Below are positions 1-64,000 of a DNA stretch of 64,000 nucleotides, piece after piece; position 1 is the stretch's first letter, and each line of letters starts with the position of its first letter. The stretch is from Chitinivorax sp. PXF-14 (GTDB lineage: Bacteria; Pseudomonadota; Gammaproteobacteria; Burkholderiales; SCOH01): the NCBI RefSeq assembly GCF_040812015.1, contig NZ_JBFNXJ010000014.1, forward strand, positions 62,001 through 126,000. Reading direction: 5' to 3'. The notes beneath the pieces were generated by a model that had not been told where the DNA came from, made no database searches, and saw only the letters and a program-made list of their open reading frames with translations. The position numbers and the translations under genes were made by a program.

Positions 1-109
1 TGCGGGAATTCTTGAAGCCTACCGTGTTGGCGTTAGCCACGTTGTTGCCGATCACGTCCAGATTCTTGGCCGAGACGTTGAGGCCGGACAAACCCTGCTG
101 GAAACCCAT
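1..109 (-). CDS. flgE: Flagellar hook protein FlgE (N-terminal fragment)
   Basis: Only the first 36 codons are inside the window; the gene runs off the left edge. The fragment begins MGFQQGLSGLNVSAKNLDVI and continues with a GNNVANANTVGFK segment. This is the N-terminal helix and rod/hook signature shared by flagellar axial proteins, and in this form it is typical of FlgE, the hook subunit. It lies 14 bases downstream of flgD, in the usual flgB-C-D-E order. FlgE polymerises outside the cell after export by the flagellar type III apparatus, with FlgD as the cap. The N-terminal segment alone could fit a related axial protein such as FlgF or FlgG, but position after flgD favours FlgE. Confidence 0.88.
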   Translation of the reverse strand, partial: MGFQQGLSGLNVSAKNLDVIGNNVANANTVGFKNSR

Positions 110-123
110 GTTCTAACTCCTGG

Positions 124-801
124 TTACACGATTTGCTTGACATCGGTCATCGCGACGGTGCCGAGCGAGCCAATATCGAGTTTCACACCATCATCACCGA
201 GCAGCACGCTGCCCACCTTGCCGAACGCATACTTGGTCGCATCAACCAGTGAGCCGTCCGCCGCCTTGGCCTGAACCGAGTAGCGGTAGGTCCCAGCCGG
301 CAAGGCATTGCCGTTGTCGTCCTTGCCATCCCAATCGAGGCGCATCATGCCGGCCTTCTGTTCGCCGAGCACATGCTTGGCCACCTGGTTGCCGTCGGCA
401 TCGACAATCGAGATGGCCACACTGTCGACATCCTTGGCTAAATCGATGCCCGCCGAGGTGCCGCCGCTGCCGGTCAGCGCGAGCTGATTGCCCTGTACCA
501 GCGCCTGACGGCCGATAACGCTCGCGGCCTGCATCGCCTGGCCGGCGACCATGTTCTTGGAGAGCGCGGCGATCGACTCATTGAGCTTGGTGATGCCGGT
601 CACCGTGTTGATCTGCGCCATCTGCGTCGTCACTTGAGCGTTGTCGAGCGGATTGAGCGGATCCTGGTTACGCATCTGCGTAGTCAGCAGGCGCAGGAAG
701 CGGTCCTGCGTCTCGTCCATCGAATTGGTGGACTTGGTCTGCTTGGTGCTGCTTGTACTGGCAGCGCTGCCTGCGCCGGAGACGGGGTTCACGTCAGCCA
801 T
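124..801 (-). CDS. flgD: Flagellar hook capping / assembly protein FlgD
   Basis: A 225-residue protein. Residues about 28-75 carry the FlgD signature (DRFLRLLTTQMRNQDPLNPL, then a NAQVTTQMAQINTVTGI stretch). The C-terminal half looks like the FlgD Ig/Tudor-like fold (residues about 105-200, with GKDDNGNALPAGTYRYSVQA). FlgD sits at the tip of the growing hook, promotes FlgE polymerisation and is then discarded. The low-complexity Ser/Thr-rich first 25 residues are normal for the family and probably form the export signal. The gene lies between flgC and flgE and should be co-transcribed with them from the sigma-54 promoter ahead of flgB. Confidence 0.95.
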   Translation of the reverse strand: MADVNPVSGAGSAASTSSTKQTKSTNSMDETQDRFLRLLTTQMRNQDPLNPLDNAQVTTQMAQINTVTGITKLNESIAALSKNMVAGQAMQAASVIGRQALVQGNQLALTGSGGTSAGIDLAKDVDSVAISIVDADGNQVAKHVLGEQKAGMMRLDWDGKDDNGNALPAGTYRYSVQAKAADGSLVDATKYAFGKVGSVLLGDDGVKLDIGSLGTVAMTDVKQIV

Positions 802-811
802 GGTTAGCTCC

Positions 812-1216
812 TTACTGGCCCAGCTGCAAGGTGCGCAGCAGCATGGTTTTTGCGGTATTCATCATGTCCGCGTTCGTTTGGTATGAACGCGATGCGGAAA
901 TCATGTTGACCATTTCTTCCACCGGATTGACGTTGGGCATCGTGACGTAGCCCTGATCGTTTGCCAGCGGGTTCTTCGGGTCGTAAATCATCCGGGCCGG
1001 GGCCGGATCTTCAATGACCTCGCGCACGCGCACGCCGGCGACGCTCGGTTGCGCCTTGTTCAGCGGCGTCGTTTCAAACACCACCTGCTTGGCCTTGTAG
1101 GGCTGGCCCGTGGCACTCGTCGCACTGTCGGCATTGGCCAGGTTGCTCGCCACCACATTCAGGCGCTGCGATTGGGCTGCCATGGCGGAACCGGCGATGT
1201 CGAATACCTTGAACAT
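812..1216 (-). CDS. flgC: Flagellar proximal rod protein FlgC
   Basis: A 134-residue protein of normal length for FlgC. The N-terminus ([20 protein letters not shown], then [14 protein letters not shown]) holds the rod-protein signature. The C-terminus ([20 protein letters not shown], then [18 protein letters not shown]) is the paired coiled-coil helix that packs in the rod core. FlgC forms part of the proximal rod across the periplasm together with FlgB. The start lies 19 bases after the flgB stop and flgD follows after 10 bases, so a single mRNA is likely. Confidence 0.96.
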
Positions 1217-1235
1217 ATGCTAATCGTCGCCTTGT

Positions 1236-1643
1236 TTATCGGGTCTGCAATGCACTGGTCAGCGAGCGGATACGGCTGGTCATAAAGGTCAGCTCCGCCT
1301 GATAGCGCACGGCGTTGTCAGTAAAATCGGCCATCTCGGTGTCGGTATCGACCGTGTTGCCGTCGATGCTGGCCTGCTTCTCCGTGCGGTACAACACCTT
1401 CGCATCGAGCGGGTTGCTGGCACCGGCCAGGCCAAGATGGTGCTGGTCAGTGGTGGCCATCTTCAATGTGTCGTTCTTGATGCCTTGCGCATTGGCCAGC
1501 GCAGCAGCGAAGTCAATGTCCTTGGCCTTGTAGCCAGGCGTATCGGCGTTGGCGATATTGGAGCCGAGCAATTCCTGGCGATAGGTGCGCAGTTTCATTG
1601 CCTGTTCCATAAACGCGAATTCGCGGTCAATCTTGCCGATCAT
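1236..1643 (-). CDS. flgB: Flagellar proximal rod protein FlgB
   Basis: A 135-residue rod protein; first gene of the flgBCDE run. The key segment is RQELLGSNIANADTPGYKAK, the conserved rod/hook N-terminal motif, and the C-terminus ends in the expected assembly helix. An open frame extends upstream to 1709, but that would include the sigma-54 promoter. The ATG at 1643 is chosen because an AGGA ribosome site sits eight bases before it and FlgB proteins normally begin with a short M-x-x-K/R-I/L-D segment such as MIGKIDREF. FlgB is at the base of the rod near the MS ring and export gate. Confidence 0.93.
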   Translation of the reverse strand: MIGKIDREFAFMEQAMKLRTYRQELLGSNIANADTPGYKAKDIDFAAALANAQGIKNDTLKMATTDQHHLGLAGASNPLDAKVLYRTEKQASIDGNTVDTDTEMADFTDNAVRYQAELTFMTSRIRSLTSALQTR

Positions 1644-1675
1644 CGGACTCATCCTGAGTAAGGTATCCGATGTAA

Positions 1676-1691
1676 TGCATGAACCGTGCCA
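1676..1691 (-). promoter_or_regulatory. Sigma-54 (RpoN) promoter for flgBCDE
   Basis: Read on the minus strand the site is TGGCACGGTTCATGCA. Against the consensus TGGCACG-N4-TTGCA only one defined position differs, and the GG and GC dinucleotides have the required spacing. The predicted start is near 1665, leaving about 22 bases of leader with the AGGA site before the flgB ATG. Sigma-54 control of class II/III rod and hook genes is known in several beta- and gammaproteobacteria. An FlrC/FleR-type activator would be needed; it is not in the window. Confidence 0.85.
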
Positions 1692-1743
1692 TGTCCTGGC
1701 AACAGTCAAAAACCATGCTCAAATCAATGATTTTATTGGATAA

Positions 1744-1775
1744 AAAAATATCGCCGCAGAAGCGGCGATATTTTT
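1744..1775 (-). terminator. Rho-independent terminator of the diguanylate cyclase gene
   Basis: A perfect 14-bp inverted repeat (1744-1757 with 1762-1775) with a four-base loop. It is followed on the minus strand by a run of seven T (1748-1742). It lies 47 bases after the diguanylate cyclase stop and about 50 bases upstream of the flgB promoter, so it separates the two transcription units. Confidence 0.9.
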
Positions 1776-1821
1776 CAGACGAAAACGGCGGTGAGAGCGG
1801 CAATAATTGCCGGTGGGGCGG

Positions 1822-3639
1822 CTACCCGGCGGCAACGACCTTGTTCTTGCCGGTTTTCTTGGCGACATACATCGCCTCGTCGGCACGCCCGATGACCGAC
1901 TCCTGCTCCTCCCCGGCACGATAGGTAGCCACACCAGCGCTGAATGTGATCAGCAGGCGCTCATTGTTGTAGAGGAAAAATTGCTTGGTGAGCTCGCGCT
2001 GCAGGCGCGCCATGACATTGACCCCCTCTTCCAGCGGCGTATTCGCCAACAACACGACAAATTCCTCCCCTCCATAGCGGGCTACAACATCGGTGGGGCG
2101 CAGCGTATCCTTCACCACCTTCACCAGGTGCACCAGCGCGCTGTCCCCGGCCATGTGGCCGAGCCGATCGTTGAGCTGCTTGAAGTTGTCGATATCGAGG
2201 ATCGCGACCGACAGAGGCATGTCTTCGCGTTCGCTGCGCGACAGCTCGGCACGGAACGACTCCTCCAGCCCCCGGCGATTGAGCGCGCCGGTCAGATGGT
2301 CCTCGCGCACCTTTTCACTGATCGTCTTGAGCTCGTTCTCGAGCGCATCGATACGTCGCTCGGCCTCGTCCGCCTGACGGCGCGCCTCAAGCATGTCGTC
2401 GCGCGAGCGCAGCATATCCACCTGCATGGAGCGGGTATCGTTCATCAACTCGGACAACAGGCGATTCAGCTGAACCATGTCGTCGGTCTGCTTGATGCGC
2501 TCGGCGTAGGTGGTGACCTTGTCGTGATAGTTGCCTGTCGTGCTCGACATCGCGCCCAACCGGTCAATGAAGGTCGCGATCATATTCTTGAACGTCGCCT
2601 TGGCCTCATTCAAGCCTTGTTTCAGCACACTCTGCCTGACGATCACCTCCTTGAAGCTGGCTTCCGCATCGTAGATGCGGCCAACCGACAGCGGCTTGAC
2701 GATCAGATCACGCACAACGACAAGCTGCCCCTCAAGCCACTTGTCGTCGATCACCAGCTCGGCGATGTTCTCGACCAGCAGCTCGAGCAGACGCAGCAGG
2801 CCGCCAAGCAGGCGTTCTTCGGTATCGTTTTGCAACTCGAGCCGGGTGCAGAACTTGCGCAGCTTCGCCGCGAAATGCAACAGGCCACCCTCGTCGCGCA
2901 CATTGGCCACGGCCACCTTGAGCGCGGCCGCCTCTTCCTGCAGATGCGGCAGGCCACCGAGCCGCGCCACCACGCCGATATCGAGTATCAGGCCCAGCAG
3001 CTCGACCCAGGTGCCAAAATTGGTGCCAGCCGGTGCCACGACAGGGCCGCCCGGCGCGGTGGCCCCCGATGCAGCAGGGCTGGCCGGAGCAGCCGCATTC
3101 AGCACGCCGGTTTCCCCGTCCGCCTCGAGCACCTCGACACCGGCAGAGGGTGTTCCGCCTTCCGCCCAGCCTTTCAGCATGCCGGTGAGCTTTTCGTTGA
3201 GGGACGACAGGTCGGCGCCAAAGTTGGTCAGTACGCGCTCCAGGGCTTCTTTCTTCTTGGAGGAAGAAAATCCGGGCCGATGCAGATCCCACTCGCGGAT
3301 CAAATCCCGGATGAGCTCGGCCCAAGGGCGGGCGAAATGCCCGCTGGCAATGCTGTGCAGCAGCTCGTCTTCATAGAGCGAGAAAAAATCGGTCCAGCGC
3401 TTGTCCTGCACCGCCTGCTCGAGCTCCCGCAGGGCACGCTGGCGCACCGGGCTGCTGCCCGCCCCCTCCCGCAGGGGCTGCATCAAGGCCGAGACGAGCG
3501 CGCTGTCGTCGGCCGCCTCGATACCGGCAATCTCGTTGTAGATGCGGCGATAGTTCTCCGGGTCGGGCATCACCTTGCGCTGAGCCATCAACTTCAGCGT
3601 TTCGCGCGCGACCAGTGACGGGTTAACCGATTTCTCCAT
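1822..3639 (-). CDS. GGDEF diguanylate cyclase with long helical N-terminal region
   Basis: A 605-residue soluble protein. The C-terminal third is a complete GGDEF domain: substrate and metal region (AILDIDNFKQLNDRLGH), the active-site loop GGEEF at about 523-527, and the inhibitory I-site RPTD at 514-517, exactly five residues before it. It should therefore make cyclic di-GMP from two GTP and be product-inhibited. The first 420 residues are largely helical, with an Ala/Pro/Gly-rich linker near 175-205 and no obvious membrane segment or known sensor domain. The input is unknown. Location beside the flgB operon suggests, but does not prove, a role in the motile/sessile switch. The start is preceded by only a weak ribosome site. 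Confidence 0.9.
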   Translation of the reverse strand: MEKSVNPSLVARETLKLMAQRKVMPDPENYRRIYNEIAGIEAADDSALVSALMQPLREGAGSSPVRQRALRELEQAVQDKRWTDFFSLYEDELLHSIASGHFARPWAELIRDLIREWDLHRPGFSSSKKKEALERVLTNFGADLSSLNEKLTGMLKGWAEGGTPSAGVEVLEADGETGVLNAAAPASPAASGATAPGGPVVAPAGTNFGTWVELLGLILDIGVVARLGGLPHLQEEAAALKVAVANVRDEGGLLHFAAKLRKFCTRLELQNDTEERLLGGLLRLLELLVENIAELVIDDKWLEGQLVVVRDLIVKPLSVGRIYDAEASFKEVIVRQSVLKQGLNEAKATFKNMIATFIDRLGAMSSTTGNYHDKVTTYAERIKQTDDMVQLNRLLSELMNDTRSMQVDMLRSRDDMLEARRQADEAERRIDALENELKTISEKVREDHLTGALNRRGLEESFRAELSRSEREDMPLSVAILDIDNFKQLNDRLGHMAGDSALVHLVKVVKDTLRPTDVVARYGGEEFVVLLANTPLEEGVNVMARLQRELTKQFFLYNNERLLITFSAGVATYRAGEEQESVIGRADEAMYVAKKTGKNKVVAAG

Positions 3640-3700
3640 ACGGATTCGTTCAACCTTGCTCTAGAGTTGGCAAAGCCCGCGCAGACGGGCACTACATCAC

Positions 3701-3728
3701 ATATTAGATGGGAGACTAACGTTTACAA
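3701..3728 (-). promoter_or_regulatory. Sigma-70 promoter for the diguanylate cyclase gene
   Basis: On the minus strand: -35 TTGTAA (3728-3723), 16-bp spacer, -10 TAATAT (3706-3701). The predicted start is near 3694, giving a leader of about 55 bases before the ATG at 3639. Calling it separates this gene from ftsB, which ends at 3750. Confidence 0.6.
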
Positions 3729-3749
3729 CGCCGGCAGGCCAGATAAAAA

Positions 3750-4067
3750 CTATCGTGCGGGCGTTTTGGCTGGAGGCACGGCCGGGGAAGCCGCAGGAAC
3801 CTCGATCACCTGGAAGAAGACTTCGTCTTGCCGGATCATGCCCAGCTCGTTGCGCGCGCGTTCTTCGATCGCGTCGTAACCTTGCTTGAGGTCTTTGACT
3901 TCGGCCTCGAGCGCCGAGTTGCGCGCCTGCAATTGCTGGTTCGCCACTTTCTGGCGGGTCAACTCGCTGTCGTTTTTCCACACGCTGAGCCAACTGCCCT
4001 TGCCCACCCATAGTGGATATTGCAGCAACGCAATCAGCACAACCAGGATCAACGTCAAAAAGCGCAT
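3750..4067 (-). CDS. ftsB: Cell division protein FtsB
   Basis: A 105-residue bitopic protein. It has a short N-terminal cytoplasmic end, one transmembrane helix (about 4-20, [17 protein letters not shown]), then a coiled coil (about 35-70) in the periplasm with the family pattern [18 protein letters not shown]. FtsB pairs with FtsL and FtsQ in the divisome and helps activate septal peptidoglycan synthesis by FtsWI. The eno-ftsB neighbour pair is widely conserved in proteobacteria. The ATG lies directly after the T tract of a hairpin that follows eno (separate entry), so much of its expression would depend on read-through. The last 20 residues are Ala/Pro-rich and variable. Confidence 0.93.
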
Positions 4068-4125
4068 AAAAAAACCCGCAACACCCGTAGCATTGAATGA
4101 AAATTGCCGCGAGTGTTGCAGGGTT
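4068..4125 (-). terminator. Terminator or attenuator hairpin between eno and ftsB
   Basis: On the minus strand the arms 4125-4113 and 4084-4073 pair over 12 bp with one mismatch/bulge, with a 28-base apical region. They are followed immediately by seven T (4074-4068), and the ftsB ATG occupies the next three bases (4067-4065). The GCGGG that would serve as the ftsB ribosome site lies in the descending arm. The element can act as the eno terminator and as a brake on ftsB transcription and translation. Confidence 0.75.
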
Positions 4126-4148
4126 CCCAGATTATTTCAAGCTACGTA

Positions 4149-5438
<1,290 letters not shown>

Positions 5439-5544
5439 TCAAACCTTGTTATGCAAGAAGTGAATAATCGTTTGTATTACGGCGCGTGGGGTGTTTGCAG
5501 CATGCAGGCGACGCCTTCTGCTGTCTATCGGTGAACACCCGGAA

Positions 5545-6405
5545 TCAGTTACCCAGCAGGGCGTTTTCGGCAAAACCGGCCTGCTTGACCATGCCGTCCA
5601 GCGCCTTCAACGTCGCCAGCAACGACTTGAGCTGGCCGAGCGGCCATGCGTTTGGCCCATCGGACAACGCCTCACACGGGTTGGGATGGGTTTCCATGAA
5701 CAGGCCCGAGATACCGGCAGCAACGGCCGCGCGCGCCAGCACCGGCACGAATTCGCGCTGCCCACCCGAGACGGCGCCCTGCCCGCCCGGCAACTGCACC
5801 GAGTGGGTTGCATCGAACACAACCGGGCACCCCGTTTCGCGCATGATCGCCAGCGAACGCATGTCCGACACCAGATTGTTGTAACCGAAGCTGACGCCGC
5901 GCTCGCACGCCATGAAGTTGTCTTCCTTGAGGCCCGCCTCACGCGCGGCTTCACGCGCCTTGTCCATGACATTCTTCATGTCATGGGGCGCCAAGAACTG
6001 CCCCTTCTTGATATTGACCGGCTTGCCGGATTGCGCGCAGGCACGGATGAAGTCGGTCTGACGGCACAGGAAAGCCGGCGTCTGCAGGACATCGACAACA
6101 TCGGCCACCGGCTTGATCTGATCGACCTCGTGAATATCGGTCAGCACCGGCACTCCGAGTTGTTCCTTGACCTTGGCCAGAATACGCAGCCCTTCGTCCA
6201 TGCCGAAGCCACGGAACGACTTGCCGGAGGAGCGATTGGCCTTGTCGAAGCTGGATTTATAGATGAACGGGATTTGCAGTTCCGCAGCAATTTCCTTGAG
6301 CTGGCCTGCCGTATCGATGGCGAATTGCTCACCCTCGATCACGCAGGGGCCGGCAATCAGGAAGAACGGGCGATCGAGCCCGACATCAAAGCCACACAGC
6401 TTCAT
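5545..6405 (-). CDS. kdsA: 2-dehydro-3-deoxyphosphooctonate aldolase (KDO-8-phosphate synthase)
   Basis: A 286-residue enzyme that condenses phosphoenolpyruvate with arabinose-5-phosphate to give KDO-8-phosphate, the precursor of the lipopolysaccharide inner-core sugar KDO. Family segments include [61 protein letters not shown] and [13 protein letters not shown]. Its substrate PEP is the product of the adjacent eno. A GAGG ribosome site lies seven bases before the ATG. The pyrG-kdsA-eno order is conserved in many proteobacteria. Confidence 0.98.
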
Positions 6406-6495
6406 GGTGTTACCTCGTTATGTTGGCCACCGGAGTGGCTCCAGTGGCCTGGCATGCAACGCGCAACCGGTACGAGCTGGTTGCGTCACCTTCGA

Positions 6496-8204
<1,709 letters not shown>

Positions 8205-8259
8205 ACTGAGCTGCATTGGTGAAATCCCCGCTAGCTCCAACCCCGCCCTCACGATCAAC

Positions 8260-8286
8260 AAAAAAGGGCGCCATCAAGGCGCCCTT
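8260..8286 (-). terminator. Rho-independent terminator after ppsA
   Basis: Perfect 9-bp stem (8264-8272 with 8278-8286), five-base loop, followed on the minus strand by T5-6. It starts 20 bases after the ppsA stop codon and separates ppsA from the pyrG promoter. Confidence 0.92.
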
Positions 8287-8305
8287 CTTGCAACGGTGAG
8301 ACCGC

Positions 8306-10693
8306 TTACTTGCTCAATTCCTTGGCAAGGTAAATCCAGGTCTCGACCACGGTATCCGGGTTCAGCGATACCGTCTCGATACCCTCCTCGACCAGCCACT
8401 TGGCCAGATCCGGGTGGTCCGACGGGCCTTGGCCGCAGATGCCGATGTACTTGCCCTGCTTGCGACAAGCCTTGATCGCCATCGACAGCATGGCCTTGAC
8501 CGCATCGTTACGCTCGTCGAACAGCGATGCGATCGGGCCGCCGGAATCGCGATCCAGCGCCAGCGTCAGCTGCGTCATATCGTTCGAGCCGATCGAGAAG
8601 CCATCGAAGTACTCGAGGAACTGCTCAGCCAGAATTGCGTTGGCCGGGATTTCACACATCATGATCAGGCGCAGGCCGTTGTCACCGCGCTTCAGGCCGT
8701 TTTGCGCCAGCAACTCGACAACCTGCTTGGCTTCGGTCACGGTACGCACGAACGGGATCATGACTTCCACGTTGGTCAGGCCCATGATGTTGCGGACCTT
8801 CTTCAGTGCACGGCATTCGAGCTCGAAGCAGTCGCGGAACGACTCGCTGACGTAACGCGATGCGCCACGGAAGCCGATCATCGGGTTCTCCTCGTGCGGC
8901 TCGTACAGCTGGCCACCGATCAGGTTCGAGTACTCGTTCGACTTGAAGTCGGACATGCGCACGATGACCTTCTTCGGTGCGAATGCGGCACCAATGGTGG
9001 CGATGCCTTCGACCAGCTTCTCGACGTAGAAGTCGACCGGGCTGGCGTAGCCACCGATGCGGTCTTCGATCACATCCTTGACGTCGCTGGGCAGGTTTGG
9101 ATAGGCCAGCAGTGCCTTCGGGTGAATGCCGATCATGCGGTTGATGATGAATTCGAGGCGGGCCAGGCCGACGCCTTCGTTCGGCAGCTGAGCAAAGTCA
9201 AACGCCAGCTCCGGGTTGCCCACGTTCATCATGAGCTTGACCGGGGGCGTCGGCATCTTATCGAGCTGCAGGTCGAGCACTTCGACCTCAAGCAGACCCT
9301 TGTAGATATTGCCGGTATCGCCCTCGGCGCACGATACGGTGACTTCCATACCGTCTTCGAGCACGTCGGTCGCGTCGCCGCAGCCCACGACGGCGGGCAC
9401 GCCGAGTTCACGCGCGATGATGGCCGCGTGGCAGGTACGGCCGCCACGGTTGGTCACAATCGCCGCGGCACGCTTCATCACCGGCTCCCAGTCAGGGTCG
9501 GTCATGTCGGTTACCAGGATGTCGCCTTCCTTCACGCGCTCCATCTGCGATACGTCGGTGATCATGCGCACCACGCCCTTGCCGATCTTCTGACCGATGG
9601 CACGGCCGGAGGCCAAAATCTCGGAGCGGGTCAGCAGGCGGAAACGACGCATGGTTTCCACGCGGTTTTCCTGCGACTTCACGGTTTCCGGGCGTGCCTG
9701 CAGGATGTACAACTTACCATCCACGCCATCACGACCCCATTCGATGTCCATCGGGCGCTGATAGTGCTTCTCGATAATCAGTGCGTACTTGGCCAGTTCC
9801 TCGACTTCGGCATCGTTGATCGAGAACACGCCACGCTCGCTGGCTGGTACTTCAACGGTCTTGACCGAACGGCCGGCCTCGCGGCTGTCGGTGAAGATCA
9901 TCTTGATCAGCTTGGAACCGCGGTTACGGCGCAGAACCGCCGGACGGCCTTCCTGCAGGCCGGCCTTGTTCACATAGAACTCGTCAGGGTTGACGGCGCC
10001 TTGCACCACGGTCTCGCCCAGACCATAGGACGAGGTAATGAAGACCACGTTTTCGAAACCGGATTCGGTATCGATGGTGAACATCACGCCCGATGCGCCC
10101 TTGTCGGAACGCACCATGCGCTGTACGCCGGCGGACAGGGCGACTTCAGCATGGGTGAAGCCCTTGTGGACGCGGTAAGCAATGGCGCGATCGTTGTACA
10201 GCGAAGCAAATACATGCTTCATGGCCGACATGACATTCTGCAGGCCATGGATGTTCAGGAAGGTTTCCTGCTGGCCGGCAAATGAGGCATCAGGCAGGTC
10301 TTCCGCTGTGGCGGACGAGCGTACGGCTACCGAGATTTCCGCGCCGGAATCGGCGACCATCTTGTTGTACGCTTCGGTGATTTCCGCTTCGAGCTTGGCA
10401 GGGAACGGGGTATCGACAATCCATTGGCGGACTTGCGCGCCCACCTTGGCCAAGGTGGCAACGTCATCGACGTTCAGGGTCTTGACCGCGTCTTCGATTC
10501 GAGCTGCCAGACCTTCGTGTTGCAGAAAGTCGCGGTAAGCTTCAGCCGTGGTAGCAAAGCCACCAGGAACGCGCACGCCGGTGTTGGCGAGCTGGGAAAT
10601 CATCTCGCCCAGCGATGCGTTCTTGCCGCCGACCTTGTCTACGTCGGTCATGCGTAGCTTGTCGAACCAAATGACGTAATTCTCTGCCATCAT
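8306..10693 (-). CDS. ppsA: Phosphoenolpyruvate synthase (pyruvate, water dikinase)
   Basis: A 795-residue gluconeogenic enzyme that converts pyruvate and ATP to PEP, AMP and phosphate. The N-terminal PPDK/ATP-grasp domain has [11 protein letters not shown]. The central swivelling domain carries the phospho-histidine loop [20 protein letters not shown]. The C-terminal PEP/pyruvate TIM barrel includes [15 protein letters not shown] and [19 protein letters not shown]. The ATG at 10693 is chosen because an AGGA site lies five bases before it; a TTG three bases earlier and an ATG three bases later are also possible. Divergent from ppsR, whose product inactivates and reactivates this enzyme. Confidence 0.98.
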
Positions 10694-10730
10694 CAAATTC
10701 CTGTAATTGTGGGGAAATCGTAGAGGCGGG

Positions 10731-10760
10731 ATTTTAACTTTTTTATGCCTGTTTTGGCAC
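10731..10760 (-). promoter_or_regulatory. Possible sigma-70 promoter for ppsA
   Basis: On the minus strand: GTGCCA (10760-10755), 18-bp spacer, TAAAAT (10736-10731). The -35 matches four of six positions. Predicted leader about 30 bases. Placed by inspection only; other AT-rich hexamers nearby could serve instead. Confidence 0.4.
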
Positions 10761-10870
10761 TGTTTATTGCAGACCCGCCTTGCTCGGCGTGGAATAATTG
10801 TTCTAACCCATGGCGCCGTTCCCTCACTACAATACGGGCCTCAGCAATCTGACAACAATCGGGGTAAACC

Positions 10871-11695
10871 ATGCCGCATCGCCGTTCTGTCTTCGTCGTA
10901 TCCGATCGTACCGGTATCACCGCGGAAATGCTGGGCCACAGCCTGCTCACCCAGTTCGAGGGGATGGAGTTCCGTCGTGTCACCCTGCCATTCATCGATT
11001 CGGCGGAAAAAGCCCATGCCGCGGCGGAACAGATCAGGTTGGCGGCAGAAAACGAGCACGAGCGCCCCATCGTGTTCAGCTCGCTCGTCAACGACGAAAT
11101 TCGCGAGGCATTCAAGCTCGATTGCGCGCTCTGTCTGGATTTCTTCGAAGCCTTCATCTCCCCCCTCGAAAAGGAACTCGGCCGGCCCTCTTCGCACACG
11201 GTCGGCAAGTCCCACAGCGTGGCGAATTTCCAGGAGTACAACGCCAGGATCGAGGCGGTGAATTTCTCCATGGCGCACGACGACGGCATCAAGCCACGCG
11301 ACCTGGCCGACGCCGATGTGATTCTGGTCGGCGTGTCGCGCTCGGGCAAGACGCCAACCTGCCTGTACATGGCGCTGCAGTTCGGCATCAAGGCCGCCAA
11401 CTACCCGTTGATCCCGGAAGATCTTGGCGAAATCAAGTTGCCCGCCGCGCTGGCGCCCTACAAGCACAAGCTGTTCGGCCTCACCATCGCAGCGGAACGG
11501 CTGGCGCAGATTCGCAGCGAACGCAAACCGAACAGCAAATATGCGTCGCTGGACAATTGCCGCTTTGAAATCGGCGAGGTCGAGGCGATTTTCCGCAGGG
11601 AAGGCGTGCCTTACCTCAACACCACCAGCAAATCGATCGAAGAGATTTCAAGCACCATCCTGCATCGCGCTAGCCTGGAACGCCGCGTGTTCTAG
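10871..11695 (+). CDS. ppsR: PEP synthase regulatory protein (bifunctional kinase / pyrophosphorylase, DUF299)
   Basis: A 274-residue protein of the DUF299 family. Members phosphorylate the ppsA swivelling-domain threonine with ADP, inactivating it, and reverse this by phosphate-dependent pyrophosphorylysis. Visible features are the N-terminal [20 protein letters not shown], the P-loop GVSRSGKT at about 154-161, and the C-terminal [16 protein letters not shown] segment. It is transcribed away from ppsA with a 177-base shared intergenic region, the classic arrangement. A TACAAT -10-like hexamer lies near 10828 without a convincing -35. The start is a clear ATG at the conserved N-terminus. Confidence 0.97.
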
Positions 11696-11711
11696 TGCTT
11701 GAGACGCACAC

Positions 11712-11732
11712 AAGCCGGCCCAGCGCCGGCTT
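11712..11732. terminator. Possible bidirectional terminator between ppsR and the sensor GGDEF gene
   Basis: Perfect 8-bp stem (11712-11719 with 11725-11732) and five-base loop in the 47-base gap between two convergent genes. T runs are only two bases long on each side, so it may be a weak or rho-assisted terminator. Confidence 0.4.
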
Positions 11733-11742
11733 GGCCGGCGGC

Positions 11743-14493
11743 TCAGCCTGCGTCCCGCCCTGAACCGCTGCGCACGGCGGCCTCGACACGATTGCGCCCC
11801 AGGTGCTTGGCCTGATACAGGGCGAGGTCGGCAATTCCCAGCAATTGCTCGATTGTTTGCGCGGCACATTCCGGATAACCCGCCACGCCGATACTGACGG
11901 TCACCGTGACCCGGGTTTCATCCGCCAAGACGCAGGGCGACCTCTCGATCAATTCCCGCAACGACTCGGCCAGTACAGCCGCCTGAGCCATATCCGTCTG
12001 CGGCAGCAGGAGCGTCAACTCTTCGCCGCCATAACGCGCCGCCACATCGCTTTGCCGGGTTCGCGACAGCAGCAACTGGGCCACGTGGGCGATGACGGCA
12101 TCACCTGCCTGATGGCCATAACGGTCGTTGATCGTCTTGAAATGATCCAGGTCGAGCATCAGTAGCGCGAGCGACGATTCATGGCGCCGTGCCCGCGCAA
12201 ATTCGCTCGTCATTGCGCTGACCAGGTAGCGCCGGTTGTACAGCTGCGTCAATCCATCCATGACCGAGAGCCGCATCAGCTCTTCGTTGGCACGCTGCAG
12301 CGCGCGCTCGGCAGCCTTGCGCTCGGCAATGCTGCGCAAGATGCCTACCGTGTTGACGTCACCGCGATACAGCGTGGTGCCAACCGATATCTCCACCTCG
12401 ATTTTCCTGCCCGTGGTCGTCACCACCTCGGTTTCATAGATCGACTCCACCGGCTCGCCGGCCATGCGACGCTGGTGGCGCGCGACGACCACATCGCGCT
12501 GGCCGTCGGGGAGGAAGGAGGTGAACGGTTTACCAAGCAACAGGCTGGCATCCTTGGTCTCCATCATGTTGATCATCGCGTCGTTGACGAACTCGACCAT
12601 CCCGTTGCGCACCACCACGACACCGTCCCACGCATTTTGCACCAACATGGCGTAGCGCAGCTCGGATTCACGCAGCGCTTCCAGCGCCTGGTTGCGCTCG
12701 TCGATTTCAAGTGCCAGTTGGCGGTTGAGATGTTGCAACGCCTCGGTGCGCGCCTCGACCAGTTGATCCAGTGCCACCTTCTCCTGCGCCAGTCCGGCTT
12801 CCGCCTGCTTGCGTGCGGTAATTTCGGTCGCAACGCCACCTAGCGCGTAGGCCCGGCCGTTTGCATCGAACAGCAGAAACTTGCTGGCGAGAAAGACCTT
12901 GGTCGGCCCGCCGAGGCTGAGTTGCTCTTCAAAATCAGCCGGCGCCCGCGTCGCAAGTACCGTCTGATCATGCTTCTGCAATTGCATCGCCACCCACGGC
13001 GGAAACAAATCGGTATCAGCCTGCCCCAGCACGGCCTTTTCATCGAGCCCGAGCAGGTCGTACATGGACTGATTGGCCAGCAGATAGCGTCCCTGCAAGT
13101 CCTTCAGGAATATCAACGACTGTGAATGGTCGATCACGTCACGCAGGCGTCGCTCGCTTTCACGCAGCGCCCGCTCGGCCTGCTGCCGTTGCGCCGATTC
13201 GGCCTGCAAAGCGGTATTCAGCGACTCGAGCGCGACCACGCTGTCCTGCAGGCGGCGGTTCGTCTCGGCTTGTTCTGCCCCGGTCCTGCCCAAGTCGGAG
13301 ATGGTGCGCTCGATCTTGGTGGCCATCGCATTGAAGGCTCCGATCAGCGGCCCGAACTCGTCATCCCGCCTCAGGTAGACACGCTGGGCATAATCACCCG
13401 CAGTGATTCGCCTGGCGGCCTCCGACAGCATGACCAGCGGCCTGGACATATGGCCCGCCAGCCACGCCCCCATCAACAGCGCCAGCAGCAGCACCACGCC
13501 GCTGCCAACGGCAATCGCCCGCATGGCACGCTGCTGCCCCTCGGCGACGATCGGCGTCAGCCGGTCGGACGTTGATGCCGTCACACTTGCCGGCAACACG
13601 ACCCCCAGCCGCCACGGCGTCACCCGCAGCGAATGGAATGCCAGAAATTTGTCCACGCCGTGCAGGTTTGCCTTGAGCACACCGGCATCGCCCAGTGCCA
13701 TACTTTTCAATACCCGCTCGGTGTCATTGCCTTGCTGCGGAATGACCGGCGTCAGTTCCGCACTGGCAATCCCGAGATCGGCCTCTGCCTCCGTCGTGGC
13801 GGCGATCAAATGGCGACGTGCATCGATCAAGAAGGTATAGCTGCCAGGAATTGCCCCCTGGCGTTCGAACTCGCGTTCGACATTGGACAGCGGCAACACG
13901 GCACCAAACAGGCCGATCGCCTCGCCCCTGACGACCACTGGCGAGACAAGCTCAACCACGGCTCGGCGGCTGCTGCCAACGGTGTCCGCATGCAGGTCAC
14001 CAGCACGGATGTCGCCGGCCTTGAAGCCACCCTGCACCATCCCTACCAGGGAGGTCGAGAACTGCTCGATGCCTCGCTCAAGCGGCCCCCCACCATAGGG
14101 CATCAGCGTGACATGGCCGGATTTGGTGTCGTAGTAAAAAACGGTGAGACCCATGGTGTCGCGGGATGACAGCGAGCCAAGTAGCCCTGGCAGTGCCTCC
14201 TGCAGGTCACCACCGCGACTGACGTGCCGCGACAGCGCACTCGCTCCGTCCCCCGCCAACGCCGCAACGGCTTCAAGCTGGCTGTCGAGTAGTGCCGCAC
14301 GGCTCCTGACCAGACGATCGAGCAATACCTCGGTTTGCCCCAGCAACTCACCGTACAAATTCCGCTTGATGCGCAATGTCGTGTCGTCGAGCGCCCGCCA
14401 GGTCAGGAAGGCAAAGCCGACCGACAACGCGACGACCACGAGCGTCAGCAGCAATGTCAGGCGCCGGGAGAAATGCATGGGAAGTCGTACCAT
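11743..14493 (-). CDS. Membrane sensor diguanylate cyclase (CACHE-like, HAMP, two PAS, GGDEF)
   Basis: A 916-residue membrane receptor. The order is TM helix about 8-30, a periplasmic region about 31-330 resembling double-CACHE ligand domains, a second TM around 335-355 (GSGVVLLLALLMGAWLAGHM), and HAMP. Next come a coiled coil, PAS about 450-570, another coiled coil, a second PAS about 610-740, and a GGDEF domain with the active-site loop GGEEL at 822-826. The I-site RQSD (813-816) is intact, so it should be an active, feedback-inhibited cyclase driven by an extracellular small molecule. An AGGTGG ribosome site precedes the ATG. No partner phosphodiesterase gene is adjacent. Confidence 0.9.
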   Translation of the reverse strand: MVRLPMHFSRRLTLLLTLVVVALSVGFAFLTWRALDDTTLRIKRNLYGELLGQTEVLLDRLVRSRAALLDSQLEAVAALAGDGASALSRHVSRGGDLQEALPGLLGSLSSRDTMGLTVFYYDTKSGHVTLMPYGGGPLERGIEQFSTSLVGMVQGGFKAGDIRAGDLHADTVGSSRRAVVELVSPVVVRGEAIGLFGAVLPLSNVEREFERQGAIPGSYTFLIDARRHLIAATTEAEADLGIASAELTPVIPQQGNDTERVLKSMALGDAGVLKANLHGVDKFLAFHSLRVTPWRLGVVLPASVTASTSDRLTPIVAEGQQRAMRAIAVGSGVVLLLALLMGAWLAGHMSRPLVMLSEAARRITAGDYAQRVYLRRDDEFGPLIGAFNAMATKIERTISDLGRTGAEQAETNRRLQDSVVALESLNTALQAESAQRQQAERALRESERRLRDVIDHSQSLIFLKDLQGRYLLANQSMYDLLGLDEKAVLGQADTDLFPPWVAMQLQKHDQTVLATRAPADFEEQLSLGGPTKVFLASKFLLFDANGRAYALGGVATEITARKQAEAGLAQEKVALDQLVEARTEALQHLNRQLALEIDERNQALEALRESELRYAMLVQNAWDGVVVVRNGMVEFVNDAMINMMETKDASLLLGKPFTSFLPDGQRDVVVARHQRRMAGEPVESIYETEVVTTTGRKIEVEISVGTTLYRGDVNTVGILRSIAERKAAERALQRANEELMRLSVMDGLTQLYNRRYLVSAMTSEFARARRHESSLALLMLDLDHFKTINDRYGHQAGDAVIAHVAQLLLSRTRQSDVAARYGGEELTLLLPQTDMAQAAVLAESLRELIERSPCVLADETRVTVTVSIGVAGYPECAAQTIEQLLGIADLALYQAKHLGRNRVEAAVRSGSGRDAG

Positions 14494-14713
14494 CGCAATC
14501 CACCTGCCGTGTCAGGAAAGAATCGAAGTGATGTACAAACTGCTGGATACACGTCACCCGCGACAACATGCCGACACATCGACGGCATGCGAGCACATCG
14601 CCACAAGCAACGCCGGCCCGCAAACAGTTGCAGGCCCGTGATGGCATTCTAGTTGGGGGGTAGCACTATTTCACCACAAGCATTTGTCATGCCATACCGC
14701 GCAGCCAAAAGCT

Positions 14714-14733
14714 CGGGGCGCCATAGCGCCCCG
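14714..14733 (-). terminator. Probable terminator after the fatty acyl reductase gene
   Basis: GC-rich perfect 8-bp stem (14714-14721 with 14726-14733), loop of four bases, followed on the minus strand by AGCTTTTGG, a short T tract. It lies about 55 bases beyond the end of the reductase gene and closes the three-gene lipid unit. Confidence 0.5.
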
Positions 14734-14786
14734 ATATACAGAAGGAAATAGCCCCCCCCGTGCCGCTGCGGCATGTGCCCAGGGGA

Positions 14787-16334
14787 TCAGGAGGAGCGGG
14801 CCTCGGCGGGATTCAGCGCAGCTTGGGCCACGCCAGTGGTGTCGGCTACCGGTTTACGCCTTTCCTTCAGTGCATAACGGTTCAGCCCCGCCATGTGTAC
14901 GTCGCCCAGATAGTGCTTCCAGTCAATCAATGCCGAATCGACCGGGAAGCGGCCCCGCCCCGACTCGCCGACACGTGCCGCGAGTGCCAGCAATTTGCTG
15001 TTGTAGAAGCAGTAGCTCGGCGAGGTATAGAACGAGAACACCACGGCAAGCCCCTGCGTGGCCTTCAGACTCTCGAAGGCGCGCAACGGCGTTTTCACGC
15101 CAATCAGCTTGCGGCCCGCATCGAACAGGGTCAACGCTGCCTTGGCCGCAGCCAGCCCAGCCAGAAATACCGTCCGGCTGGTGGTGCGGAACGGCCGACT
15201 CGGGGCCTTGAAGAACAGCCGATCATAGCGCTGCCAGTTACGTCGGGCTTCATCCTGCAGCAGATCGATCAATTGCCCCAACTGGATGGGATTGCGGCTT
15301 CCGCTGCAGCATTGATAGATGCGCTGTCTACCGGGCTCAAGTATCGCCTCGGCGGCGGACAAAAGAACGCTGTTAGCGACCAGATCGGCCGGGATGATGT
15401 CGATGATCTCGTCAGTCTTGGCCGGGAAAAACCTCACCTTCTCGCGCGCATAAGCGAGGATGATGGCATCGGCCACCTTGACGCCCTCCACCCAGCCGGG
15501 GCTCGGCTCAAACAACGTGCTCTCGATGATGGATGGACGAAGAATGGTCAATGTCGAACGGCGCGTTGCCTTTAGCGCAACCTGCTCGCCCAACCACTTG
15601 GTAAAGGTATAGGTATCGTTCCAGCCGTAGGCATTGGCCTCCTTGATACCAAGGTCGATCAGCTTCTCGCTCAGCCTGCCGGTGTCGCCCCACTTGGCGC
15701 GCACCACACCGATTTTCTCCTGGAGCTGCCCAATCAGCCGCTCTACCTCATAGAAACCTTCCTGGTTGAACGGAATGGGCAAGCCGGTCGGATGCACCAA
15801 CTCTTCATGCATGGCACCACTATTGAAGCCGTTGACATAGCAGGTCGACACCTGCACCAGCGGGATGTCACCCGCCAGTCGCGCCAGCTCGGCGAGGTGA
15901 ATCACGCTGAAGGTGTTGATTTCCAGGGCCTGATCCAGCTCCTCGCGGAAGTTCACGCTCGCTGCGGCGTTGATGATCACGTCGATACGGCCGGCGAGTA
16001 GATTGAACTCCCGCTCGCTCAGACCAAGCCGTGGCTGGGTCACTTCGCCAGTCACGCAGTGGATGCGTTGCTCGCAAAACGTCTTCAAACCTTCCGCGCT
16101 GCGCTGCCGCAGCACATCGAAGATCGACGACGTCAGTACTTCGCGTTCAAAGCGTTGCTGCGACGTCGGATTGTCTCGGCTGCCACGCAGCAGCAGGACA
16201 ATCCCCCCCACATCGGGCACCTCCCGTATCAGCTTCTCGAGCACAACCTTGGCGAGAAAGCCGCTGGTGCCAGTAATCAAGACTCGCTTGCCGGCCAGCG
16301 CCCTGCCGACAAAAGTTGGTGCGGAAGTTGCCAT
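14787..16334 (-). CDS. Alcohol-forming fatty acyl-CoA/acyl-ACP reductase (Marinobacter FAR type)
   Basis: A 515-residue NAD(P)H-dependent reductase. The N-terminal extended short-chain dehydrogenase (Rossmann) domain has ITGTSGFLAKVVLEKLIREV, with the Gly motif at 20-29. Then come ASVNFREELD, VQVSTCYVNG and the catalytic Tyr-x3-Lys pair Y243/K247 within DTYTFTKWLGEQ. The C-terminal FAR_C-like half ends GLNRYALKERR. Length and these segments closely match, from memory, the roughly 510-residue Marinobacter reductase that takes acyl-CoA or fatty aldehyde to fatty alcohol. This type is uncommon in betaproteobacteria. It is the last gene of a unit with a methyltransferase and a DUF2156 protein, 48 bases after the latter. 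Substrate and final lipid are unknown. Confidence 0.87.
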   Translation of the reverse strand: MATSAPTFVGRALAGKRVLITGTSGFLAKVVLEKLIREVPDVGGIVLLLRGSRDNPTSQQRFEREVLTSSIFDVLRQRSAEGLKTFCEQRIHCVTGEVTQPRLGLSEREFNLLAGRIDVIINAAASVNFREELDQALEINTFSVIHLAELARLAGDIPLVQVSTCYVNGFNSGAMHEELVHPTGLPIPFNQEGFYEVERLIGQLQEKIGVVRAKWGDTGRLSEKLIDLGIKEANAYGWNDTYTFTKWLGEQVALKATRRSTLTILRPSIIESTLFEPSPGWVEGVKVADAIILAYAREKVRFFPAKTDEIIDIIPADLVANSVLLSAAEAILEPGRQRIYQCCSGSRNPIQLGQLIDLLQDEARRNWQRYDRLFFKAPSRPFRTTSRTVFLAGLAAAKAALTLFDAGRKLIGVKTPLRAFESLKATQGLAVVFSFYTSPSYCFYNSKLLALAARVGESGRGRFPVDSALIDWKHYLGDVHMAGLNRYALKERRKPVADTTGVAQAALNPAEARSS

Positions 16335-16382
16335 GATTCCCCCAAGACGATGCGTGCGGCCATCCGGCCTGTTTGTTGTTGT

Positions 16383-17393
16383 CTAGATGATGCGAGTGAG
16401 CCGGAACATGGCTACCATGGCCAATCCAGGTAGTGCATTGCGATGGCAGCAATAGGTCTTTTCGACCACCCCATTGAAGCGCGCCTTGGCGAACTCCAGC
16501 CCCTTGAAGTTGTAGAGCATGTCGCCGCGCTCACGGATGACAGCCATCATCTTGCGCAGGATCTTCGACTCCTGGGGCTCGTAGTCGTCCGCCAGCATCA
16601 GCGGCACCAGCCCCAAATCGACATAGGGCACGCCCTCACTGCGGAACACTTCCATCGCGTGAACCATGATGGCGTACCACAAGCCCTGTTTGAAGCTGGC
16701 ACAGGAGCGCGAGATATTGGGGACGTAGCTAATCAGCTTGCCGTTCTTGTATAGCGGGTCGAAAAAGATGTATGCGACGGCCTCGCCATTGTGATAGGCG
16801 TAGAAATAGCGGGTGTTTTCCTTGTAATCCATCAACATCGGACGGATCAGGAAGCGGATTTCGTTATTCTTGCAGCGCCGAGTCTTTATCCAGGCTTCCG
16901 AAATCTTCTTGGTGTAGCGATCAAACGGCCCTTCCTTGATCTCGATCCCTTGGGCGCGGGCCTGATTGATTGCGGTACGGATAATCTGTTTTTTTGACCC
17001 GCGAAGATTCCAGTCGCTCAGGCTGACCTTGGACTCGGAACCAAACTGGGTGCCATAGTAACTAAAGGACTGGTGCAGGATGTCGACAATCGGCTTGCTC
17101 ACCTGGGCGAACAACGCATTGGGAAAACGCTTGAGAAACTTGGTCAGCATCGGCTCGAAATACTTCGGCTCGCATACCGGATCGCCCAGCACGAACTGCA
17201 TCCCCCAGTACCGGGCATAGGCGATATAGCCAATGCCCGGCACGTCGAAGTACTCCATGTCGGACTGCATGGTGGAGAACGACTGAGAATGGACGCCGTG
17301 CTCCATCAGGTAAGCAACCCGCTCACCATGGCTAAAAGTACTGATTGACGGCGTAAGCGCTGCCCCGTCAAGCGTTAACGCTTGATTTCTCAT
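16383..17393 (-). CDS. DUF2156 / phosphatidylglycerol lysyltransferase-like GNAT-fold protein
   Basis: A 336-residue protein without signal peptide or clear TM helices. It resembles the DUF2156 family, the cytosolic catalytic domain of MprF-type aminoacyl-lipid synthases, built from two GNAT folds. Supporting segments are GIGYIAYARYWGMQFVLGDP near the N-terminus, the central TRYFYAYHNGEAVAYIFFDP, and the C-terminal EGVPYVDLGLVPL followed by a LYNFKGLEFAKARFNG stretch. The last two are typical of this fold. The start at 17393 is chosen because GAGGGG lies six bases before it; an in-frame ATG 18 bases upstream lacks a ribosome site. It sits between a methyltransferase and a fatty acyl reductase, so an acyl or aminoacyl transfer to a lipid is inferred, not shown. 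Confidence 0.72.
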   Translation of the reverse strand: MRNQALTLDGAALTPSISTFSHGERVAYLMEHGVHSQSFSTMQSDMEYFDVPGIGYIAYARYWGMQFVLGDPVCEPKYFEPMLTKFLKRFPNALFAQVSKPIVDILHQSFSYYGTQFGSESKVSLSDWNLRGSKKQIIRTAINQARAQGIEIKEGPFDRYTKKISEAWIKTRRCKNNEIRFLIRPMLMDYKENTRYFYAYHNGEAVAYIFFDPLYKNGKLISYVPNISRSCASFKQGLWYAIMVHAMEVFRSEGVPYVDLGLVPLMLADDYEPQESKILRKMMAVIRERGDMLYNFKGLEFAKARFNGVVEKTYCCHRNALPGLAMVAMFRLTRII

Positions 17394-17443
17394 GACATTC
17401 CCCTCATTCAACTATGATTTTTTGAGTGAAATCAGCTTTGCAC

Positions 17444-18091
17444 TCAGGCCGGCTTTTGCCCAAGCAACGACCAGTAGCAATTGAGTAGCAGGAGGCGGAA
17501 ATGTTTCTTCTCGGTGACCTCAAGGCCGAGCTGCCGCATGGTTTCGGGGTAGTTGTAGATGTTGTGGAAAGCGTTCTTGGTGAAGATCCAGAAGAACCCC
17601 ACGGCCCCATACCAGTAAATGACCTTGAACGCTCTCGACAGGACATTGCCGGTAGGATAGGAGAAATCACCGACAACAACCTTGGCGCCGGGCTTGCCAA
17701 GCTTGATCAGGTGCTGCAGCACCTTCAGCATCATGTCGCGCTGGAAGACATTCAGAAAGAAGTTGGCAACGACCATGTCGTAGCGTTCGAGCTCCTGGAA
17801 TTGAAGGATATCGCTGTGAACCTGGCGGATATGGATCTTGACGCCATTTTTCTCCAGGTTGCGCTGGAACTTCCGCAGCATGGTTTCCGACAGATCGACC
17901 ACGGTCACCTCGGCACCACGCTTGGCAGCGTATACCGCATCAATGCCGTGCCCCACCCCTGCGAACAGTACCTTATCGCCGGGCTTGAGGTGATCCAGCA
18001 TGGCGACCTTGCAGTGCTGGATGGACTTGCCGCTATACATATTGCTTAGAAAGTCGTAAAAGTGCCCGACAAATTTATAGTTATCCTTCAT
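17444..18091 (-). CDS. Class I SAM-dependent methyltransferase, probably lipid-linked
   Basis: A 215-residue protein. SAM-binding motif I is VLFAGVGHGID (about 41-51) with the acidic post-I residue in VTVVDLSETML. The motif II/III region is YDMVVANFFLNVF and PGAKVVVGDFSYP. Residues about 150-180 (VLSRAFKVIYWYGAVGFFWI) are hydrophobic and aromatic, suggesting membrane contact, as in phospholipid or quinone methyltransferases. The ATG at 18091 follows CAGGAG at good distance; a longer frame to 18148 has no ribosome site. It is first in the unit with the DUF2156 and reductase genes and has its own promoter. The substrate cannot be read from the sequence. Confidence 0.8.
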   Translation of the reverse strand: MKDNYKFVGHFYDFLSNMYSGKSIQHCKVAMLDHLKPGDKVLFAGVGHGIDAVYAAKRGAEVTVVDLSETMLRKFQRNLEKNGVKIHIRQVHSDILQFQELERYDMVVANFFLNVFQRDMMLKVLQHLIKLGKPGAKVVVGDFSYPTGNVLSRAFKVIYWYGAVGFFWIFTKNAFHNIYNYPETMRQLGLEVTEKKHFRLLLLNCYWSLLGQKPA

Positions 18092-18394
18092 TTCGCTCTC
18101 CTGACAGTTTCTCTTTCCGCGCGCTTTGGTCATGGCCGGCAGCGTCAACGGAGCCCCTCAAATCTATTCTCGCTAAAGCTATTGCTCTAATTTGATCCGA
18201 GTATAAGCTCTAGATAGAGACTTGTCATATGTTTTTTAGCTGGATTATCCAATCCCCACAAGGGTTTGTCATAGTGTCTAACACTCTGAAAATCCGAGCA
18301 AAACAAAGACGATGTGCGGCGCACGGGCACAACGAAAATGGAGAATGTCACATCCGAGATATGGCGGCAGACGGAACGACGGGTCGGTATCGAA
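18092..18394. other. AT-rich intergenic region upstream of the methyltransferase
   Basis: About 300 bases with visibly lower GC than its neighbours. The only element identified is the sigma-70 promoter at 18200-18228. The stretch 18229-18394 shows no convincing ORF, terminator or RNA gene; open frames reading through it have no ribosome site and no recognisable product. Confidence 0.5.
18200..18228 (-). promoter_or_regulatory. Sigma-70 promoter for the methyltransferase-DUF2156-reductase unit
   Basis: On the minus strand: -35 ATGACA (18228-18223), 17-bp spacer, -10 TATACT (18205-18200). Five of six positions match consensus in each hexamer. Predicted start about 18193, giving a roughly 100-base leader before the methyltransferase ATG. 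The spacer contains the palindrome CTCTAGAGC-like core (TCTATCTAGAG), possibly a regulator site. Confidence 0.7.
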
Positions 18395-19099
18395 TCAAGA
18401 CTGTTTCGGATGCTTGACGGCGGGCCACGCCAGTGCGCCCGGGTCGCCAATCAGCTCGATTTGTTGCCGGCAAGACATCGCGAGAAAATGTTCACCGGTT
18501 TTCGGCTGGCAGGTAAGGCAATACTGCTGGCCATCGAGAAGGAAACGAATTGCGTAAGCATGCAGATAGCCACGATCGAGGCTACCGCCGCCATAGAGAG
18601 CATCGCCAAGAATGGGTGCGCCAAGCGCTTTCATGGCAACCCTGAGTTGATGGGTCTTGCCGGTCAGTGGCCGCAACAGGAACAGACGCAATCCGGCGGA
18701 GACAGAGAAGCTGAAGAACTGGGTGAAGGCAGGATTGGTTTGGCTCGGGCTCAGTCGCCAAGCCCCGCGGCGAGCCTGCTCCATGTCGCCGCGAATCATC
18801 CCTTGTTTCTTGCGAGGCGCCTTGGCGGACAAGGCCAGATAGTATTTCCCCACCTGCCCCGACTCGAATAATTGCCCCATTTGCCGCGCGACCTCCCTGC
18901 TCTTAGCAAACAGCAGCAGGCCGGACGTCATCGTATCCAGGCGGTGCACTGGATATAGCTCGGCCAGCCCGGTAGCATCACGCACGGCGTCGACAAGACT
19001 GGTGTCGTGTAACCCACGATGAAAATCGACCCCAGGCTGCTTATCGATGACCAGCAGGCGTTCGTCGTTGAATACCAGACGGAAGAGCGGAGAGATCAA
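18395..19099 (-). CDS. RluA-family pseudouridine synthase
   Basis: A 234-residue protein with the RluA-family catalytic motif HRLDTMTSGLLLFAK, the nucleophilic Asp being D55. It also has the later family motifs KYYLALSAKAP, PLTGKTHQLRVAMKALGAPI and LGDALYGG. There is no N-terminal S4 domain, matching the short stand-alone RluA-like group. It isomerises specific uridines in rRNA or tRNA; which site cannot be told from sequence. It follows purA on the same strand with 57 bases between, containing a hairpin. Confidence 0.88.
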   Translation of the reverse strand: MISPLFRLVFNDERLLVIDKQPGVDFHRGLHDTSLVDAVRDATGLAELYPVHRLDTMTSGLLLFAKSREVARQMGQLFESGQVGKYYLALSAKAPRKKQGMIRGDMEQARRGAWRLSPSQTNPAFTQFFSFSVSAGLRLFLLRPLTGKTHQLRVAMKALGAPILGDALYGGGSLDRGYLHAYAIRFLLDGQQYCLTCQPKTGEHFLAMSCRQQIELIGDPGALAWPAVKHPKQS

Positions 19100-19121
19100 G
19101 AGGCAGTCGCCATAAATGACA

Positions 19122-19141
19122 AGGGCGGCTCACGCCGCCCT
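19122..19141 (-). terminator. Probable terminator after purA
   Basis: Perfect 8-bp GC stem (19122-19129 with 19134-19141), four-base loop. On the minus strand it is followed by TTGTCATTTAT, a weak T tract. It begins 16 bases after the purA stop and precedes the pseudouridine synthase gene. Confidence 0.5.
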
Positions 19142-19156
19142 CTCGCATGCCTGAAA

Positions 19157-20467
<1,311 letters not shown>

Positions 20468-21637
20468 TCAATTGCCGCTGCCGAAGGGAATAAGCTGCCA
20501 TTCCCCACCGACACTACGAAGCTCACGATCGACGTTGAGTTCACCCTGGTGCGCTGCATGACCGGGCAAATCAACGACGACAATTTCCTGTTGCGCACGC
20601 AGCGATCGAATTGCCTGCTGCAGCACGACATCTTCTGGCGCATATGGCGCCAGGATGGCTTTTTGCGGCTCACCAAGCGCCAAGCGCCCAGTCAATTCCC
20701 GCAGGTCAAAACAAAATCCGGTCGCAGGACGCGCCCGGCCAAATTCTCGGCCGGCATTGTCATAGCGCCCCCCCCAAGCCAGCGCATTGGGCCAGCCAGC
20801 GGCATAGGCCGCGAAAACCAAACCGTTATGATAATGCGCCCCACGCAGCTCCACCAAATCAAAACATAGCTCGTCCAGTGATGACGCGAATGCTTTTTGC
20901 ACAGCGCGCAAGTCAGCCAGTGCCTGTTGGATCGCGGGCAAAGGCGGCAGGCTTGCTGCGGCAAGATCAAGCACCTCGACCCCGCCATTGAGTGTCGACA
21001 GCAGCTTGAATACGCGCCCAGTCTCTGCCGCCATGGTGGAAACCAGCACATCGAGCTCTGCCGCATCCTTACGCTGGTAGGCCCCGAACAGGCCGTCGAT
21101 CTGATCTTCAGACAACTTGAAGTGGTCGACCAGCGAACGGAAGATGCGCATATCCCCAACATCGAGGTTGACACGTTCAATCCCCAACAGCTTCAAGCTG
21201 TCGAACATCAGTTGAATAACTTCGAGATCGGCCTCCACCCCTGCATGGCCGTAGATCTCGGCCCCCAGCTGGAGTTGTTCGCGGCTCCCCAGCAAGTTGG
21301 CCGGCAGCGTATGGACAACGGTACCGGCATAGCACAGCCGGGCGACGCCTTCGCGATTCAACAGGTGTGCGTCAAGTCGCGCCACCTGTGGTGAAATATC
21401 AGCGCGAAGCCCCATCTGGCGCCCACTGAGCTGATCCACCAACTTGAAAGTCTTCAAGTCCAGATCATCATCTGCATTGCCGATCAAGGACTCGACATAT
21501 TCGATAAGCGGCGGGCTGACCAGGTCATAACCGCTTGCATGAAACAGATCGAGTACGGCACGGCGCTTCTCCTCAACCAGGCGCGCTTCAGCCGGCAGGA
21601 TATCGGCGATGTACTCGGGCAACAACCAACGGTGCAT
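20468..21637 (-). CDS. hisZ: ATP phosphoribosyltransferase regulatory subunit HisZ
   Basis: A 389-residue catalytically inactive histidyl-tRNA synthetase paralogue that activates short-form HisG, the first enzyme of histidine synthesis. The start MHRWLLPEYIADILP is the normal HisZ N-terminus; an upstream open extension to 21769 runs into the next gene and is discarded. Class II synthetase-like segments are present (FKLVDQLSGRQMGLRADISP, ARLCYAGTVVHTLP, LAWGGRYDNAG). No anticodon-binding domain follows. A true hisS lies at 28.7 kb. hisZ beside purA is common in betaproteobacteria. Its partner hisG is not in the window. Confidence 0.94.
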   Translation of the reverse strand: MHRWLLPEYIADILPAEARLVEEKRRAVLDLFHASGYDLVSPPLIEYVESLIGNADDDLDLKTFKLVDQLSGRQMGLRADISPQVARLDAHLLNREGVARLCYAGTVVHTLPANLLGSREQLQLGAEIYGHAGVEADLEVIQLMFDSLKLLGIERVNLDVGDMRIFRSLVDHFKLSEDQIDGLFGAYQRKDAAELDVLVSTMAAETGRVFKLLSTLNGGVEVLDLAAASLPPLPAIQQALADLRAVQKAFASSLDELCFDLVELRGAHYHNGLVFAAYAAGWPNALAWGGRYDNAGREFGRARPATGFCFDLRELTGRLALGEPQKAILAPYAPEDVVLQQAIRSLRAQQEIVVVDLPGHAAHQGELNVDRELRSVGGEWQLIPFGSGN

Positions 21638-21660
21638 TACAACTCTCGCAAATTCGATAC

Positions 21661-21846
21661 TCAGAGGACAAAGGCCAGCAGCCCCAGTCCAACCATCATT
21701 GACAGCAAGCCCAGGAAGCGCAGCTGGCCATCTGAAAACGTGATAAGGCGGGAGAATGTCTCCCGCCATACCTTGGGCAACAACAGAGGCATCGCCCCTT
21801 CCAACACCAGCATCAGAGCCAGGGCGGACAGGAGCGTGACACTCAT
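21661..21846 (-). CDS. Small inner-membrane protein, DUF2065 (YjeT-like)
   Basis: A 61-residue protein with two hydrophobic helices: MSVTLLSALALMLVLEGAMP at the start and a GLLSMMVGLGLLAFVL end. Between them is the family LLLPKVWRETFSRL...RFLGLL region. The length and its place directly after hflC (the start abuts the hflC stop) identify the YjeT/DUF2065 family, usually found between hflC and purA. Function unknown; membrane location and conserved linkage suggest it belongs with the HflKC complex. Confidence 0.85.
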   Translation of the reverse strand: MSVTLLSALALMLVLEGAMPLLLPKVWRETFSRLITFSDGQLRFLGLLSMMVGLGLLAFVL

Positions 21847-22731
21847 TTACTTGGTCACACCCTTACCCGGGTTCTTCAGATACTTGAAGAAGTCTGCGCT
21901 CGGGTCAAGCACCATCACATCGCTACGGCTGCGGAAGCTCTGACGATACGCCTCCAGGCTGCGGTAGAAAGAATAGAACTCGGGATTTTGTCCGTATGCA
22001 TCGGCGTAGATTCCAGCCGCCTTGGCATCGCCCTCGCCCTTGAGCTCCTGCGCCTTGCGATAGGCCTCAGCCAGAATCACCTCGCGCTGACGATCCGCAT
22101 CTGCGCGAATCTTCTCGGACTCGGCAGCACCTTCCGAGCGCAATTCGTTGGCCACACGCTTGCGTTCCGCCTGCATCCGATCGTAAATCGAGCCACTCAC
22201 ATTGGAAGGGAAATCGACCCGTTTGAGGCGGACATCCATGACCTCAATGCCGGACTTGGCTACTTCATGGTTGGCCTTGATACGAAGCGCCTCCATGACT
22301 TCGTCACGCTTGCCAGAAATAACGTCAGACACGCTTCGCCTGCCGATCTCTTCGCGTAAGCCGGCGTTGACCACGCCACGAATCACGCTCTGCGCCTTGA
22401 CCTCTTCTCCGCCGGTACTCTTGTAGTAACGTTCAGCATCGACGATGCGCCACTTGATGAAGCTGTCGACCAGCACATTCTTCTTCTCAAGCGTATTGAA
22501 GCGCTCCGGCTCCTCCGCATCGATCGTCAGAATACGCTTGTCGAAATAACGCACGTTTTCCAGCAACGGTTTCTTGAAATGCAGGCCGGGCTCCTTGACG
22601 ATCTGAGTCACCTCGCCGAACTGGAACACCATCGCATACTGACGTTGGTCGACACGAAACACGCTCATCCACAGCAGGAGCAGAACAAGCAGCGTGGCGG
22701 CGATAGTCGGCATCAGCTTATTGGACTCCAT
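21847..22731 (-). CDS. hflC: HflC, prohibitin-like modulator of FtsH
   Basis: A 294-residue inner-membrane protein with one N-terminal TM helix (about 8-24, MPTIAATLLVLLLLWMSVF) and a periplasmic SPFH/band-7 domain. Then comes a long charged helix (KRVANELRSEGAAESEKIRADA). With HflK it builds the ring around the FtsH protease. The ATG at 22731 shares one base with the hflK stop (TGATG), indicating translational coupling; a TTG one codon earlier is an alternative. Confidence 0.96.
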   Translation of the reverse strand: MESNKLMPTIAATLLVLLLLWMSVFRVDQRQYAMVFQFGEVTQIVKEPGLHFKKPLLENVRYFDKRILTIDAEEPERFNTLEKKNVLVDSFIKWRIVDAERYYKSTGGEEVKAQSVIRGVVNAGLREEIGRRSVSDVISGKRDEVMEALRIKANHEVAKSGIEVMDVRLKRVDFPSNVSGSIYDRMQAERKRVANELRSEGAAESEKIRADADRQREVILAEAYRKAQELKGEGDAKAAGIYADAYGQNPEFYSFYRSLEAYRQSFRSRSDVMVLDPSADFFKYLKNPGKGVTK

Positions 22732-23942
22732 CAACGCCCCTCCCGCTCACGGCTACGCCCGAAATCGCGCGGCCGGTTGGCATCACCAGACTGGGTCAAC
22801 ACTTCCACCGGCGCCTTCTGCGTATTATCCGCACTGGCGGTCGGCGCCACCGGTGCGACCGACTGACTGGCATTGTTCATTTGCATGAGTTTGTCCAACG
22901 GCAGATACAGCAGGCTATTGCCACCCTTCTGATCGACCAACACCTTGCTCGAATTGTTCAGAACTTGCTGCATGGTATCGATGTACATGCGCTCGCGAGT
23001 CACACCAGGCGCCTTTTTGTACTCGGCATAGATCTGGTTGAAACGGCTGACATCGCCCTGAGCGGTAGAAACGACACGCTGCTTGTGCGCGTTGGCCTCT
23101 TCAATCAGGCGAGCGGCCAAACCACGTGCTTTTGGAATGACGTCATTTGCATAGGCTTCGCCTTCGCTCTTCAGCCTGTCCTTGTCCTGCCCGGCCTTTA
23201 CCGCGTCGTCGAAGGCAGCCTGAACCTGCTCCGGGGGCTGGGCATTGCTCATATTGACCTTGGCGATCTGGATGCCGGCGTTGTATCGGTCCAGCATCTG
23301 CTGGATAAGCCGTGTTGCTTGAACGGCAACCTCTGCCCGCCCTTCATTGAGCAGGTAGTCGATCTGGTTCTTACCCACGACCTCGCGTATTGCGGACTCC
23401 GACACCTGTAATACCAAGTCGCGGGCATCCACGTCCCCATTACGGTTATTGAACAGGTAGGCGGAGGCGTCCTTGACGAAATACTGGACAGAGAACTGAA
23501 GATCGATGATGTTCTGATCGCCGGTCACCATCAGTGCCTCTTCAGGAACCTTGGTGCGCCCGCCGTTACGATGCCCGACCTCCACCGTGCGGATGGTGGT
23601 CATATTGATCACTTCACGCCGTTCGATCGGGTAAGGCCAGTGCCAGTGCAAGCCCTCGCTGGTGGTCTCCACATAGCGGCCGAAACGGGTAATCACGCCG
23701 CGCTCGCGCGGATCGACAGTATAGAAGCCACTGGCGAACCACAAAGCGAGGATGATCAATATCAACAGGCCTGCACCGCCGGCAAAGACACGCCCGCCGT
23801 TTGTGGGCCCTTGCGGAGCGGAATTGCCGCTCTTGCCGCCAAAAATCGAATTCAACTTCTGACCAAGTTTACGAAAAATTTCATCAAGATCCGGCGGGCC
23901 ATCGTTCCCGCGCCTTCCCCACTGAGGGTCGTTCTGAGCCAT
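22731..23942 (-). CDS. hflK: HflK, prohibitin-like modulator of FtsH
   Basis: A 403-residue protein. The Gly/Asn-rich cytoplasmic N-terminus (MAQNDPQWGRRGNDGPPDLD, then EIFRKLGQKLNSIF) is the HflK signature. One TM helix lies at about 51-68 (GLLILIILALWFASGFY), followed by the SPFH domain, a helical region and a low-complexity tail. HflKC sits on FtsH and restricts degradation of membrane proteins. It lies 17 bases after hflX and is coupled to hflC. Confidence 0.96.
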   Translation of the reverse strand: MAQNDPQWGRRGNDGPPDLDEIFRKLGQKLNSIFGGKSGNSAPQGPTNGGRVFAGGAGLLILIILALWFASGFYTVDPRERGVITRFGRYVETTSEGLHWHWPYPIERREVINMTTIRTVEVGHRNGGRTKVPEEALMVTGDQNIIDLQFSVQYFVKDASAYLFNNRNGDVDARDLVLQVSESAIREVVGKNQIDYLLNEGRAEVAVQATRLIQQMLDRYNAGIQIAKVNMSNAQPPEQVQAAFDDAVKAGQDKDRLKSEGEAYANDVIPKARGLAARLIEEANAHKQRVVSTAQGDVSRFNQIYAEYKKAPGVTRERMYIDTMQQVLNNSSKVLVDQKGGNSLLYLPLDKLMQMNNASQSVAPVAPTASADNTQKAPVEVLTQSGDANRPRDFGRSREREGR

Positions 23943-23959
23943 GTGCTTAGTTGTCCGGT

Positions 23960-25099
23960 TCAGTTATCCAGATTCGATTGACCAGTCACTGCGTCTTTTC
24001 GTTCATTTTGCCTGTCGGCTACGAACTCCGATATTGCGGACCGAAGCAGACCCAATCCCTCGCCAGTCCGGGCGCTCAGTCGAACGGCCGAAATTCTACC
24101 ATACTCGTCCCGCTCCACTGCCGGGGCAATCCCCTTCAGATCGATCTTGTTCCACACCAGCAACTGCGGCACGGTATCAGCGCCGATTTCGTGCAACACT
24201 TTGTTCACTTCGGCAACCTGGCTATCACGGGACTCCTGGCTACTATCCACCACATGCAACAGCAGATCGGCCCGGACCGTCTCTTCCAGCGTAGCACGGA
24301 ACGCCTCGACCAATGTGTGCGGCAATTGGCGCACGAAACCAACGGTATCGGAAATCACCAAATTGCTCTTGTCGTCGAGATACAGGCGACGGCTGGTGGT
24401 ATCGAGCGTGGCGAACAATTGATCGGCCGCGTAGGCATCTGCCTTCGTCAGGGCGTTGAATAGCGTGCTCTTACCCGCATTGGTGTAACCAACGATGGAA
24501 AACGACAAGCTACCTGCGCGTTCACGAGAGCGCCGCTGCGTATCCCGCTGGCGACGCAGAGTTGCCAGCTTATCCTTCAACAACTTGACCCGCTTGCCGA
24601 GCAGGCGACGGTCAGTTTCAAGCTGGGTTTCACCAGGACCGCGCAAACCGATCCCACCCTTTTGCCGCTCCAGGTGCGTCCACCCCCTGACCAGTCGGGT
24701 CGACAAGTGCTCGAGCTGTGCGAGCTCCACCTGTACCTTGCCTTCATGGCTACGTGCCCGCTGTGCAAAGATGTCGAGAATCAGGGAGGTGCGGTCGATC
24801 ACCCGGCATTCCAGCCTGCGCTCCAGATTGCGCTCCTGCGCAGGCGACAGCTGGTGATTGAAGATGACAAGCTGGGCCCCGTACGCACGCGCGGTCTCCC
24901 CGATTTCGTCGACCTTGCCTGACCCGGCAAACAACGCAGGATCAGGACGGGACCGCTTGCCTTGCACGACAGCCAGCGTCCTGATGCCTGCGCTGGAAGC
25001 CAACTCTTTCAGCTCGGCGACACTGTCGGCATAGTCTGCATCGCCGAAGTCGAGGCAGACCAATACCGCTTCGTCACCACCTTGGTGTCGATCAAACAC
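23960..25099 (-). CDS. hflX: Ribosome-associated GTPase HflX
   Basis: A 379-residue GTPase that binds the 50S subunit and rescues or splits stalled ribosomes. The N-terminal HflX domain contains AGSGKVDEIGETA and NHQLSPAQERNLERRLECRV, then the helical linker KGGIGLRGPGETQLETDRR. The G domain has G1 GYTNAGKST (204-212), a DTVGF G3 and NKID G4. Translation appears to start at a GTG (25099) with only a GAG at eight bases as ribosome site. A hairpin between hfq and hflX may limit its expression. Confidence 0.96.
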   Translation of the reverse strand: MFDRHQGGDEAVLVCLDFGDADYADSVAELKELASSAGIRTLAVVQGKRSRPDPALFAGSGKVDEIGETARAYGAQLVIFNHQLSPAQERNLERRLECRVIDRTSLILDIFAQRARSHEGKVQVELAQLEHLSTRLVRGWTHLERQKGGIGLRGPGETQLETDRRLLGKRVKLLKDKLATLRRQRDTQRRSRERAGSLSFSIVGYTNAGKSTLFNALTKADAYAADQLFATLDTTSRRLYLDDKSNLVISDTVGFVRQLPHTLVEAFRATLEETVRADLLLHVVDSSQESRDSQVAEVNKVLHEIGADTVPQLLVWNKIDLKGIAPAVERDEYGRISAVRLSARTGEGLGLLRSAISEFVADRQNERKDAVTGQSNLDN

Positions 25100-25130
25100 G
25101 CAATAAACTCAAGTGGAACTCAAAAAGGAT

Positions 25131-25156
25131 AAAGCACATTGATTCCAATGTGCTTT
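25131..25156 (-). terminator. Hairpin terminator/attenuator between hfq and hflX
   Basis: Perfect 10-bp inverted repeat (25131-25140 with 25147-25156), six-base loop. It is followed on the minus strand by ATCCTTTTTG, a broken T tract. It lies 24 bases after the hfq stop and 32 before the hflX GTG, so it could allow hfq to be expressed more than the hfl genes. Confidence 0.6.
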
Positions 25157-25179
25157 GGGGTGAGGCGGGAACTTCCCGC

Positions 25180-25428
25180 TTAAGCGTCGGCGCCGTGGGA
25201 AGGTTGCTCGTAGGGGATGCTGACCGAGCGAGCAGGAACAACAGTCGAAATGGCATGTTTGTATACCATTTGCGTAACGGTGTTCTTCAACAATACAACA
25301 TACTGATCGAAAGACTCGATCTGCCCCTGCAGCTTGATTCCGTTGACCAGATAGATCGAAACCGGAATATGTTCCTTGCGCAGGATATTGAGGAACGGGT
25401 CTTGTAGCATTTGCCCTTTATTGCTCAT
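25180..25428 (-). CDS. hfq: RNA chaperone Hfq
   Basis: An 82-residue protein with complete Sm1 and Sm2 motifs: [40 protein letters not shown] and [10 protein letters not shown]. It forms a hexameric ring that pairs small RNAs with mRNAs. The proximal-face YKH and the rim-type residues near the N-terminus are present. The short C-terminal tail is usual for betaproteobacteria. It lies between der and hflX, the standard neighbourhood. A small RNA candidate lies 15 kb away in this window. Confidence 0.99.
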
Positions 25429-25506
25429 TGTTCACTCCACGTGAGTAATTTAAAAATTCTTATCACGTCCAACTCTACTGCAATTCAGCGTGAAAAGCCA
25501 GACGCC

Positions 25507-25524
25507 ATGCCATTCCCATGGCAT
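25507..25524 (-). terminator. Weak hairpin downstream of der
   Basis: Perfect 7-bp stem (25507-25513 with 25518-25524) with four-base loop in the 112-base gap between der and hfq. Outer bases can extend pairing imperfectly. Only TTTT follows on the minus strand after some distance, so termination is uncertain. Confidence 0.3.
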
Positions 25525-25540
25525 AAATTGTGGCGCAGTG

Positions 25541-26869
25541 TTAATCCTTTTCGGAATACGGATTGCTCGTCTGCTTGAACTGAACCCGCAGCGGAGTGCC
25601 TTGCAGCTTGAAGGCATCAGAGAAGGTACGTGCGAGATAACGCACATAGCTCTCTGGAACATTATCGAGAGCTGCCCCATGGATCACCACGATTGGCGGG
25701 TTGACCCCACCCTGGTGGGCATAGCGCATCTTCGGACGGAACATGCCCTTCTTGGGGGGCGCCTGCTTTTGCACGGCAGCCAGCAGCACCCGCGTCAGGC
25801 GCGGGGTTGAAAGCTTGGCCATGGCCGCGGCATACGCCTCGTCAATCGACTGAAACAGTCCAGCCACGCCCTTGCCATGCAGCGCAGAGATGAAATGAAA
25901 CTTGGCAAAATCGAGAAACTGCAACTTGCGATCAATTTCACGCTTGATCCGGTCACGCTGGTAGCTATCTAACGCATCCCACTTGTTGACGGCCACGACA
26001 AGCGCCCTGCCGCTTTCTAGGATGAAGCCGGCGATGGCAGCGTCCTGATCGGAGATTTCCTGGTGGGCATCGAGCACCAGAACCACCACATTGGCATCTT
26101 CAGCCGATTGCAGCGTCTTGATCACCGAAAACTTCTCGATGGTCTCGGTGACCTTGCCACGCTTACGGATACCTGCGGTATCGACCACGGTGTAAGGCTT
26201 GCCGTTACGCTCGAAGTCGATGTGGATGCTATCTCGGGTCGTGCCGGGCTGGTCGAAGGCGATGACCCGTTCTTCGCCAAGAATGCTGTTCACCAGCGTC
26301 GACTTACCGACGTTGGGGCGCCCGACCACAGCAAGCCTCGGGTGTCGCTCGGCTTTGGTTTCGGGTTCAGGGGTATCTGGCAGATCCTGCAGCACCTCTT
26401 CCATCAACTCACGAACACCGTCCCCGTGGGATGCGGAAATCGGCAACGGCTCACCCAAGCCCAACTCGAAGAATTCGGCCGTACAGGCGGCGCGATTCAT
26501 GCCCTCCGCCTTGTTCACCACGAGCCAAACCTTGCGCCCGGAACGCCGCAATTTGTCGGCAATGACCGCATCCTGCGCCGTCAGGCCATTTCGGCCATCG
26601 ACAATGAACATCACGACATCCGCCTCATCGACGGCCTGCAATGTCTGCTTGGCCATCTCATGCAGGATGCCATCTTTGGCAATCGGCTCGAAACCACCGG
26701 TATCGACGACCAGGTAGTCCTTCTCGCCCACACGGCCGTGGCCATAGTGCCGATCCCTGGTCAGGCCAGGAATATCGGCAACGATGGCGTCACGCGAGCG
26801 GGTCAAACGGTTGAACAAGGTTGACTTGCCAACATTCGGGCGGCCGACAAGGGCAACCGTGGGTTTCAT
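25541..26869 (-). CDS. der: Ribosome biogenesis GTPase Der (EngA)
   Basis: A 442-residue double GTPase needed for 50S assembly. It has two tandem G domains, each with G1 GRPNVGKST (9-17 and 183-191), DTGG/DTAG G3 and NKxD-type G4 motifs. A C-terminal KH-like domain (about 350-440) follows, with [20 protein letters not shown] and the nearby PPIVVIHG. It lies 21 bases after bamB in the conserved hisS-yfgM-bamB-der order. Confidence 0.98.
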
Positions 26870-26890
26870 TTCTCAGTACTCCTCAACAAC

Positions 26891-28021
26891 CTAGCGCGTG
26901 GTGACCGCGTATACGCCACCAGACGACGTCTGAACCACCAGGGTATCCCCGACGGCAACCGGCGCGGTCAGGATCGGCGAGCCATCCGTCTTCACCCGCG
27001 CCTGGAACGAGCCATCCTCGGCCGACAACAGATGCACATAGCCCTGATAGTCGCCAATGGCAATGAAACGGCCGAACACCGCAGGGGTACTGACCTGACG
27101 CGCGAACAAACGCCCCTGCTTCCACAGGTTGCGCCCGCTACGCTTGTCATAGGCCAGCACGGATCCTTCATCGTCGGTCACATAGATGCTGCCCTTGTCC
27201 CCCGCCAGGCCCACGCTGCTTGATACCTCGCGCGTCCACAGCGGGTTGCCGTTCTTCGCTTCGAAGCAGCCGACCTTACCCTGGAAAGACACAGCACACA
27301 CGCTGCTCGCATCCGCCACAGGCGCGCTGCTGATGTCAGCAACCCGTTCGAGCTCCGTTGCACCGCGAGGCTGGCTAACCTGGGCCTCCCACAACGAGGT
27401 ACCCTCGTCGCGGCTCAAGGCCTGGAGCCTGCCCGCAGGCAAGCCCGCGTACAGCACGGGGCCGCTGGCCACCACCGGCGCATAGCTACGCAATGTCAGT
27501 GTCGGAATCGCACGCTGTGTTGCCCAGCGGCGCTTCCCATCTGCCATGCCATAAGCCTCGACATCGCCATTACTGCTGTGTACGACCACGACATCTGCGG
27601 TAATGGTCGGGTTGGCGACGATTTCACGCCCTGTCGGCGTAGACCAGAGCAGCTTCCCCTCGCTATCGAAAGCATATAGGTCGCCCTTCTCCGACGCCGC
27701 AATCACCCTGCCGTTGAGCGCGGCCACACCGGCCGAGATCGGCTTGGCCGTATTGAAGGTGCGCAGCAGCTTGCCGCTGGACAAATCGATGGCCGCAACA
27801 CCCCCCTTTCTTCCTGCGGCATACACCACCCCACCATCGACAGCCGGGGAGAATACGAATTCGCCAGCCTTGCTTACATCCTGGCTCCACAGCACCTTGG
27901 CACTTGCGTATTCGGTGATGTTCGGCAGCGAAGCGGGTTCAGGGGCATTGTCTGTACTTGCGCACCCGGCAAAGACGATCGACGCACAAGCGAGTACAGC
28001 AAATTTAGGCGCCATCCGCAT
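26891..28021 (-). CDS. bamB: Outer membrane assembly lipoprotein BamB
   Basis: A 376-residue lipoprotein. The signal peptide ends in lipobox FAGC with lipidated Cys20, followed by an eight-bladed PQQ-type beta-propeller (repeats such as VYAAGRKGGVAAIDLSSGKL and LYAFDSEGKLLWSTPTGREI). BamB joins BamA in inserting outer-membrane beta-barrels. The ATG at 28021 shares one base with the yfgM stop (TGATG); a GTG one codon upstream is an alternative. Translational coupling to yfgM is likely. Confidence 0.96.
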   Translation of the reverse strand: MRMAPKFAVLACASIVFAGCASTDNAPEPASLPNITEYASAKVLWSQDVSKAGEFVFSPAVDGGVVYAAGRKGGVAAIDLSSGKLLRTFNTAKPISAGVAALNGRVIAASEKGDLYAFDSEGKLLWSTPTGREIVANPTITADVVVVHSSNGDVEAYGMADGKRRWATQRAIPTLTLRSYAPVVASGPVLYAGLPAGRLQALSRDEGTSLWEAQVSQPRGATELERVADISSAPVADASSVCAVSFQGKVGCFEAKNGNPLWTREVSSSVGLAGDKGSIYVTDDEGSVLAYDKRSGRNLWKQGRLFARQVSTPAVFGRFIAIGDYQGYVHLLSAEDGSFQARVKTDGSPILTAPVAVGDTLVVQTSSGGVYAVTTR

Positions 28022-28653
28022 CACTTGGCGCCCCCGAGTGCGTCCAACTTCATCTGAACGATCTGATATTCCGGCGCCCCCTTGTCGAGCTTGTTCAAGG
28101 ACTGCTGGTAAGCCTTGGCCGCTTCCGCCGCCTTGCCTTGGGCCGTATAGATATCGCCGCGCGCGTTGGAGAACAATGCCGAGTATGCGTCCGCTGGCGC
28201 GGCCTCCAGCGTCTTCAATGCCGCGTCATATTGCTTCTGGTCCAGCTGGACAGCAGACAGGCGCAGGCGGGCAATATCCTTCACACCATCTTCATCACTG
28301 TTGGCAATGGCCCAAACCAGCTTGTCCGCCGCCGTCTTGGTGTCGCCAGCCTCCATCGCACGCTTGGCCTCCATCAATACGGCACGGGCAGCGTAAGGAG
28401 AGGAAGGGAAGTCCGCGAGGAGCTTGTCCTGTGCTGCTTTGATCTTCGCGGCGTCCTTGGACTCCACCGCCTGCTCCAGTGCCACATAGGCATCCGAGGC
28501 ATGCTGAGCCCGATTCAAGCGATAGCTCTTCCAGCCTTGCCCTGCCAATACGGCAACAATGGCCGCAACGATGAAGGTAGAAATCAATGAGCCATACTGT
28601 TTCCAGAAGGCCTTGATGTTGTCTATCTGTTCCTGTTCTTGCAGATCGTACAT
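28021..28653 (-). CDS. yfgM: YfgM-family ancillary SecYEG translocon protein
   Basis: A 210-residue bitopic inner-membrane protein. A short cytoplasmic N-terminus (MYDLQEQEQIDNIKAFWKQY) is followed by a TM helix at about 23-37 and a periplasmic TPR_21 domain of helical repeats rich in Ala and Lys (AAKIKAAQDKLLADFPSSPY, GDIYTAQGKAAEAAKAYQQS). YfgM associates with SecYEG and the chaperone PpiD. It lies between hisS and bamB, its normal position. Confidence 0.92.
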   Translation of the reverse strand: MYDLQEQEQIDNIKAFWKQYGSLISTFIVAAIVAVLAGQGWKSYRLNRAQHASDAYVALEQAVESKDAAKIKAAQDKLLADFPSSPYAARAVLMEAKRAMEAGDTKTAADKLVWAIANSDEDGVKDIARLRLSAVQLDQKQYDAALKTLEAAPADAYSALFSNARGDIYTAQGKAAEAAKAYQQSLNKLDKGAPEYQIVQMKLDALGGAK

Positions 28654-28672
28654 GATTACCTAGCACCCTGAA

Positions 28673-29932
28673 TTATTGGAGGATTAGTGCAGCAGCCTGC
28701 TGGATCTTGACGCGTTGCTGTTCGCCCTGGCCAAGCAGCGGCTTGACCGTCACTTCGCCCGCGCCAACTTCATTTTCACCAATCAGCACGGCAAAGCGCG
28801 CCCCGCTGGCGTCGGCCTTCTTCATCTGCGACTTGAAGCTGGCTTCGCCGCAGTGCTGCTGTACCTTCAGGCCAGAAGCCCGCAATGCCTCGGCGGTTTG
28901 GAATACATATCCACCGATACCCTGCCCCTGGCTGACGAGATAAACATCGGGAGCCGCGTCCGGCGTAGCAACGCCCTGCTCCTGTATCAACAGCAACAGG
29001 CGCTCGATCCCCATGCCAAAGCCACATGCCGGTGTCGGTTTGCCGCCCAGCTGCTCGATGAGTGGATCGTAACGGCCGCCACCGCAGACCGTACCCTGGG
29101 AGCCAAGTTCAGTCGTCACCCATTCGAATACGGTCAAATTGTAGTAATCCAGGCCGCGAACAAGGCGTGGATTGATCGAGAATTCAATATCGCAGGCTGA
29201 CAACAGCGCCTGCACCCCTTCGAAATGCGCGCGGGATGCATCATCAAGATAATCCGCCAGCTTGGGCGCGGCATTGCAGATATCCTGCAGGGCCGGATTT
29301 TTGGTATCGAGCACGCGCAAGGGATTGGTATAGAGGCGTCGCTTACCGTCCTCGTCCAGAGCGGCTTGATGCTGCTCCAGATAACGGATGAGTGCGTCAC
29401 GATGGCGAGCCCGCTCTTCGCTGGTGCCGAGCGAATTCAGCTGCAGCTCGATATTGCGCAGACCCAAGCGCTTCCACAGAGACGCGGTCATCACCAGCAA
29501 TTCGGCGTCGATATCGGGGCCAGCAAAGCCCAGCGCCTCGATACCGACCTGATGGAATTGCCTGTAGCGGCCCTTCTGTGGCCGCTCATGCCGGTACATC
29601 TGCCCCATGTACCAGAGGCGCTGCGGCCCGGCATGCAGCAAGTTATGTTGAATCACGGCACGCAGGCAGGATGCCGTACCTTCGGGGCGAAGCGTGAGCT
29701 TGTCGCCGTTCAGCGCATCCTCGAAGCTGTACATTTCCTTTTCGACGATGTCGGTGACCTCACCGATCGAGCGGACGAACAGGCTGGTATCTTCGACTAT
29801 TGGCGTGCGGATATTGCGATAGCCATAGGATGCCGCCCATTCGCGGATCGTCTCTTCAAAAAACTGCCAGGTATCGGAGTCACCTGGCAGAATGTCGTTC
29901 ATGCCCTTAACGGCCTGTATCTTCACTGACAT
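28673..29932 (-). CDS. hisS: Histidyl-tRNA synthetase
   Basis: A 419-residue class II synthetase. Motif 1 region: [20 protein letters not shown]. Motif 2 region: [16 protein letters not shown] and the later [20 protein letters not shown]. HisA-type signature [15 protein letters not shown]. Motif 3: [11 protein letters not shown]. The C-terminal anticodon-binding domain (about 325-419) is present, distinguishing it from the hisZ paralogue at 20.5 kb. Confidence 0.98.
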
Positions 29933-29948
29933 CTAACTATCTTGTTAT

Positions 29949-31226
29949 TCAAGCAATGGGTTTGACCGCGATGGTGCGCGGCTCTCTTGGTTTCAGCTTC
30001 TCGCCAAGGCCATAACGGGCTTCGACGTATTCGTTAACCAGCGACTGGAATTCCACTGCGATGGCATCGCCCTTGAGCGTCACATAGCGCTCGCCATCGA
30101 CATATACCGGTGCAACCGGCACCTCGCCGGTCCCGGGCAGCGAAATGCCCACGTCGGCCAGCTTGGATTCGCCAGGACCATTGACCACACAGCCCATCAC
30201 CGCCACCTTGAGGTTCTCGACGCCTGGGTAACGACTACGCCAGACCGGCATCTGCTGCCGCAGATAGTCCTGAATGTCGCGCGCGAGCTCCTGAAACACC
30301 GTACTGGTTGTCCGGCCGCAGCCGGGACAGGCAGTCACTTGCGGGGTAAAGGCGCGCAGCCCCATGGACTGCAGCAATTCCTGCGCCACCACGACTTCCT
30401 GGGTGCGTGCTTCGCCCGGTTTAGGCGTCAATGAGATGCGGATGGTATCGCCAATGCCTTCCTGCAGAAGCACGGCTAGTGCAGCGGCAGACGACACAAT
30501 GCCCTTGACCCCCATACCAGCCTCGGTCAGGCCAAGGTGCAGCGCATAATCACAACGGCGCGCCAACTCTCGATAAACGGCAATCAGGTCCTGCATATGG
30601 CTGACCTTGCACGACAATACGATGTCGTCGCGGCTCATGCCCAAGGCCACGGCCTGCCCGGCGCTTTCCAGTGCCGATGTGATCAGCGCCTCACGCATGA
30701 CTGCATCAGCATCCCACGGCTTGGCACGCCCCGCATTCTCGTCCATCAGGCGCGCCAGAACAGCCTGATCCAGGCTCCCCCAGTTCACGCCAATCCGTAC
30801 CGGCTTGCCATAGCGCAACGCAAATTCGATCATCTGCGCAAACTGCTCGTCACGCCTGGATCCTTTGCCTACATTGCCAGGGTTGATACGGTATTTGGAC
30901 AGTGCCGCAGCACAATCCGGGTAGGCCGCCAGGAGCTTGTGCCCGTTGAAATGGAAGTCTCCGATCAGCGGGACCGGGCAAGCAAGCGCATCCAGCCGGG
31001 CCCGGATGTCAGCAACGGCTGCAGCGGCTTCGGCACTGTTGACGGTGATCCGCACCATCTCGGCACCAGCCTCCCACAATTCGTAGGTCTGCTTGACGGT
31101 AGCCTCGACATCTGCAGTATCGGTATTGGTCATCGCCTGAACGACCACAGGCGCACCGCCGCCGACCACGACGCCGCCGACGATGGCCTGGCGGGTGTGC
31201 CGACGGACTATTTCACTACGGAACAT
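29949..31226 (-). CDS. ispG: 4-hydroxy-3-methylbut-2-enyl diphosphate synthase (flavodoxin) IspG
   Basis: A 425-residue iron-sulfur enzyme of the MEP isoprenoid pathway, converting MEcPP to HMBPP. The N-terminal TIM barrel has the [20 protein letters not shown] signature. The C-terminal [4Fe-4S] domain has [20 protein letters not shown] and [20 protein letters not shown], supplying the cluster cysteines. The ATG at 31226 has GAGG six bases upstream; a TTG one codon earlier is possible. It follows rodZ after 36 bases. Confidence 0.98.
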
Positions 31227-31262
31227 CAAGAACCTCGGGAATGGCAGAACATGGCTCGGCTG

Positions 31263-32189
31263 CTATTGCAGCTCGAAGCGGGCAACGTTGACCTTGATCT
31301 TAGGGGTCAAATCGACAGGTTGACCATTATAGGTAAGTTTCACCTGAGCCGCATTACCCACTATCAGCTTGAATGGGGGCTTGCCGGTTACAACCTCTTC
31401 ACTGCCAGGCTTGAACAATCTGGAAACAACACGCTTGTCGTCGCCATCTTTCACATCCACCCAGGCCTCGCCTTCGAAAACCAGCTTGATTTCGCCCGCG
31501 CCCCGAGGGGCAGGCTCGACCTTGGCCGGCACATCAGTCGGCGCGGCTGCCACGGGTGCGGCAGGGGGTGTAACGGTCTGAGCCGATTGCTCGGCAGGCG
31601 AGTCGGATGGCGCTGCTGCCGCAGCCGACGCATCGGGCGCCGCCGTGGCTGGCGTAGCCTCAACCGGCGCAGGCGTGGCGAGAGGCACCGACACAACGGC
31701 TACAGCGGACTGTTGCGCCTGGGACGGCTCACTCATCTGCAACTCCGGCTCATGGGCCGGACGCAGAATGTAGTAAACCACGGCCCCACTGACCAGGGCC
31801 GCGGCGATGAAGCCCAGCACCATCTTCGACGATCCGGCATCAGGCATGGATGGGTAGCTGGGCACGACGGTAAGACGTAGCTTGGGGCCGCTTACCTGTT
31901 GCACGGGCTCGGCCTCCCGCGGCAGGACGGTTTCAAGCTGGTGCAACAGGGGCTCGGCATCCAGCCCCAACTGCTTCGCATAGTTGCGGATGAAACCACG
32001 GACAAAAGTGGTGCCAGGCAAATCATGGTAGCGATCATGCTCGAGCGCCTCGATCTGTCTGCGAGATAGCTTGAGCTGGCTGACGATGTCGTCAATATCC
32101 AAAGACTGACGTTCACGCTCTGCCCGCAGCCGGCGACCCGGTCCTTGAATCAGGTCACGCTCTTCACTCGGGATATCGTTGTGGTTCAT
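31263..32189 (-). CDS. rodZ: Cell-shape protein RodZ
   Basis: A 308-residue bitopic protein. It has a cytoplasmic helix-turn-helix domain at about 15-85 (LRAERERQSLDIDDIVSQLK with the nearby LPGTTFVRGFIRNYAKQLGL), a TM helix at about 122-141 and an Ala/Pro-rich linker. The periplasmic DUF4115 domain lies at the end (EIKLVFEGEAWVDVKDGDDK). RodZ links MreB filaments to the elongasome. The start overlaps the pilW stop by four bases (ATGA). Confidence 0.95.
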   Translation of the reverse strand: MNHNDIPSEERDLIQGPGRRLRAERERQSLDIDDIVSQLKLSRRQIEALEHDRYHDLPGTTFVRGFIRNYAKQLGLDAEPLLHQLETVLPREAEPVQQVSGPKLRLTVVPSYPSMPDAGSSKMVLGFIAAALVSGAVVYYILRPAHEPELQMSEPSQAQQSAVAVVSVPLATPAPVEATPATAAPDASAAAAAPSDSPAEQSAQTVTPPAAPVAAAPTDVPAKVEPAPRGAGEIKLVFEGEAWVDVKDGDDKRVVSRLFKPGSEEVVTGKPPFKLIVGNAAQVKLTYNGQPVDLTPKIKVNVARFELQ

Positions 32190-32938
32190 TCAGCTCGTCC
32201 ATTTGCGGCCTGCGCGGCTTCTTTTGACTTTGGAAAGAGTTTCTTCAGTTGGGCCAAGTAGCGCGCCTCCCCCTGAGCGTCACCCAGCTGACGCTCAACT
32301 TGCGCTGCCAAAAACAGCCCTTCCGGATAAGGATCCACCACTTCAAACAGGCGCGAGAAATATGCCCGCGCCTCCAGATATTTTTTATCGTCGTAACTCA
32401 GCCGCGCCATACCAGCCAAGGCAGGGGGATAATCCGGCCGACGTTGCAGCGCGTCGGAAAAATCCGCTCTGGCTGACGCCAGATCCCCGCCTTGCACCCG
32501 GCATTCGGCAGCGGCCACCAGCGACTTTTCCGGCGTGCCATACAGAGGATTCCTGACCGCAGCCTCAAACCGCTTTACCCCATCACCGGTCCGACCGCGG
32601 CGGCAAAGGAATACGCCGTAGTTGTGATTGACGTCGGAATCATTGGGCGCCGCGGACAAGGCTCGCCGGAAGTAGTCCTCGGCGGTGCCATACTCCTTGA
32701 GCTCAGAATAGACCAAACCCAGCATATTCAAAGCCGGCGCGTATGACGAAACGGCCTGCAATGCCTGATTCGCCTCGTCGATCGACACCGCGAACTGACG
32801 CAGCAGATAATACTGTGCAGCCAGCTCCGTATGCAGGCTCGCGCTGCGAGTGGCCACCTCGTCGGCGACGGCCCCCGGTGGAGCGGCCAGCAAGGCGCCA
32901 ATCATTGCCGCCCACAGCCACCCCGTTTTTTTTGTCAT
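32186..32938 (-). CDS. pilW: Type IV pilus biogenesis protein PilW/PilF
   Basis: A 250-residue TPR protein. A cleavable signal peptide ([20 protein letters not shown], likely cut after AVA-D) precedes about six TPR-like repeats, among them a [20 protein letters not shown] segment, the [20 protein letters not shown] motif and [20 protein letters not shown]. The family helps secretin PilQ assemble and stabilises pili. Many homologues are lipoproteins; here no lipobox Cys is visible, so it may be periplasmic. Overlaps rlmN and rodZ by four bases each. Confidence 0.9.
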
Positions 32939-34020
32939 GGTTTGATCTCCACCAACCGTCGGACCTGTCTCTTGGTCTTATCCTGAACTTGCCCCGCCAG
33001 CTGACCACAGGCCGCATCAATATCGTCACCGCGAGTCTTGCGGGTCGTCACGATATAACTGGCCTCGATCAGCGTATCACGGAAACGACGAATATTATCG
33101 TTCGACGATCTTTGATAGCCGGAGTTCGGGAATGGGTTGAAGGGGATCAAATTAAATTTACAAGGCACATCCTGCGTCAGCGCAATCAACTGCCTGGCGT
33201 GCTCGAGACTGTCGTTCACGCCATCCAGCATAACGTACTCGAACGTCACGAAATCGCGCGGCGCCATTTCCAGGTAACGCTGACAGGCGGCCATCAAGTC
33301 TTTGAGCGGGTACTTCTTGTTGATCGGAACGATCTCGTCGCGTAGCGCATCGTTAGGCGCATGCAGGCTCACAGCCAAGGCCACGGGACAAGCCTCGCGC
33401 AACCGGTCCATCGCGGGCACCAGCCCCGATGTGGACAGGGTTACGCGGCGGCGCGACAAACCATAGGCATGGTCGTCGAGCATGATGTTCAGCGCGGTGA
33501 CGACATTATCAAAATTGGCGAGGGGCTCGCCCATCCCCATCATCACTACATTGGAAATGATGCGGTCGCCCTTCGGGTCGCGCCCGAGCGATTTGTTGGC
33601 CCACCACAACTGGCCAACGATTTCGGCGACAGAGAGATTGCGGTTGAATCCCTGTCGCCCGGTGGAGCAGAACGTACACTCCAGCGCACAACCAACCTGG
33701 CTCGATATGCACAGCGTGCCTCGATCATCCTCGGGGATGAAGACCGTTTCGATACCATTACCGGTACCGACGTCCAGCAGCCACTTGCGCGTGCCATCCT
33801 CGGAAATCTGTCCGATCAGCTCGCGTGGCACCGCCACGCCAGCCTGCGCCTTGAGCTTTTCGCGCAAGGACTTGGCGATATCCGTCATCTCGTCGAAATC
33901 GGCGATGCCGAAGTGATGCATCCAGCGCATCACCTGCTTGGCACGAAACGGTTTTTCACCGATCTGCGCAAAGTAGGCAGTCAGGCCGGCGAGATCAAAA
34001 TCGAGCAGGTTGGTTTTCAT
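32935..34020 (-). CDS. rlmN: Dual-specificity RNA methyltransferase RlmN
   Basis: A 361-residue radical-SAM enzyme that methylates C2 of A2503 in 23S rRNA and A37 in certain tRNAs. The CxxxCxxC cluster motif is C111-C115-C118 in [20 protein letters not shown]. Further family motifs are [30 protein letters not shown], and the C-terminal [20 protein letters not shown] with its resolving Cys. It lies 26 bases after ndk and overlaps pilW. Confidence 0.98.
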
Positions 34021-34046
34021 GCGACTACGACTACCAGCCCAGCCAA

Positions 34047-34472
34047 TTAACGGCCGTAAACTTCGGACGCGGCGAAGAAGTAGGCGATCTCGATAGCGGC
34101 GTTTTCAGCGCTGTCGGAACCGTGAACGGCGTTGGCATCGATGGAATCAGCAAAATCAGCACGGATGGTGCCCTTTTCGGCCTTTTTCGGGTCGGTTGCG
34201 CCCATCAGGTCACGATTCTTCAGAACAGCACCCTCGCCTTCGAGCGCCTGGATGACAACCGGGCCAGAGACCATGAAATCGACCAAATCCTTAAAGAAAG
34301 GACGTTCCTTGTGCACAGCGTAGAAGCCTTCGGCTTCAGCGCGCGACAGATGCTTCATCTTGGAAGCAACGATCTTCAGGCCGGCGTTTTCGAAACGAGT
34401 GTAGATCTGGCCGATCACATTCTTGGCAACCGCATCGGGTTTAATGATCGACAGTGTGCGTTCAACAGCCAT
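34047..34472 (-). CDS. ndk: Nucleoside diphosphate kinase
   Basis: A 141-residue enzyme transferring the gamma phosphate among NTPs and dNTPs through phosphohistidine. The start [20 protein letters not shown] is canonical with GGAG five bases upstream; a longer open frame to 34514 is rejected. The catalytic His is H117 in [20 protein letters not shown]. First gene of the long housekeeping run through rlmN. Confidence 0.98.
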
Positions 34473-34646
34473 GACATCTCCAATAAAATCAAAAAGAAAG
34501 AAAGCGAATTGCAAGTTTATTTTACGTTTGCAACCGAAGTGCTTATAAAATAAACGCGACCCAACATTTTAACACGGCTTGATCGCCCGCCCAAACCTTA
34601 TGCGGCGACTCGGAAACCGGACACAAAAACACAGGGAGAACAACGA

Positions 34647-35507
34647 ATGGCCGAAGACAAGCAGCCAGCCAGCCAGGACGCGCACGACGAGCAACAGGAG
34701 ATGAAGCGCCGACTGGTCAAGCGCATAGGCGTTGCCGTCGCCCTGATTGGCGGCGCCGCCCTACTGCTGCCGATCTTGGACAAGATCGATCTGAAACAGC
34801 TCACGGGAGCGAAGACCTCGGTCGTCATCGAGCCCCCCACACAACCAATCACGGCCAACAAACCGGTACAACCCGAACCGCCCCCCCCCTCAAAACCAAG
34901 CACAAGCGACGCAAAACCGGCTGACGACCAGGGCAAGCCCGCGACGGAGCCCCCCGCCCCGGAGAAACCGGCGGAACCCGCACAATCCAATCAAGGCAAG
35001 CCCACCAACACCAAGGCTGCCGAGCCCTCCCCGGAAAAACCCACCACTCCGCCCCCCCCCAAGGTCGAGGCGCAGCCGAGCCTACCCAAACCGCAGCCAT
35101 TGCCGCCCAAACTTGCCACGCACCCGGCAGAACCAGAGATTGCCCCTCCAAAGGCAGCGGCACCTACACCACTTTCCACACCGACGGTTGCTGCAGCACA
35201 GACTGCAGCGCCCCCCAAGGCTGCCGCCGAACCCAAAGTTACGCCTGCCGCCCCACTCACACCACCAGCCAAACCTCGAATAGCCACGGTACCGGCCTAT
35301 GCCGTACAAGTCGGTATTTTCGCCAACTACGACAACGCAAAAGCCCTGACTGAACGCCTGGTTGCCAGCGGCATTCCCGCCCACATGGAGACCAAGGTGC
35401 AGGTCGGCCCCTTCCGCAACAAGGTAGAAGCAGATCAGGCCATGGACAAAATCAAGGCACTCGGCATCAAGGCCGTCATCGTGCCGCAAACCCAGACCGC
35501 AAATTAA
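34647..35507 (+). CDS. SPOR-domain membrane protein with Pro/Lys-rich linker
   Basis: A 286-residue bitopic protein. It has an acidic cytoplasmic N-terminus, a TM helix at about 27-45 (RIGVAVALIGGAALLLPIL), a Pro/Ala/Lys-rich periplasmic linker at about 55-210, and a C-terminal SPOR domain at about 215-283 (VPAYAVQVGIFANYDNAKAL with the nearby KVQVGPFRNKVEADQAMDKI). SPOR domains bind denuded septal glycan, so a DedD/FtsN-like division role is likely. AGGGAG lies eight bases upstream of the ATG. The linker is encoded with two runs of nine C (34881-34889 and 35052-35060), which are slippage-prone. It is transcribed opposite to ndk. Confidence 0.88.
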   Translation: MAEDKQPASQDAHDEQQEMKRRLVKRIGVAVALIGGAALLLPILDKIDLKQLTGAKTSVVIEPPTQPITANKPVQPEPPPPSKPSTSDAKPADDQGKPATEPPAPEKPAEPAQSNQGKPTNTKAAEPSPEKPTTPPPPKVEAQPSLPKPQPLPPKLATHPAEPEIAPPKAAAPTPLSTPTVAAAQTAAPPKAAAEPKVTPAAPLTPPAKPRIATVPAYAVQVGIFANYDNAKALTERLVASGIPAHMETKVQVGPFRNKVEADQAMDKIKALGIKAVIVPQTQTAN

Positions 35508-35531
35508 GCCAACAGGAATAGGCAGGACAAC

Positions 35532-35560
35532 AAAAAACCCGGCACCAGGCCGGGTTTTTT
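35532..35560. terminator. Bidirectional terminator between the SPOR gene and rpsT
   Basis: A 12-bp perfect inverted repeat (35532-35543 with 35549-35560) with A6 on one side and T6 on the other. It works for both convergent genes and sits 25 bases after the SPOR stop and 19 after the rpsT stop. Confidence 0.95.
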
Positions 35561-35578
35561 GCTGAAAACCTGAAGAAC

Positions 35579-35842
35579 TCAGGCCATTGCCTTGATGGCA
35601 GCAGCCAGACGACTCTTATGACGAGCAGCCTTGTTCTTGTGGAAAATCTTCTTGTCCGCGATGCGGTCAATGATGCCAACAGATTCTTGGAACTGTTGTT
35701 GGGCAGCGGACTTGTCGCCACCTTCGATTGCCTTCAGAACCTTCTTGATCGCGGTGCGGAAAGCGGAACGCTGGCTGGCATTGCGCTCGCGCGCGCTATC
35801 AGCTTGGCGAGCACGCTTGCGGGCTTGTGCACTGTTTGCCAT
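35579..35842 (-). CDS. rpsT: 30S ribosomal protein S20
   Basis: An 87-residue, strongly basic protein with the S20 pattern: [20 protein letters not shown], then [20 protein letters not shown], and [20 protein letters not shown] at the end. It binds 16S rRNA early in 30S assembly. GGAG lies ten bases before the ATG. A longer frame to 36073 would run into the divergent murJ and is rejected. rpsT-murJ is a common divergent neighbour pair. Confidence 0.98.
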
Positions 35843-35885
35843 GCTACATCGACTCCTTGGAATAGGGCTTTTACGAAAACGGTGG

Positions 35886-35914
35886 ATCATACGCCGACCC
35901 ACCCGACAATGCAA
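35886..35914 (-). promoter_or_regulatory. Sigma-70 promoter for rpsT
   Basis: On the minus strand: -35 TTGCAT (35914-35909), 17-bp spacer, -10 TATGAT (35891-35886). Predicted start about 35879, 37 bases before the ATG. The -10 region ATACGCC is mirrored by GGCGTAT at 35928-35934, near the expected -10 region of the divergent murJ gene. Confidence 0.7.
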
Positions 35915-35960
35915 GAAAGGCGTATCATACTCGGCTGCTTTAAGTTCAGCCGCCAACATT

Positions 35961-37499
35961 ATGAATCTATTGAAAGCCTTGACCACGGTCAGCGGCATGA
36001 CCCTGGTCTCGCGCATTCTAGGCTTTGCTCGAGAAGCCTTCATTTCCCACGCATTCGGGGCCGGCATTGCCACCGATGCCTTTTATACCGCGTTCAAGCT
36101 CCCCAACCTGTTGCGGCGCGTATTTGCCGAAGGCGCATTTTCCCAGGCCTTTGTCCCCGTGCTGGCCGACTACAAGGCCAATCGCAGCCACGATGAGGTA
36201 CGCGGCCTGCTCGACAGGGTGACGGGCACATTGGCGCTCGCCTTGGCGATCATTACCCTCCTGGGCATGCTCGCCGCGCCTGCCGTCATCTATGTCACGG
36301 CGCCGGGCTTCTATAAGGATGCAGACAAGTTCACCATGGCCTGCGACATGCTGCGGGTGACCTTTCCTTATATCCTGTTCATTTCGCTGTCCTCATTGGC
36401 GGGCAGCATATTGAATACCTACAACCGCTTTTCGATCCCCGCCTTCACGCCGACGCTGCTCAACATATCGCTGATCATATTCGCGGCCTGGCTCGCCCCC
36501 TACTTCAACCCGCCGGGCATGGCGCTGGCCTGGGGCGTATTTGTCGGCGGCGTGGCGCAGCTATTCTTCCAGCTTCCCCATCTGCGGCAACTGGGCCTGT
36601 TTCCACGCCCCACCCTGGCGCTGCGGGATGAGGCCGTGCGCCGTATCCTGAAGAAGATGGGGCCGGCGATACTCGGTGTATCGGTGGCGCAGGTCAGCCT
36701 GATCATCAACACGATGTTCGCGTCGCTACTGCCGACCGGCAGCATCTCCTGGATGAACTTCGCGGATCGGCTCATGGAGTTTCCAACCGGCGTGCTCGGT
36801 GTGGCGCTTGGCACTATCCTGCTGCCCAGCCTGTCGCGCCATCACGCAAATGCCAATACCACCGAGTACAGCAAGCTTCTTGACTGGGGCCTGCGCTTGT
36901 GCCTGCTGCTCGCCCTGCCGGCAACGGCCGCGCTGGCGGTGCTGTCCGAGCCGCTGATTGGCACGCTGTTCGTGCACGGCAAATTCACTGCGCATGACAT
37001 GCTGATGACGCAACGCGCGCTGATCGCCTACGCCGTCGGCCTGCTCGGGCTCATCTCCATCAAGATTCTGGCGCCAGGCTTCTATGCTCGCGGCGACACG
37101 CGCACCCCGGTCAAGATCGGCATGATCACGCTGGGGCTGACGCAACTGATGAACCTTGTTTTCATCGAGCCGCTGCAGCACGCCGGGCTGGCCTTGTCGA
37201 TAGGCCTGGCATCCTGCATCAACGCCTGGCTATTGCTGCATAAATCCCGCAAGCAGGGGTTTTACCAACCGCAACCGGGGTGGTATCGCTATCTCGGGCA
37301 AATCTGCCTGGCCACCATCCTGATGTCGGCGGCCTGCGCCTATGCGGCACAGGCGATCGGCGGCTGGACCTCGGCCCCCACACTGCTGCGGGCAAGCCAG
37401 TTGCTGCTCGTGGTGCTGCTTGGGGCGGGTGTTTACTTTGCCACCTTGTTCACACTCGGTGTCCGCCCGCACCACTTCGCCCGGCGAGAGGCGCACTGA
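35961..37499 (+). CDS. murJ: Lipid II flippase MurJ
   Basis: A 512-residue polytopic membrane protein (about 14 helices) that moves lipid II across the inner membrane. N-terminal signature [20 protein letters not shown], then [34 protein letters not shown] and the RxxFPY-type motif [20 protein letters not shown]. The family length and N-terminus fix the ATG at 35961; an in-frame open region upstream to 35631 is antisense to rpsT and rejected. There is no strong ribosome site before the ATG. Confidence 0.97.
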
Positions 37500-37510
37500 C
37501 GCGTCGATGC

Positions 37511-37537
37511 AAAAATGGCGGCCTGGCCGCCATTTTT
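37511..37537. terminator. Bidirectional terminator between murJ and the M14 peptidase gene
   Basis: An 11-bp perfect stem (37511-37521 with 37527-37537) with A5/T5 flanks and five-base loop, placed 12 bases after murJ and 15 bases after the end of the convergent peptidase gene. Confidence 0.92.
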
Positions 37538-37551
37538 CCTTACACGACCAT

Positions 37552-38679
37552 TCAACGCAGTTGGTCGATCACGCCAAAGATCGGCTGGAGCACGCTCGCA
37601 CCAAGTTTGCGACTACGCTCGCCGCTCCAGCCATACTCCTCATCAGGCAGATTGGCGTTGTCCTTGAACGGCATCTCGATCGTGTAGGCCAGACAATCAA
37701 AATGCTGGCCGACATAATTGGTCGCCAAGGTCAGATTGGCCTCGCCGGGCTTATCCTTCTCATAACCCTGCTGATCCTGAAAATCCGGGTTGGATTGCAG
37801 CCAGTATTGCTTGAAGGCATTTTCGAGCTGCATCAGCCGTGGGCTGTAGTTGGGGTTGCCCTCGCAGCCAGCCACGAAGACATAAGGCAGCGCCTCATCT
37901 CCGTGCGCATCGAGGAACAGGTCGACGCCGGTCTCATGCATCTTTTGCCTGACCAGATAAACCTCGGGGCTGAATTCCAGCGACGGTGTCATCCACTCGC
38001 GATTCAGGTTGGCGCCGGCCGCGTTGGTGCGCAGATTGCCACGGGCGGAACCATCCGGATTGATATTGGGCACGATATAGAAGGTCGCCTTGGCCAGCAG
38101 GCTACGCGACACGGCGTCGTCTTCATCGAGCAGACGCTCCAGCAGGCCCTCGATGAACCACTCCGCCATGGTTTCACCCGGATGCTGGCGAGCGGTGACC
38201 CAGATCTTGCGCTTGGCCGGATCGCCATCGCCCAGCACCAGCAAATCGAGGTCGCGCCCATCGACCGTGGCGCCCAGTCGCTCGACCTCGCACCAGGCTG
38301 ACTCGCAGGCCATGCCGATCAGGTCCAGATGCCGCTCGCTCGAATAGGGCTCGAAATAGGCATAGTAGACGCTATTGCTTTGCGGGCAGTGCTCGATCGT
38401 CAGTTCCTTGCCGTCAAAACTGGTTGGCACACGAAACCAGTGTTTTCTGTCGTAGGAAGCAACTGCACGGTAGTCCTCCCAGCCTTTGACGTACGAGGTT
38501 TCCCCCGCATTGAGGAAGCGGATGCGGCAGTTTTCGCCGGCAGCCCCCTGCAGGCGGAAGTGAAACCACTGCAGGAAGTCGGATTGGGAGTCTTTGCGGA
38601 TCTTGAGCTGGATGTCGTCAGCGCGTTCCAGGCTGACGATGTCGACACTACCGGAGTCGAATGCGGTGCTGATATTCAT
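37552..38679 (-). CDS. Cytosolic M14-family zinc carboxypeptidase (CCP/Nna1-like)
   Basis: A 375-residue protein with no signal peptide. It has an N-terminal beta-sandwich of about 120 residues (DFLQWFHFRLQGAAGENCRI), as in cytosolic carboxypeptidases, then an M14 catalytic domain. Zinc ligands are H166 and E169 in ARQHPGETMAEW and H259 in DAHGDE; the catalytic Glu is E335 in AYTIEMPF. NREW at about 226-229 holds the substrate-carboxylate Asn/Arg. Eukaryotic relatives remove glutamates from tubulin tails; the bacterial substrate is unknown. Monocistronic. Confidence 0.88.
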   Translation of the reverse strand: MNISTAFDSGSVDIVSLERADDIQLKIRKDSQSDFLQWFHFRLQGAAGENCRIRFLNAGETSYVKGWEDYRAVASYDRKHWFRVPTSFDGKELTIEHCPQSNSVYYAYFEPYSSERHLDLIGMACESAWCEVERLGATVDGRDLDLLVLGDGDPAKRKIWVTARQHPGETMAEWFIEGLLERLLDEDDAVSRSLLAKATFYIVPNINPDGSARGNLRTNAAGANLNREWMTPSLEFSPEVYLVRQKMHETGVDLFLDAHGDEALPYVFVAGCEGNPNYSPRLMQLENAFKQYWLQSNPDFQDQQGYEKDKPGEANLTLATNYVGQHFDCLAYTIEMPFKDNANLPDEEYGWSGERSRKLGASVLQPIFGVIDQLR

Positions 38680-38842
38680 GCGGAAGTCCTAAGCTGGCGC
38701 CGGCAAATGCCGGCCATGCGCGGATTATAGGCGCGGCCAGGCTGCACGCAAACGAGCACCGGGAGAGAACCAGACAGTGAGCACCAGCGGAGGGGGATTC
38801 AGCAGCACCGAGTCGGGCGGCTTGAAACGACAACAAAAAAGT

Positions 38843-38860
38843 GGGCGGCCAAGGCCGCCC
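38843..38860 (-). terminator. Terminator of the small Cys4 protein gene
   Basis: Perfect 8-bp GC stem (38843-38850 with 38853-38860), two-base loop (four if the closing pairs open), followed on the minus strand by ACTTTTTTG. It lies about 75 bases after the stop of the 58-residue ORF and nothing else upstream on that strand would need it. Confidence 0.8.
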
Positions 38861-38933
38861 CAAGGGATCGAGGTAAGACTGCTAAAACAACAACAACGAA
38901 CTACCAACAACAAACCACTACAACAAACCGATA

Positions 38934-39110
38934 TCAAGCACGCATGATGGCGTTGGCACGCGCCAACATCAGCGTCTGGACACGCCAGCAACGCACGCAA
39001 AAGCGGCTGGCAGAATTCTGGTGGTGCAACTCGCCGCATTCGGCGCAAGCAATGCGCGGATCGTGTGCGGCACGCGGCTCAGCAGCGGCCAATGGCTGAA
39101 AATTTGTCAT
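38934..39110 (-). CDS. Small Cys4 (zinc-ribbon-like) protein, 58 residues, uncharacterised
   Basis: The frame encodes 58 residues. Its core is CAECGELHHQNSASRFCVRC: two Cys-x2-Cys knuckles (C22, C25, C38, C41) separated by 12 residues, the spacing of a treble-clef or ribbon zinc site. The rest is an Ala-rich N-terminus and a basic Ala/Arg/Met C-terminus. An AGGGAG ribosome site precedes the ATG by nine bases, and a strong terminator follows, so it looks like a real monocistronic gene. I do not recognise the family; nucleic-acid or protein binding is only a guess from the zinc site. Confidence 0.62.
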   Translation of the reverse strand: MTNFQPLAAAEPRAAHDPRIACAECGELHHQNSASRFCVRCWRVQTLMLARANAIMRA

Positions 39111-39568
39111 GAATTTGTTCTCCCTAAAGCTTCCACAACGAGCATTGTGAAAACACTGATGCCGATAAACGGGGGCATCGCTCCAAACCTAATAAACTGG
39201 CTTGTCCCGGCGGGGTCGCCGGATCGTGCGCTGCTGCAGGGTGCTGCTAGCAGGCTTTAAGGCGCGTCATGGGTGGTGACGGGGTGATGTTGCTTGAAGC
39301 AACCGGCCTGATTTGACGGGCCAACACGGACAACCGGATGTCGGTCGTTGTGCGTGTTCGTATTCTACGCAATCTTGCCCACTTGGCAATAGAGAAAAAC
39401 AACAAATTGGCAGATATTTTTTGCTTCGCACCAATTTAATGCGACGGGGGAGCCCATCAAGCCCTTCAAGGGTATTTTATTGCTGAAACACACCCATAAG
39501 AAAGCAATGATTGCGCCACCAGCGGCGGCGGCAATCATTGCATTGCTCAAAACAGCCGCATCAATATT
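39111..39568. other. AT-rich intergenic region without recognised genes
   Basis: About 460 bases with lower GC than the surroundings. A 61-codon minus-strand frame (39365-39550) with a hydrophobic start exists but begins at TTG without a ribosome site and is not called. The leader and promoter of the Cys4 gene must lie near 39111-39260, but I see no convincing -35/-10 pair. Confidence 0.4.
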
Positions 39569-40606
39569 TTAAAGAAATGCCTGTTCGACGCGGGAACGAG
39601 CATCGGCAGCCTCGTTTACGATGCGCTGCATCAATTCCGCTACGCCAGGCACGTCGTCGATCAACCCCTGGACCTGGCCGATCATCTGCACGCCGGTCTG
39701 CAGATTGCCCTGCTCCGTCGCCAGCTTGAACCGCGGTGTGGCTGCGCCGAAATAGGCGATCTGCAGCATCAGTGCCGGCCCCTTGAGCAAGGTGCCCAGC
39801 AGCAGCTTCGGTAGCGGCACCTTCATGCCGCGCGCCACCGTCAGCGAGGTGAACAGCGCCTTGAACAGCCCCATGGGCTTTTTCATCATGCGCTCGGTCA
39901 CCGGCGTCTTCATCACCCGGCAGTGGATGCCGTCGAAATTCTTCGAATAGAGGGTATCGGCCACACGCTTCTGGGCAATCACCTGCTTGGTATTGGCATG
40001 CAGCGGGCTCTCCTGTGTCATGGCAAAGCGCGTCCCCATCGCGACGGCCTCGGCGCCCAGCGCCAGCGCCGCCAGCAAGCCGCCCCCCGTGCCAAAACCA
40101 CCGGTACCGATCACGGGGATCTTGACGGCCTTGGCGACAGCGGGCACCAGCACCAGCGACGTCACCTCGCCGCCGTGCGCCGCAGCCTCATGCCCGGTAA
40201 CGAGCAAGGCGTCGCAACCAATGCGCTCGGCAGCCTTGGCGTGCTTTTCGGTGACGACGGTGGCAATCACCTTGCCGCCATAGGCATGGGCACGCTGCAC
40301 GATCCAGTCGCCCTTGCCCAGCGAGAAATTGATGACAGGGACTTTCTCTTCCAGCGCGACTTCGGCGTTTTCCTTGGCACCCGGCATCATCAGGGTGCAG
40401 CCGATGCCGAACGGCTTGTCGGTCAGTGTGCGGATACGACGGATGGCGTCACGCGTCTGATCGGCAGTCAACGGCCCTGTCGCCAGGATGCCAAGCCCAC
40501 CGGCATTGGCGACGGCGGCGACCAGCTCGGGTATGGCGATCCAGCTCATGCCGGGGCAAACGACCGGATGCTCAATGCCAAACAGTTCGGTGAATCGGGT
40601 TTTCAT
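39569..40606 (-). CDS. Nitronate monooxygenase-like FMN enzyme
   Basis: A 345-residue FMN-dependent TIM-barrel protein of the nitronate monooxygenase / 2-nitropropane dioxygenase family. Typical segments are HPVVCPGMSWIAIPELVAAV at the start, the motif VTGHEAAAHGGEV with the usual active-site His, PVIGTGGFGTGGGLLAALAL (phosphate binding) and GAEAVAMGTRFAMTQESPLH. Family members oxidise propionate-3-nitronate or related toxins; others are enoyl-ACP reductase-like (FabK) or of unknown role. Substrate not assigned. The sRNA candidate lies divergently upstream. Confidence 0.82.
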   Translation of the reverse strand: MKTRFTELFGIEHPVVCPGMSWIAIPELVAAVANAGGLGILATGPLTADQTRDAIRRIRTLTDKPFGIGCTLMMPGAKENAEVALEEKVPVINFSLGKGDWIVQRAHAYGGKVIATVVTEKHAKAAERIGCDALLVTGHEAAAHGGEVTSLVLVPAVAKAVKIPVIGTGGFGTGGGLLAALALGAEAVAMGTRFAMTQESPLHANTKQVIAQKRVADTLYSKNFDGIHCRVMKTPVTERMMKKPMGLFKALFTSLTVARGMKVPLPKLLLGTLLKGPALMLQIAYFGAATPRFKLATEQGNLQTGVQMIGQVQGLIDDVPGVAELMQRIVNEAADARSRVEQAFL

Positions 40607-40702
40607 CGGGATGTCGTCCAGGTTGCGAACCTTGAGTTTAGAACAAACAAGCGTTTGATTGAATATCTGCGATAGCGCAGGGCCTGGTGGTGGCAGCCCA
40701 GC

Positions 40703-40740
40703 TTTACAGACTGTTACAAAGCCTTACATGGGCTTAACAG
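40703..40740 (+). promoter_or_regulatory. Four 10-bp-phased TTACA-type direct repeats (putative response-regulator site)
   Basis: TTACA begins at 40704, 40714 and 40724, and the variant TTAAC at 40734: four copies at exactly 10-bp spacing on one face of the helix. Tandem half-sites of this sort (OmpR-like GTTACA, RstA-like) are bound by winged-helix response regulators of the OmpR family. The array ends where the -35 of the following -10 (TAGAAT, 40761-40766) would be, the normal place for an activator that replaces the -35. Confidence 0.6.
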
Positions 40741-40760
40741 ACGAGGCAGGCAGGCGCCGA

Positions 40761-40766
40761 TAGAAT
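40761..40766 (+). promoter_or_regulatory. -10 element of the candidate small RNA promoter
   Basis: TAGAAT, five of six matches to TATAAT. No -35 consensus lies 16-18 bp upstream; instead the phased TTACA repeats end there. Predicted transcription start is about 40773. Confidence 0.45.
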
Positions 40767-40772
40767 GCAACA

Positions 40773-40875
40773 CATCGGTTGGGCCTAAGCCGTCCCGGCC
40801 GATTGAAGTATCTCCCTCCGTTGTTGTAACCTCTTCAAGGTACAAATTCGAGGCGCCGCGTGCGCCTCTTTTTTT
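40773..40875 (+). ncRNA. Candidate Hfq-type small RNA, about 100 nt
   Basis: No ORF with a ribosome site is present. After the predicted start there is a stem-loop (ATCGG 40774-40778 with CCGAT 40799-40803, plus GGG/CCC inside). A single-stranded pyrimidine/U-rich stretch follows, containing CTCCCTCCG, then a small hairpin (40829-40832 with 40838-40841), and then the terminator stem 40850-40856/40862-40868 with seven U. A self-standing, well-terminated transcript with a regulated-looking promoter fits a trans-acting small RNA. I do not match it to a known family. Confidence 0.55.
40850..40875 (+). terminator. Strong rho-independent terminator of the candidate small RNA
   Basis: Perfect 7-bp GC-rich stem (40850-40856 with 40862-40868), five-base loop, then seven T on the plus strand. 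No plus-strand protein gene lies upstream that it could serve. Confidence 0.88.
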
Positions 40876-40924
40876 GCTCCGGGGTGATGTAGCCAAAGCC
40901 AGGCGGCACCCTGGGGGGCACTAG

Positions 40925-41074
40925 CTACAGGCCCGGCAAAGCGAACAGCAGCGTCACGGGGATGACGACCAGACTCAGCAGATTGCCCAACAGCACCAGC
41001 GATGCCACACGGGCGGGCTCCTGGCCGTATTGCTCGGCCACCAGGTAGTTGAGCACGGCCAGCGGCTTTGTCAT
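40925..41074 (-). pseudogene. Remnant of an AEC-family (auxin efflux carrier-like) permease
   Basis: The last 49 residues of this frame (TKPLAVLNYLVAEQYGQEPA, then RVASLVLLGNLLSLVVIPVT) match the C-terminal end of AEC transporters as I know them, where a Pro-x-Ala-x-x-Asn-Tyr-x-x-Ala-Glu-x-Tyr segment precedes the last helix. Full-length proteins have about 300 residues and 10 helices, but upstream of about 41080 no further transporter sequence can be read in any frame. It therefore looks like a leftover of a deleted gene. Confidence 0.6.
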
Positions 41075-41299
41075 CTGCCCACCGGCAAGATGATTCGTGC
41101 GATCGACAGGATCCGAGGCATTACACGACATCGCGCCCCTCAGAAAACAAGGTAAGCAGCCTCAAAGCGTCAGCGCGAGCACGTGATGGTCAGGCAAGGC
41201 TCACAGGCCCATCCACCGGACACGCGAGGCCGAGAACGAAATTGATGCCGGGTTTCGCCCGTGGCAGACGTTTCGAGGCGCCCTTCCGTTGGCGATGGC

Positions 41300-41524
41300 T
41301 CAATGCCGGGTGGGCTTCTTCGGCAGGCCCCTCACCCAGGCTGGCTCGGCAGAGGAACCGGGCAGATGCCCAAGCAGCACCTGCTGCCAGCTATCGATCC
41401 GCTCCGATTCGGCGGGCCTCACCGCCAGCCTCAGCTGGCGGCGCTCCAGGCCTTGACTGGTGGCATCGGGTTCTGCCGTGTCGGCAGAGTCGGTTGGATG
41501 TTCCGCAAACGATGTTCGGCGCAT
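41300..41524 (-). CDS. Hypothetical small protein, 74 residues
   Basis: Begins MRRTSFAEHPTDSADTAEPD and continues with a hydrophilic, Arg/Gln-rich sequence ending in KKPTRH. Support comes mainly from an excellent ribosome site (GGGAGG, eight bases before the ATG). No signal peptide, TM helix or known motif. It could equally be the 5' part of a decayed gene, since it lies in a sparsely coding stretch next to a permease remnant. Not recognised. Confidence 0.35.
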   Translation of the reverse strand: MRRTSFAEHPTDSADTAEPDATSQGLERRQLRLAVRPAESERIDSWQQVLLGHLPGSSAEPAWVRGLPKKPTRH

Positions 41525-41802
41525 GATGGCTACCTCCCTATTGCAATTGAACAAGTGACGCCCGGCGTCTCGATGGTGCGGCGCGTCATTTCTGCAAAAG
41601 CAAGCATAGGGCCAGCGGCCGGATCGACAAACTGTGCGGCGCCATTCGCTGGAATGGGCCGGCATCAGCCGTGCGCCCCACCCTGTAATCAGTGAACGCC
41701 ACGCTCGGCCTGGCCCCAAGATATGGCGACATCAAACGGCACGCCCCCGGATGGTGCGCCACCACAGCGGCAATCGCGTTGCCCGCCATCCATGTATGGC
41801 GG

Positions 41803-41814
41803 GCTGTCCTACAA
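41803..41814 (+). promoter_or_regulatory. CTGTCCTACAAT promoter-like element, copy 1
   Basis: Contains a TACAAT -10 hexamer, 55 bases before the aminotransferase start. The identical 12-mer lies at 43250-43261 before the GMC oxidoreductase gene. Neither copy has a good -35, suggesting a shared activator-dependent promoter type. Confidence 0.45.
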
Positions 41815-41869
41815 TGAAAATCCATCCGCCGTGCGTGCCAGCGATGGCCGCTAGCCCAGGAGTTCATTC

Positions 41870-43204
<1,335 letters not shown>

Positions 43205-43249
43205 GCCACACCGGCCTTGCCGGAAATCACCGGGGCCAAAGACGTAAGA

Positions 43250-43261
43250 CTGTCCTACAAT
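43250..43261 (+). promoter_or_regulatory. CTGTCCTACAAT promoter-like element, copy 2
   Basis: Identical to the element at 41803-41814. It lies 35 bases upstream of the GMC oxidoreductase ATG and 45 bases after the aminotransferase stop, so the two genes may each be transcribed from a copy of the same regulated promoter. Confidence 0.45.
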
Positions 43262-43296
43262 CATCTCCAGGTTGCCCCATCACAAGAGGAGATACG

Positions 43297-44964
43297 ATGT
43301 TCGATTACGTCATTGTCGGCGGCGGCTCGGCCGGCTGCGTGTTGGCAAACCGCCTGAGTGCAGACCCGACGATCAAGGTCTGCCTGCTCGAAGCGGGCCC
43401 GCCCGACACCCACCCATTGATCCACATGCCGCTCGGCATCCTGTGGATGATGCGCAGCAAGGTATTGAACTGGAATTTCAACACGGCAGCAGAACCAGCC
43501 CTCGGCGGGCGCCGCCTGTTCTGGCCGCGCGGCCGCACCCTGGGCGGCAGCAGCTCGTCCAACGCCATGTGCTATCTGCGCGGACACCAGGTCGACTACG
43601 ACGCCTGGACGGCACTCGGCAACGAGGGCTGGAGCTTCGATGAGGTGATGCCCTACTTCCTGCGCGCGGAGCACAACGAGCGCGGCGCATCGGCCCATCA
43701 CGGCGCGGGCGGGCCACTCAATGTGGCCGACCTGCGCAGCCCGAGCATCCTCTCGCGTGCCTTCATCGATGCCGGAGAACAGGCCGGCCTGCCCCGCAAC
43801 GACGATTTCAACGGCGCCGAGCAGCAAGGCGTAGGCCTGTTCCAGGTCACGCAGAAGGATGGCCGCCGCTGCAGCGCCGCACGCGGCTACCTGGCACCGG
43901 TGCGCCAGCGCCCTAACCTGACGGTGATCACCGATGCGCAGGCCACGCAGGTCCTGTTCGAGGGGCGCCGCGCGGTGGGCGTGGCCTACCGCCAGGGGGC
44001 AAAGCAAAAAGAGGTGCGCGCCCGGCAGGAGGTACTGCTGTCCGCCGGCGCGATCCAGAGCCCGCAGCTGCTGATGCTGTCAGGCATCGGCGACGGCACC
44101 GAGCTCAGTGCGCAGGGCATTCCGTGCGTCCACCACCTACCAGGGGTGGGCAAGAACTTGCAGGACCATCTCGACGTGACGCTGGTGCAGGCCAGCACCA
44201 AGTCGGTCTCCTACGGCATCACCTGGCGCAATGTGCTGAGAAGCGCGTGGGACATGGCGCGCTACCTCATCTTCCGCGACGGCATGTACACCACCAATGG
44301 CGCCGAAGGCTGCGCGTTCGCCAAGAGCCGCCCGGAGGAAGCCGCGCCGGACCTGCAGTTCCATTTCACCCCGGGGCGGCTGAAAGACCATGGGCGTGAC
44401 CTGCGCTTCCTGCTTGGCGACGGCTACTCGCTGCATGTCTGCAATCTGCGCCCCAAGAGCCGTGGCGAGATTCGCCTGGCGTCGCGCGACCCGCTGGCCC
44501 ACCCCGACATCCGCGCCAACTACCTGAGTGACCCCGAGGACATCGAGCACATGGTACGTGGCGTCAAGCTGGCGCGCCGCATCCTCGCCGGCCCGGCGTT
44601 TGATCGTTATCGCGGAGCCGAGCTGGTGCCGGGCAAGGCGGTGGTCAGCGACGACGACATCCGCCGCTTCATCCGCGACAAGGCGGAGACCATTTACCAC
44701 CCGATCGGCACCTGCAAGATGGGGCGCGACGCGCAAGCCGTGGTCGACCCCGAGCTGCGTGTGCATGGCGTGTTCGGCCTGCGCGTGGTGGACGCGTCGA
44801 TCATGCCGCTACTGGTGGGCGGCAACACCAATGCGCCGACGATCATGATCGCCGAAAAGGCGGCCGACATGATCATTGCCGCGCGCAAGACCTGCGAAAC
44901 GCTGGCGAGCCTTGGCAGCCCCACCTTTCAGACACAGACCCAAGCCGATTTCATGCCCGTGTGA
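43297..44964 (+). CDS. GMC-family FAD oxidoreductase (choline/alcohol dehydrogenase-like)
   Basis: A 555-residue flavoenzyme. FAD-binding motif [20 protein letters not shown] at the start, GMC signature [20 protein letters not shown], second signature [18 protein letters not shown], and the catalytic His/Asn region [10 protein letters not shown] and [20 protein letters not shown]. It oxidises an alcohol to an aldehyde; the substrate is unknown. Next to an aminotransferase and near an aldehyde dehydrogenase, an amino-alcohol or alkanol is possible. GAGGAG lies upstream of the ATG; an in-frame open region to 42607 overlaps the previous gene and is rejected. Confidence 0.9.
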
Positions 44965-44982
44965 GCACGATCATGCCAAAAA

Positions 44983-45008
44983 CAAAACCCCGCCTTGGCG
45001 GGGTTTTG
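44983..45008. terminator. Bidirectional terminator between the GMC and aldehyde dehydrogenase genes
   Basis: Inverted repeat 44983-44994 / 44997-45008 of 12 bases with A4 and T4 ends, located 18 bases after each of the two convergent genes. Confidence 0.88.
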
Positions 45009-45026
45009 TACTGCTGGGCGGCAACA

Positions 45027-46526
45027 TCAGCGTAGCCTCACCAGGGTGGACTTGAGCTCCGTGTACTTCTCCAGCGCATGCAGCGACTTGTCGCGGCCGT
45101 TGCCCGACTGCCGGTAGCCGCCGAAGGGGAAGTTCATGTCCCCGCCCTCGTCGTAACAGTTGACCCACACCGTGCCGGCGCGCAGACGCCGCGCCGCATC
45201 GTGCGCGGTGGTCAGGTCAGCGCTCCAGATCGCGGCGGCCAGGCCGTAGTCTGACTGGTTGGCGATTGCGATGGCTTCGTCGAGCGTATCGAAGCTCACC
45301 ACTGACAGCACCGGCCCGAAGATCTCCTCCCGCGCGATGCGCGCATCGGTGCCGGAGACATCGAACACGGTCGGCTCGATATAGTAGCCGCCCGTCTCCT
45401 GCCTCACCTGCTGGCCACCGGCCAGCAGGCGTGCGCCGTCCTGCCTGCCGGACTCGATATAGCCCAGCACGCGGTCTAGCTGGATGCGGTCGACGATCGC
45501 GCCCATATTGGTCGCCGGGTCGAGCGGATGGCCTGGCTGGTAGCGGCGGGCCTTTTCCAGCAGCTTGTCGAGGAACATGTCCTTGATGTCACGGTGCAGC
45601 AACAGGCGCGAGCCCGCTGTACACATCTCGCCCATATTGTAGAAGATGGCCCCCGCAGCGGCAGCGGCGGCCCGGTTGAAATCGGGGCAATCGGGCATGA
45701 CGATGTTCGGCGACTTGCCGCCGAGTTCGAGCCAGACACGCTTGAGGTTGGATTGCCCGGCATACTGCATGATCTGCTTACCGACGCCGGTCGAGCCGGT
45801 GAACGCCAGGCAATCGACATCCATGTGAAGCGCCAGCAGCTTGCCCGCGACACCAAAGCCGGGCACCACATTGAACACGCCATCGGGTATGCCGGCCTGC
45901 TTGGCCAGCGCCGCGATACGGATCGCCGTCAGCGGCGACTTCTCGGAGGGCTTGAGCACCACCGAATTGCCGGCGGCAAGCGCCGGGCCGATCTTCCAGC
46001 TTGCCATCAGCAGCGGGAAATTCCACGGCACCACGCAGGCCACCACGCCGATCGGCTCATGGGTGACCATGCCGACCAGGTGGTTGTCCGCCGGCACGAC
46101 CTCGCCCCCCCACTTGTCGACGGCCTCGCCATACCACTCGATGCAGTAGGCCGTACCGGGGATGTCGACCGACGTCGTATCGCCGATCGGCTTGCCGGCA
46201 TCGAGCGTCTCAAGTAGCGCCAGCTCGTCGGCATGGTGCCGGATCAGCTCGGCGAAACGGCCCATCACCTTCTTGCGCTTGCGCGGATTGGCCCCCGACC
46301 AGACACCCGATTCGAACGCCTGGCGCGCCACGGCCACCGCCGCATTGATGTCGGCCTCGTCGCACTCGGCCACCTGGGTCAGCACGCGGGCGTCGATCGG
46401 GCTGATGCAATCGAAGGTCTTGCCGGAATGGGCCGGCACGTAGTGTCCGCCGATGAAGGCGCGGCCTTCGATGTGCAGGCCGGCGGCCTGCTGCTGCCAA
46501 TCGGCAAAGGACTTGTTACTGGGCAT
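45027..46526 (-). CDS. puuC: Aldehyde dehydrogenase, PuuC type (gamma-glutamyl-gamma-aminobutyraldehyde)
   Basis: A 499-residue NAD(P)-dependent aldehyde dehydrogenase. Cofactor motif FTGSTGVGKQI, general base E267 in LELGGKSPNIV, nucleophile C302 in MGEMCTAGSRLLLHR, and C-terminal NFPFGGYRQSGNGRDKSLHA. The sequence and position between the GMC gene and a PuuR-type regulator fit PuuC, which oxidises gamma-glutamyl-aminobutyraldehyde to gamma-glutamyl-GABA. It should also accept free 4-aminobutyraldehyde from the SpuC-type transaminase. It is transcribed with puuR, 35 bases after it. Confidence 0.88.
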   Translation of the reverse strand: MPSNKSFADWQQQAAGLHIEGRAFIGGHYVPAHSGKTFDCISPIDARVLTQVAECDEADINAAVAVARQAFESGVWSGANPRKRKKVMGRFAELIRHHADELALLETLDAGKPIGDTTSVDIPGTAYCIEWYGEAVDKWGGEVVPADNHLVGMVTHEPIGVVACVVPWNFPLLMASWKIGPALAAGNSVVLKPSEKSPLTAIRIAALAKQAGIPDGVFNVVPGFGVAGKLLALHMDVDCLAFTGSTGVGKQIMQYAGQSNLKRVWLELGGKSPNIVMPDCPDFNRAAAAAAGAIFYNMGEMCTAGSRLLLHRDIKDMFLDKLLEKARRYQPGHPLDPATNMGAIVDRIQLDRVLGYIESGRQDGARLLAGGQQVRQETGGYYIEPTVFDVSGTDARIAREEIFGPVLSVVSFDTLDEAIAIANQSDYGLAAAIWSADLTTAHDAARRLRAGTVWVNCYDEGGDMNFPFGGYRQSGNGRDKSLHALEKYTELKSTLVRLR

Positions 46527-46561
46527 GACGACTCCTTGGGGGCCGACGTGTTGCCGGCGGG

Positions 46562-47116
46562 TCAGAAGTTGGACAGGGAATTCGCGCTGACGATTTCGCA
46601 GATGTCGTTATCCGGGTTGCGGAAGCGGTGCGGCAGCTGCGAATCGAAGTAATAGCCGTCGCCGGCCAACAGCACGCGGGTATCGCCATCGACGGTCAGC
46701 TCGACCCGGCCGCTGATCACCACGCCGCATTCCTGCCCTTCATGCTGCAGCATCTCGTCGCCGGTATCGGCCAACGGCTCGTAGGTCTCGCGCAGCATGG
46801 TGATCTTGCGGTCCTTGAGGCCGTGGCCCACGAGAAAAAAAGCCACATGATCGCTGCCGATATTGGGCATTTCGTCTTTACTGAAGAAAGGCGAAGGCTT
46901 GACGGGCTCTTTCACGTCGAAGGTGAAGAACTCGGCCAGTGACATCGGGATGCCGTCGAGCACCTTTTTCAGCGACGACACCGAGGGGCTGACGCGATTT
47001 TGCTCGATCAGCGAGATCGTGCTGTTGGTCACGCCAGCACGCTTGGCCAGCTCGCGCTGCGACAGACCGAATTTCTCGCGGATCAGGCGAAGGCGTGTCG
47101 ATACTTCGAGAGACAT
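46562..47116 (-). CDS. puuR: PuuR-type XRE/cupin transcriptional regulator
   Basis: A 184-residue regulator. N-terminal XRE helix-turn-helix at about 8-62 (LRLIREKFGLSQRELAKRAG and VTNSTISLIEQNRVSPSVSS), then a C-terminal cupin at about 105-178 (HEGQECGVVISGRVELTVDG, YYFDSQLPHRFRNP). PuuR of E. coli represses putrescine-utilisation genes and is released by putrescine. The divergent 270-base region to ald holds candidate operators. The ATG at 47116 fits the family N-terminus; an upstream extension to 47209 lacks a ribosome site. Confidence 0.9.
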   Translation of the reverse strand: MSLEVSTRLRLIREKFGLSQRELAKRAGVTNSTISLIEQNRVSPSVSSLKKVLDGIPMSLAEFFTFDVKEPVKPSPFFSKDEMPNIGSDHVAFFLVGHGLKDRKITMLRETYEPLADTGDEMLQHEGQECGVVISGRVELTVDGDTRVLLAGDGYYFDSQLPHRFRNPDNDICEIVSANSLSNF

Positions 47117-47152
47117 GGCGGTTTCCGTCAGACAGTTGGGCGTTTTAAATAC

Positions 47153-47169
47153 TTTACGGGGATGGTAAA
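47153..47169. promoter_or_regulatory. TTTAC-N7-GTAAA inverted repeat upstream of puuR
   Basis: Perfect 5-bp arms at 47153-47157 and 47165-47169 around seven bases, starting 37 bases upstream of the puuR ATG. Position and symmetry fit an operator used for autoregulation, but no known consensus is matched. Confidence 0.35.
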
Positions 47170-47303
47170 CATTTTCACAGCTGCCAGCAAAATTTATTTC
47201 CCGAAACATGCACTAAACTGGTGATAAAAGGCGCATTTGCGGTGCACAAAAATATTTTTTGCAACGCACCGTTGAATAAGTTTGACACTTCAAGCAAACG
47301 AGA

Positions 47304-47318
47304 TGTTGAATATATTGG
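47304..47318 (-). promoter_or_regulatory. PuuR-box-like sequence upstream of ald
   Basis: On the minus strand the 15-mer CCAATATATTCAACA agrees at 11 of 15 positions with the asymmetric E. coli PuuR site AAAATATAATGAACA as I recall it. It lies about 70 bases upstream of the ald start, 17 bases after a TTGACA hexamer at 47282-47287, so binding there could block transcription of the catabolic operon. Confidence 0.35.
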
Positions 47319-47385
47319 ACGCAAGCCCACAAACGCTTGTCTGACCCGACGGGCCGACACAGTCGATCTCCACAAGGAGGCAATG

Positions 47386-48504
47386 ATGCTGATAGGCGTA
47401 CCCAAGGAAATCAAGAATCACGAGTACCGTGTTGGCCTGACCCCAGCCGGCGTCAAGGAGCTGGCCAGGCACGGCCACCAGGTGCTGCTCGAAACCGGTG
47501 CGGGGACGGCCATCGGCTTCCCCGACGAGCAATACGCAGCAGCCGGCGCCGAGCTCGTGGCGGCCGCCGCCGACATCTTCGGCCGCGCCGAGATGATCAT
47601 CAAGGTCAAGGAGCCGCAGCCCGTCGAGTACCGCATGCTGCGCCACGGCCAGATCCTGTTCACCTACCTGCACCTGGCGCCGGACCCCGAGCAGACGCGC
47701 GGCCTCGTCGACAGCGGTGCGATCGCCATCGCCTATGAAACGGTGACCGACGACCGTGGCGGTTTGCCGCTACTGGCGCCGATGTCGGAAGTGGCCGGCC
47801 GCATGTCCATCCAGGCGGCCGCCCGCGCCCTGGAAAAATCGCAGGGTGGCTCCGGCGTGCTGCTCGGCGGCGTACCGGGCGTGGCTCCGGGCCACGTCAC
47901 CGTGATCGGTGCCGGGGTGGTTGGCCTCAACGCGGCGCGCATGGCCATGGGCTTGGGTGCGGAGGTCGCCATCCTCGACCGCTCGCTGCCGCGCCTCAAG
48001 GAAATCGATAATGTCTTCGGCGGCCGCATCAGGACGCTGTATTCGACCCAGGATGCAATCGAGCAGGAGCTGCGCCAGGCCGACGCGGTGATCGGCGCCG
48101 TGCTGATCCCGGGTGCGGCGGCGCCCAAGCTGGTGACGCGCGACATGCTCGGGCTGATGAAGCCTGGCTCGGTGCTGGTCGACGTCGCGATCGACCAGGG
48201 AGGCTGTTTCGAGACCTCGAAACCGACCACGCATCAGGACCCGACCTATGTCGTGGATGGCATCACCCATTATTGCGTCGCCAACATGCCCGGCGGCGTG
48301 GCACGCACCTCGACCATGGCCCTGACCAATGCCACGCTGCCATTCGCCGTAGCACTTGCCGACAAGGGCTATCGGAACGCGCTGCAGAGCGACCCGCACC
48401 TGCGCAACGGCCTCAATGTGTACCGGGGCCAGATCACCTACGAGGCCGTGGCGCACGATCTCGGCTACCCCTACCTGCCCGCGCTGGAGGCGCTCAGAGA
48501 ATGA
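47386..48504 (+). CDS. ald: Alanine dehydrogenase
   Basis: A 372-residue enzyme catalysing reversible oxidative deamination of L-alanine to pyruvate and ammonia with NAD. N-terminal signature MLIGVPKEIKNHEYRVGLTP, substrate Lys in MIIKVKEPQ, catalytic His in FTYLHLAPDPEQT, and Rossmann motif VIGAGVVGLNAARMAMGLGA. The start at 47386 follows AAGGAGG by five bases; an adjacent ATG one codon earlier is too close. First gene of the plus-strand catabolic run; its stop overlaps puuD by four bases (ATGA). In this context it can turn alanine made by the two pyruvate-dependent aminotransferases back into pyruvate. Confidence 0.95.
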   Translation: MLIGVPKEIKNHEYRVGLTPAGVKELARHGHQVLLETGAGTAIGFPDEQYAAAGAELVAAAADIFGRAEMIIKVKEPQPVEYRMLRHGQILFTYLHLAPDPEQTRGLVDSGAIAIAYETVTDDRGGLPLLAPMSEVAGRMSIQAAARALEKSQGGSGVLLGGVPGVAPGHVTVIGAGVVGLNAARMAMGLGAEVAILDRSLPRLKEIDNVFGGRIRTLYSTQDAIEQELRQADAVIGAVLIPGAAAPKLVTRDMLGLMKPGSVLVDVAIDQGGCFETSKPTTHQDPTYVVDGITHYCVANMPGGVARTSTMALTNATLPFAVALADKGYRNALQSDPHLRNGLNVYRGQITYEAVAHDLGYPYLPALEALRE

Positions 48505-49304
48505 TCAAAAGTTCGTTTCCACCGACCCCGACGAGACGAAAGCCGGTGGTCGGCATCTGCGCCGACCGCCGCATGCTCGGGGCCCATCCATTCCATCTCG
48601 TTGGCGAGAAATACATTACCGCCATTGTCGAAGGCGCTGGTGCCTTCGCCATCCTGCTCCCCTCCCTGGGCGAGCTTCAGGATATCGATCACACGCTGTC
48701 GCTGGTCGATGGCCTGCTCTTCACCGGCAGCCCGTCCATGGTCCACCCGCAGCACTATCAAGGCCCCGACCTGGAGCCCGGCACCCTGCTCGATGCGCAT
48801 CGCGACGCGACCACCTTGCCGTTGATCCGGCGCGCGATCGACCAGGGCGTTCCGGTACTCGGCATCTGCCGGGGGTTTCAGGAAATGAACGTGGTATTCG
48901 GCGGCAGCCTGCTGCAGAAAATCCATGAGCAACCGGGCCGCCTCGATCACCGAGAGGACAAGGAAGCCGAGCTCGACGTGCAATACGGGCCGGCCCACCC
49001 GGTGGTGTTCACCACGGCGGGGCTGCTGCACCGCATCACCGGGTTGGCCGGCACCCAGGTCAACTCGGTGCATCAGCAGGGAGTCGATCGCCTCGGCACC
49101 GGGCTGGTGGCGGAAGCCATCGCACCGGATGGGCTGATCGAGGCCTTTAGCGTGGTCGACAGCCCGGCCTTCGCGCTGGCGGTGCAATGGCACCCCGAAT
49201 GGAGATTTGCCGGCAACCCGGTGTCGGCCAGCCTGTTTGAGGCCTTCGGCGAAGCCTGCCGCATCTATCAGGCCAGCCGCCTGCCAGTGATGAAGCCGGA
49301 GTAG
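48501..49304 (+). CDS. puuD: Gamma-glutamyl-GABA hydrolase PuuD (class I glutamine amidotransferase-like)
   Basis: A 267-residue hydrolase releasing GABA and glutamate from gamma-glutamyl-GABA, the last step of the Puu route. The nucleophile is C123 in VPVLGICRGFQEMNVVFGGS and the His/Glu pair is H231/E233 in AVQWHPEWRF. N-terminal PVVGICADRRMLGAHPFHLV is typical. Translationally coupled to ald. The next gene, puuA-like, starts 69 bases later. Confidence 0.93.
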   Translation: MIKSSFPPTPTRRKPVVGICADRRMLGAHPFHLVGEKYITAIVEGAGAFAILLPSLGELQDIDHTLSLVDGLLFTGSPSMVHPQHYQGPDLEPGTLLDAHRDATTLPLIRRAIDQGVPVLGICRGFQEMNVVFGGSLLQKIHEQPGRLDHREDKEAELDVQYGPAHPVVFTTAGLLHRITGLAGTQVNSVHQQGVDRLGTGLVAEAIAPDGLIEAFSVVDSPAFALAVQWHPEWRFAGNPVSASLFEAFGEACRIYQASRLPVMKPE

Positions 49305-49373
49305 TGAAGAACGACGCGGAACCTCAGCCACCTCGTTCAACACTCGCAACGCACAATCAAAGAGACACGCATC

Positions 49374-50708
49374 ATGGACCGCATTCACGATTTCTTCCGA
49401 GAACACCGCATCACCGAGGTCGAGTGCATCATCCCCGACATGACCGGCATCGCGCGCGGCAAGATCCTGCCCAAGAGCCAGTTCGCCTCCGGCGAGAACA
49501 TGCGCCTGCCTACGGCCGTGCTGATCCAGACCGTCAACGGCGACTATCCGGACGATGACAACATCACCGGCCCCACCGACCCGGACATGGTATGCGTGCC
49601 CGACCCGACCACTGTCTCGCTGATTCCCTGGGCGGAAGACCCGACCGCCGTGGTCATCCACGATTGCGCGCACTTCGACGGCACGCCCGTCGACATCTCG
49701 CCGCGCTACGTGCTGCGCCGCATGCTCGATCTCTACGCCAAGCGCGGCTGGAAGCCGCTCGTCGCCCCCGAGCTCGAGTTCTACCTGATCGAGCGCAACA
49801 CCGACCCGAACGAGCCGCTGCGCCCGCCCATCGGCCGCACCGGTCGGGCCGAAACCGGTCGCCAGTCCTACAGTATCGACGCGGTGAACGAGTTCGATCC
49901 GTTCTTTGAAGATGTCTACGACTACTGCGACAAGATGCAGCTCGATATCGACACGCTGATCCACGAAGTCGGCGCGGCGCAGATGGAAATCAACTTCCTG
50001 CATGGCGACGCGCTCGACCTGGCCGACCGCGTGTTCATGTTCAAGCGCGTGGTGCGCGAGACGGCGTTCCGCCACAACATCTACGCCACCTTCATGGCCA
50101 AGCCGATGCAGGACGAGCCCGGCAGCGCGATGCACGTGCATCAGAGCGTCACCGACGCCGCCACCGGCCGCAACATCTTCTCCAACCCGGACGGCTCGCC
50201 GTCCGACCTGTTCCTGTCCTATGTGGCCGGGCTGCAGACCTATATGCCGCACGTGATGCCGATCATGGCGCCGTATGTGAACTCCTACCGCCGCCTGAGC
50301 CGTTACACCGCCGCGCCGATCAATCTGCAGTGGGGCTACGACAACCGCACGGTGGGCATCCGCGTGCCCAACAGCGGCCCGAACGCACGCCGCGTGGAAA
50401 ACCGCGTGCCGGGCGTGGACGTGAACCCGTATCTGGCCATGGCAGCCACGCTGGCCTGCGGCTACCTGGGCATGGTGAAGGGGCTCAAGCCATCCGAGCC
50501 GATGACGACCAGCGGCTATGCCCTCGACTACGAGCTGCCGCGCCACTTAGAAGACGCGGTGGAAGTGATGCGGGCGAGCGCCGACATCGCCGAGGTGCTC
50601 GGCGCGCATTTCGTCAACGCCTACTGCGCCGTCAAGGAAAAGGAATACGACACCTACTCGCGCGTGATCAGCTCATGGGAGCGCAAGCACCTGCTGCTGC
50701 ATGTTTAG
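49374..50708 (+). CDS. puuA: Gamma-glutamylputrescine synthetase (glutamine synthetase-like, PuuA)
   Basis: A 444-residue glutamine synthetase-fold ligase. Short beta-grasp N-terminus (MDRIHDFFREHRITEVECII, then PDMTGIARGKILPKSQF) and catalytic domain with APELEFYLIERN, EVGAAQMEINFLHGDALDLA, GSAMHVHQSVTDAATGRNIF and NRTVGIRVPNSGPNARRVEN. It lacks the adenylylation-tyrosine region of GlnA. It should ligate glutamate to putrescine using ATP. Neighbouring puuD, puuB and puuC support this over true glutamine synthesis. Confidence 0.92.
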   Translation: MDRIHDFFREHRITEVECIIPDMTGIARGKILPKSQFASGENMRLPTAVLIQTVNGDYPDDDNITGPTDPDMVCVPDPTTVSLIPWAEDPTAVVIHDCAHFDGTPVDISPRYVLRRMLDLYAKRGWKPLVAPELEFYLIERNTDPNEPLRPPIGRTGRAETGRQSYSIDAVNEFDPFFEDVYDYCDKMQLDIDTLIHEVGAAQMEINFLHGDALDLADRVFMFKRVVRETAFRHNIYATFMAKPMQDEPGSAMHVHQSVTDAATGRNIFSNPDGSPSDLFLSYVAGLQTYMPHVMPIMAPYVNSYRRLSRYTAAPINLQWGYDNRTVGIRVPNSGPNARRVENRVPGVDVNPYLAMAATLACGYLGMVKGLKPSEPMTTSGYALDYELPRHLEDAVEVMRASADIAEVLGAHFVNAYCAVKEKEYDTYSRVISSWERKHLLLHV

Positions 50709-50859
50709 AACCGACGCAATCGGCCCAGCCGATTGCGTCGGGTTCTCGCCTCGATGCAGAAGGCATCGATGGAGCAGGTGACATCACATCCAGACGTTTG
50801 GTGCCAGCCCATGCCCAGCCAGGGCTGGCCCTCCACAACATGTTTCCGGAGACCGTTTC

Positions 50860-52239
50860 ATGACCACCGTTTTCGCCGACCGCAGCACCCGCGAATGGCA
50901 GGCCCTCGATGCCGCCCACCACATTCACCCGTTTTCCGACATGGGCTCGCTCAACAAGGCGGGCAGCCGCGTCATCACCAAGGCACAAGGCGTCTACCTG
51001 TGGGATTCGGACGGCAACAAGATCATCGACGGCATGGCCGGCCTGTGGTGCGTCAACATCGGCTACGGCCGCAAGGACCTGGCCGAGGTCGCCTACAAGC
51101 AGATGCTGGAGCTGCCCTACTACAACACCTTCTTCAAGACCACGCATCCGCCGGTGATCGAGCTGTCCAAGCTGCTGGCCGAGGTTGCGCCGGCCGGTTT
51201 CGAACATTTCTTCTATTGCAACTCGGGCTCTGAAGGCAACGACACCACGCTGCGCGTCGTGCACCAGTACTGGGCGTCGCTCGGCAAGCCAGGCAAGAAG
51301 CACGTGATCTCGCGCAAGAACGCCTACCACGGCTCGACCATCGCCGGCGCCAGCCTCGGCGGCATGGGCTATATGCACGAGCAGATGCCATCGCCAGTGC
51401 CCAATATCGAGCACATCGACCAGCCCTACTGGTTCGCCGACGGCGGCGCGCTGACGCCAGCCGAATTCGGCCTGCAGTGCGCGCGCCAGCTCGAAGCCAA
51501 GATTCTCGAACTCGGCGCCGACAATGTCGCGGCCTTCATCGGCGAGCCGTTCCAGGGCGCGGGCGGCGTGATCTTCCCGCCCGAGAGCTACTGGCCCGAG
51601 ATCCAGCGCATCTGCCGCCAATACGACATCCTGCTGTGCGCCGACGAGGTGATCGGCGGCTTCGGCCGCACCGGTGAATGGTTCGCGCACCAGCACTTCG
51701 GCTTCGAGCCGGACACGATGACGCTGGCCAAGGGCCTGACCTCGGGCTATGTGCCGATGGGCGCGGTCGCCATCCACAAGCGCATCGCCGAGCCGATCAT
51801 CGCGGCTGGCGACTTCAACCACGGCCTGACCTACTCCGGCCACCCGGTGGCGGCGGCCGTGGCTGTGGCCAACATCAAGGCGCTGCGCGACGAGGGCATC
51901 GTCGACCGGGTGAAGAACGAAACCGGCCCCTACTTCCAGAAATCGCTGCGCGAGGCGCTGTCGGGCAACGCCATCGTCGGCGAGGTGGCCGGCCACGGGC
52001 TGGTGGCCGGCATGCAGCTGACCGAGGACCGCGCCAGCCGCAAACGTTTCGCCAACGGCGGCGATGTCGGCCTGCTGTGCCGCGATTTCTGCTTCAAGAA
52101 CAACCTGATCATGCGCGCAACAGGCGACCGCATGCTGCTGTCGCCACCGCTGGTCATCTCGAAGAGCGAGATCGACGAGCTGGTCGAAAAAGCCGCGCAC
52201 TGCCTGGCGCTGACGGCCAGGGAGCTGGGCCGGGCCTGA
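50860..52239 (+). CDS. spuC: Putrescine/polyamine-pyruvate aminotransferase (SpuC-like)
   Basis: A 459-residue class III PLP enzyme. N-terminal HHIHPFSDMGSLNKAGSRVI is typical of SpuC. Then GLWCVNIGYGRKDLAEVAYK, FFYCNSGSEGNDTTLRVVHQ, cofactor Asp D262 in LLCADEVIGGFGRTG and Schiff-base Lys K291 in LAKGLTSGYVPMGAVAI. It converts putrescine and pyruvate to 4-aminobutyraldehyde and alanine, a route parallel to PuuA/PuuB. It lies 151 bases after puuA. Confidence 0.9.
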   Translation: MTTVFADRSTREWQALDAAHHIHPFSDMGSLNKAGSRVITKAQGVYLWDSDGNKIIDGMAGLWCVNIGYGRKDLAEVAYKQMLELPYYNTFFKTTHPPVIELSKLLAEVAPAGFEHFFYCNSGSEGNDTTLRVVHQYWASLGKPGKKHVISRKNAYHGSTIAGASLGGMGYMHEQMPSPVPNIEHIDQPYWFADGGALTPAEFGLQCARQLEAKILELGADNVAAFIGEPFQGAGGVIFPPESYWPEIQRICRQYDILLCADEVIGGFGRTGEWFAHQHFGFEPDTMTLAKGLTSGYVPMGAVAIHKRIAEPIIAAGDFNHGLTYSGHPVAAAVAVANIKALRDEGIVDRVKNETGPYFQKSLREALSGNAIVGEVAGHGLVAGMQLTEDRASRKRFANGGDVGLLCRDFCFKNNLIMRATGDRMLLSPPLVISKSEIDELVEKAAHCLALTARELGRA

Positions 52240-52305
52240 CACCACGGGCGCGGGGCGCGTCATCATCGCGCCCCTTTTTGTGATCCCCCTTGCACCCAGC
52301 CAGCC

Positions 52306-53235
52306 ATGAGCGACTACGACTTCGCCTACCTCCACAAGCCCGGCTTTCTCGGCGCGCCGATGCAGGATGCCGGCAAGCCCTACGCCGTCGTCGGCATCCC
52401 CTTCGACAGCGCGGTCACCAACCGTCCCGGCGCCCGTTTCGCGCCACGCGCGATTCGTGCCGCGAGCCAGATGCTGTGCGACGGCATCCACCCGCATTTC
52501 GACGTCTCGCCCCTGGGCCAGCTCACCGACCTGGGCGACATCGCGCTACCCAACACCGCCCTGGCGCCCGCTCGCGAACGGCTGCAAGCGGCTGTGGAAG
52601 CCATGCTTGGGCGGCACCACTGCTGTTGGCTCGGCGGCGACCATTCGGTCACGCTGGCCATCCTGCGCGCCTACCGCAAACACTACGGCCGCCCGCTGGC
52701 GCTGGTCCATTTCGACGCTCATTGCGATACCTGGGTCGATCACTTCGGCGAGCCATCCGGCCATGGCACCTGGACCTACGAGGCCATCCAGGAAGGCCTG
52801 GTGGTGCCCGAGGCCACAGTGCAGATCGGCATTCGCTCGGCGGGCGCAAAAGACGCCCGCGAGTATGTGAACAGCGTCGGCGGCCGCGTGTTCGGCGCAC
52901 GCGAGCTGCGTGGCCTGAGCTCGCCGGCACAGCTCGCACCATTGCTGGATGAGATCCGCCGCCGTATCGACGGCGCGGGCCGCCCGCCGGTTTACCTGAC
53001 GCTCGACATCGACTGCCTCGATCCGGCCTTTGCCCCCGGCACCGGCACACCCGAGCCGGGCGGGCTCGACACCAACCAGGTGCTGACGATACTGGAGGAG
53101 CTTGGCGACCTGCCCTTCGTCGGCATGGACTGCGTCGAAGTCGCCCCGCCCTTCGACCATGCCGAGCTGACCTCGAACGCCGCCGCGGTGTTCGTCTGGA
53201 CCTATCTCTGCCAACGCATCGCGAGCACCCGCTAA
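52306..53235 (+). CDS. speB: Agmatinase-like ureohydrolase
   Basis: A 309-residue arginase-fold enzyme. Dimanganese ligands are visible: H113 in LGGDHSVTLA, D137/H139/D141 in VHFDAHCDTW, and D234/D236 in LTLDIDCLDPAFAPGTGTPE. It probably hydrolyses agmatine to putrescine and urea, feeding the pathway around it; guanidinobutyrase activity cannot be excluded by sequence. It lies between the SpuC-like and PuuB-like genes, three bases before the latter. Confidence 0.88.
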   Translation: MSDYDFAYLHKPGFLGAPMQDAGKPYAVVGIPFDSAVTNRPGARFAPRAIRAASQMLCDGIHPHFDVSPLGQLTDLGDIALPNTALAPARERLQAAVEAMLGRHHCCWLGGDHSVTLAILRAYRKHYGRPLALVHFDAHCDTWVDHFGEPSGHGTWTYEAIQEGLVVPEATVQIGIRSAGAKDAREYVNSVGGRVFGARELRGLSSPAQLAPLLDEIRRRIDGAGRPPVYLTLDIDCLDPAFAPGTGTPEPGGLDTNQVLTILEELGDLPFVGMDCVEVAPPFDHAELTSNAAAVFVWTYLCQRIASTR

Positions 53236-53238
53236 GCC

Positions 53239-56437
<3,199 letters not shown>

Positions 56438-56574
56438 GGCACGGCATTTGCTTGTATCAAGTGCAACAAGCCGCCGTTTTAGCCCAGATCGCATACCCAC
56501 GGCTACACAGGTGTGCTGTAATTGCGCCTGTCGGCAGGGGGGAGTGTCCGGTGCCGATTGGGTAAGGCGTGTGG

Positions 56575-56592
56575 CGGTGCATCAGCGCACCG
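56575..56592. promoter_or_regulatory. CGGTGC-N6-GCACCG inverted repeat upstream of potF
   Basis: Perfect 6-bp arms (56575-56580, 56587-56592), 50 bases before the potF start. The same arms, 20 bases apart, occur at 47240-47271 upstream of ald. They could be an operator or an mRNA leader hairpin. Confidence 0.3.
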
Positions 56593-56642
56593 GCAGCGCC
56601 AGGGAAGTTGTGGTTCGACCTTTATAAATTGGAGTGAAGTCC

Positions 56643-57740
56643 ATGAATAAGCAAAAATTTGCGGTCAAGCTCGCTGCCGCCGTCATCGGTCTGTCGGTGT
56701 CGGCCGTCTTCGCCGCCGGCAACGTCAACATCTACAACTGGCAGGATTACATCGCCGACAACACGCTGAAGGATTTCGAGAAGGAAACCAGCGTCAAGCC
56801 CAAGTACGACGTGTATGACAGCAACGAGACGCTGCAAGCCAAGCTGCTGACCGGCAAGAGCGGCTACGACGTCGTCTATCCGTCGATGGACTTCGCCGCC
56901 AAGCAGATCAAGTCCGGCATCTACCTCAAGCTCGACAAGTCCAAGCTGCCCAACCTGGCCAACCTCAACCCCAAGATGCTGGAAAAGCTCAAGGTTGCCG
57001 ACCCGTCCGGTGAATACCTGATCCCCTATATGTGGGGCACCGCGGCCTTCGGCATCAACGTCGACAAGGTGAAGAAGGCCCTGGGCAGCGAGCCGATGCC
57101 TGCCGACATGTGGGAACTGATCTTCAATCCGAAATACACCTCGAAGCTCAAGAGCTGCGGCATTTCCTTCATGGAAGGCGGTTCGGATGTGTACGCGATG
57201 TACAACATCTACAAGGGCCGCGACATGATGGACTTCAGCAAGGACACGCTGGAATCGAACAACAAGGAGCTGGCCGCGATCCGCAAGGACGTCAAGAAGT
57301 TCATCCAGGCGCCGATCGACCTGCTCGCCAACGGCGACGTCTGCGTGGCCATGGGCTACAACGGCGACGTCTACATCGCCCGCGATCGTGCCAAGGAAGC
57401 CAAGAAGCCGCAGAACATCGAATACGTGGTGCCCACCAAGGGTACCCAGCTGTGGATCGATGCCATGGCCATTCCCAAGGACAGCAAGAACGTCGACAAC
57501 GCCTACAAGTGGATCAACTTCATCATGAAGCCCGAGACCGTCGCCGCGATCTCGAACAAGGTGAACTACGCCAACCCGAACCTGAAGGCGACGCCGCTGG
57601 TCGACAAGAAGCTCAAGGATGATCCCAAGATCTATCTGAGCGAAGAAGCGCTGGCCAAGCTGCAACCGAAGCAGCCAATGGAAGCGGAAGTGCAGAAGCG
57701 GGTCACCACCTACTTCAACAAGTTCAAGAGCGGCAAGTAA
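56643..57740 (+). CDS. potF: Putrescine/spermidine-binding periplasmic protein (PotF/PotD-like)
   Basis: A 365-residue periplasmic solute-binding protein. Signal peptide MNKQKFAVKLAAAVIGLSVS with cleavage near VFA-AG, then NVNIYNWQDYIADNTLKDFE, the polyamine-binding family start. LTGKSGYDVVYPS and GTQLWIDAMAIPKDSKNVDN carry typical acidic and aromatic ligand residues. The ATG at 56643 has GGAG eight bases upstream; a GTG three codons earlier is unlikely. Its product delivers polyamine to the PotGHI transporter. A terminator follows directly. Confidence 0.94.
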   Translation: MNKQKFAVKLAAAVIGLSVSAVFAAGNVNIYNWQDYIADNTLKDFEKETSVKPKYDVYDSNETLQAKLLTGKSGYDVVYPSMDFAAKQIKSGIYLKLDKSKLPNLANLNPKMLEKLKVADPSGEYLIPYMWGTAAFGINVDKVKKALGSEPMPADMWELIFNPKYTSKLKSCGISFMEGGSDVYAMYNIYKGRDMMDFSKDTLESNNKELAAIRKDVKKFIQAPIDLLANGDVCVAMGYNGDVYIARDRAKEAKKPQNIEYVVPTKGTQLWIDAMAIPKDSKNVDNAYKWINFIMKPETVAAISNKVNYANPNLKATPLVDKKLKDDPKIYLSEEALAKLQPKQPMEAEVQKRVTTYFNKFKSGK

Positions 57741-57752
57741 CCGCCACGTGGG

Positions 57753-57782
57753 ACGGCGAGGCAGCCCGCCTCGCCGTTTTTT
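57753..57782 (+). terminator. Intra-operon terminator between potF and potG
   Basis: Perfect 10-bp stem (57753-57762 with 57768-57777), five-base loop, then T6. It lies 13 bases after potF and 75 before potG. Partial read-through would give more binding protein than transporter, as is usual for ABC importers. Confidence 0.9.
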
Positions 57783-57855
57783 AAGAGTAGCGGGGAATCA
57801 GGTGCTACTGACATCTGCTTCGCGTCGGGCCGAGCGGCCGACACGGGCGAAACAC

Positions 57856-59025
57856 ATGTCAACAGCACAGTCCCCAGTGCAGACGGAGACGCACATTGTG
57901 CCGTTAGACAATGCCGTAGCCAGCCAGGCTGGCAGCAAACAGGCTTACCTGGAAATTCGTGGCATCACCAAGAAATTCGGTGACTTTACCGCCGTGGACG
58001 ACGTGGAGCTCAAGGTTCCGCGCAACGAAATCTTTGCACTGCTGGGAAGCTCCGGGTCAGGCAAATCCACCCTGCTGCGCATGCTGGCAGGCATGGAGAA
58101 GCCGACCGAGGGCCGCCTGATCCTCGACGGCGAGGACATCACCGACCTGCCCTCCTACGCCCGTCCGATCAATATGATGTTCCAGTCGTATGCACTGTTC
58201 CCGCACATGAGCGTGGAGCAGAACATCGCCTTCGGCCTGAAGCAGGACAAGCTGCCCAAGGCCGAGATCGAACAGCGCGTGAACCAGATGCTCGACCTGG
58301 TGCAGATGCGCAAGTACGCCAAGCGCAAGCCGCACCAGCTCTCCGGCGGCCAGCAGCAGCGTGTGGCCCTGGCACGCTCGCTCGCCAAGCGCCCTAAGCT
58401 GCTGCTGCTCGACGAGCCCCTGGGCGCGCTCGACAAGAAGCTGCGCATGCAGACCCAGATCGAGCTCGTCAACGTGATCGAAAAGGTCGGCGTGACCTGC
58501 ATCATGGTGACGCACGATCAGGAAGAAGCGATGACCATGGCCAGCCGCATCGGCATCATGTCCGAGGGCAAGCTGCTGCAGGTCGGCGGCCCGCGCGAAA
58601 TCTACGAGCACCCGAACTGCGTGTTCACCGCCGAGTTCATCGGCTCGACCAACACCATCGAAGGCAAGCTGGTCGAAGATGAATCCAGCCACATCCAGAT
58701 CGAGAGTCCCGAGCTCGACAACCGCATCTATGTGAACCACGGCATCACCGGCGCCTTGGGCATGGATCTCGCATTCACCGTGCGCCCGGAAAAAGTCACC
58801 GTGTGCCGCGAGCAGCCTGCCGGCCAGTTCAACTGGGCAGCCGGCGAGGTCGCCGAAATCGCCTATCTCGGCAGCTTTTCGATCTACCATGTGCGCCTGA
58901 AGGGCGGCCGCGTGATTCTGGCCCATGTGCCGTCCACCCACTGGGGCGAAAGCGAGCCGCCGACCTGGGGCGACAAGGTATTCGTCAAGTGGACCGACTA
59001 CGCCGGGGTGGTGCTGACATCATGA
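57856..59025 (+). CDS. potG: Polyamine ABC transporter ATP-binding protein (PotG/PotA-like)
   Basis: A 389-residue ATPase. Walker [10 protein letters not shown] (64-72), Q-loop [12 protein letters not shown], signature [14 protein letters not shown] (from 162), Walker [13 protein letters not shown] and switch His in [12 protein letters not shown]-terminal TOBE_2 domain (about 290-385) follows. The start is set at the ATG near the family N-terminus; a frame to 57748 would cover the terminator. Only a weak ribosome site is visible. Its stop overlaps potH by four bases. Confidence 0.94.
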
Positions 59026-59978
59026 TCAAGGGACTCCTGCAACGCATTCTGCCTCGCGGCAGGACGGTGGTGACGGCAGTCCCTTACACCTGGCTGCTGT
59101 TCTTCTTCCTGCTGCCCTTCTTCTTCGTGCTCAAGATCAGCTTCACCGAGGCCGACGTGGCGCAGCCACCGTACACGGCCATCGTGCAGCACGAAGACCA
59201 GAAGACCATCATCACGCTCAACACGAGCAAGTACCACACGATATTCGACGAGGCCGACACCTTCGTCGAGAAGGGCATCGCCCAGGGCGTGGCCGACAGC
59301 CAGTACATCCTGTCGTACTGGAACTCGCTCAAACTGGCCTTCTTCACCACCGTGCTGTGCCTGCTCATCGGCTACCCGATCGCCTACAACATCGCACGCG
59401 CCGACGAAGCCACGCGCAATACCCTGCTGATGCTGGTGATGCTGCCGTTCTGGACGTCCTTCCTGCTGCGCGTGTACGCCTGGATCGGCATCCTCAAGGA
59501 CAACGGCGTGATCAACAACCTGCTGATGAGCATGGGGCTGATTCAGGAGCCCATCCCGCTGCTCTACAACCAGTTCTCGGTGATGGTCGGTATGGTCTAC
59601 AGCTACCTGCCCTTCATGATCCTGCCGCTCTACGCCCACCTGGTGAAGCTCGACGGCAGGCTGCTCGAAGCCGCGGCCGACCTCGGCGCCAAGCCGTGGG
59701 ATACCTTCTTCAAGATCACCCTGCCGCTGTCGGCCGGCGGCGTCATCGCCGGCTCGATGATGGTATTCATCCCGGCCGTCGGCGAATACGTGATCCCCGA
59801 ATTGCTGGGTGGCGGCGAGGTGCTGATGATCGGCAAGCGGCTGATGGATGATTTCGGCGCCAACCTCGACTGGCCACAGGCCGCGGCTGTGACGGTGATC
59901 ATGATGATCCTGCTGATCGCACCGATTGTCTGGTTCCACCGTTTCGAAGCCAAGCAGATGGAGGAAGGCACGCAATGA
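59022..59978 (+). CDS. potH: Polyamine ABC transporter permease (PotH/PotB-like)
   Basis: A 318-residue permease with six predicted helices, the first being TVVTAVPYTWLLFFFLLPFF. An EAA-loop region EAAADLGAKPWDTFFKITLP contacts the ATPase. The large periplasmic loop after helix 1 (about 45-95) is longer than in many permeases but known in PotH/PotB. ATGA overlaps link it to potG and potI. Confidence 0.93.
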   Translation: MIKGLLQRILPRGRTVVTAVPYTWLLFFFLLPFFFVLKISFTEADVAQPPYTAIVQHEDQKTIITLNTSKYHTIFDEADTFVEKGIAQGVADSQYILSYWNSLKLAFFTTVLCLLIGYPIAYNIARADEATRNTLLMLVMLPFWTSFLLRVYAWIGILKDNGVINNLLMSMGLIQEPIPLLYNQFSVMVGMVYSYLPFMILPLYAHLVKLDGRLLEAAADLGAKPWDTFFKITLPLSAGGVIAGSMMVFIPAVGEYVIPELLGGGEVLMIGKRLMDDFGANLDWPQAAAVTVIMMILLIAPIVWFHRFEAKQMEEGTQ

Positions 59979-60871
59979 GCGCCAACAAGATGCCGCTGGG
60001 CAATAAGCTCTACATGCTGCTCGGCTTCTTCTTCCTGTATGCACCGATCGTCAGCCTGATGATCTACTCGTTCAACGAATCGCGCCTCGTCACCGTCTGG
60101 GGCGGCTTCTCGCTCAAGTGGTATCAGGTGCTCTTCCGCGACGAGGCAGTGATCGCAGCGGCCAAGCTGAGCTTCAAGATCGCCTTCCTGACCGCGACGC
60201 TGGCCGTCGTGCTCGGCACGATTGCCGGCCTGGTGCTGGCCCGCTTCGGCCGCTTCAAGGGCAGCTCACTGTTCGCCGGCCTGGTCACGGCGCCGATGGT
60301 GATGCCTGAGGTGATCGTCGGCCTGTCGATGCTGCTCCTGTTCGTCGCGCTGCAGACCTCGCTGGGCTGCGGCGACGAAACGCTCGGCCTGCTCAACTCG
60401 GCCGGTTGCTTCGCCTTCGGCGAGCGCGGCATGGTCACCATCTGGATCGGCCACACCACGCTGTGCACCGCCTATGTCGCGGTACTGGTGCAAAGCCGCC
60501 TGCGCGAGATGGACCGCTCGCTCGAGGACGCCGCGATGGACCTGGGTTGCCGCCCGTGGAAGGTGTTCTTCGTCATCACCATCCCGGTGATTTCGCAGGC
60601 GCTGGTATCGGGCTGGCTGCTGAGCTTCACGCTGTCGCTCGACGACTACGTGCTCACCGCCTTCCTCTCGGGCCCTGGCTCCACCACGCTGCCGCAATGG
60701 ATCTTCTCGTCGATCCGCCTGGGCCTGACACCCGAGATCAACGCGCTGGCCACCATCATCATCTCCGTGGTGACGGTGTTCGTGGTGGTGTCGAACCGCC
60801 TGATGATCTCGGCACAGAGCAAGCGCGACAAGGCGATGCAGGAAGCCTTCGCGGCCTCCGGCCAGGGTTAG
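59975..60871 (+). CDS. potI: Polyamine ABC transporter permease (PotI/PotC-like)
   Basis: A 298-residue permease with six helices: N-terminal LYMLLGFFFLYAPIVSLMIY, an EAA-like loop EDAAMDLGCRPWKVFFVITI, and C-terminal TIIISVVTVFVVVSNRLMIS. It pairs with PotH to form the membrane channel. The family name PotI is chosen because of the potF-G-H-I order. It ends the operon and is followed by a strong terminator. Confidence 0.93.
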   Translation: MSANKMPLGNKLYMLLGFFFLYAPIVSLMIYSFNESRLVTVWGGFSLKWYQVLFRDEAVIAAAKLSFKIAFLTATLAVVLGTIAGLVLARFGRFKGSSLFAGLVTAPMVMPEVIVGLSMLLLFVALQTSLGCGDETLGLLNSAGCFAFGERGMVTIWIGHTTLCTAYVAVLVQSRLREMDRSLEDAAMDLGCRPWKVFFVITIPVISQALVSGWLLSFTLSLDDYVLTAFLSGPGSTTLPQWIFSSIRLGLTPEINALATIIISVVTVFVVVSNRLMISAQSKRDKAMQEAFAASGQG

Positions 60872-60890
60872 CCTGCCACGGCAACCAAAA

Positions 60891-60919
60891 CAAAAACCCG
60901 GCACTCAGCCGGGTTTTTG
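60891..60919. terminator. Bidirectional terminator between potI and the barstar gene
   Basis: A 12-bp perfect inverted repeat (60891-60902 with 60908-60919) with A5/T5 flanks and five-base loop, 20 bases after potI and 24 after the end of the convergent barstar gene. Confidence 0.94.
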
Positions 60920-60942
60920 TTTCTGGGCAACGGCGCCCGGCC

Positions 60943-61215
60943 TTAGCCGAGCCTGATCGTCACATCGTCGCGTTCATCCACCACATCGTTAAACAATTCA
61001 CGCAAGGCCTCGAACTTGTCACCAAGCTGGGTGCGGTCGGCTGCTGCAGTGGGCCAGTCGATCTCGATCGGACCTTCGATATCGCAGCACAGCATGTCCC
61101 ACAGTGCATCGAGATTGCGCCCGAAATGGCCGGAGAACGCCAGCTGGCGCACCAGCTCGTCATAGAGCTGGTCGAACGAGCGAATATTCTCCAGACGGCA
61201 ACGCCTTACTTGCAT
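60943..61215 (-). CDS. Barstar-family ribonuclease inhibitor
   Basis: A 90-residue acidic cytosolic protein with the barstar pattern: a helix segment RSFDQLYDELVRQL, then the FGRNLDALWDMLCCDIEGPI core, and a C-terminal strand. It lies directly downstream of the secreted barnase-type RNase; the two genes overlap by 10 bases, and the start of barstar is inside the RNase stop region. It should bind and block any RNase left in the cytoplasm, so that the producer is protected. Confidence 0.9.
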   Translation of the reverse strand: MQVRRCRLENIRSFDQLYDELVRQLAFSGHFGRNLDALWDMLCCDIEGPIEIDWPTAAADRTQLGDKFEALRELFNDVVDERDDVTIRLG

Positions 61216-61655
61216 GTGGGCACCTCGACGAAACTGCGGTAGTGGTCGACCGTAACCTGACGGCGGCCATCGCTGCTGAACAATAGCCGCTTGGCACCGC
61301 GTTTGCCGCCCTTGAAATCGAGATCGGCTTCGCGCCATTTGCCTGGCGGCAGCTGGCCCTCGCGGTTGCCGAAGCGGTCGCCGCCGATACTCTTGCCGCC
61401 AAGCCCCGGCACCGACCACAGATCGCGCCCAGGCCGCCAGCCGGCATCACGCGCCTGGTTCTTGGTCACGAACTTGGCAGGCAGCTGGCGATTGCCGCTG
61501 GCGTTCAGGCTATCCAGCATCTCGGCCAGCTCCGTCTGGTTGACGGCCGGGCGCAGCGTTTGATTCAGGCGCCCGACAACCTCGCCGCAACTCGCGGCAG
61601 CGGCCGGCAGCGACAGCAGCCACAAGGGCAGGCTCAACAACAGCACACGACGCAT
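61206..61655 (-). CDS. Secreted barnase-type ribonuclease (N1/T1 family)
   Basis: A 149-residue protein with a clear signal peptide (MRRVLLLSLPLWLLSLPAAA) and a mature guanyl-preferring RNase domain. Segments align with barnase: KNQARDAGWRPGRDLWSVPG, IGGDRFGNREGQLP, WREADLDF with the catalytic Glu, KRLLFSSDGR with the catalytic Arg, and VDHYRSFVEV with the catalytic His. The active site therefore looks intact. An in-frame ATG at 61691 would displace the signal peptide; 61655 is preferred. Exported to the periplasm or medium, for RNA scavenging or as a toxin. Confidence 0.92.
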   Translation of the reverse strand: MRRVLLLSLPLWLLSLPAAAASCGEVVGRLNQTLRPAVNQTELAEMLDSLNASGNRQLPAKFVTKNQARDAGWRPGRDLWSVPGLGGKSIGGDRFGNREGQLPPGKWREADLDFKGGKRGAKRLLFSSDGRRQVTVDHYRSFVEVPTCK

Positions 61656-61810
61656 TGATCCGTTTCTCCGGGAAAACCTGTCCAGGCTCATTATGGACAG
61701 CGGGTCACACAGGGTAAAGGGCGCATCCGGCAGCCTCGCGGCCCCGGCACATCACGGGGCAAGGCAGCTGTCAGCACATCCGGCCATGGCGCCCGCAAGC
61801 CGAAGTCTGG

Positions 61811-62362
61811 CTAATTCCGCACATCCGGTATCCAGCCGAAACCGGACGCCACCACCATCACCAGCACATAAAGGATGAAGGCCATCGGCGTGAACAGCAG
61901 TACGCCGCCGATCACGTGCGCCCGCCTCACCTGCGTCGCCTGGGTCAGCGCGTTGATGAGAATCACCACGCTGTAGATAGCCAGCCCCATCGCCACCACG
62001 GCGTCGAAAGGCGCATCGAACCAGGCGATCACCGGTGTCAGCAGGTTGACCCCGTTGGCCAGCACCAGGAGCGGCCACAGGCTCTCGTTGCCCTGCCAGT
62101 TGTCGCCCTGCCGCAGCCACCAGCTGAAGAAGGTGTTGAGCAGCAGCAGCGTGATCCATTCGAAAAACACGAAGAAACCGATCTTGACCAACAGCGGCGC
62201 CTCGAAGTCTTCCGACACGGCTGCCGAGAACACCCCCATGACAGTGACGAGCAGAGCAAGCTGCCAGGCGGGGTGGCGATACTCGCCCAATGGCTTGACG
62301 CGAAAGCGCGCCAGATTGAGCAGGTCGTCGAACAGTTGCGAGAACATGGAAAAGTTGCCCAT
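61811..62362 (-). CDS. Small polytopic membrane protein (YIP1-like), unknown function
   Basis: A 183-residue protein with a short amphipathic N-terminus (MFSQLFDDLLNLARFRVKPL) and about five hydrophobic helices (near 32-48, 60-80, 95-118, 120-140 and 150-172). The layout resembles Yip1-domain membrane proteins, but no diagnostic motif is clear. It begins one base after the purU stop, so it is likely co-transcribed with purU. No function can be given. Confidence 0.7.
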   Translation of the reverse strand: MGNFSMFSQLFDDLLNLARFRVKPLGEYRHPAWQLALLVTVMGVFSAAVSEDFEAPLLVKIGFFVFFEWITLLLLNTFFSWWLRQGDNWQGNESLWPLLVLANGVNLLTPVIAWFDAPFDAVVAMGLAIYSVVILINALTQATQVRRAHVIGGVLLFTPMAFILYVLVMVVASGFGWIPDVRN

Positions 62363-62363
62363 C

Positions 62364-63218
62364 TCAGTCGAAGATTACCGTCTTCTTTGCGTATTCGAGG
62401 ATGCGATGGTCGGTATGCCAGCGCACCGCGCGTGACAGCACCACCTTCTCCAGGTCGCGCCCCTTCTGGATCAGGTCTTCGACCGAATCGCGATGCGAGA
62501 TGCGCGTCACGTCCTGCTCGATGATCGGGCCGTCGTCGAGGATCTCGGTCACATAGTGGCTGGTCGCACCAATCAGCTTCACGCCACGCTGGTGTGCACG
62601 ATGGTAGGGCTTGGCGCCGTCGAAGGCCGGCAGGAAGGAGTGGTGGATATTGATGATGCGGCGCGGGTAGCGCTTCACGAATTCCGGCGACAGCACCTGC
62701 ATGTAGCGCGCCAGTACGATCAGGTCCACCTTGTATTGTTCGAGCAGCGCGAACTGTCGGGCCTCGGCTTCGTCCTTGTTGTCGCGCGTCACCTCGACGC
62801 AATGGAACGGGATGCCGTGAAAATCCGCCAGGCGCTGGGTATCGGGGTGATTGCTGATGATCACCGGTATCTCGCAACGCAGCTCGCCACTCGCATGGCG
62901 GTGCAGCAGGTCGACCAGGCAGTGGTCGTATTTCGACACGAATACCGCCAGGCGCGTGCGGTTTTGCGACAACTTGAGCTGCCAGTGCATGTCAAACCGT
63001 TCAGCGATCGGTGCGAAGGCTGGCTCGAACGCGTCGACAGGCAGCTTGAAGCCGTCCAGGTCCCACTCCACGCGCATCAGGAACAGGCCCTCGTCGGCAT
63101 CCTGGTGTTGGTCGGCGTGCAGGATATTGGCGTCGTAGGTGTAGAGGAAATTGGCAATTGCGGCCACCAGGCCGCGTCGATCAGGGCAGGAAATCAGTAA
63201 GGTAGCGGTGTTCTTCAT
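62364..63218 (-). CDS. purU: Formyltetrahydrofolate deformylase
   Basis: A 284-residue enzyme hydrolysing 10-formyl-THF to formate and THF, which balances the one-carbon pool and supplies formate for purine synthesis. N-terminal ACT domain at about 6-85 (TLLISCPDRRGLVAAIANFL) and a C-terminal formyltransferase-fold domain with VIISNHPDTQRLADFHGIPF, the catalytic Asn/His segment RIINIHHSFLPAFDGAKPYH and the Asp in EILDDGPIIEQDV. Starts at one of two adjacent ATG codons (63218 or 63221); 63218 has the better distance to GAG. A frame to 63347 is rejected. Confidence 0.95.
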   Translation of the reverse strand: MKNTATLLISCPDRRGLVAAIANFLYTYDANILHADQHQDADEGLFLMRVEWDLDGFKLPVDAFEPAFAPIAERFDMHWQLKLSQNRTRLAVFVSKYDHCLVDLLHRHASGELRCEIPVIISNHPDTQRLADFHGIPFHCVEVTRDNKDEAEARQFALLEQYKVDLIVLARYMQVLSPEFVKRYPRRIINIHHSFLPAFDGAKPYHRAHQRGVKLIGATSHYVTEILDDGPIIEQDVTRISHRDSVEDLIQKGRDLEKVVLSRAVRWHTDHRILEYAKKTVIFD

Positions 63219-63419
63219 CATTGTTCTCAAGCCGGCATGCGAACAGGCATATGGTTTGCTTTCCCAACGGCATGGCTGCGCGGGTAGGCCCCATTCTAGC
63301 AGAACAGGCCAGCACCACAGCGCTGTCCAGCGCATCGACGGCCACATGCCCGATCGGGAATTATTTTTTATTTATCAAGGGGGCAGACGCAGATTTTCAG
63401 GTTGATTTTTTCCCGCCAG

Positions 63420-63467
63420 TCACTAGAATTGGGCTTCAAAACGAGAATAAACCACTATATCTTGTGT
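63420..63467 (+). promoter_or_regulatory. Pair of NrdR boxes upstream of nrdA
   Basis: Box 2 at 63452-63467, CCACTATATCTTGTGT, matches 14 of 16 positions of the NrdR consensus ACAC(A/T)ATATAT(A/T)GTGT. Box 1 at 63420-63435 is a weaker match (about nine positions). They start exactly 32 bp apart, the spacing NrdR requires. NrdR represses ribonucleotide reductase when dATP/ATP rises. Confidence 0.75.
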
Positions 63468-63497
63468 TATTCACAATCTGTCCACAACTGATCCACA
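63467..63497 (+). promoter_or_regulatory. Three DnaA-box-like sites at 11-bp spacing
   Basis: TTATTCACA at 63467-63475 is a full match to TTATNCACA. CTGTCCACA at 63478-63486 agrees at seven positions of TTATCCACA and TGATCCACA at 63489-63497 at eight. All read on the plus strand and start exactly 11 bp apart, one helical turn. DnaA control of nrdAB is established in E. coli. Confidence 0.6.
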
Positions 63498-63519
63498 ACC
63501 TATAATGGAGACCCCTGGC

Positions 63520-64000
63520 ATGCACACCTCCACGACAGATACGGCATTTACGGCCCCCGCTCCCACCGCGGGCGCCGCCTATCCACAGGAAAGCGCAACC
63601 CAACACGGCGTTGCGGAGTACAAGACCATTCGCCGCAACGGCAGCGTGGTGCCGTTCGAGCCGATGAAAATCACGGTCGCCATGACCAAAGCTTTCCTCG
63701 CCGTACACGGTGGCCAGGGTGCCGCCTCCGCGCGCATCCGCGAGCTCGTGCAACAGATGACCGACGTCGTCGTGCGCCAGCTGATGCGGCGCAAGCCTGA
63801 AGGCGGCGCGATCCATATCGAAGAAATCCAGGACCAGGTCGAGCTCGCGCTGATGCGTTCGGGCGAGCACGACGTGGCCCGTGCCTACGTCCTCTATCGC
63901 GAAATGCGCTCGCGCGAGCGCGCCGAGCGTGGCGAGAGCGACGTTGCCACCAGCATCAATGTCGTCGAGAACGGCATCACCCAGCCGCTCGATCAGGGCA
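63520..64000 (+). CDS. nrdA: Ribonucleoside-diphosphate reductase alpha subunit (N-terminal part)
   Basis: The gene runs off the right edge; 160 codons are visible. After a Thr/Ala-rich leader of about 28 residues comes an ATP-cone domain: KTIRRNGSVVPFEPMKITVA, then a VHIEE-type helix (GGAIHIEEIQDQVELALMRS) and HDVARAYVLYREMRSRER. This allosteric domain and the NrdR/DnaA sites ahead point to the class Ia large subunit, which makes dNDPs. The ATG at 63520 has GGAG nine bases upstream; an in-frame ATG five codons earlier has none. With only the cone visible, another NrdA/NrdD-type reductase cannot be strictly excluded. Confidence 0.85.
   Translation, partial: MHTSTTDTAFTAPAPTAGAAYPQESATQHGVAEYKTIRRNGSVVPFEPMKITVAMTKAFLAVHGGQGAASARIRELVQQMTDVVVRQLMRRKPEGGAIHIEEIQDQVELALMRSGEHDVARAYVLYREMRSRERAERGESDVATSINVVENGITQPLDQG

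What the first reader, a model, noticed from the sequence alone, without database searches (positions are those of the whole stretch)
14787..18228. Three-gene lipid cassette: methyltransferase, DUF2156 acyltransferase-like protein and alcohol-forming fatty acyl reductase
Seen: three same-strand genes with 50 and 48 bp gaps, a strong single promoter (18200-18228) and a terminator after the last gene. The reductase has the Rossmann motif, the Y243-x3-K247 pair and several segments I recall from Marinobacter FAR. Known: FAR enzymes make fatty alcohols, DUF2156 domains transfer aminoacyl or acyl groups to lipids, and small methyltransferases modify lipid head groups. Inference: the unit makes a modified alkyl lipid, such as a methylated or aminoacylated fatty-alcohol derivative, not described for this group. 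No wax ester synthase is adjacent, so classical storage wax is not the obvious product.
Basis: partly seen in the sequence, partly recalled or inferred. Interest (0 to 1): 0.78.

Follow-up and report, generated by a model that had tools for sequence, protein, structure and literature searches.

The report
Conserved fatty-alcohol lipid gene module
Three neighbouring genes, one making fatty alcohols and two that look like an amino-acid-transferring enzyme and a methyl-adding enzyme, recur together in distantly related bacteria, which suggests that a well-studied wax-making enzyme has two overlooked partners that may build an undescribed lipid.

Summary
In detail: on the minus strand lie a SAM methyltransferase (MT), a free-standing DUF2156/LPG_synthase_C protein and a FarA-type fatty acyl reductase (FAR), with 50 and 48 bp gaps, a promoter conserved in two other genera and a terminator-like hairpin. 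In genus g296 (Marinobacter, inferred), of 120 genomes 95 have both close DUF2156 and FAR, 12 FAR only, 1 DUF2156 only (58% complete), 12 neither. In 93 of the 95 they share a contig, 1.1-8.3 kb apart; MT abuts DUF2156 in 30 of 30 fetched loci. In 322 genomes of that order (11 of the 15 DUF2156 genomes are again g296), all 15 with close DUF2156 have FAR (33 do), though in 3 they are unlinked. FarA is a studied wax-ester enzyme, and the window's genome has a wax ester synthase with a second reductase on another contig, so 'not wax' is not established. Best mechanism: FAR makes fatty alcohol, DUF2156 O-aminoacylates it from aminoacyl-tRNA, MT methylates the product. Only the gene association and enzyme families are shown; substrates and product are inferred. 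New variant of known kinds.

The parts
17444..18091 (-). class I SAM-dependent methyltransferase, 215 aa, first gene of the unit
   Evidence: 79% identical in G001, 64-68% in 30 loci of genus g296
16383..17393 (-). free-standing DUF2156 / LPG_synthase_C (PF09924) protein, 336 aa, no flippase domain
   Evidence: 72-75% identical in two other genera of the family, 57-60% in 30 loci of genus g296
14787..16334 (-). FarA-type alcohol-forming fatty acyl reductase, 515 aa (NAD_binding_4 + Sterile domain)
18200..18228 (-). sigma-70-like promoter ATGACA-17-TATACT, conserved with flanking TAGAG repeats in two other genera
18275..18283 (-). TGTTAGACA palindrome-like element, 192 bases upstream of the MT start; TTGTCNGACA-type elements lie upstream of the MT in several other lineages
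14713..14734 (-). terminator-like hairpin (9 pairs) after the FAR gene, short T run

Best explanation
A three-gene lipid module. Step 1 (family membership shown, activity inferred from FarA): FAR reduces long-chain acyl-CoA or acyl-ACP to fatty alcohol with NADPH. Step 2 (inferred): the free-standing DUF2156 protein takes an aminoacyl group from an aminoacyl-tRNA of the general pool and transfers it to a hydroxyl, most likely that of the fatty alcohol, giving an O-aminoacyl alkyl ester. Step 3 (inferred): the methyltransferase methylates that product, probably on the amino group. The conserved association of the genes is shown; donor, acceptor, order of steps and product are not.
For: MT-DUF-FAR contiguous on one strand in G000 and G001; DUF-FAR in G004 with an MT remnant upstream. 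Genus g296: both in 95 of 120, DUF without FAR in 1 of 120 (Fisher p = 3e-9, not corrected for descent); same contig in 93 of 95, gap 1.1-8.3 kb. MT adjacent to DUF in 30 of 30 loci fetched, out of 96 DUF genomes; MT-DUF directly divergent from FAR in the four shortest-gap loci, which I picked for that. Order of G489: 15 of 15 close-DUF genomes have FAR against 18 of 307 others; 11 of the 15 are g296 genomes already counted; 5 of 5 DUF genera lie among 10 FAR genera of 125. DUF2156 matches solved Lys-PG and Ala-PG synthases and a VlmA-like protein whose record also has serS and a VlmB-like gene. Precedents seen as passages: VlmA makes O-seryl-isobutylhydroxylamine, and its homologue Ady7 is proposed to act on a fatty-acid-derived alkyl hydroxylamine with tRNA from the cell pool (PMC9379638); ErdS aspartylates ergosterol (PMC9437257).
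Against: No substrate is tested. Where the three MprF chains printed have D-L-M-R and the VlmA-like protein has D-L-S-R, the close members all have V-P-N-I-S-R, so aminoacyl handling may differ. FAR occurs without DUF in 12 of 120 g296 genomes and in 17 of 17 FAR genomes of families f305 and f309, so FAR has another role. In G826, G861 and G881 DUF and FAR are unlinked. The TGTYNRACA element is upstream of MT but in 0 of 67 (redundant) FAR upstream regions, so in g296 the two units seem separately controlled. By eye no aminoacyl-tRNA synthetase gene stands near the cassette, except a HisZ-like gene (a HisRS paralogue) at 20468-21769.
Confidence: 0.38

Rival explanations
1. The FAR feeds wax esters, as FarA does in Marinobacter, and the MT-DUF2156 pair modifies a different lipid (for example a phospholipid head group). 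The genes travel together because both matter in the same condition, such as carbon excess and nitrogen limitation, not because they share an intermediate.
For: Same genome has WS/DGAT (TIGR02946, 399.9 bits, cut-off 309.95) divergent from a PRK07201-type reductase. In VT8 a farA deletion greatly lowers wax esters; in CP1 only the farA acrB double mutant nearly loses them (PMC6308636, passages). FAR is found without DUF in many genomes. The upstream element of MT is not upstream of FAR.
Against: Close DUF2156 hardly ever occurs without FAR (1 of 96 in g296; 0 of 15 in the order sample, which overlaps), even where unlinked, and in family f1 they form one apparent operon.
Confidence: 0.32
2. DUF2156 here is not tRNA-dependent: the D-to-N change in the DLxR motif marks a subfamily that transfers another acyl group, so the product is an ordinary acylated and methylated fatty-alcohol derivative.
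For: Invariant N-I-S-R in 29 aligned members and N-[IF]-x-R in three distant ones, against D-L-M-R in the printed MprF chains and D-L-S-R in the VlmA-like protein.
Against: Residues shared by all ten diverse sequences aligned, VlmA-like protein included (among them R139, E154, W168, R195, R229, K303), are kept. That this D is important is recalled; the paper search for it returned nothing.
Confidence: 0.15
3. The association is only shared descent and chance synteny: one ancestral arrangement in g296 and one transfer to family f1.
For: All 93 same-contig pairs in g296 have the same opposite orientation and most have a gap near 6.9 kb; the gene trees fit few transfers.
Against: Two different arrangements (operon in f1, divergent in g296), co-occurrence without linkage in families f291 and f316, and absence of DUF in 12 of 13 g296 genomes that lack FAR.
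Confidence: 0.13

Closest known systems
Marinobacter FarA (fatty aldehyde / acyl reductase; Maqu_2220 by description)
   Same: FAR is 54-57% identical to FAR of the 30 g296 loci L079-L108, 52-55% in four more; published farA primers of M. atlanticus CP1 match two of those loci without mismatch, one at the STCYVNG motif; same PF07993 + PF03015 make-up.
   Different: In family f1 it is in one apparent operon with MT and DUF2156; the passages seen here do not mention such neighbours.
MprF synthase domain / tRNA-dependent PG aminoacyltransferases
   Same: Same PF09924 family.
   Different: No flippase domain; NISR instead of DLMR; paired with MT; NF033480 86.7 bits against cut-off 600.
VlmA / Ady7 aminoacyl-tRNA:hydroxylamine transferases of azoxy clusters
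   Same: Free-standing DUF2156; profile match to a VlmA-like protein, 98.5% probability; the azodyrecin cluster also has an aldehyde-making step, a VlmA homologue and a methyltransferase.
   Different: No N-hydroxylase, aminotransferase, VlmB or VlmO gene seen by eye among the ORFs of window 10-24 kb; 22% identity.
AcrB (Maqu_2507)-WS/DGAT wax ester locus
   Same: The same genome has a WS/DGAT beside a PRK07201-type reductase on another contig; Maqu_2507-like genes near WS/DGAT are reported in betaproteobacterial scaffolds (PMC10351704, passages).
   Different: A separate locus and another reductase type (NF005539, 1001.9 bits).
corrinoid protein-associated methyltransferase CpaM (NF043040)
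   Same: Best NCBIfam match of the MT (88.9 bits).
   Different: Far under the cut-off of 180; no corrinoid gene noticed beside it, none sought by profile.

Membership tests
FarA-type alcohol-forming fatty acyl reductase | PF07993 Rossmann domain with TGxxGF and YxxxK | tested here: met
   (T21-F26; Y242/K246 invariant in three genera)
FarA-type alcohol-forming fatty acyl reductase | C-terminal PF03015 Sterile domain | tested here: met
   35.8 bits, cut-off 35.4; at E 1e-5 in 4 of 398 sampled phylum genomes, the own genome and three of g296
FarA-type alcohol-forming fatty acyl reductase | reduces acyl-CoA/ACP to alcohol | not testable with these tools
   inferred from 54-57% identity; activity of Maqu_2220 from PMC10355004 passages
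MprF (bifunctional Lys-PG flippase/synthetase) | LPG_synthase_C domain | tested here: met
MprF (bifunctional Lys-PG flippase/synthetase) | N-terminal flippase domain and NF033480 cut-off | tested here: not met
   336 aa, synthase part only; 86.7 bits against 600
tRNA-dependent DUF2156 aminoacyltransferase | uses aminoacyl-tRNA | not testable with these tools
   homology only
tRNA-dependent DUF2156 aminoacyltransferase | D-L-x-R motif of the MprF and VlmA-like sequences aligned | tested here: not met
   N226-I-S-R229; that the D matters is recalled, so this is a mark of difference rather than a proven requirement
CpaM methyltransferase | NF043040 score | tested here: not met
   88.9 bits against 180
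azoxy (VlmA/Ady) biosynthetic cluster | N-hydroxylase and VlmB/VlmO-like genes beside DUF2156 | tested here: inconclusive
   none seen by eye among ORFs of window 10-24 kb; no profile search of the neighbours was made
wax ester pathway | WS/DGAT in the genome | tested here: met
   contig C20; not adjacent to the cassette

The most novel reading that the evidence does not exclude
The module makes a new lipid class, an N-methylated O-aminoacyl ester of a long-chain fatty alcohol (a cationic 'amino wax'), by tRNA-dependent aminoacylation of the alcohol that FarA supplies, in most Marinobacter and in some Betaproteobacteria (both names inferred).
Probability: 0.22. Interest if true: 0.85.

Novelty: new variant of a known kind. 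Interest (0 to 1): 0.6.

Why it matters
FarA is much used for biotechnological fatty alcohols and is studied as a wax-ester enzyme. If two conserved genes go with it through evolution, part of its natural role has been overlooked, and a lipid carrying an amino acid and methyl groups could be present in common marine bacteria. The prediction is testable at once, since Marinobacter atlanticus CP1 and VT8 have farA deletions (PMC6308636, passages).

Tried and rejected
PF07993 alone is no marker: 10 places in the own genome and all 14 control genomes match it. Plasmid searches found distant homologues only: DUF2156 in 37 records, all under 60% identity (15 rows seen, 24.0-29.4%), FAR in 14, all under 60%. 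The four alphaproteobacterial DUF2156 places looked at have an annotated NAD(P)/FAD oxidoreductase next to DUF2156 and no annotated MT or FAR (these gene tables are incomplete); the Streptomyces FAR record had no annotation there. The two MT-like genes of G002 (45-48%) have no DUF2156 beside them, and its FAR contig ends about 150 bases upstream of the gene, so it cannot say whether DUF2156 is there. G003, 100% complete, has none of the three. A shared TGTYNRACA element upstream of MT and FAR: rejected. acrB-F784 primer: no match within 4 mismatches in any locus; acrB-R978 matches L019 with 3 but other loci with 4, so this primer test for AcrB is weak. Taxon of the window: not named by any search; 'Betaproteobacteria' is my guess from the genes. 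'Marinobacter' for g296 is inferred from the primer match and from recall.

Dropped rows: distant DUF2156 hits (E above 1e-100: second copies in 8 g296 genomes, G941, G376, third copy of G861, G133, G208, G116, G097, G011) were left out of the close-DUF counts; the partial g296 hit of G727 (1.7e-60) was kept in the 96. The upstream-element count over 67 loci is redundant (one genome may appear several times); the count 26 of 30 uses L049-L078 only (absent in L052, L054, L065, L077), and the shuffles there were of single bases.
Full report
What is there. The minus strand of window 14787-18091 holds three genes read in the order MT, DUF2156, FAR, with gaps of 50 and 48 bp. Pfam gives a class I SAM methyltransferase, LPG_synthase_C (PF09924, the DUF2156 family) and NAD_binding_4 plus Sterile. 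The YxxxK pair is Y242/K246 from the ATG. Better evidence for the promoter is that the block ATATGACA...TAGAGCTTATACTC...TAGAGnAATAnCTTT is kept upstream of the MT, or of its remnant, in two other genera.

Who has it. The window is part of a 4.42 Mb genome, G000. Close DUF2156 is in 3 of the 5 genomes of its family that were searched: G000, G001, G004. FAR is in 4 of the 5 (also G002). G001 has MT-DUF-FAR in the same order beside the same upstream genes; G004 has DUF-FAR in another place with an MT remnant of 46 codons upstream, the start and the end of the protein with the middle missing. G003 has none. In a sample of 274 genomes of the class, FAR at E 1e-30 is in 1, the window's own; DUF2156 at E 1e-10 is in 5, of which only the window's own is close. 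The Sterile domain, at E 1e-5, occurs in 4 of 398 sampled genomes of the phylum: the window's own and three of genus g296.

The linkage recurs. In g296, two of the three genomes first read have MT-DUF adjacent and FAR about 7 kb away; the third, G392, has FAR only. Over 120 genomes of the genus: DUF2156 in 96, FAR in 107; both 95, FAR only 12, DUF only 1 (G791, 58% complete), neither 12; Fisher p = 3e-9 without correction for descent. Of the 95, 93 have both on one contig, always on opposite strands, 1.1-8.3 kb apart, median 6.9 kb; in the other 2 they lie on different contigs. The MT is next to DUF2156 on the same strand in 30 of 30 loci fetched, the best-scoring of 96. In G810, G751, G818 and G788, picked for their short gaps, MT-DUF is directly divergent from FAR.

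Co-occurrence beyond linkage. In 322 genomes of the order of G489, close DUF2156 (E below 1e-100) is in 15, and all 15 have FAR; 33 genomes have FAR. Eleven of the 15 are g296 genomes, so this sample overlaps the first. At genus level, 5 DUF genera all lie among 10 FAR genera of 125 (p = 1e-6 if genera were independent); outside family f223, 3 of 3 DUF genomes have FAR while 20 of 309 genomes do (p = 2e-4 on the same assumption). Those three, G826, G861 and G881, have MT next to DUF2156, but FAR elsewhere. FAR without DUF is found in 17 of 17 FAR genomes of families f305 and f309. So DUF2156 goes with FAR, not the reverse. This is the pattern expected if MT-DUF acts downstream of FAR in one of several uses of fatty alcohol; it is also what a shared life style could give.

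What the FAR is. It is 54-57% identical to the g296 proteins of 30 loci. The farA primers published for M. atlanticus CP1 match two of these loci without mismatch, so this is the FarA type; that FarA is Maqu_2220 follows from its description as fatty aldehyde reductase in PMC6308636 and PMC12358690 (passages). Maqu_2220 and Maqu_2507 accept acyl-CoA and acyl-ACP (PMC10355004, passages). In VT8 a farA deletion greatly diminished wax esters, whereas in CP1 single deletions raised them and only the double mutant nearly lost them (PMC6308636, passages). The window's genome also has a WS/DGAT beside a PRK07201-type reductase on contig C20. That this second reductase is AcrB-like is recalled; the primer test for it was weak.

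What the DUF2156 protein is. It is the synthase half of the MprF family without the flippase. Its close members are marked by VPNISR where the three MprF chains printed have DLMR and a VlmA-like protein has DLSR; three rhizobial-type relatives have neither. I recall the D and R as important in Ala-PG synthase; a literature search found nothing. R139, E154, W168, R195, R229 and K303 are among the residues invariant in ten diverse members. Precedents for an acceptor other than PG are ergosterol (PMC9437257, passages) and alkyl hydroxylamines, including a proposed fatty-acid-derived one with no dedicated tRNA synthetase (PMC9379638, passages). A distant MT-DUF pair in G941 sits near a ketosynthase, an FAD oxidoreductase and a 368 aa reductase (named from sequence by eye), again a reductase with DUF2156 and MT.

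What the MT is. Its SAM-binding glycine motif looks intact by eye. No curated family claims it: the best NCBIfam match, NF043040, gives 88.9 bits against 180, and PDB matches are weak and mixed, to tRNA, ribosomal-protein, phosphoethanolamine and other methyltransferases. Its substrate is unknown.

Regulation. A TGTYNRACA element (mostly TTGTCNGACA) lies 74-232 bases upstream of the MT in 26 of 30 g296 loci, and also in the window, G881 and G965 and G004. G001, G826 and G861 lack it. Over all 67 redundant MT loci it is in 48, against 1.6 in shuffles. In the window as a whole the pattern is no commoner than chance (3 against 2.5), so the argument rests on position across lineages, some of it shared descent. 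It is absent upstream of FAR (0 of 67, redundant loci).

History. In trees, family f1 groups beside f223 for MT and DUF2156, and beside f223 plus f305 for FAR (FastTree, midpoint root), compatible with transfer as a set. No test of topology was made.

Judgement. Conserved module: about 0.87. FAR making alcohol: about 0.9. DUF2156 as tRNA-dependent aminoacyltransferase: about 0.5. The whole mechanism: 0.38. Print: in the open-access library no title or abstract start listed named the trio (one search showed 25 of 38 papers, 10 of 157). Only PMC10351704 was searched inside for 'methyltransferase' and 'DUF2156', with no occurrence. Subscription papers, among them Lenneman 2013, were not seen.

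Noticed in passing
L019:5394-9120 (G000 contig C20, outside the window): WS/DGAT gene divergent from a 685 aa PRK07201-type reductase, a likely wax ester locus; two patatin-like genes follow (named by eye).
   Followed up: partly
L011:9532-9672: MT remnant in G004: start and end of the protein in one frame, the middle missing; the DUF2156 and FAR frames beside it are open.
   Followed up: yes
L135:6970-12820: G941: distant MT-DUF2156 pair near a ketosynthase, an FAD oxidoreductase and a thioester-reductase-like protein (named by eye); looks like an unstudied lipid or polyketide cluster.
   Followed up: partly
L133:8946-10079 and L134:9152-10198: Second DUF2156 copies in G826 and G861 without MT, upstream of a large protein that starts like a LuxR/MalT-type regulator (by eye).
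   Followed up: no
upstream of MT, window 18275-18283 and L049-L078: TTGTCNGACA-type palindrome kept in several lineages; its regulator is unknown.
   Followed up: partly
G755:C1:2033750-2035242: FAR is found as two overlapping pieces in one g296 genome, so it may be frameshifted there.
   Followed up: no
L168:589-7930: Streptomyces lavendulae plasmid with serS, VlmB-like, flavin reductase and DUF2156 genes, an azoxy-type cluster by its gene names.
   Followed up: partly
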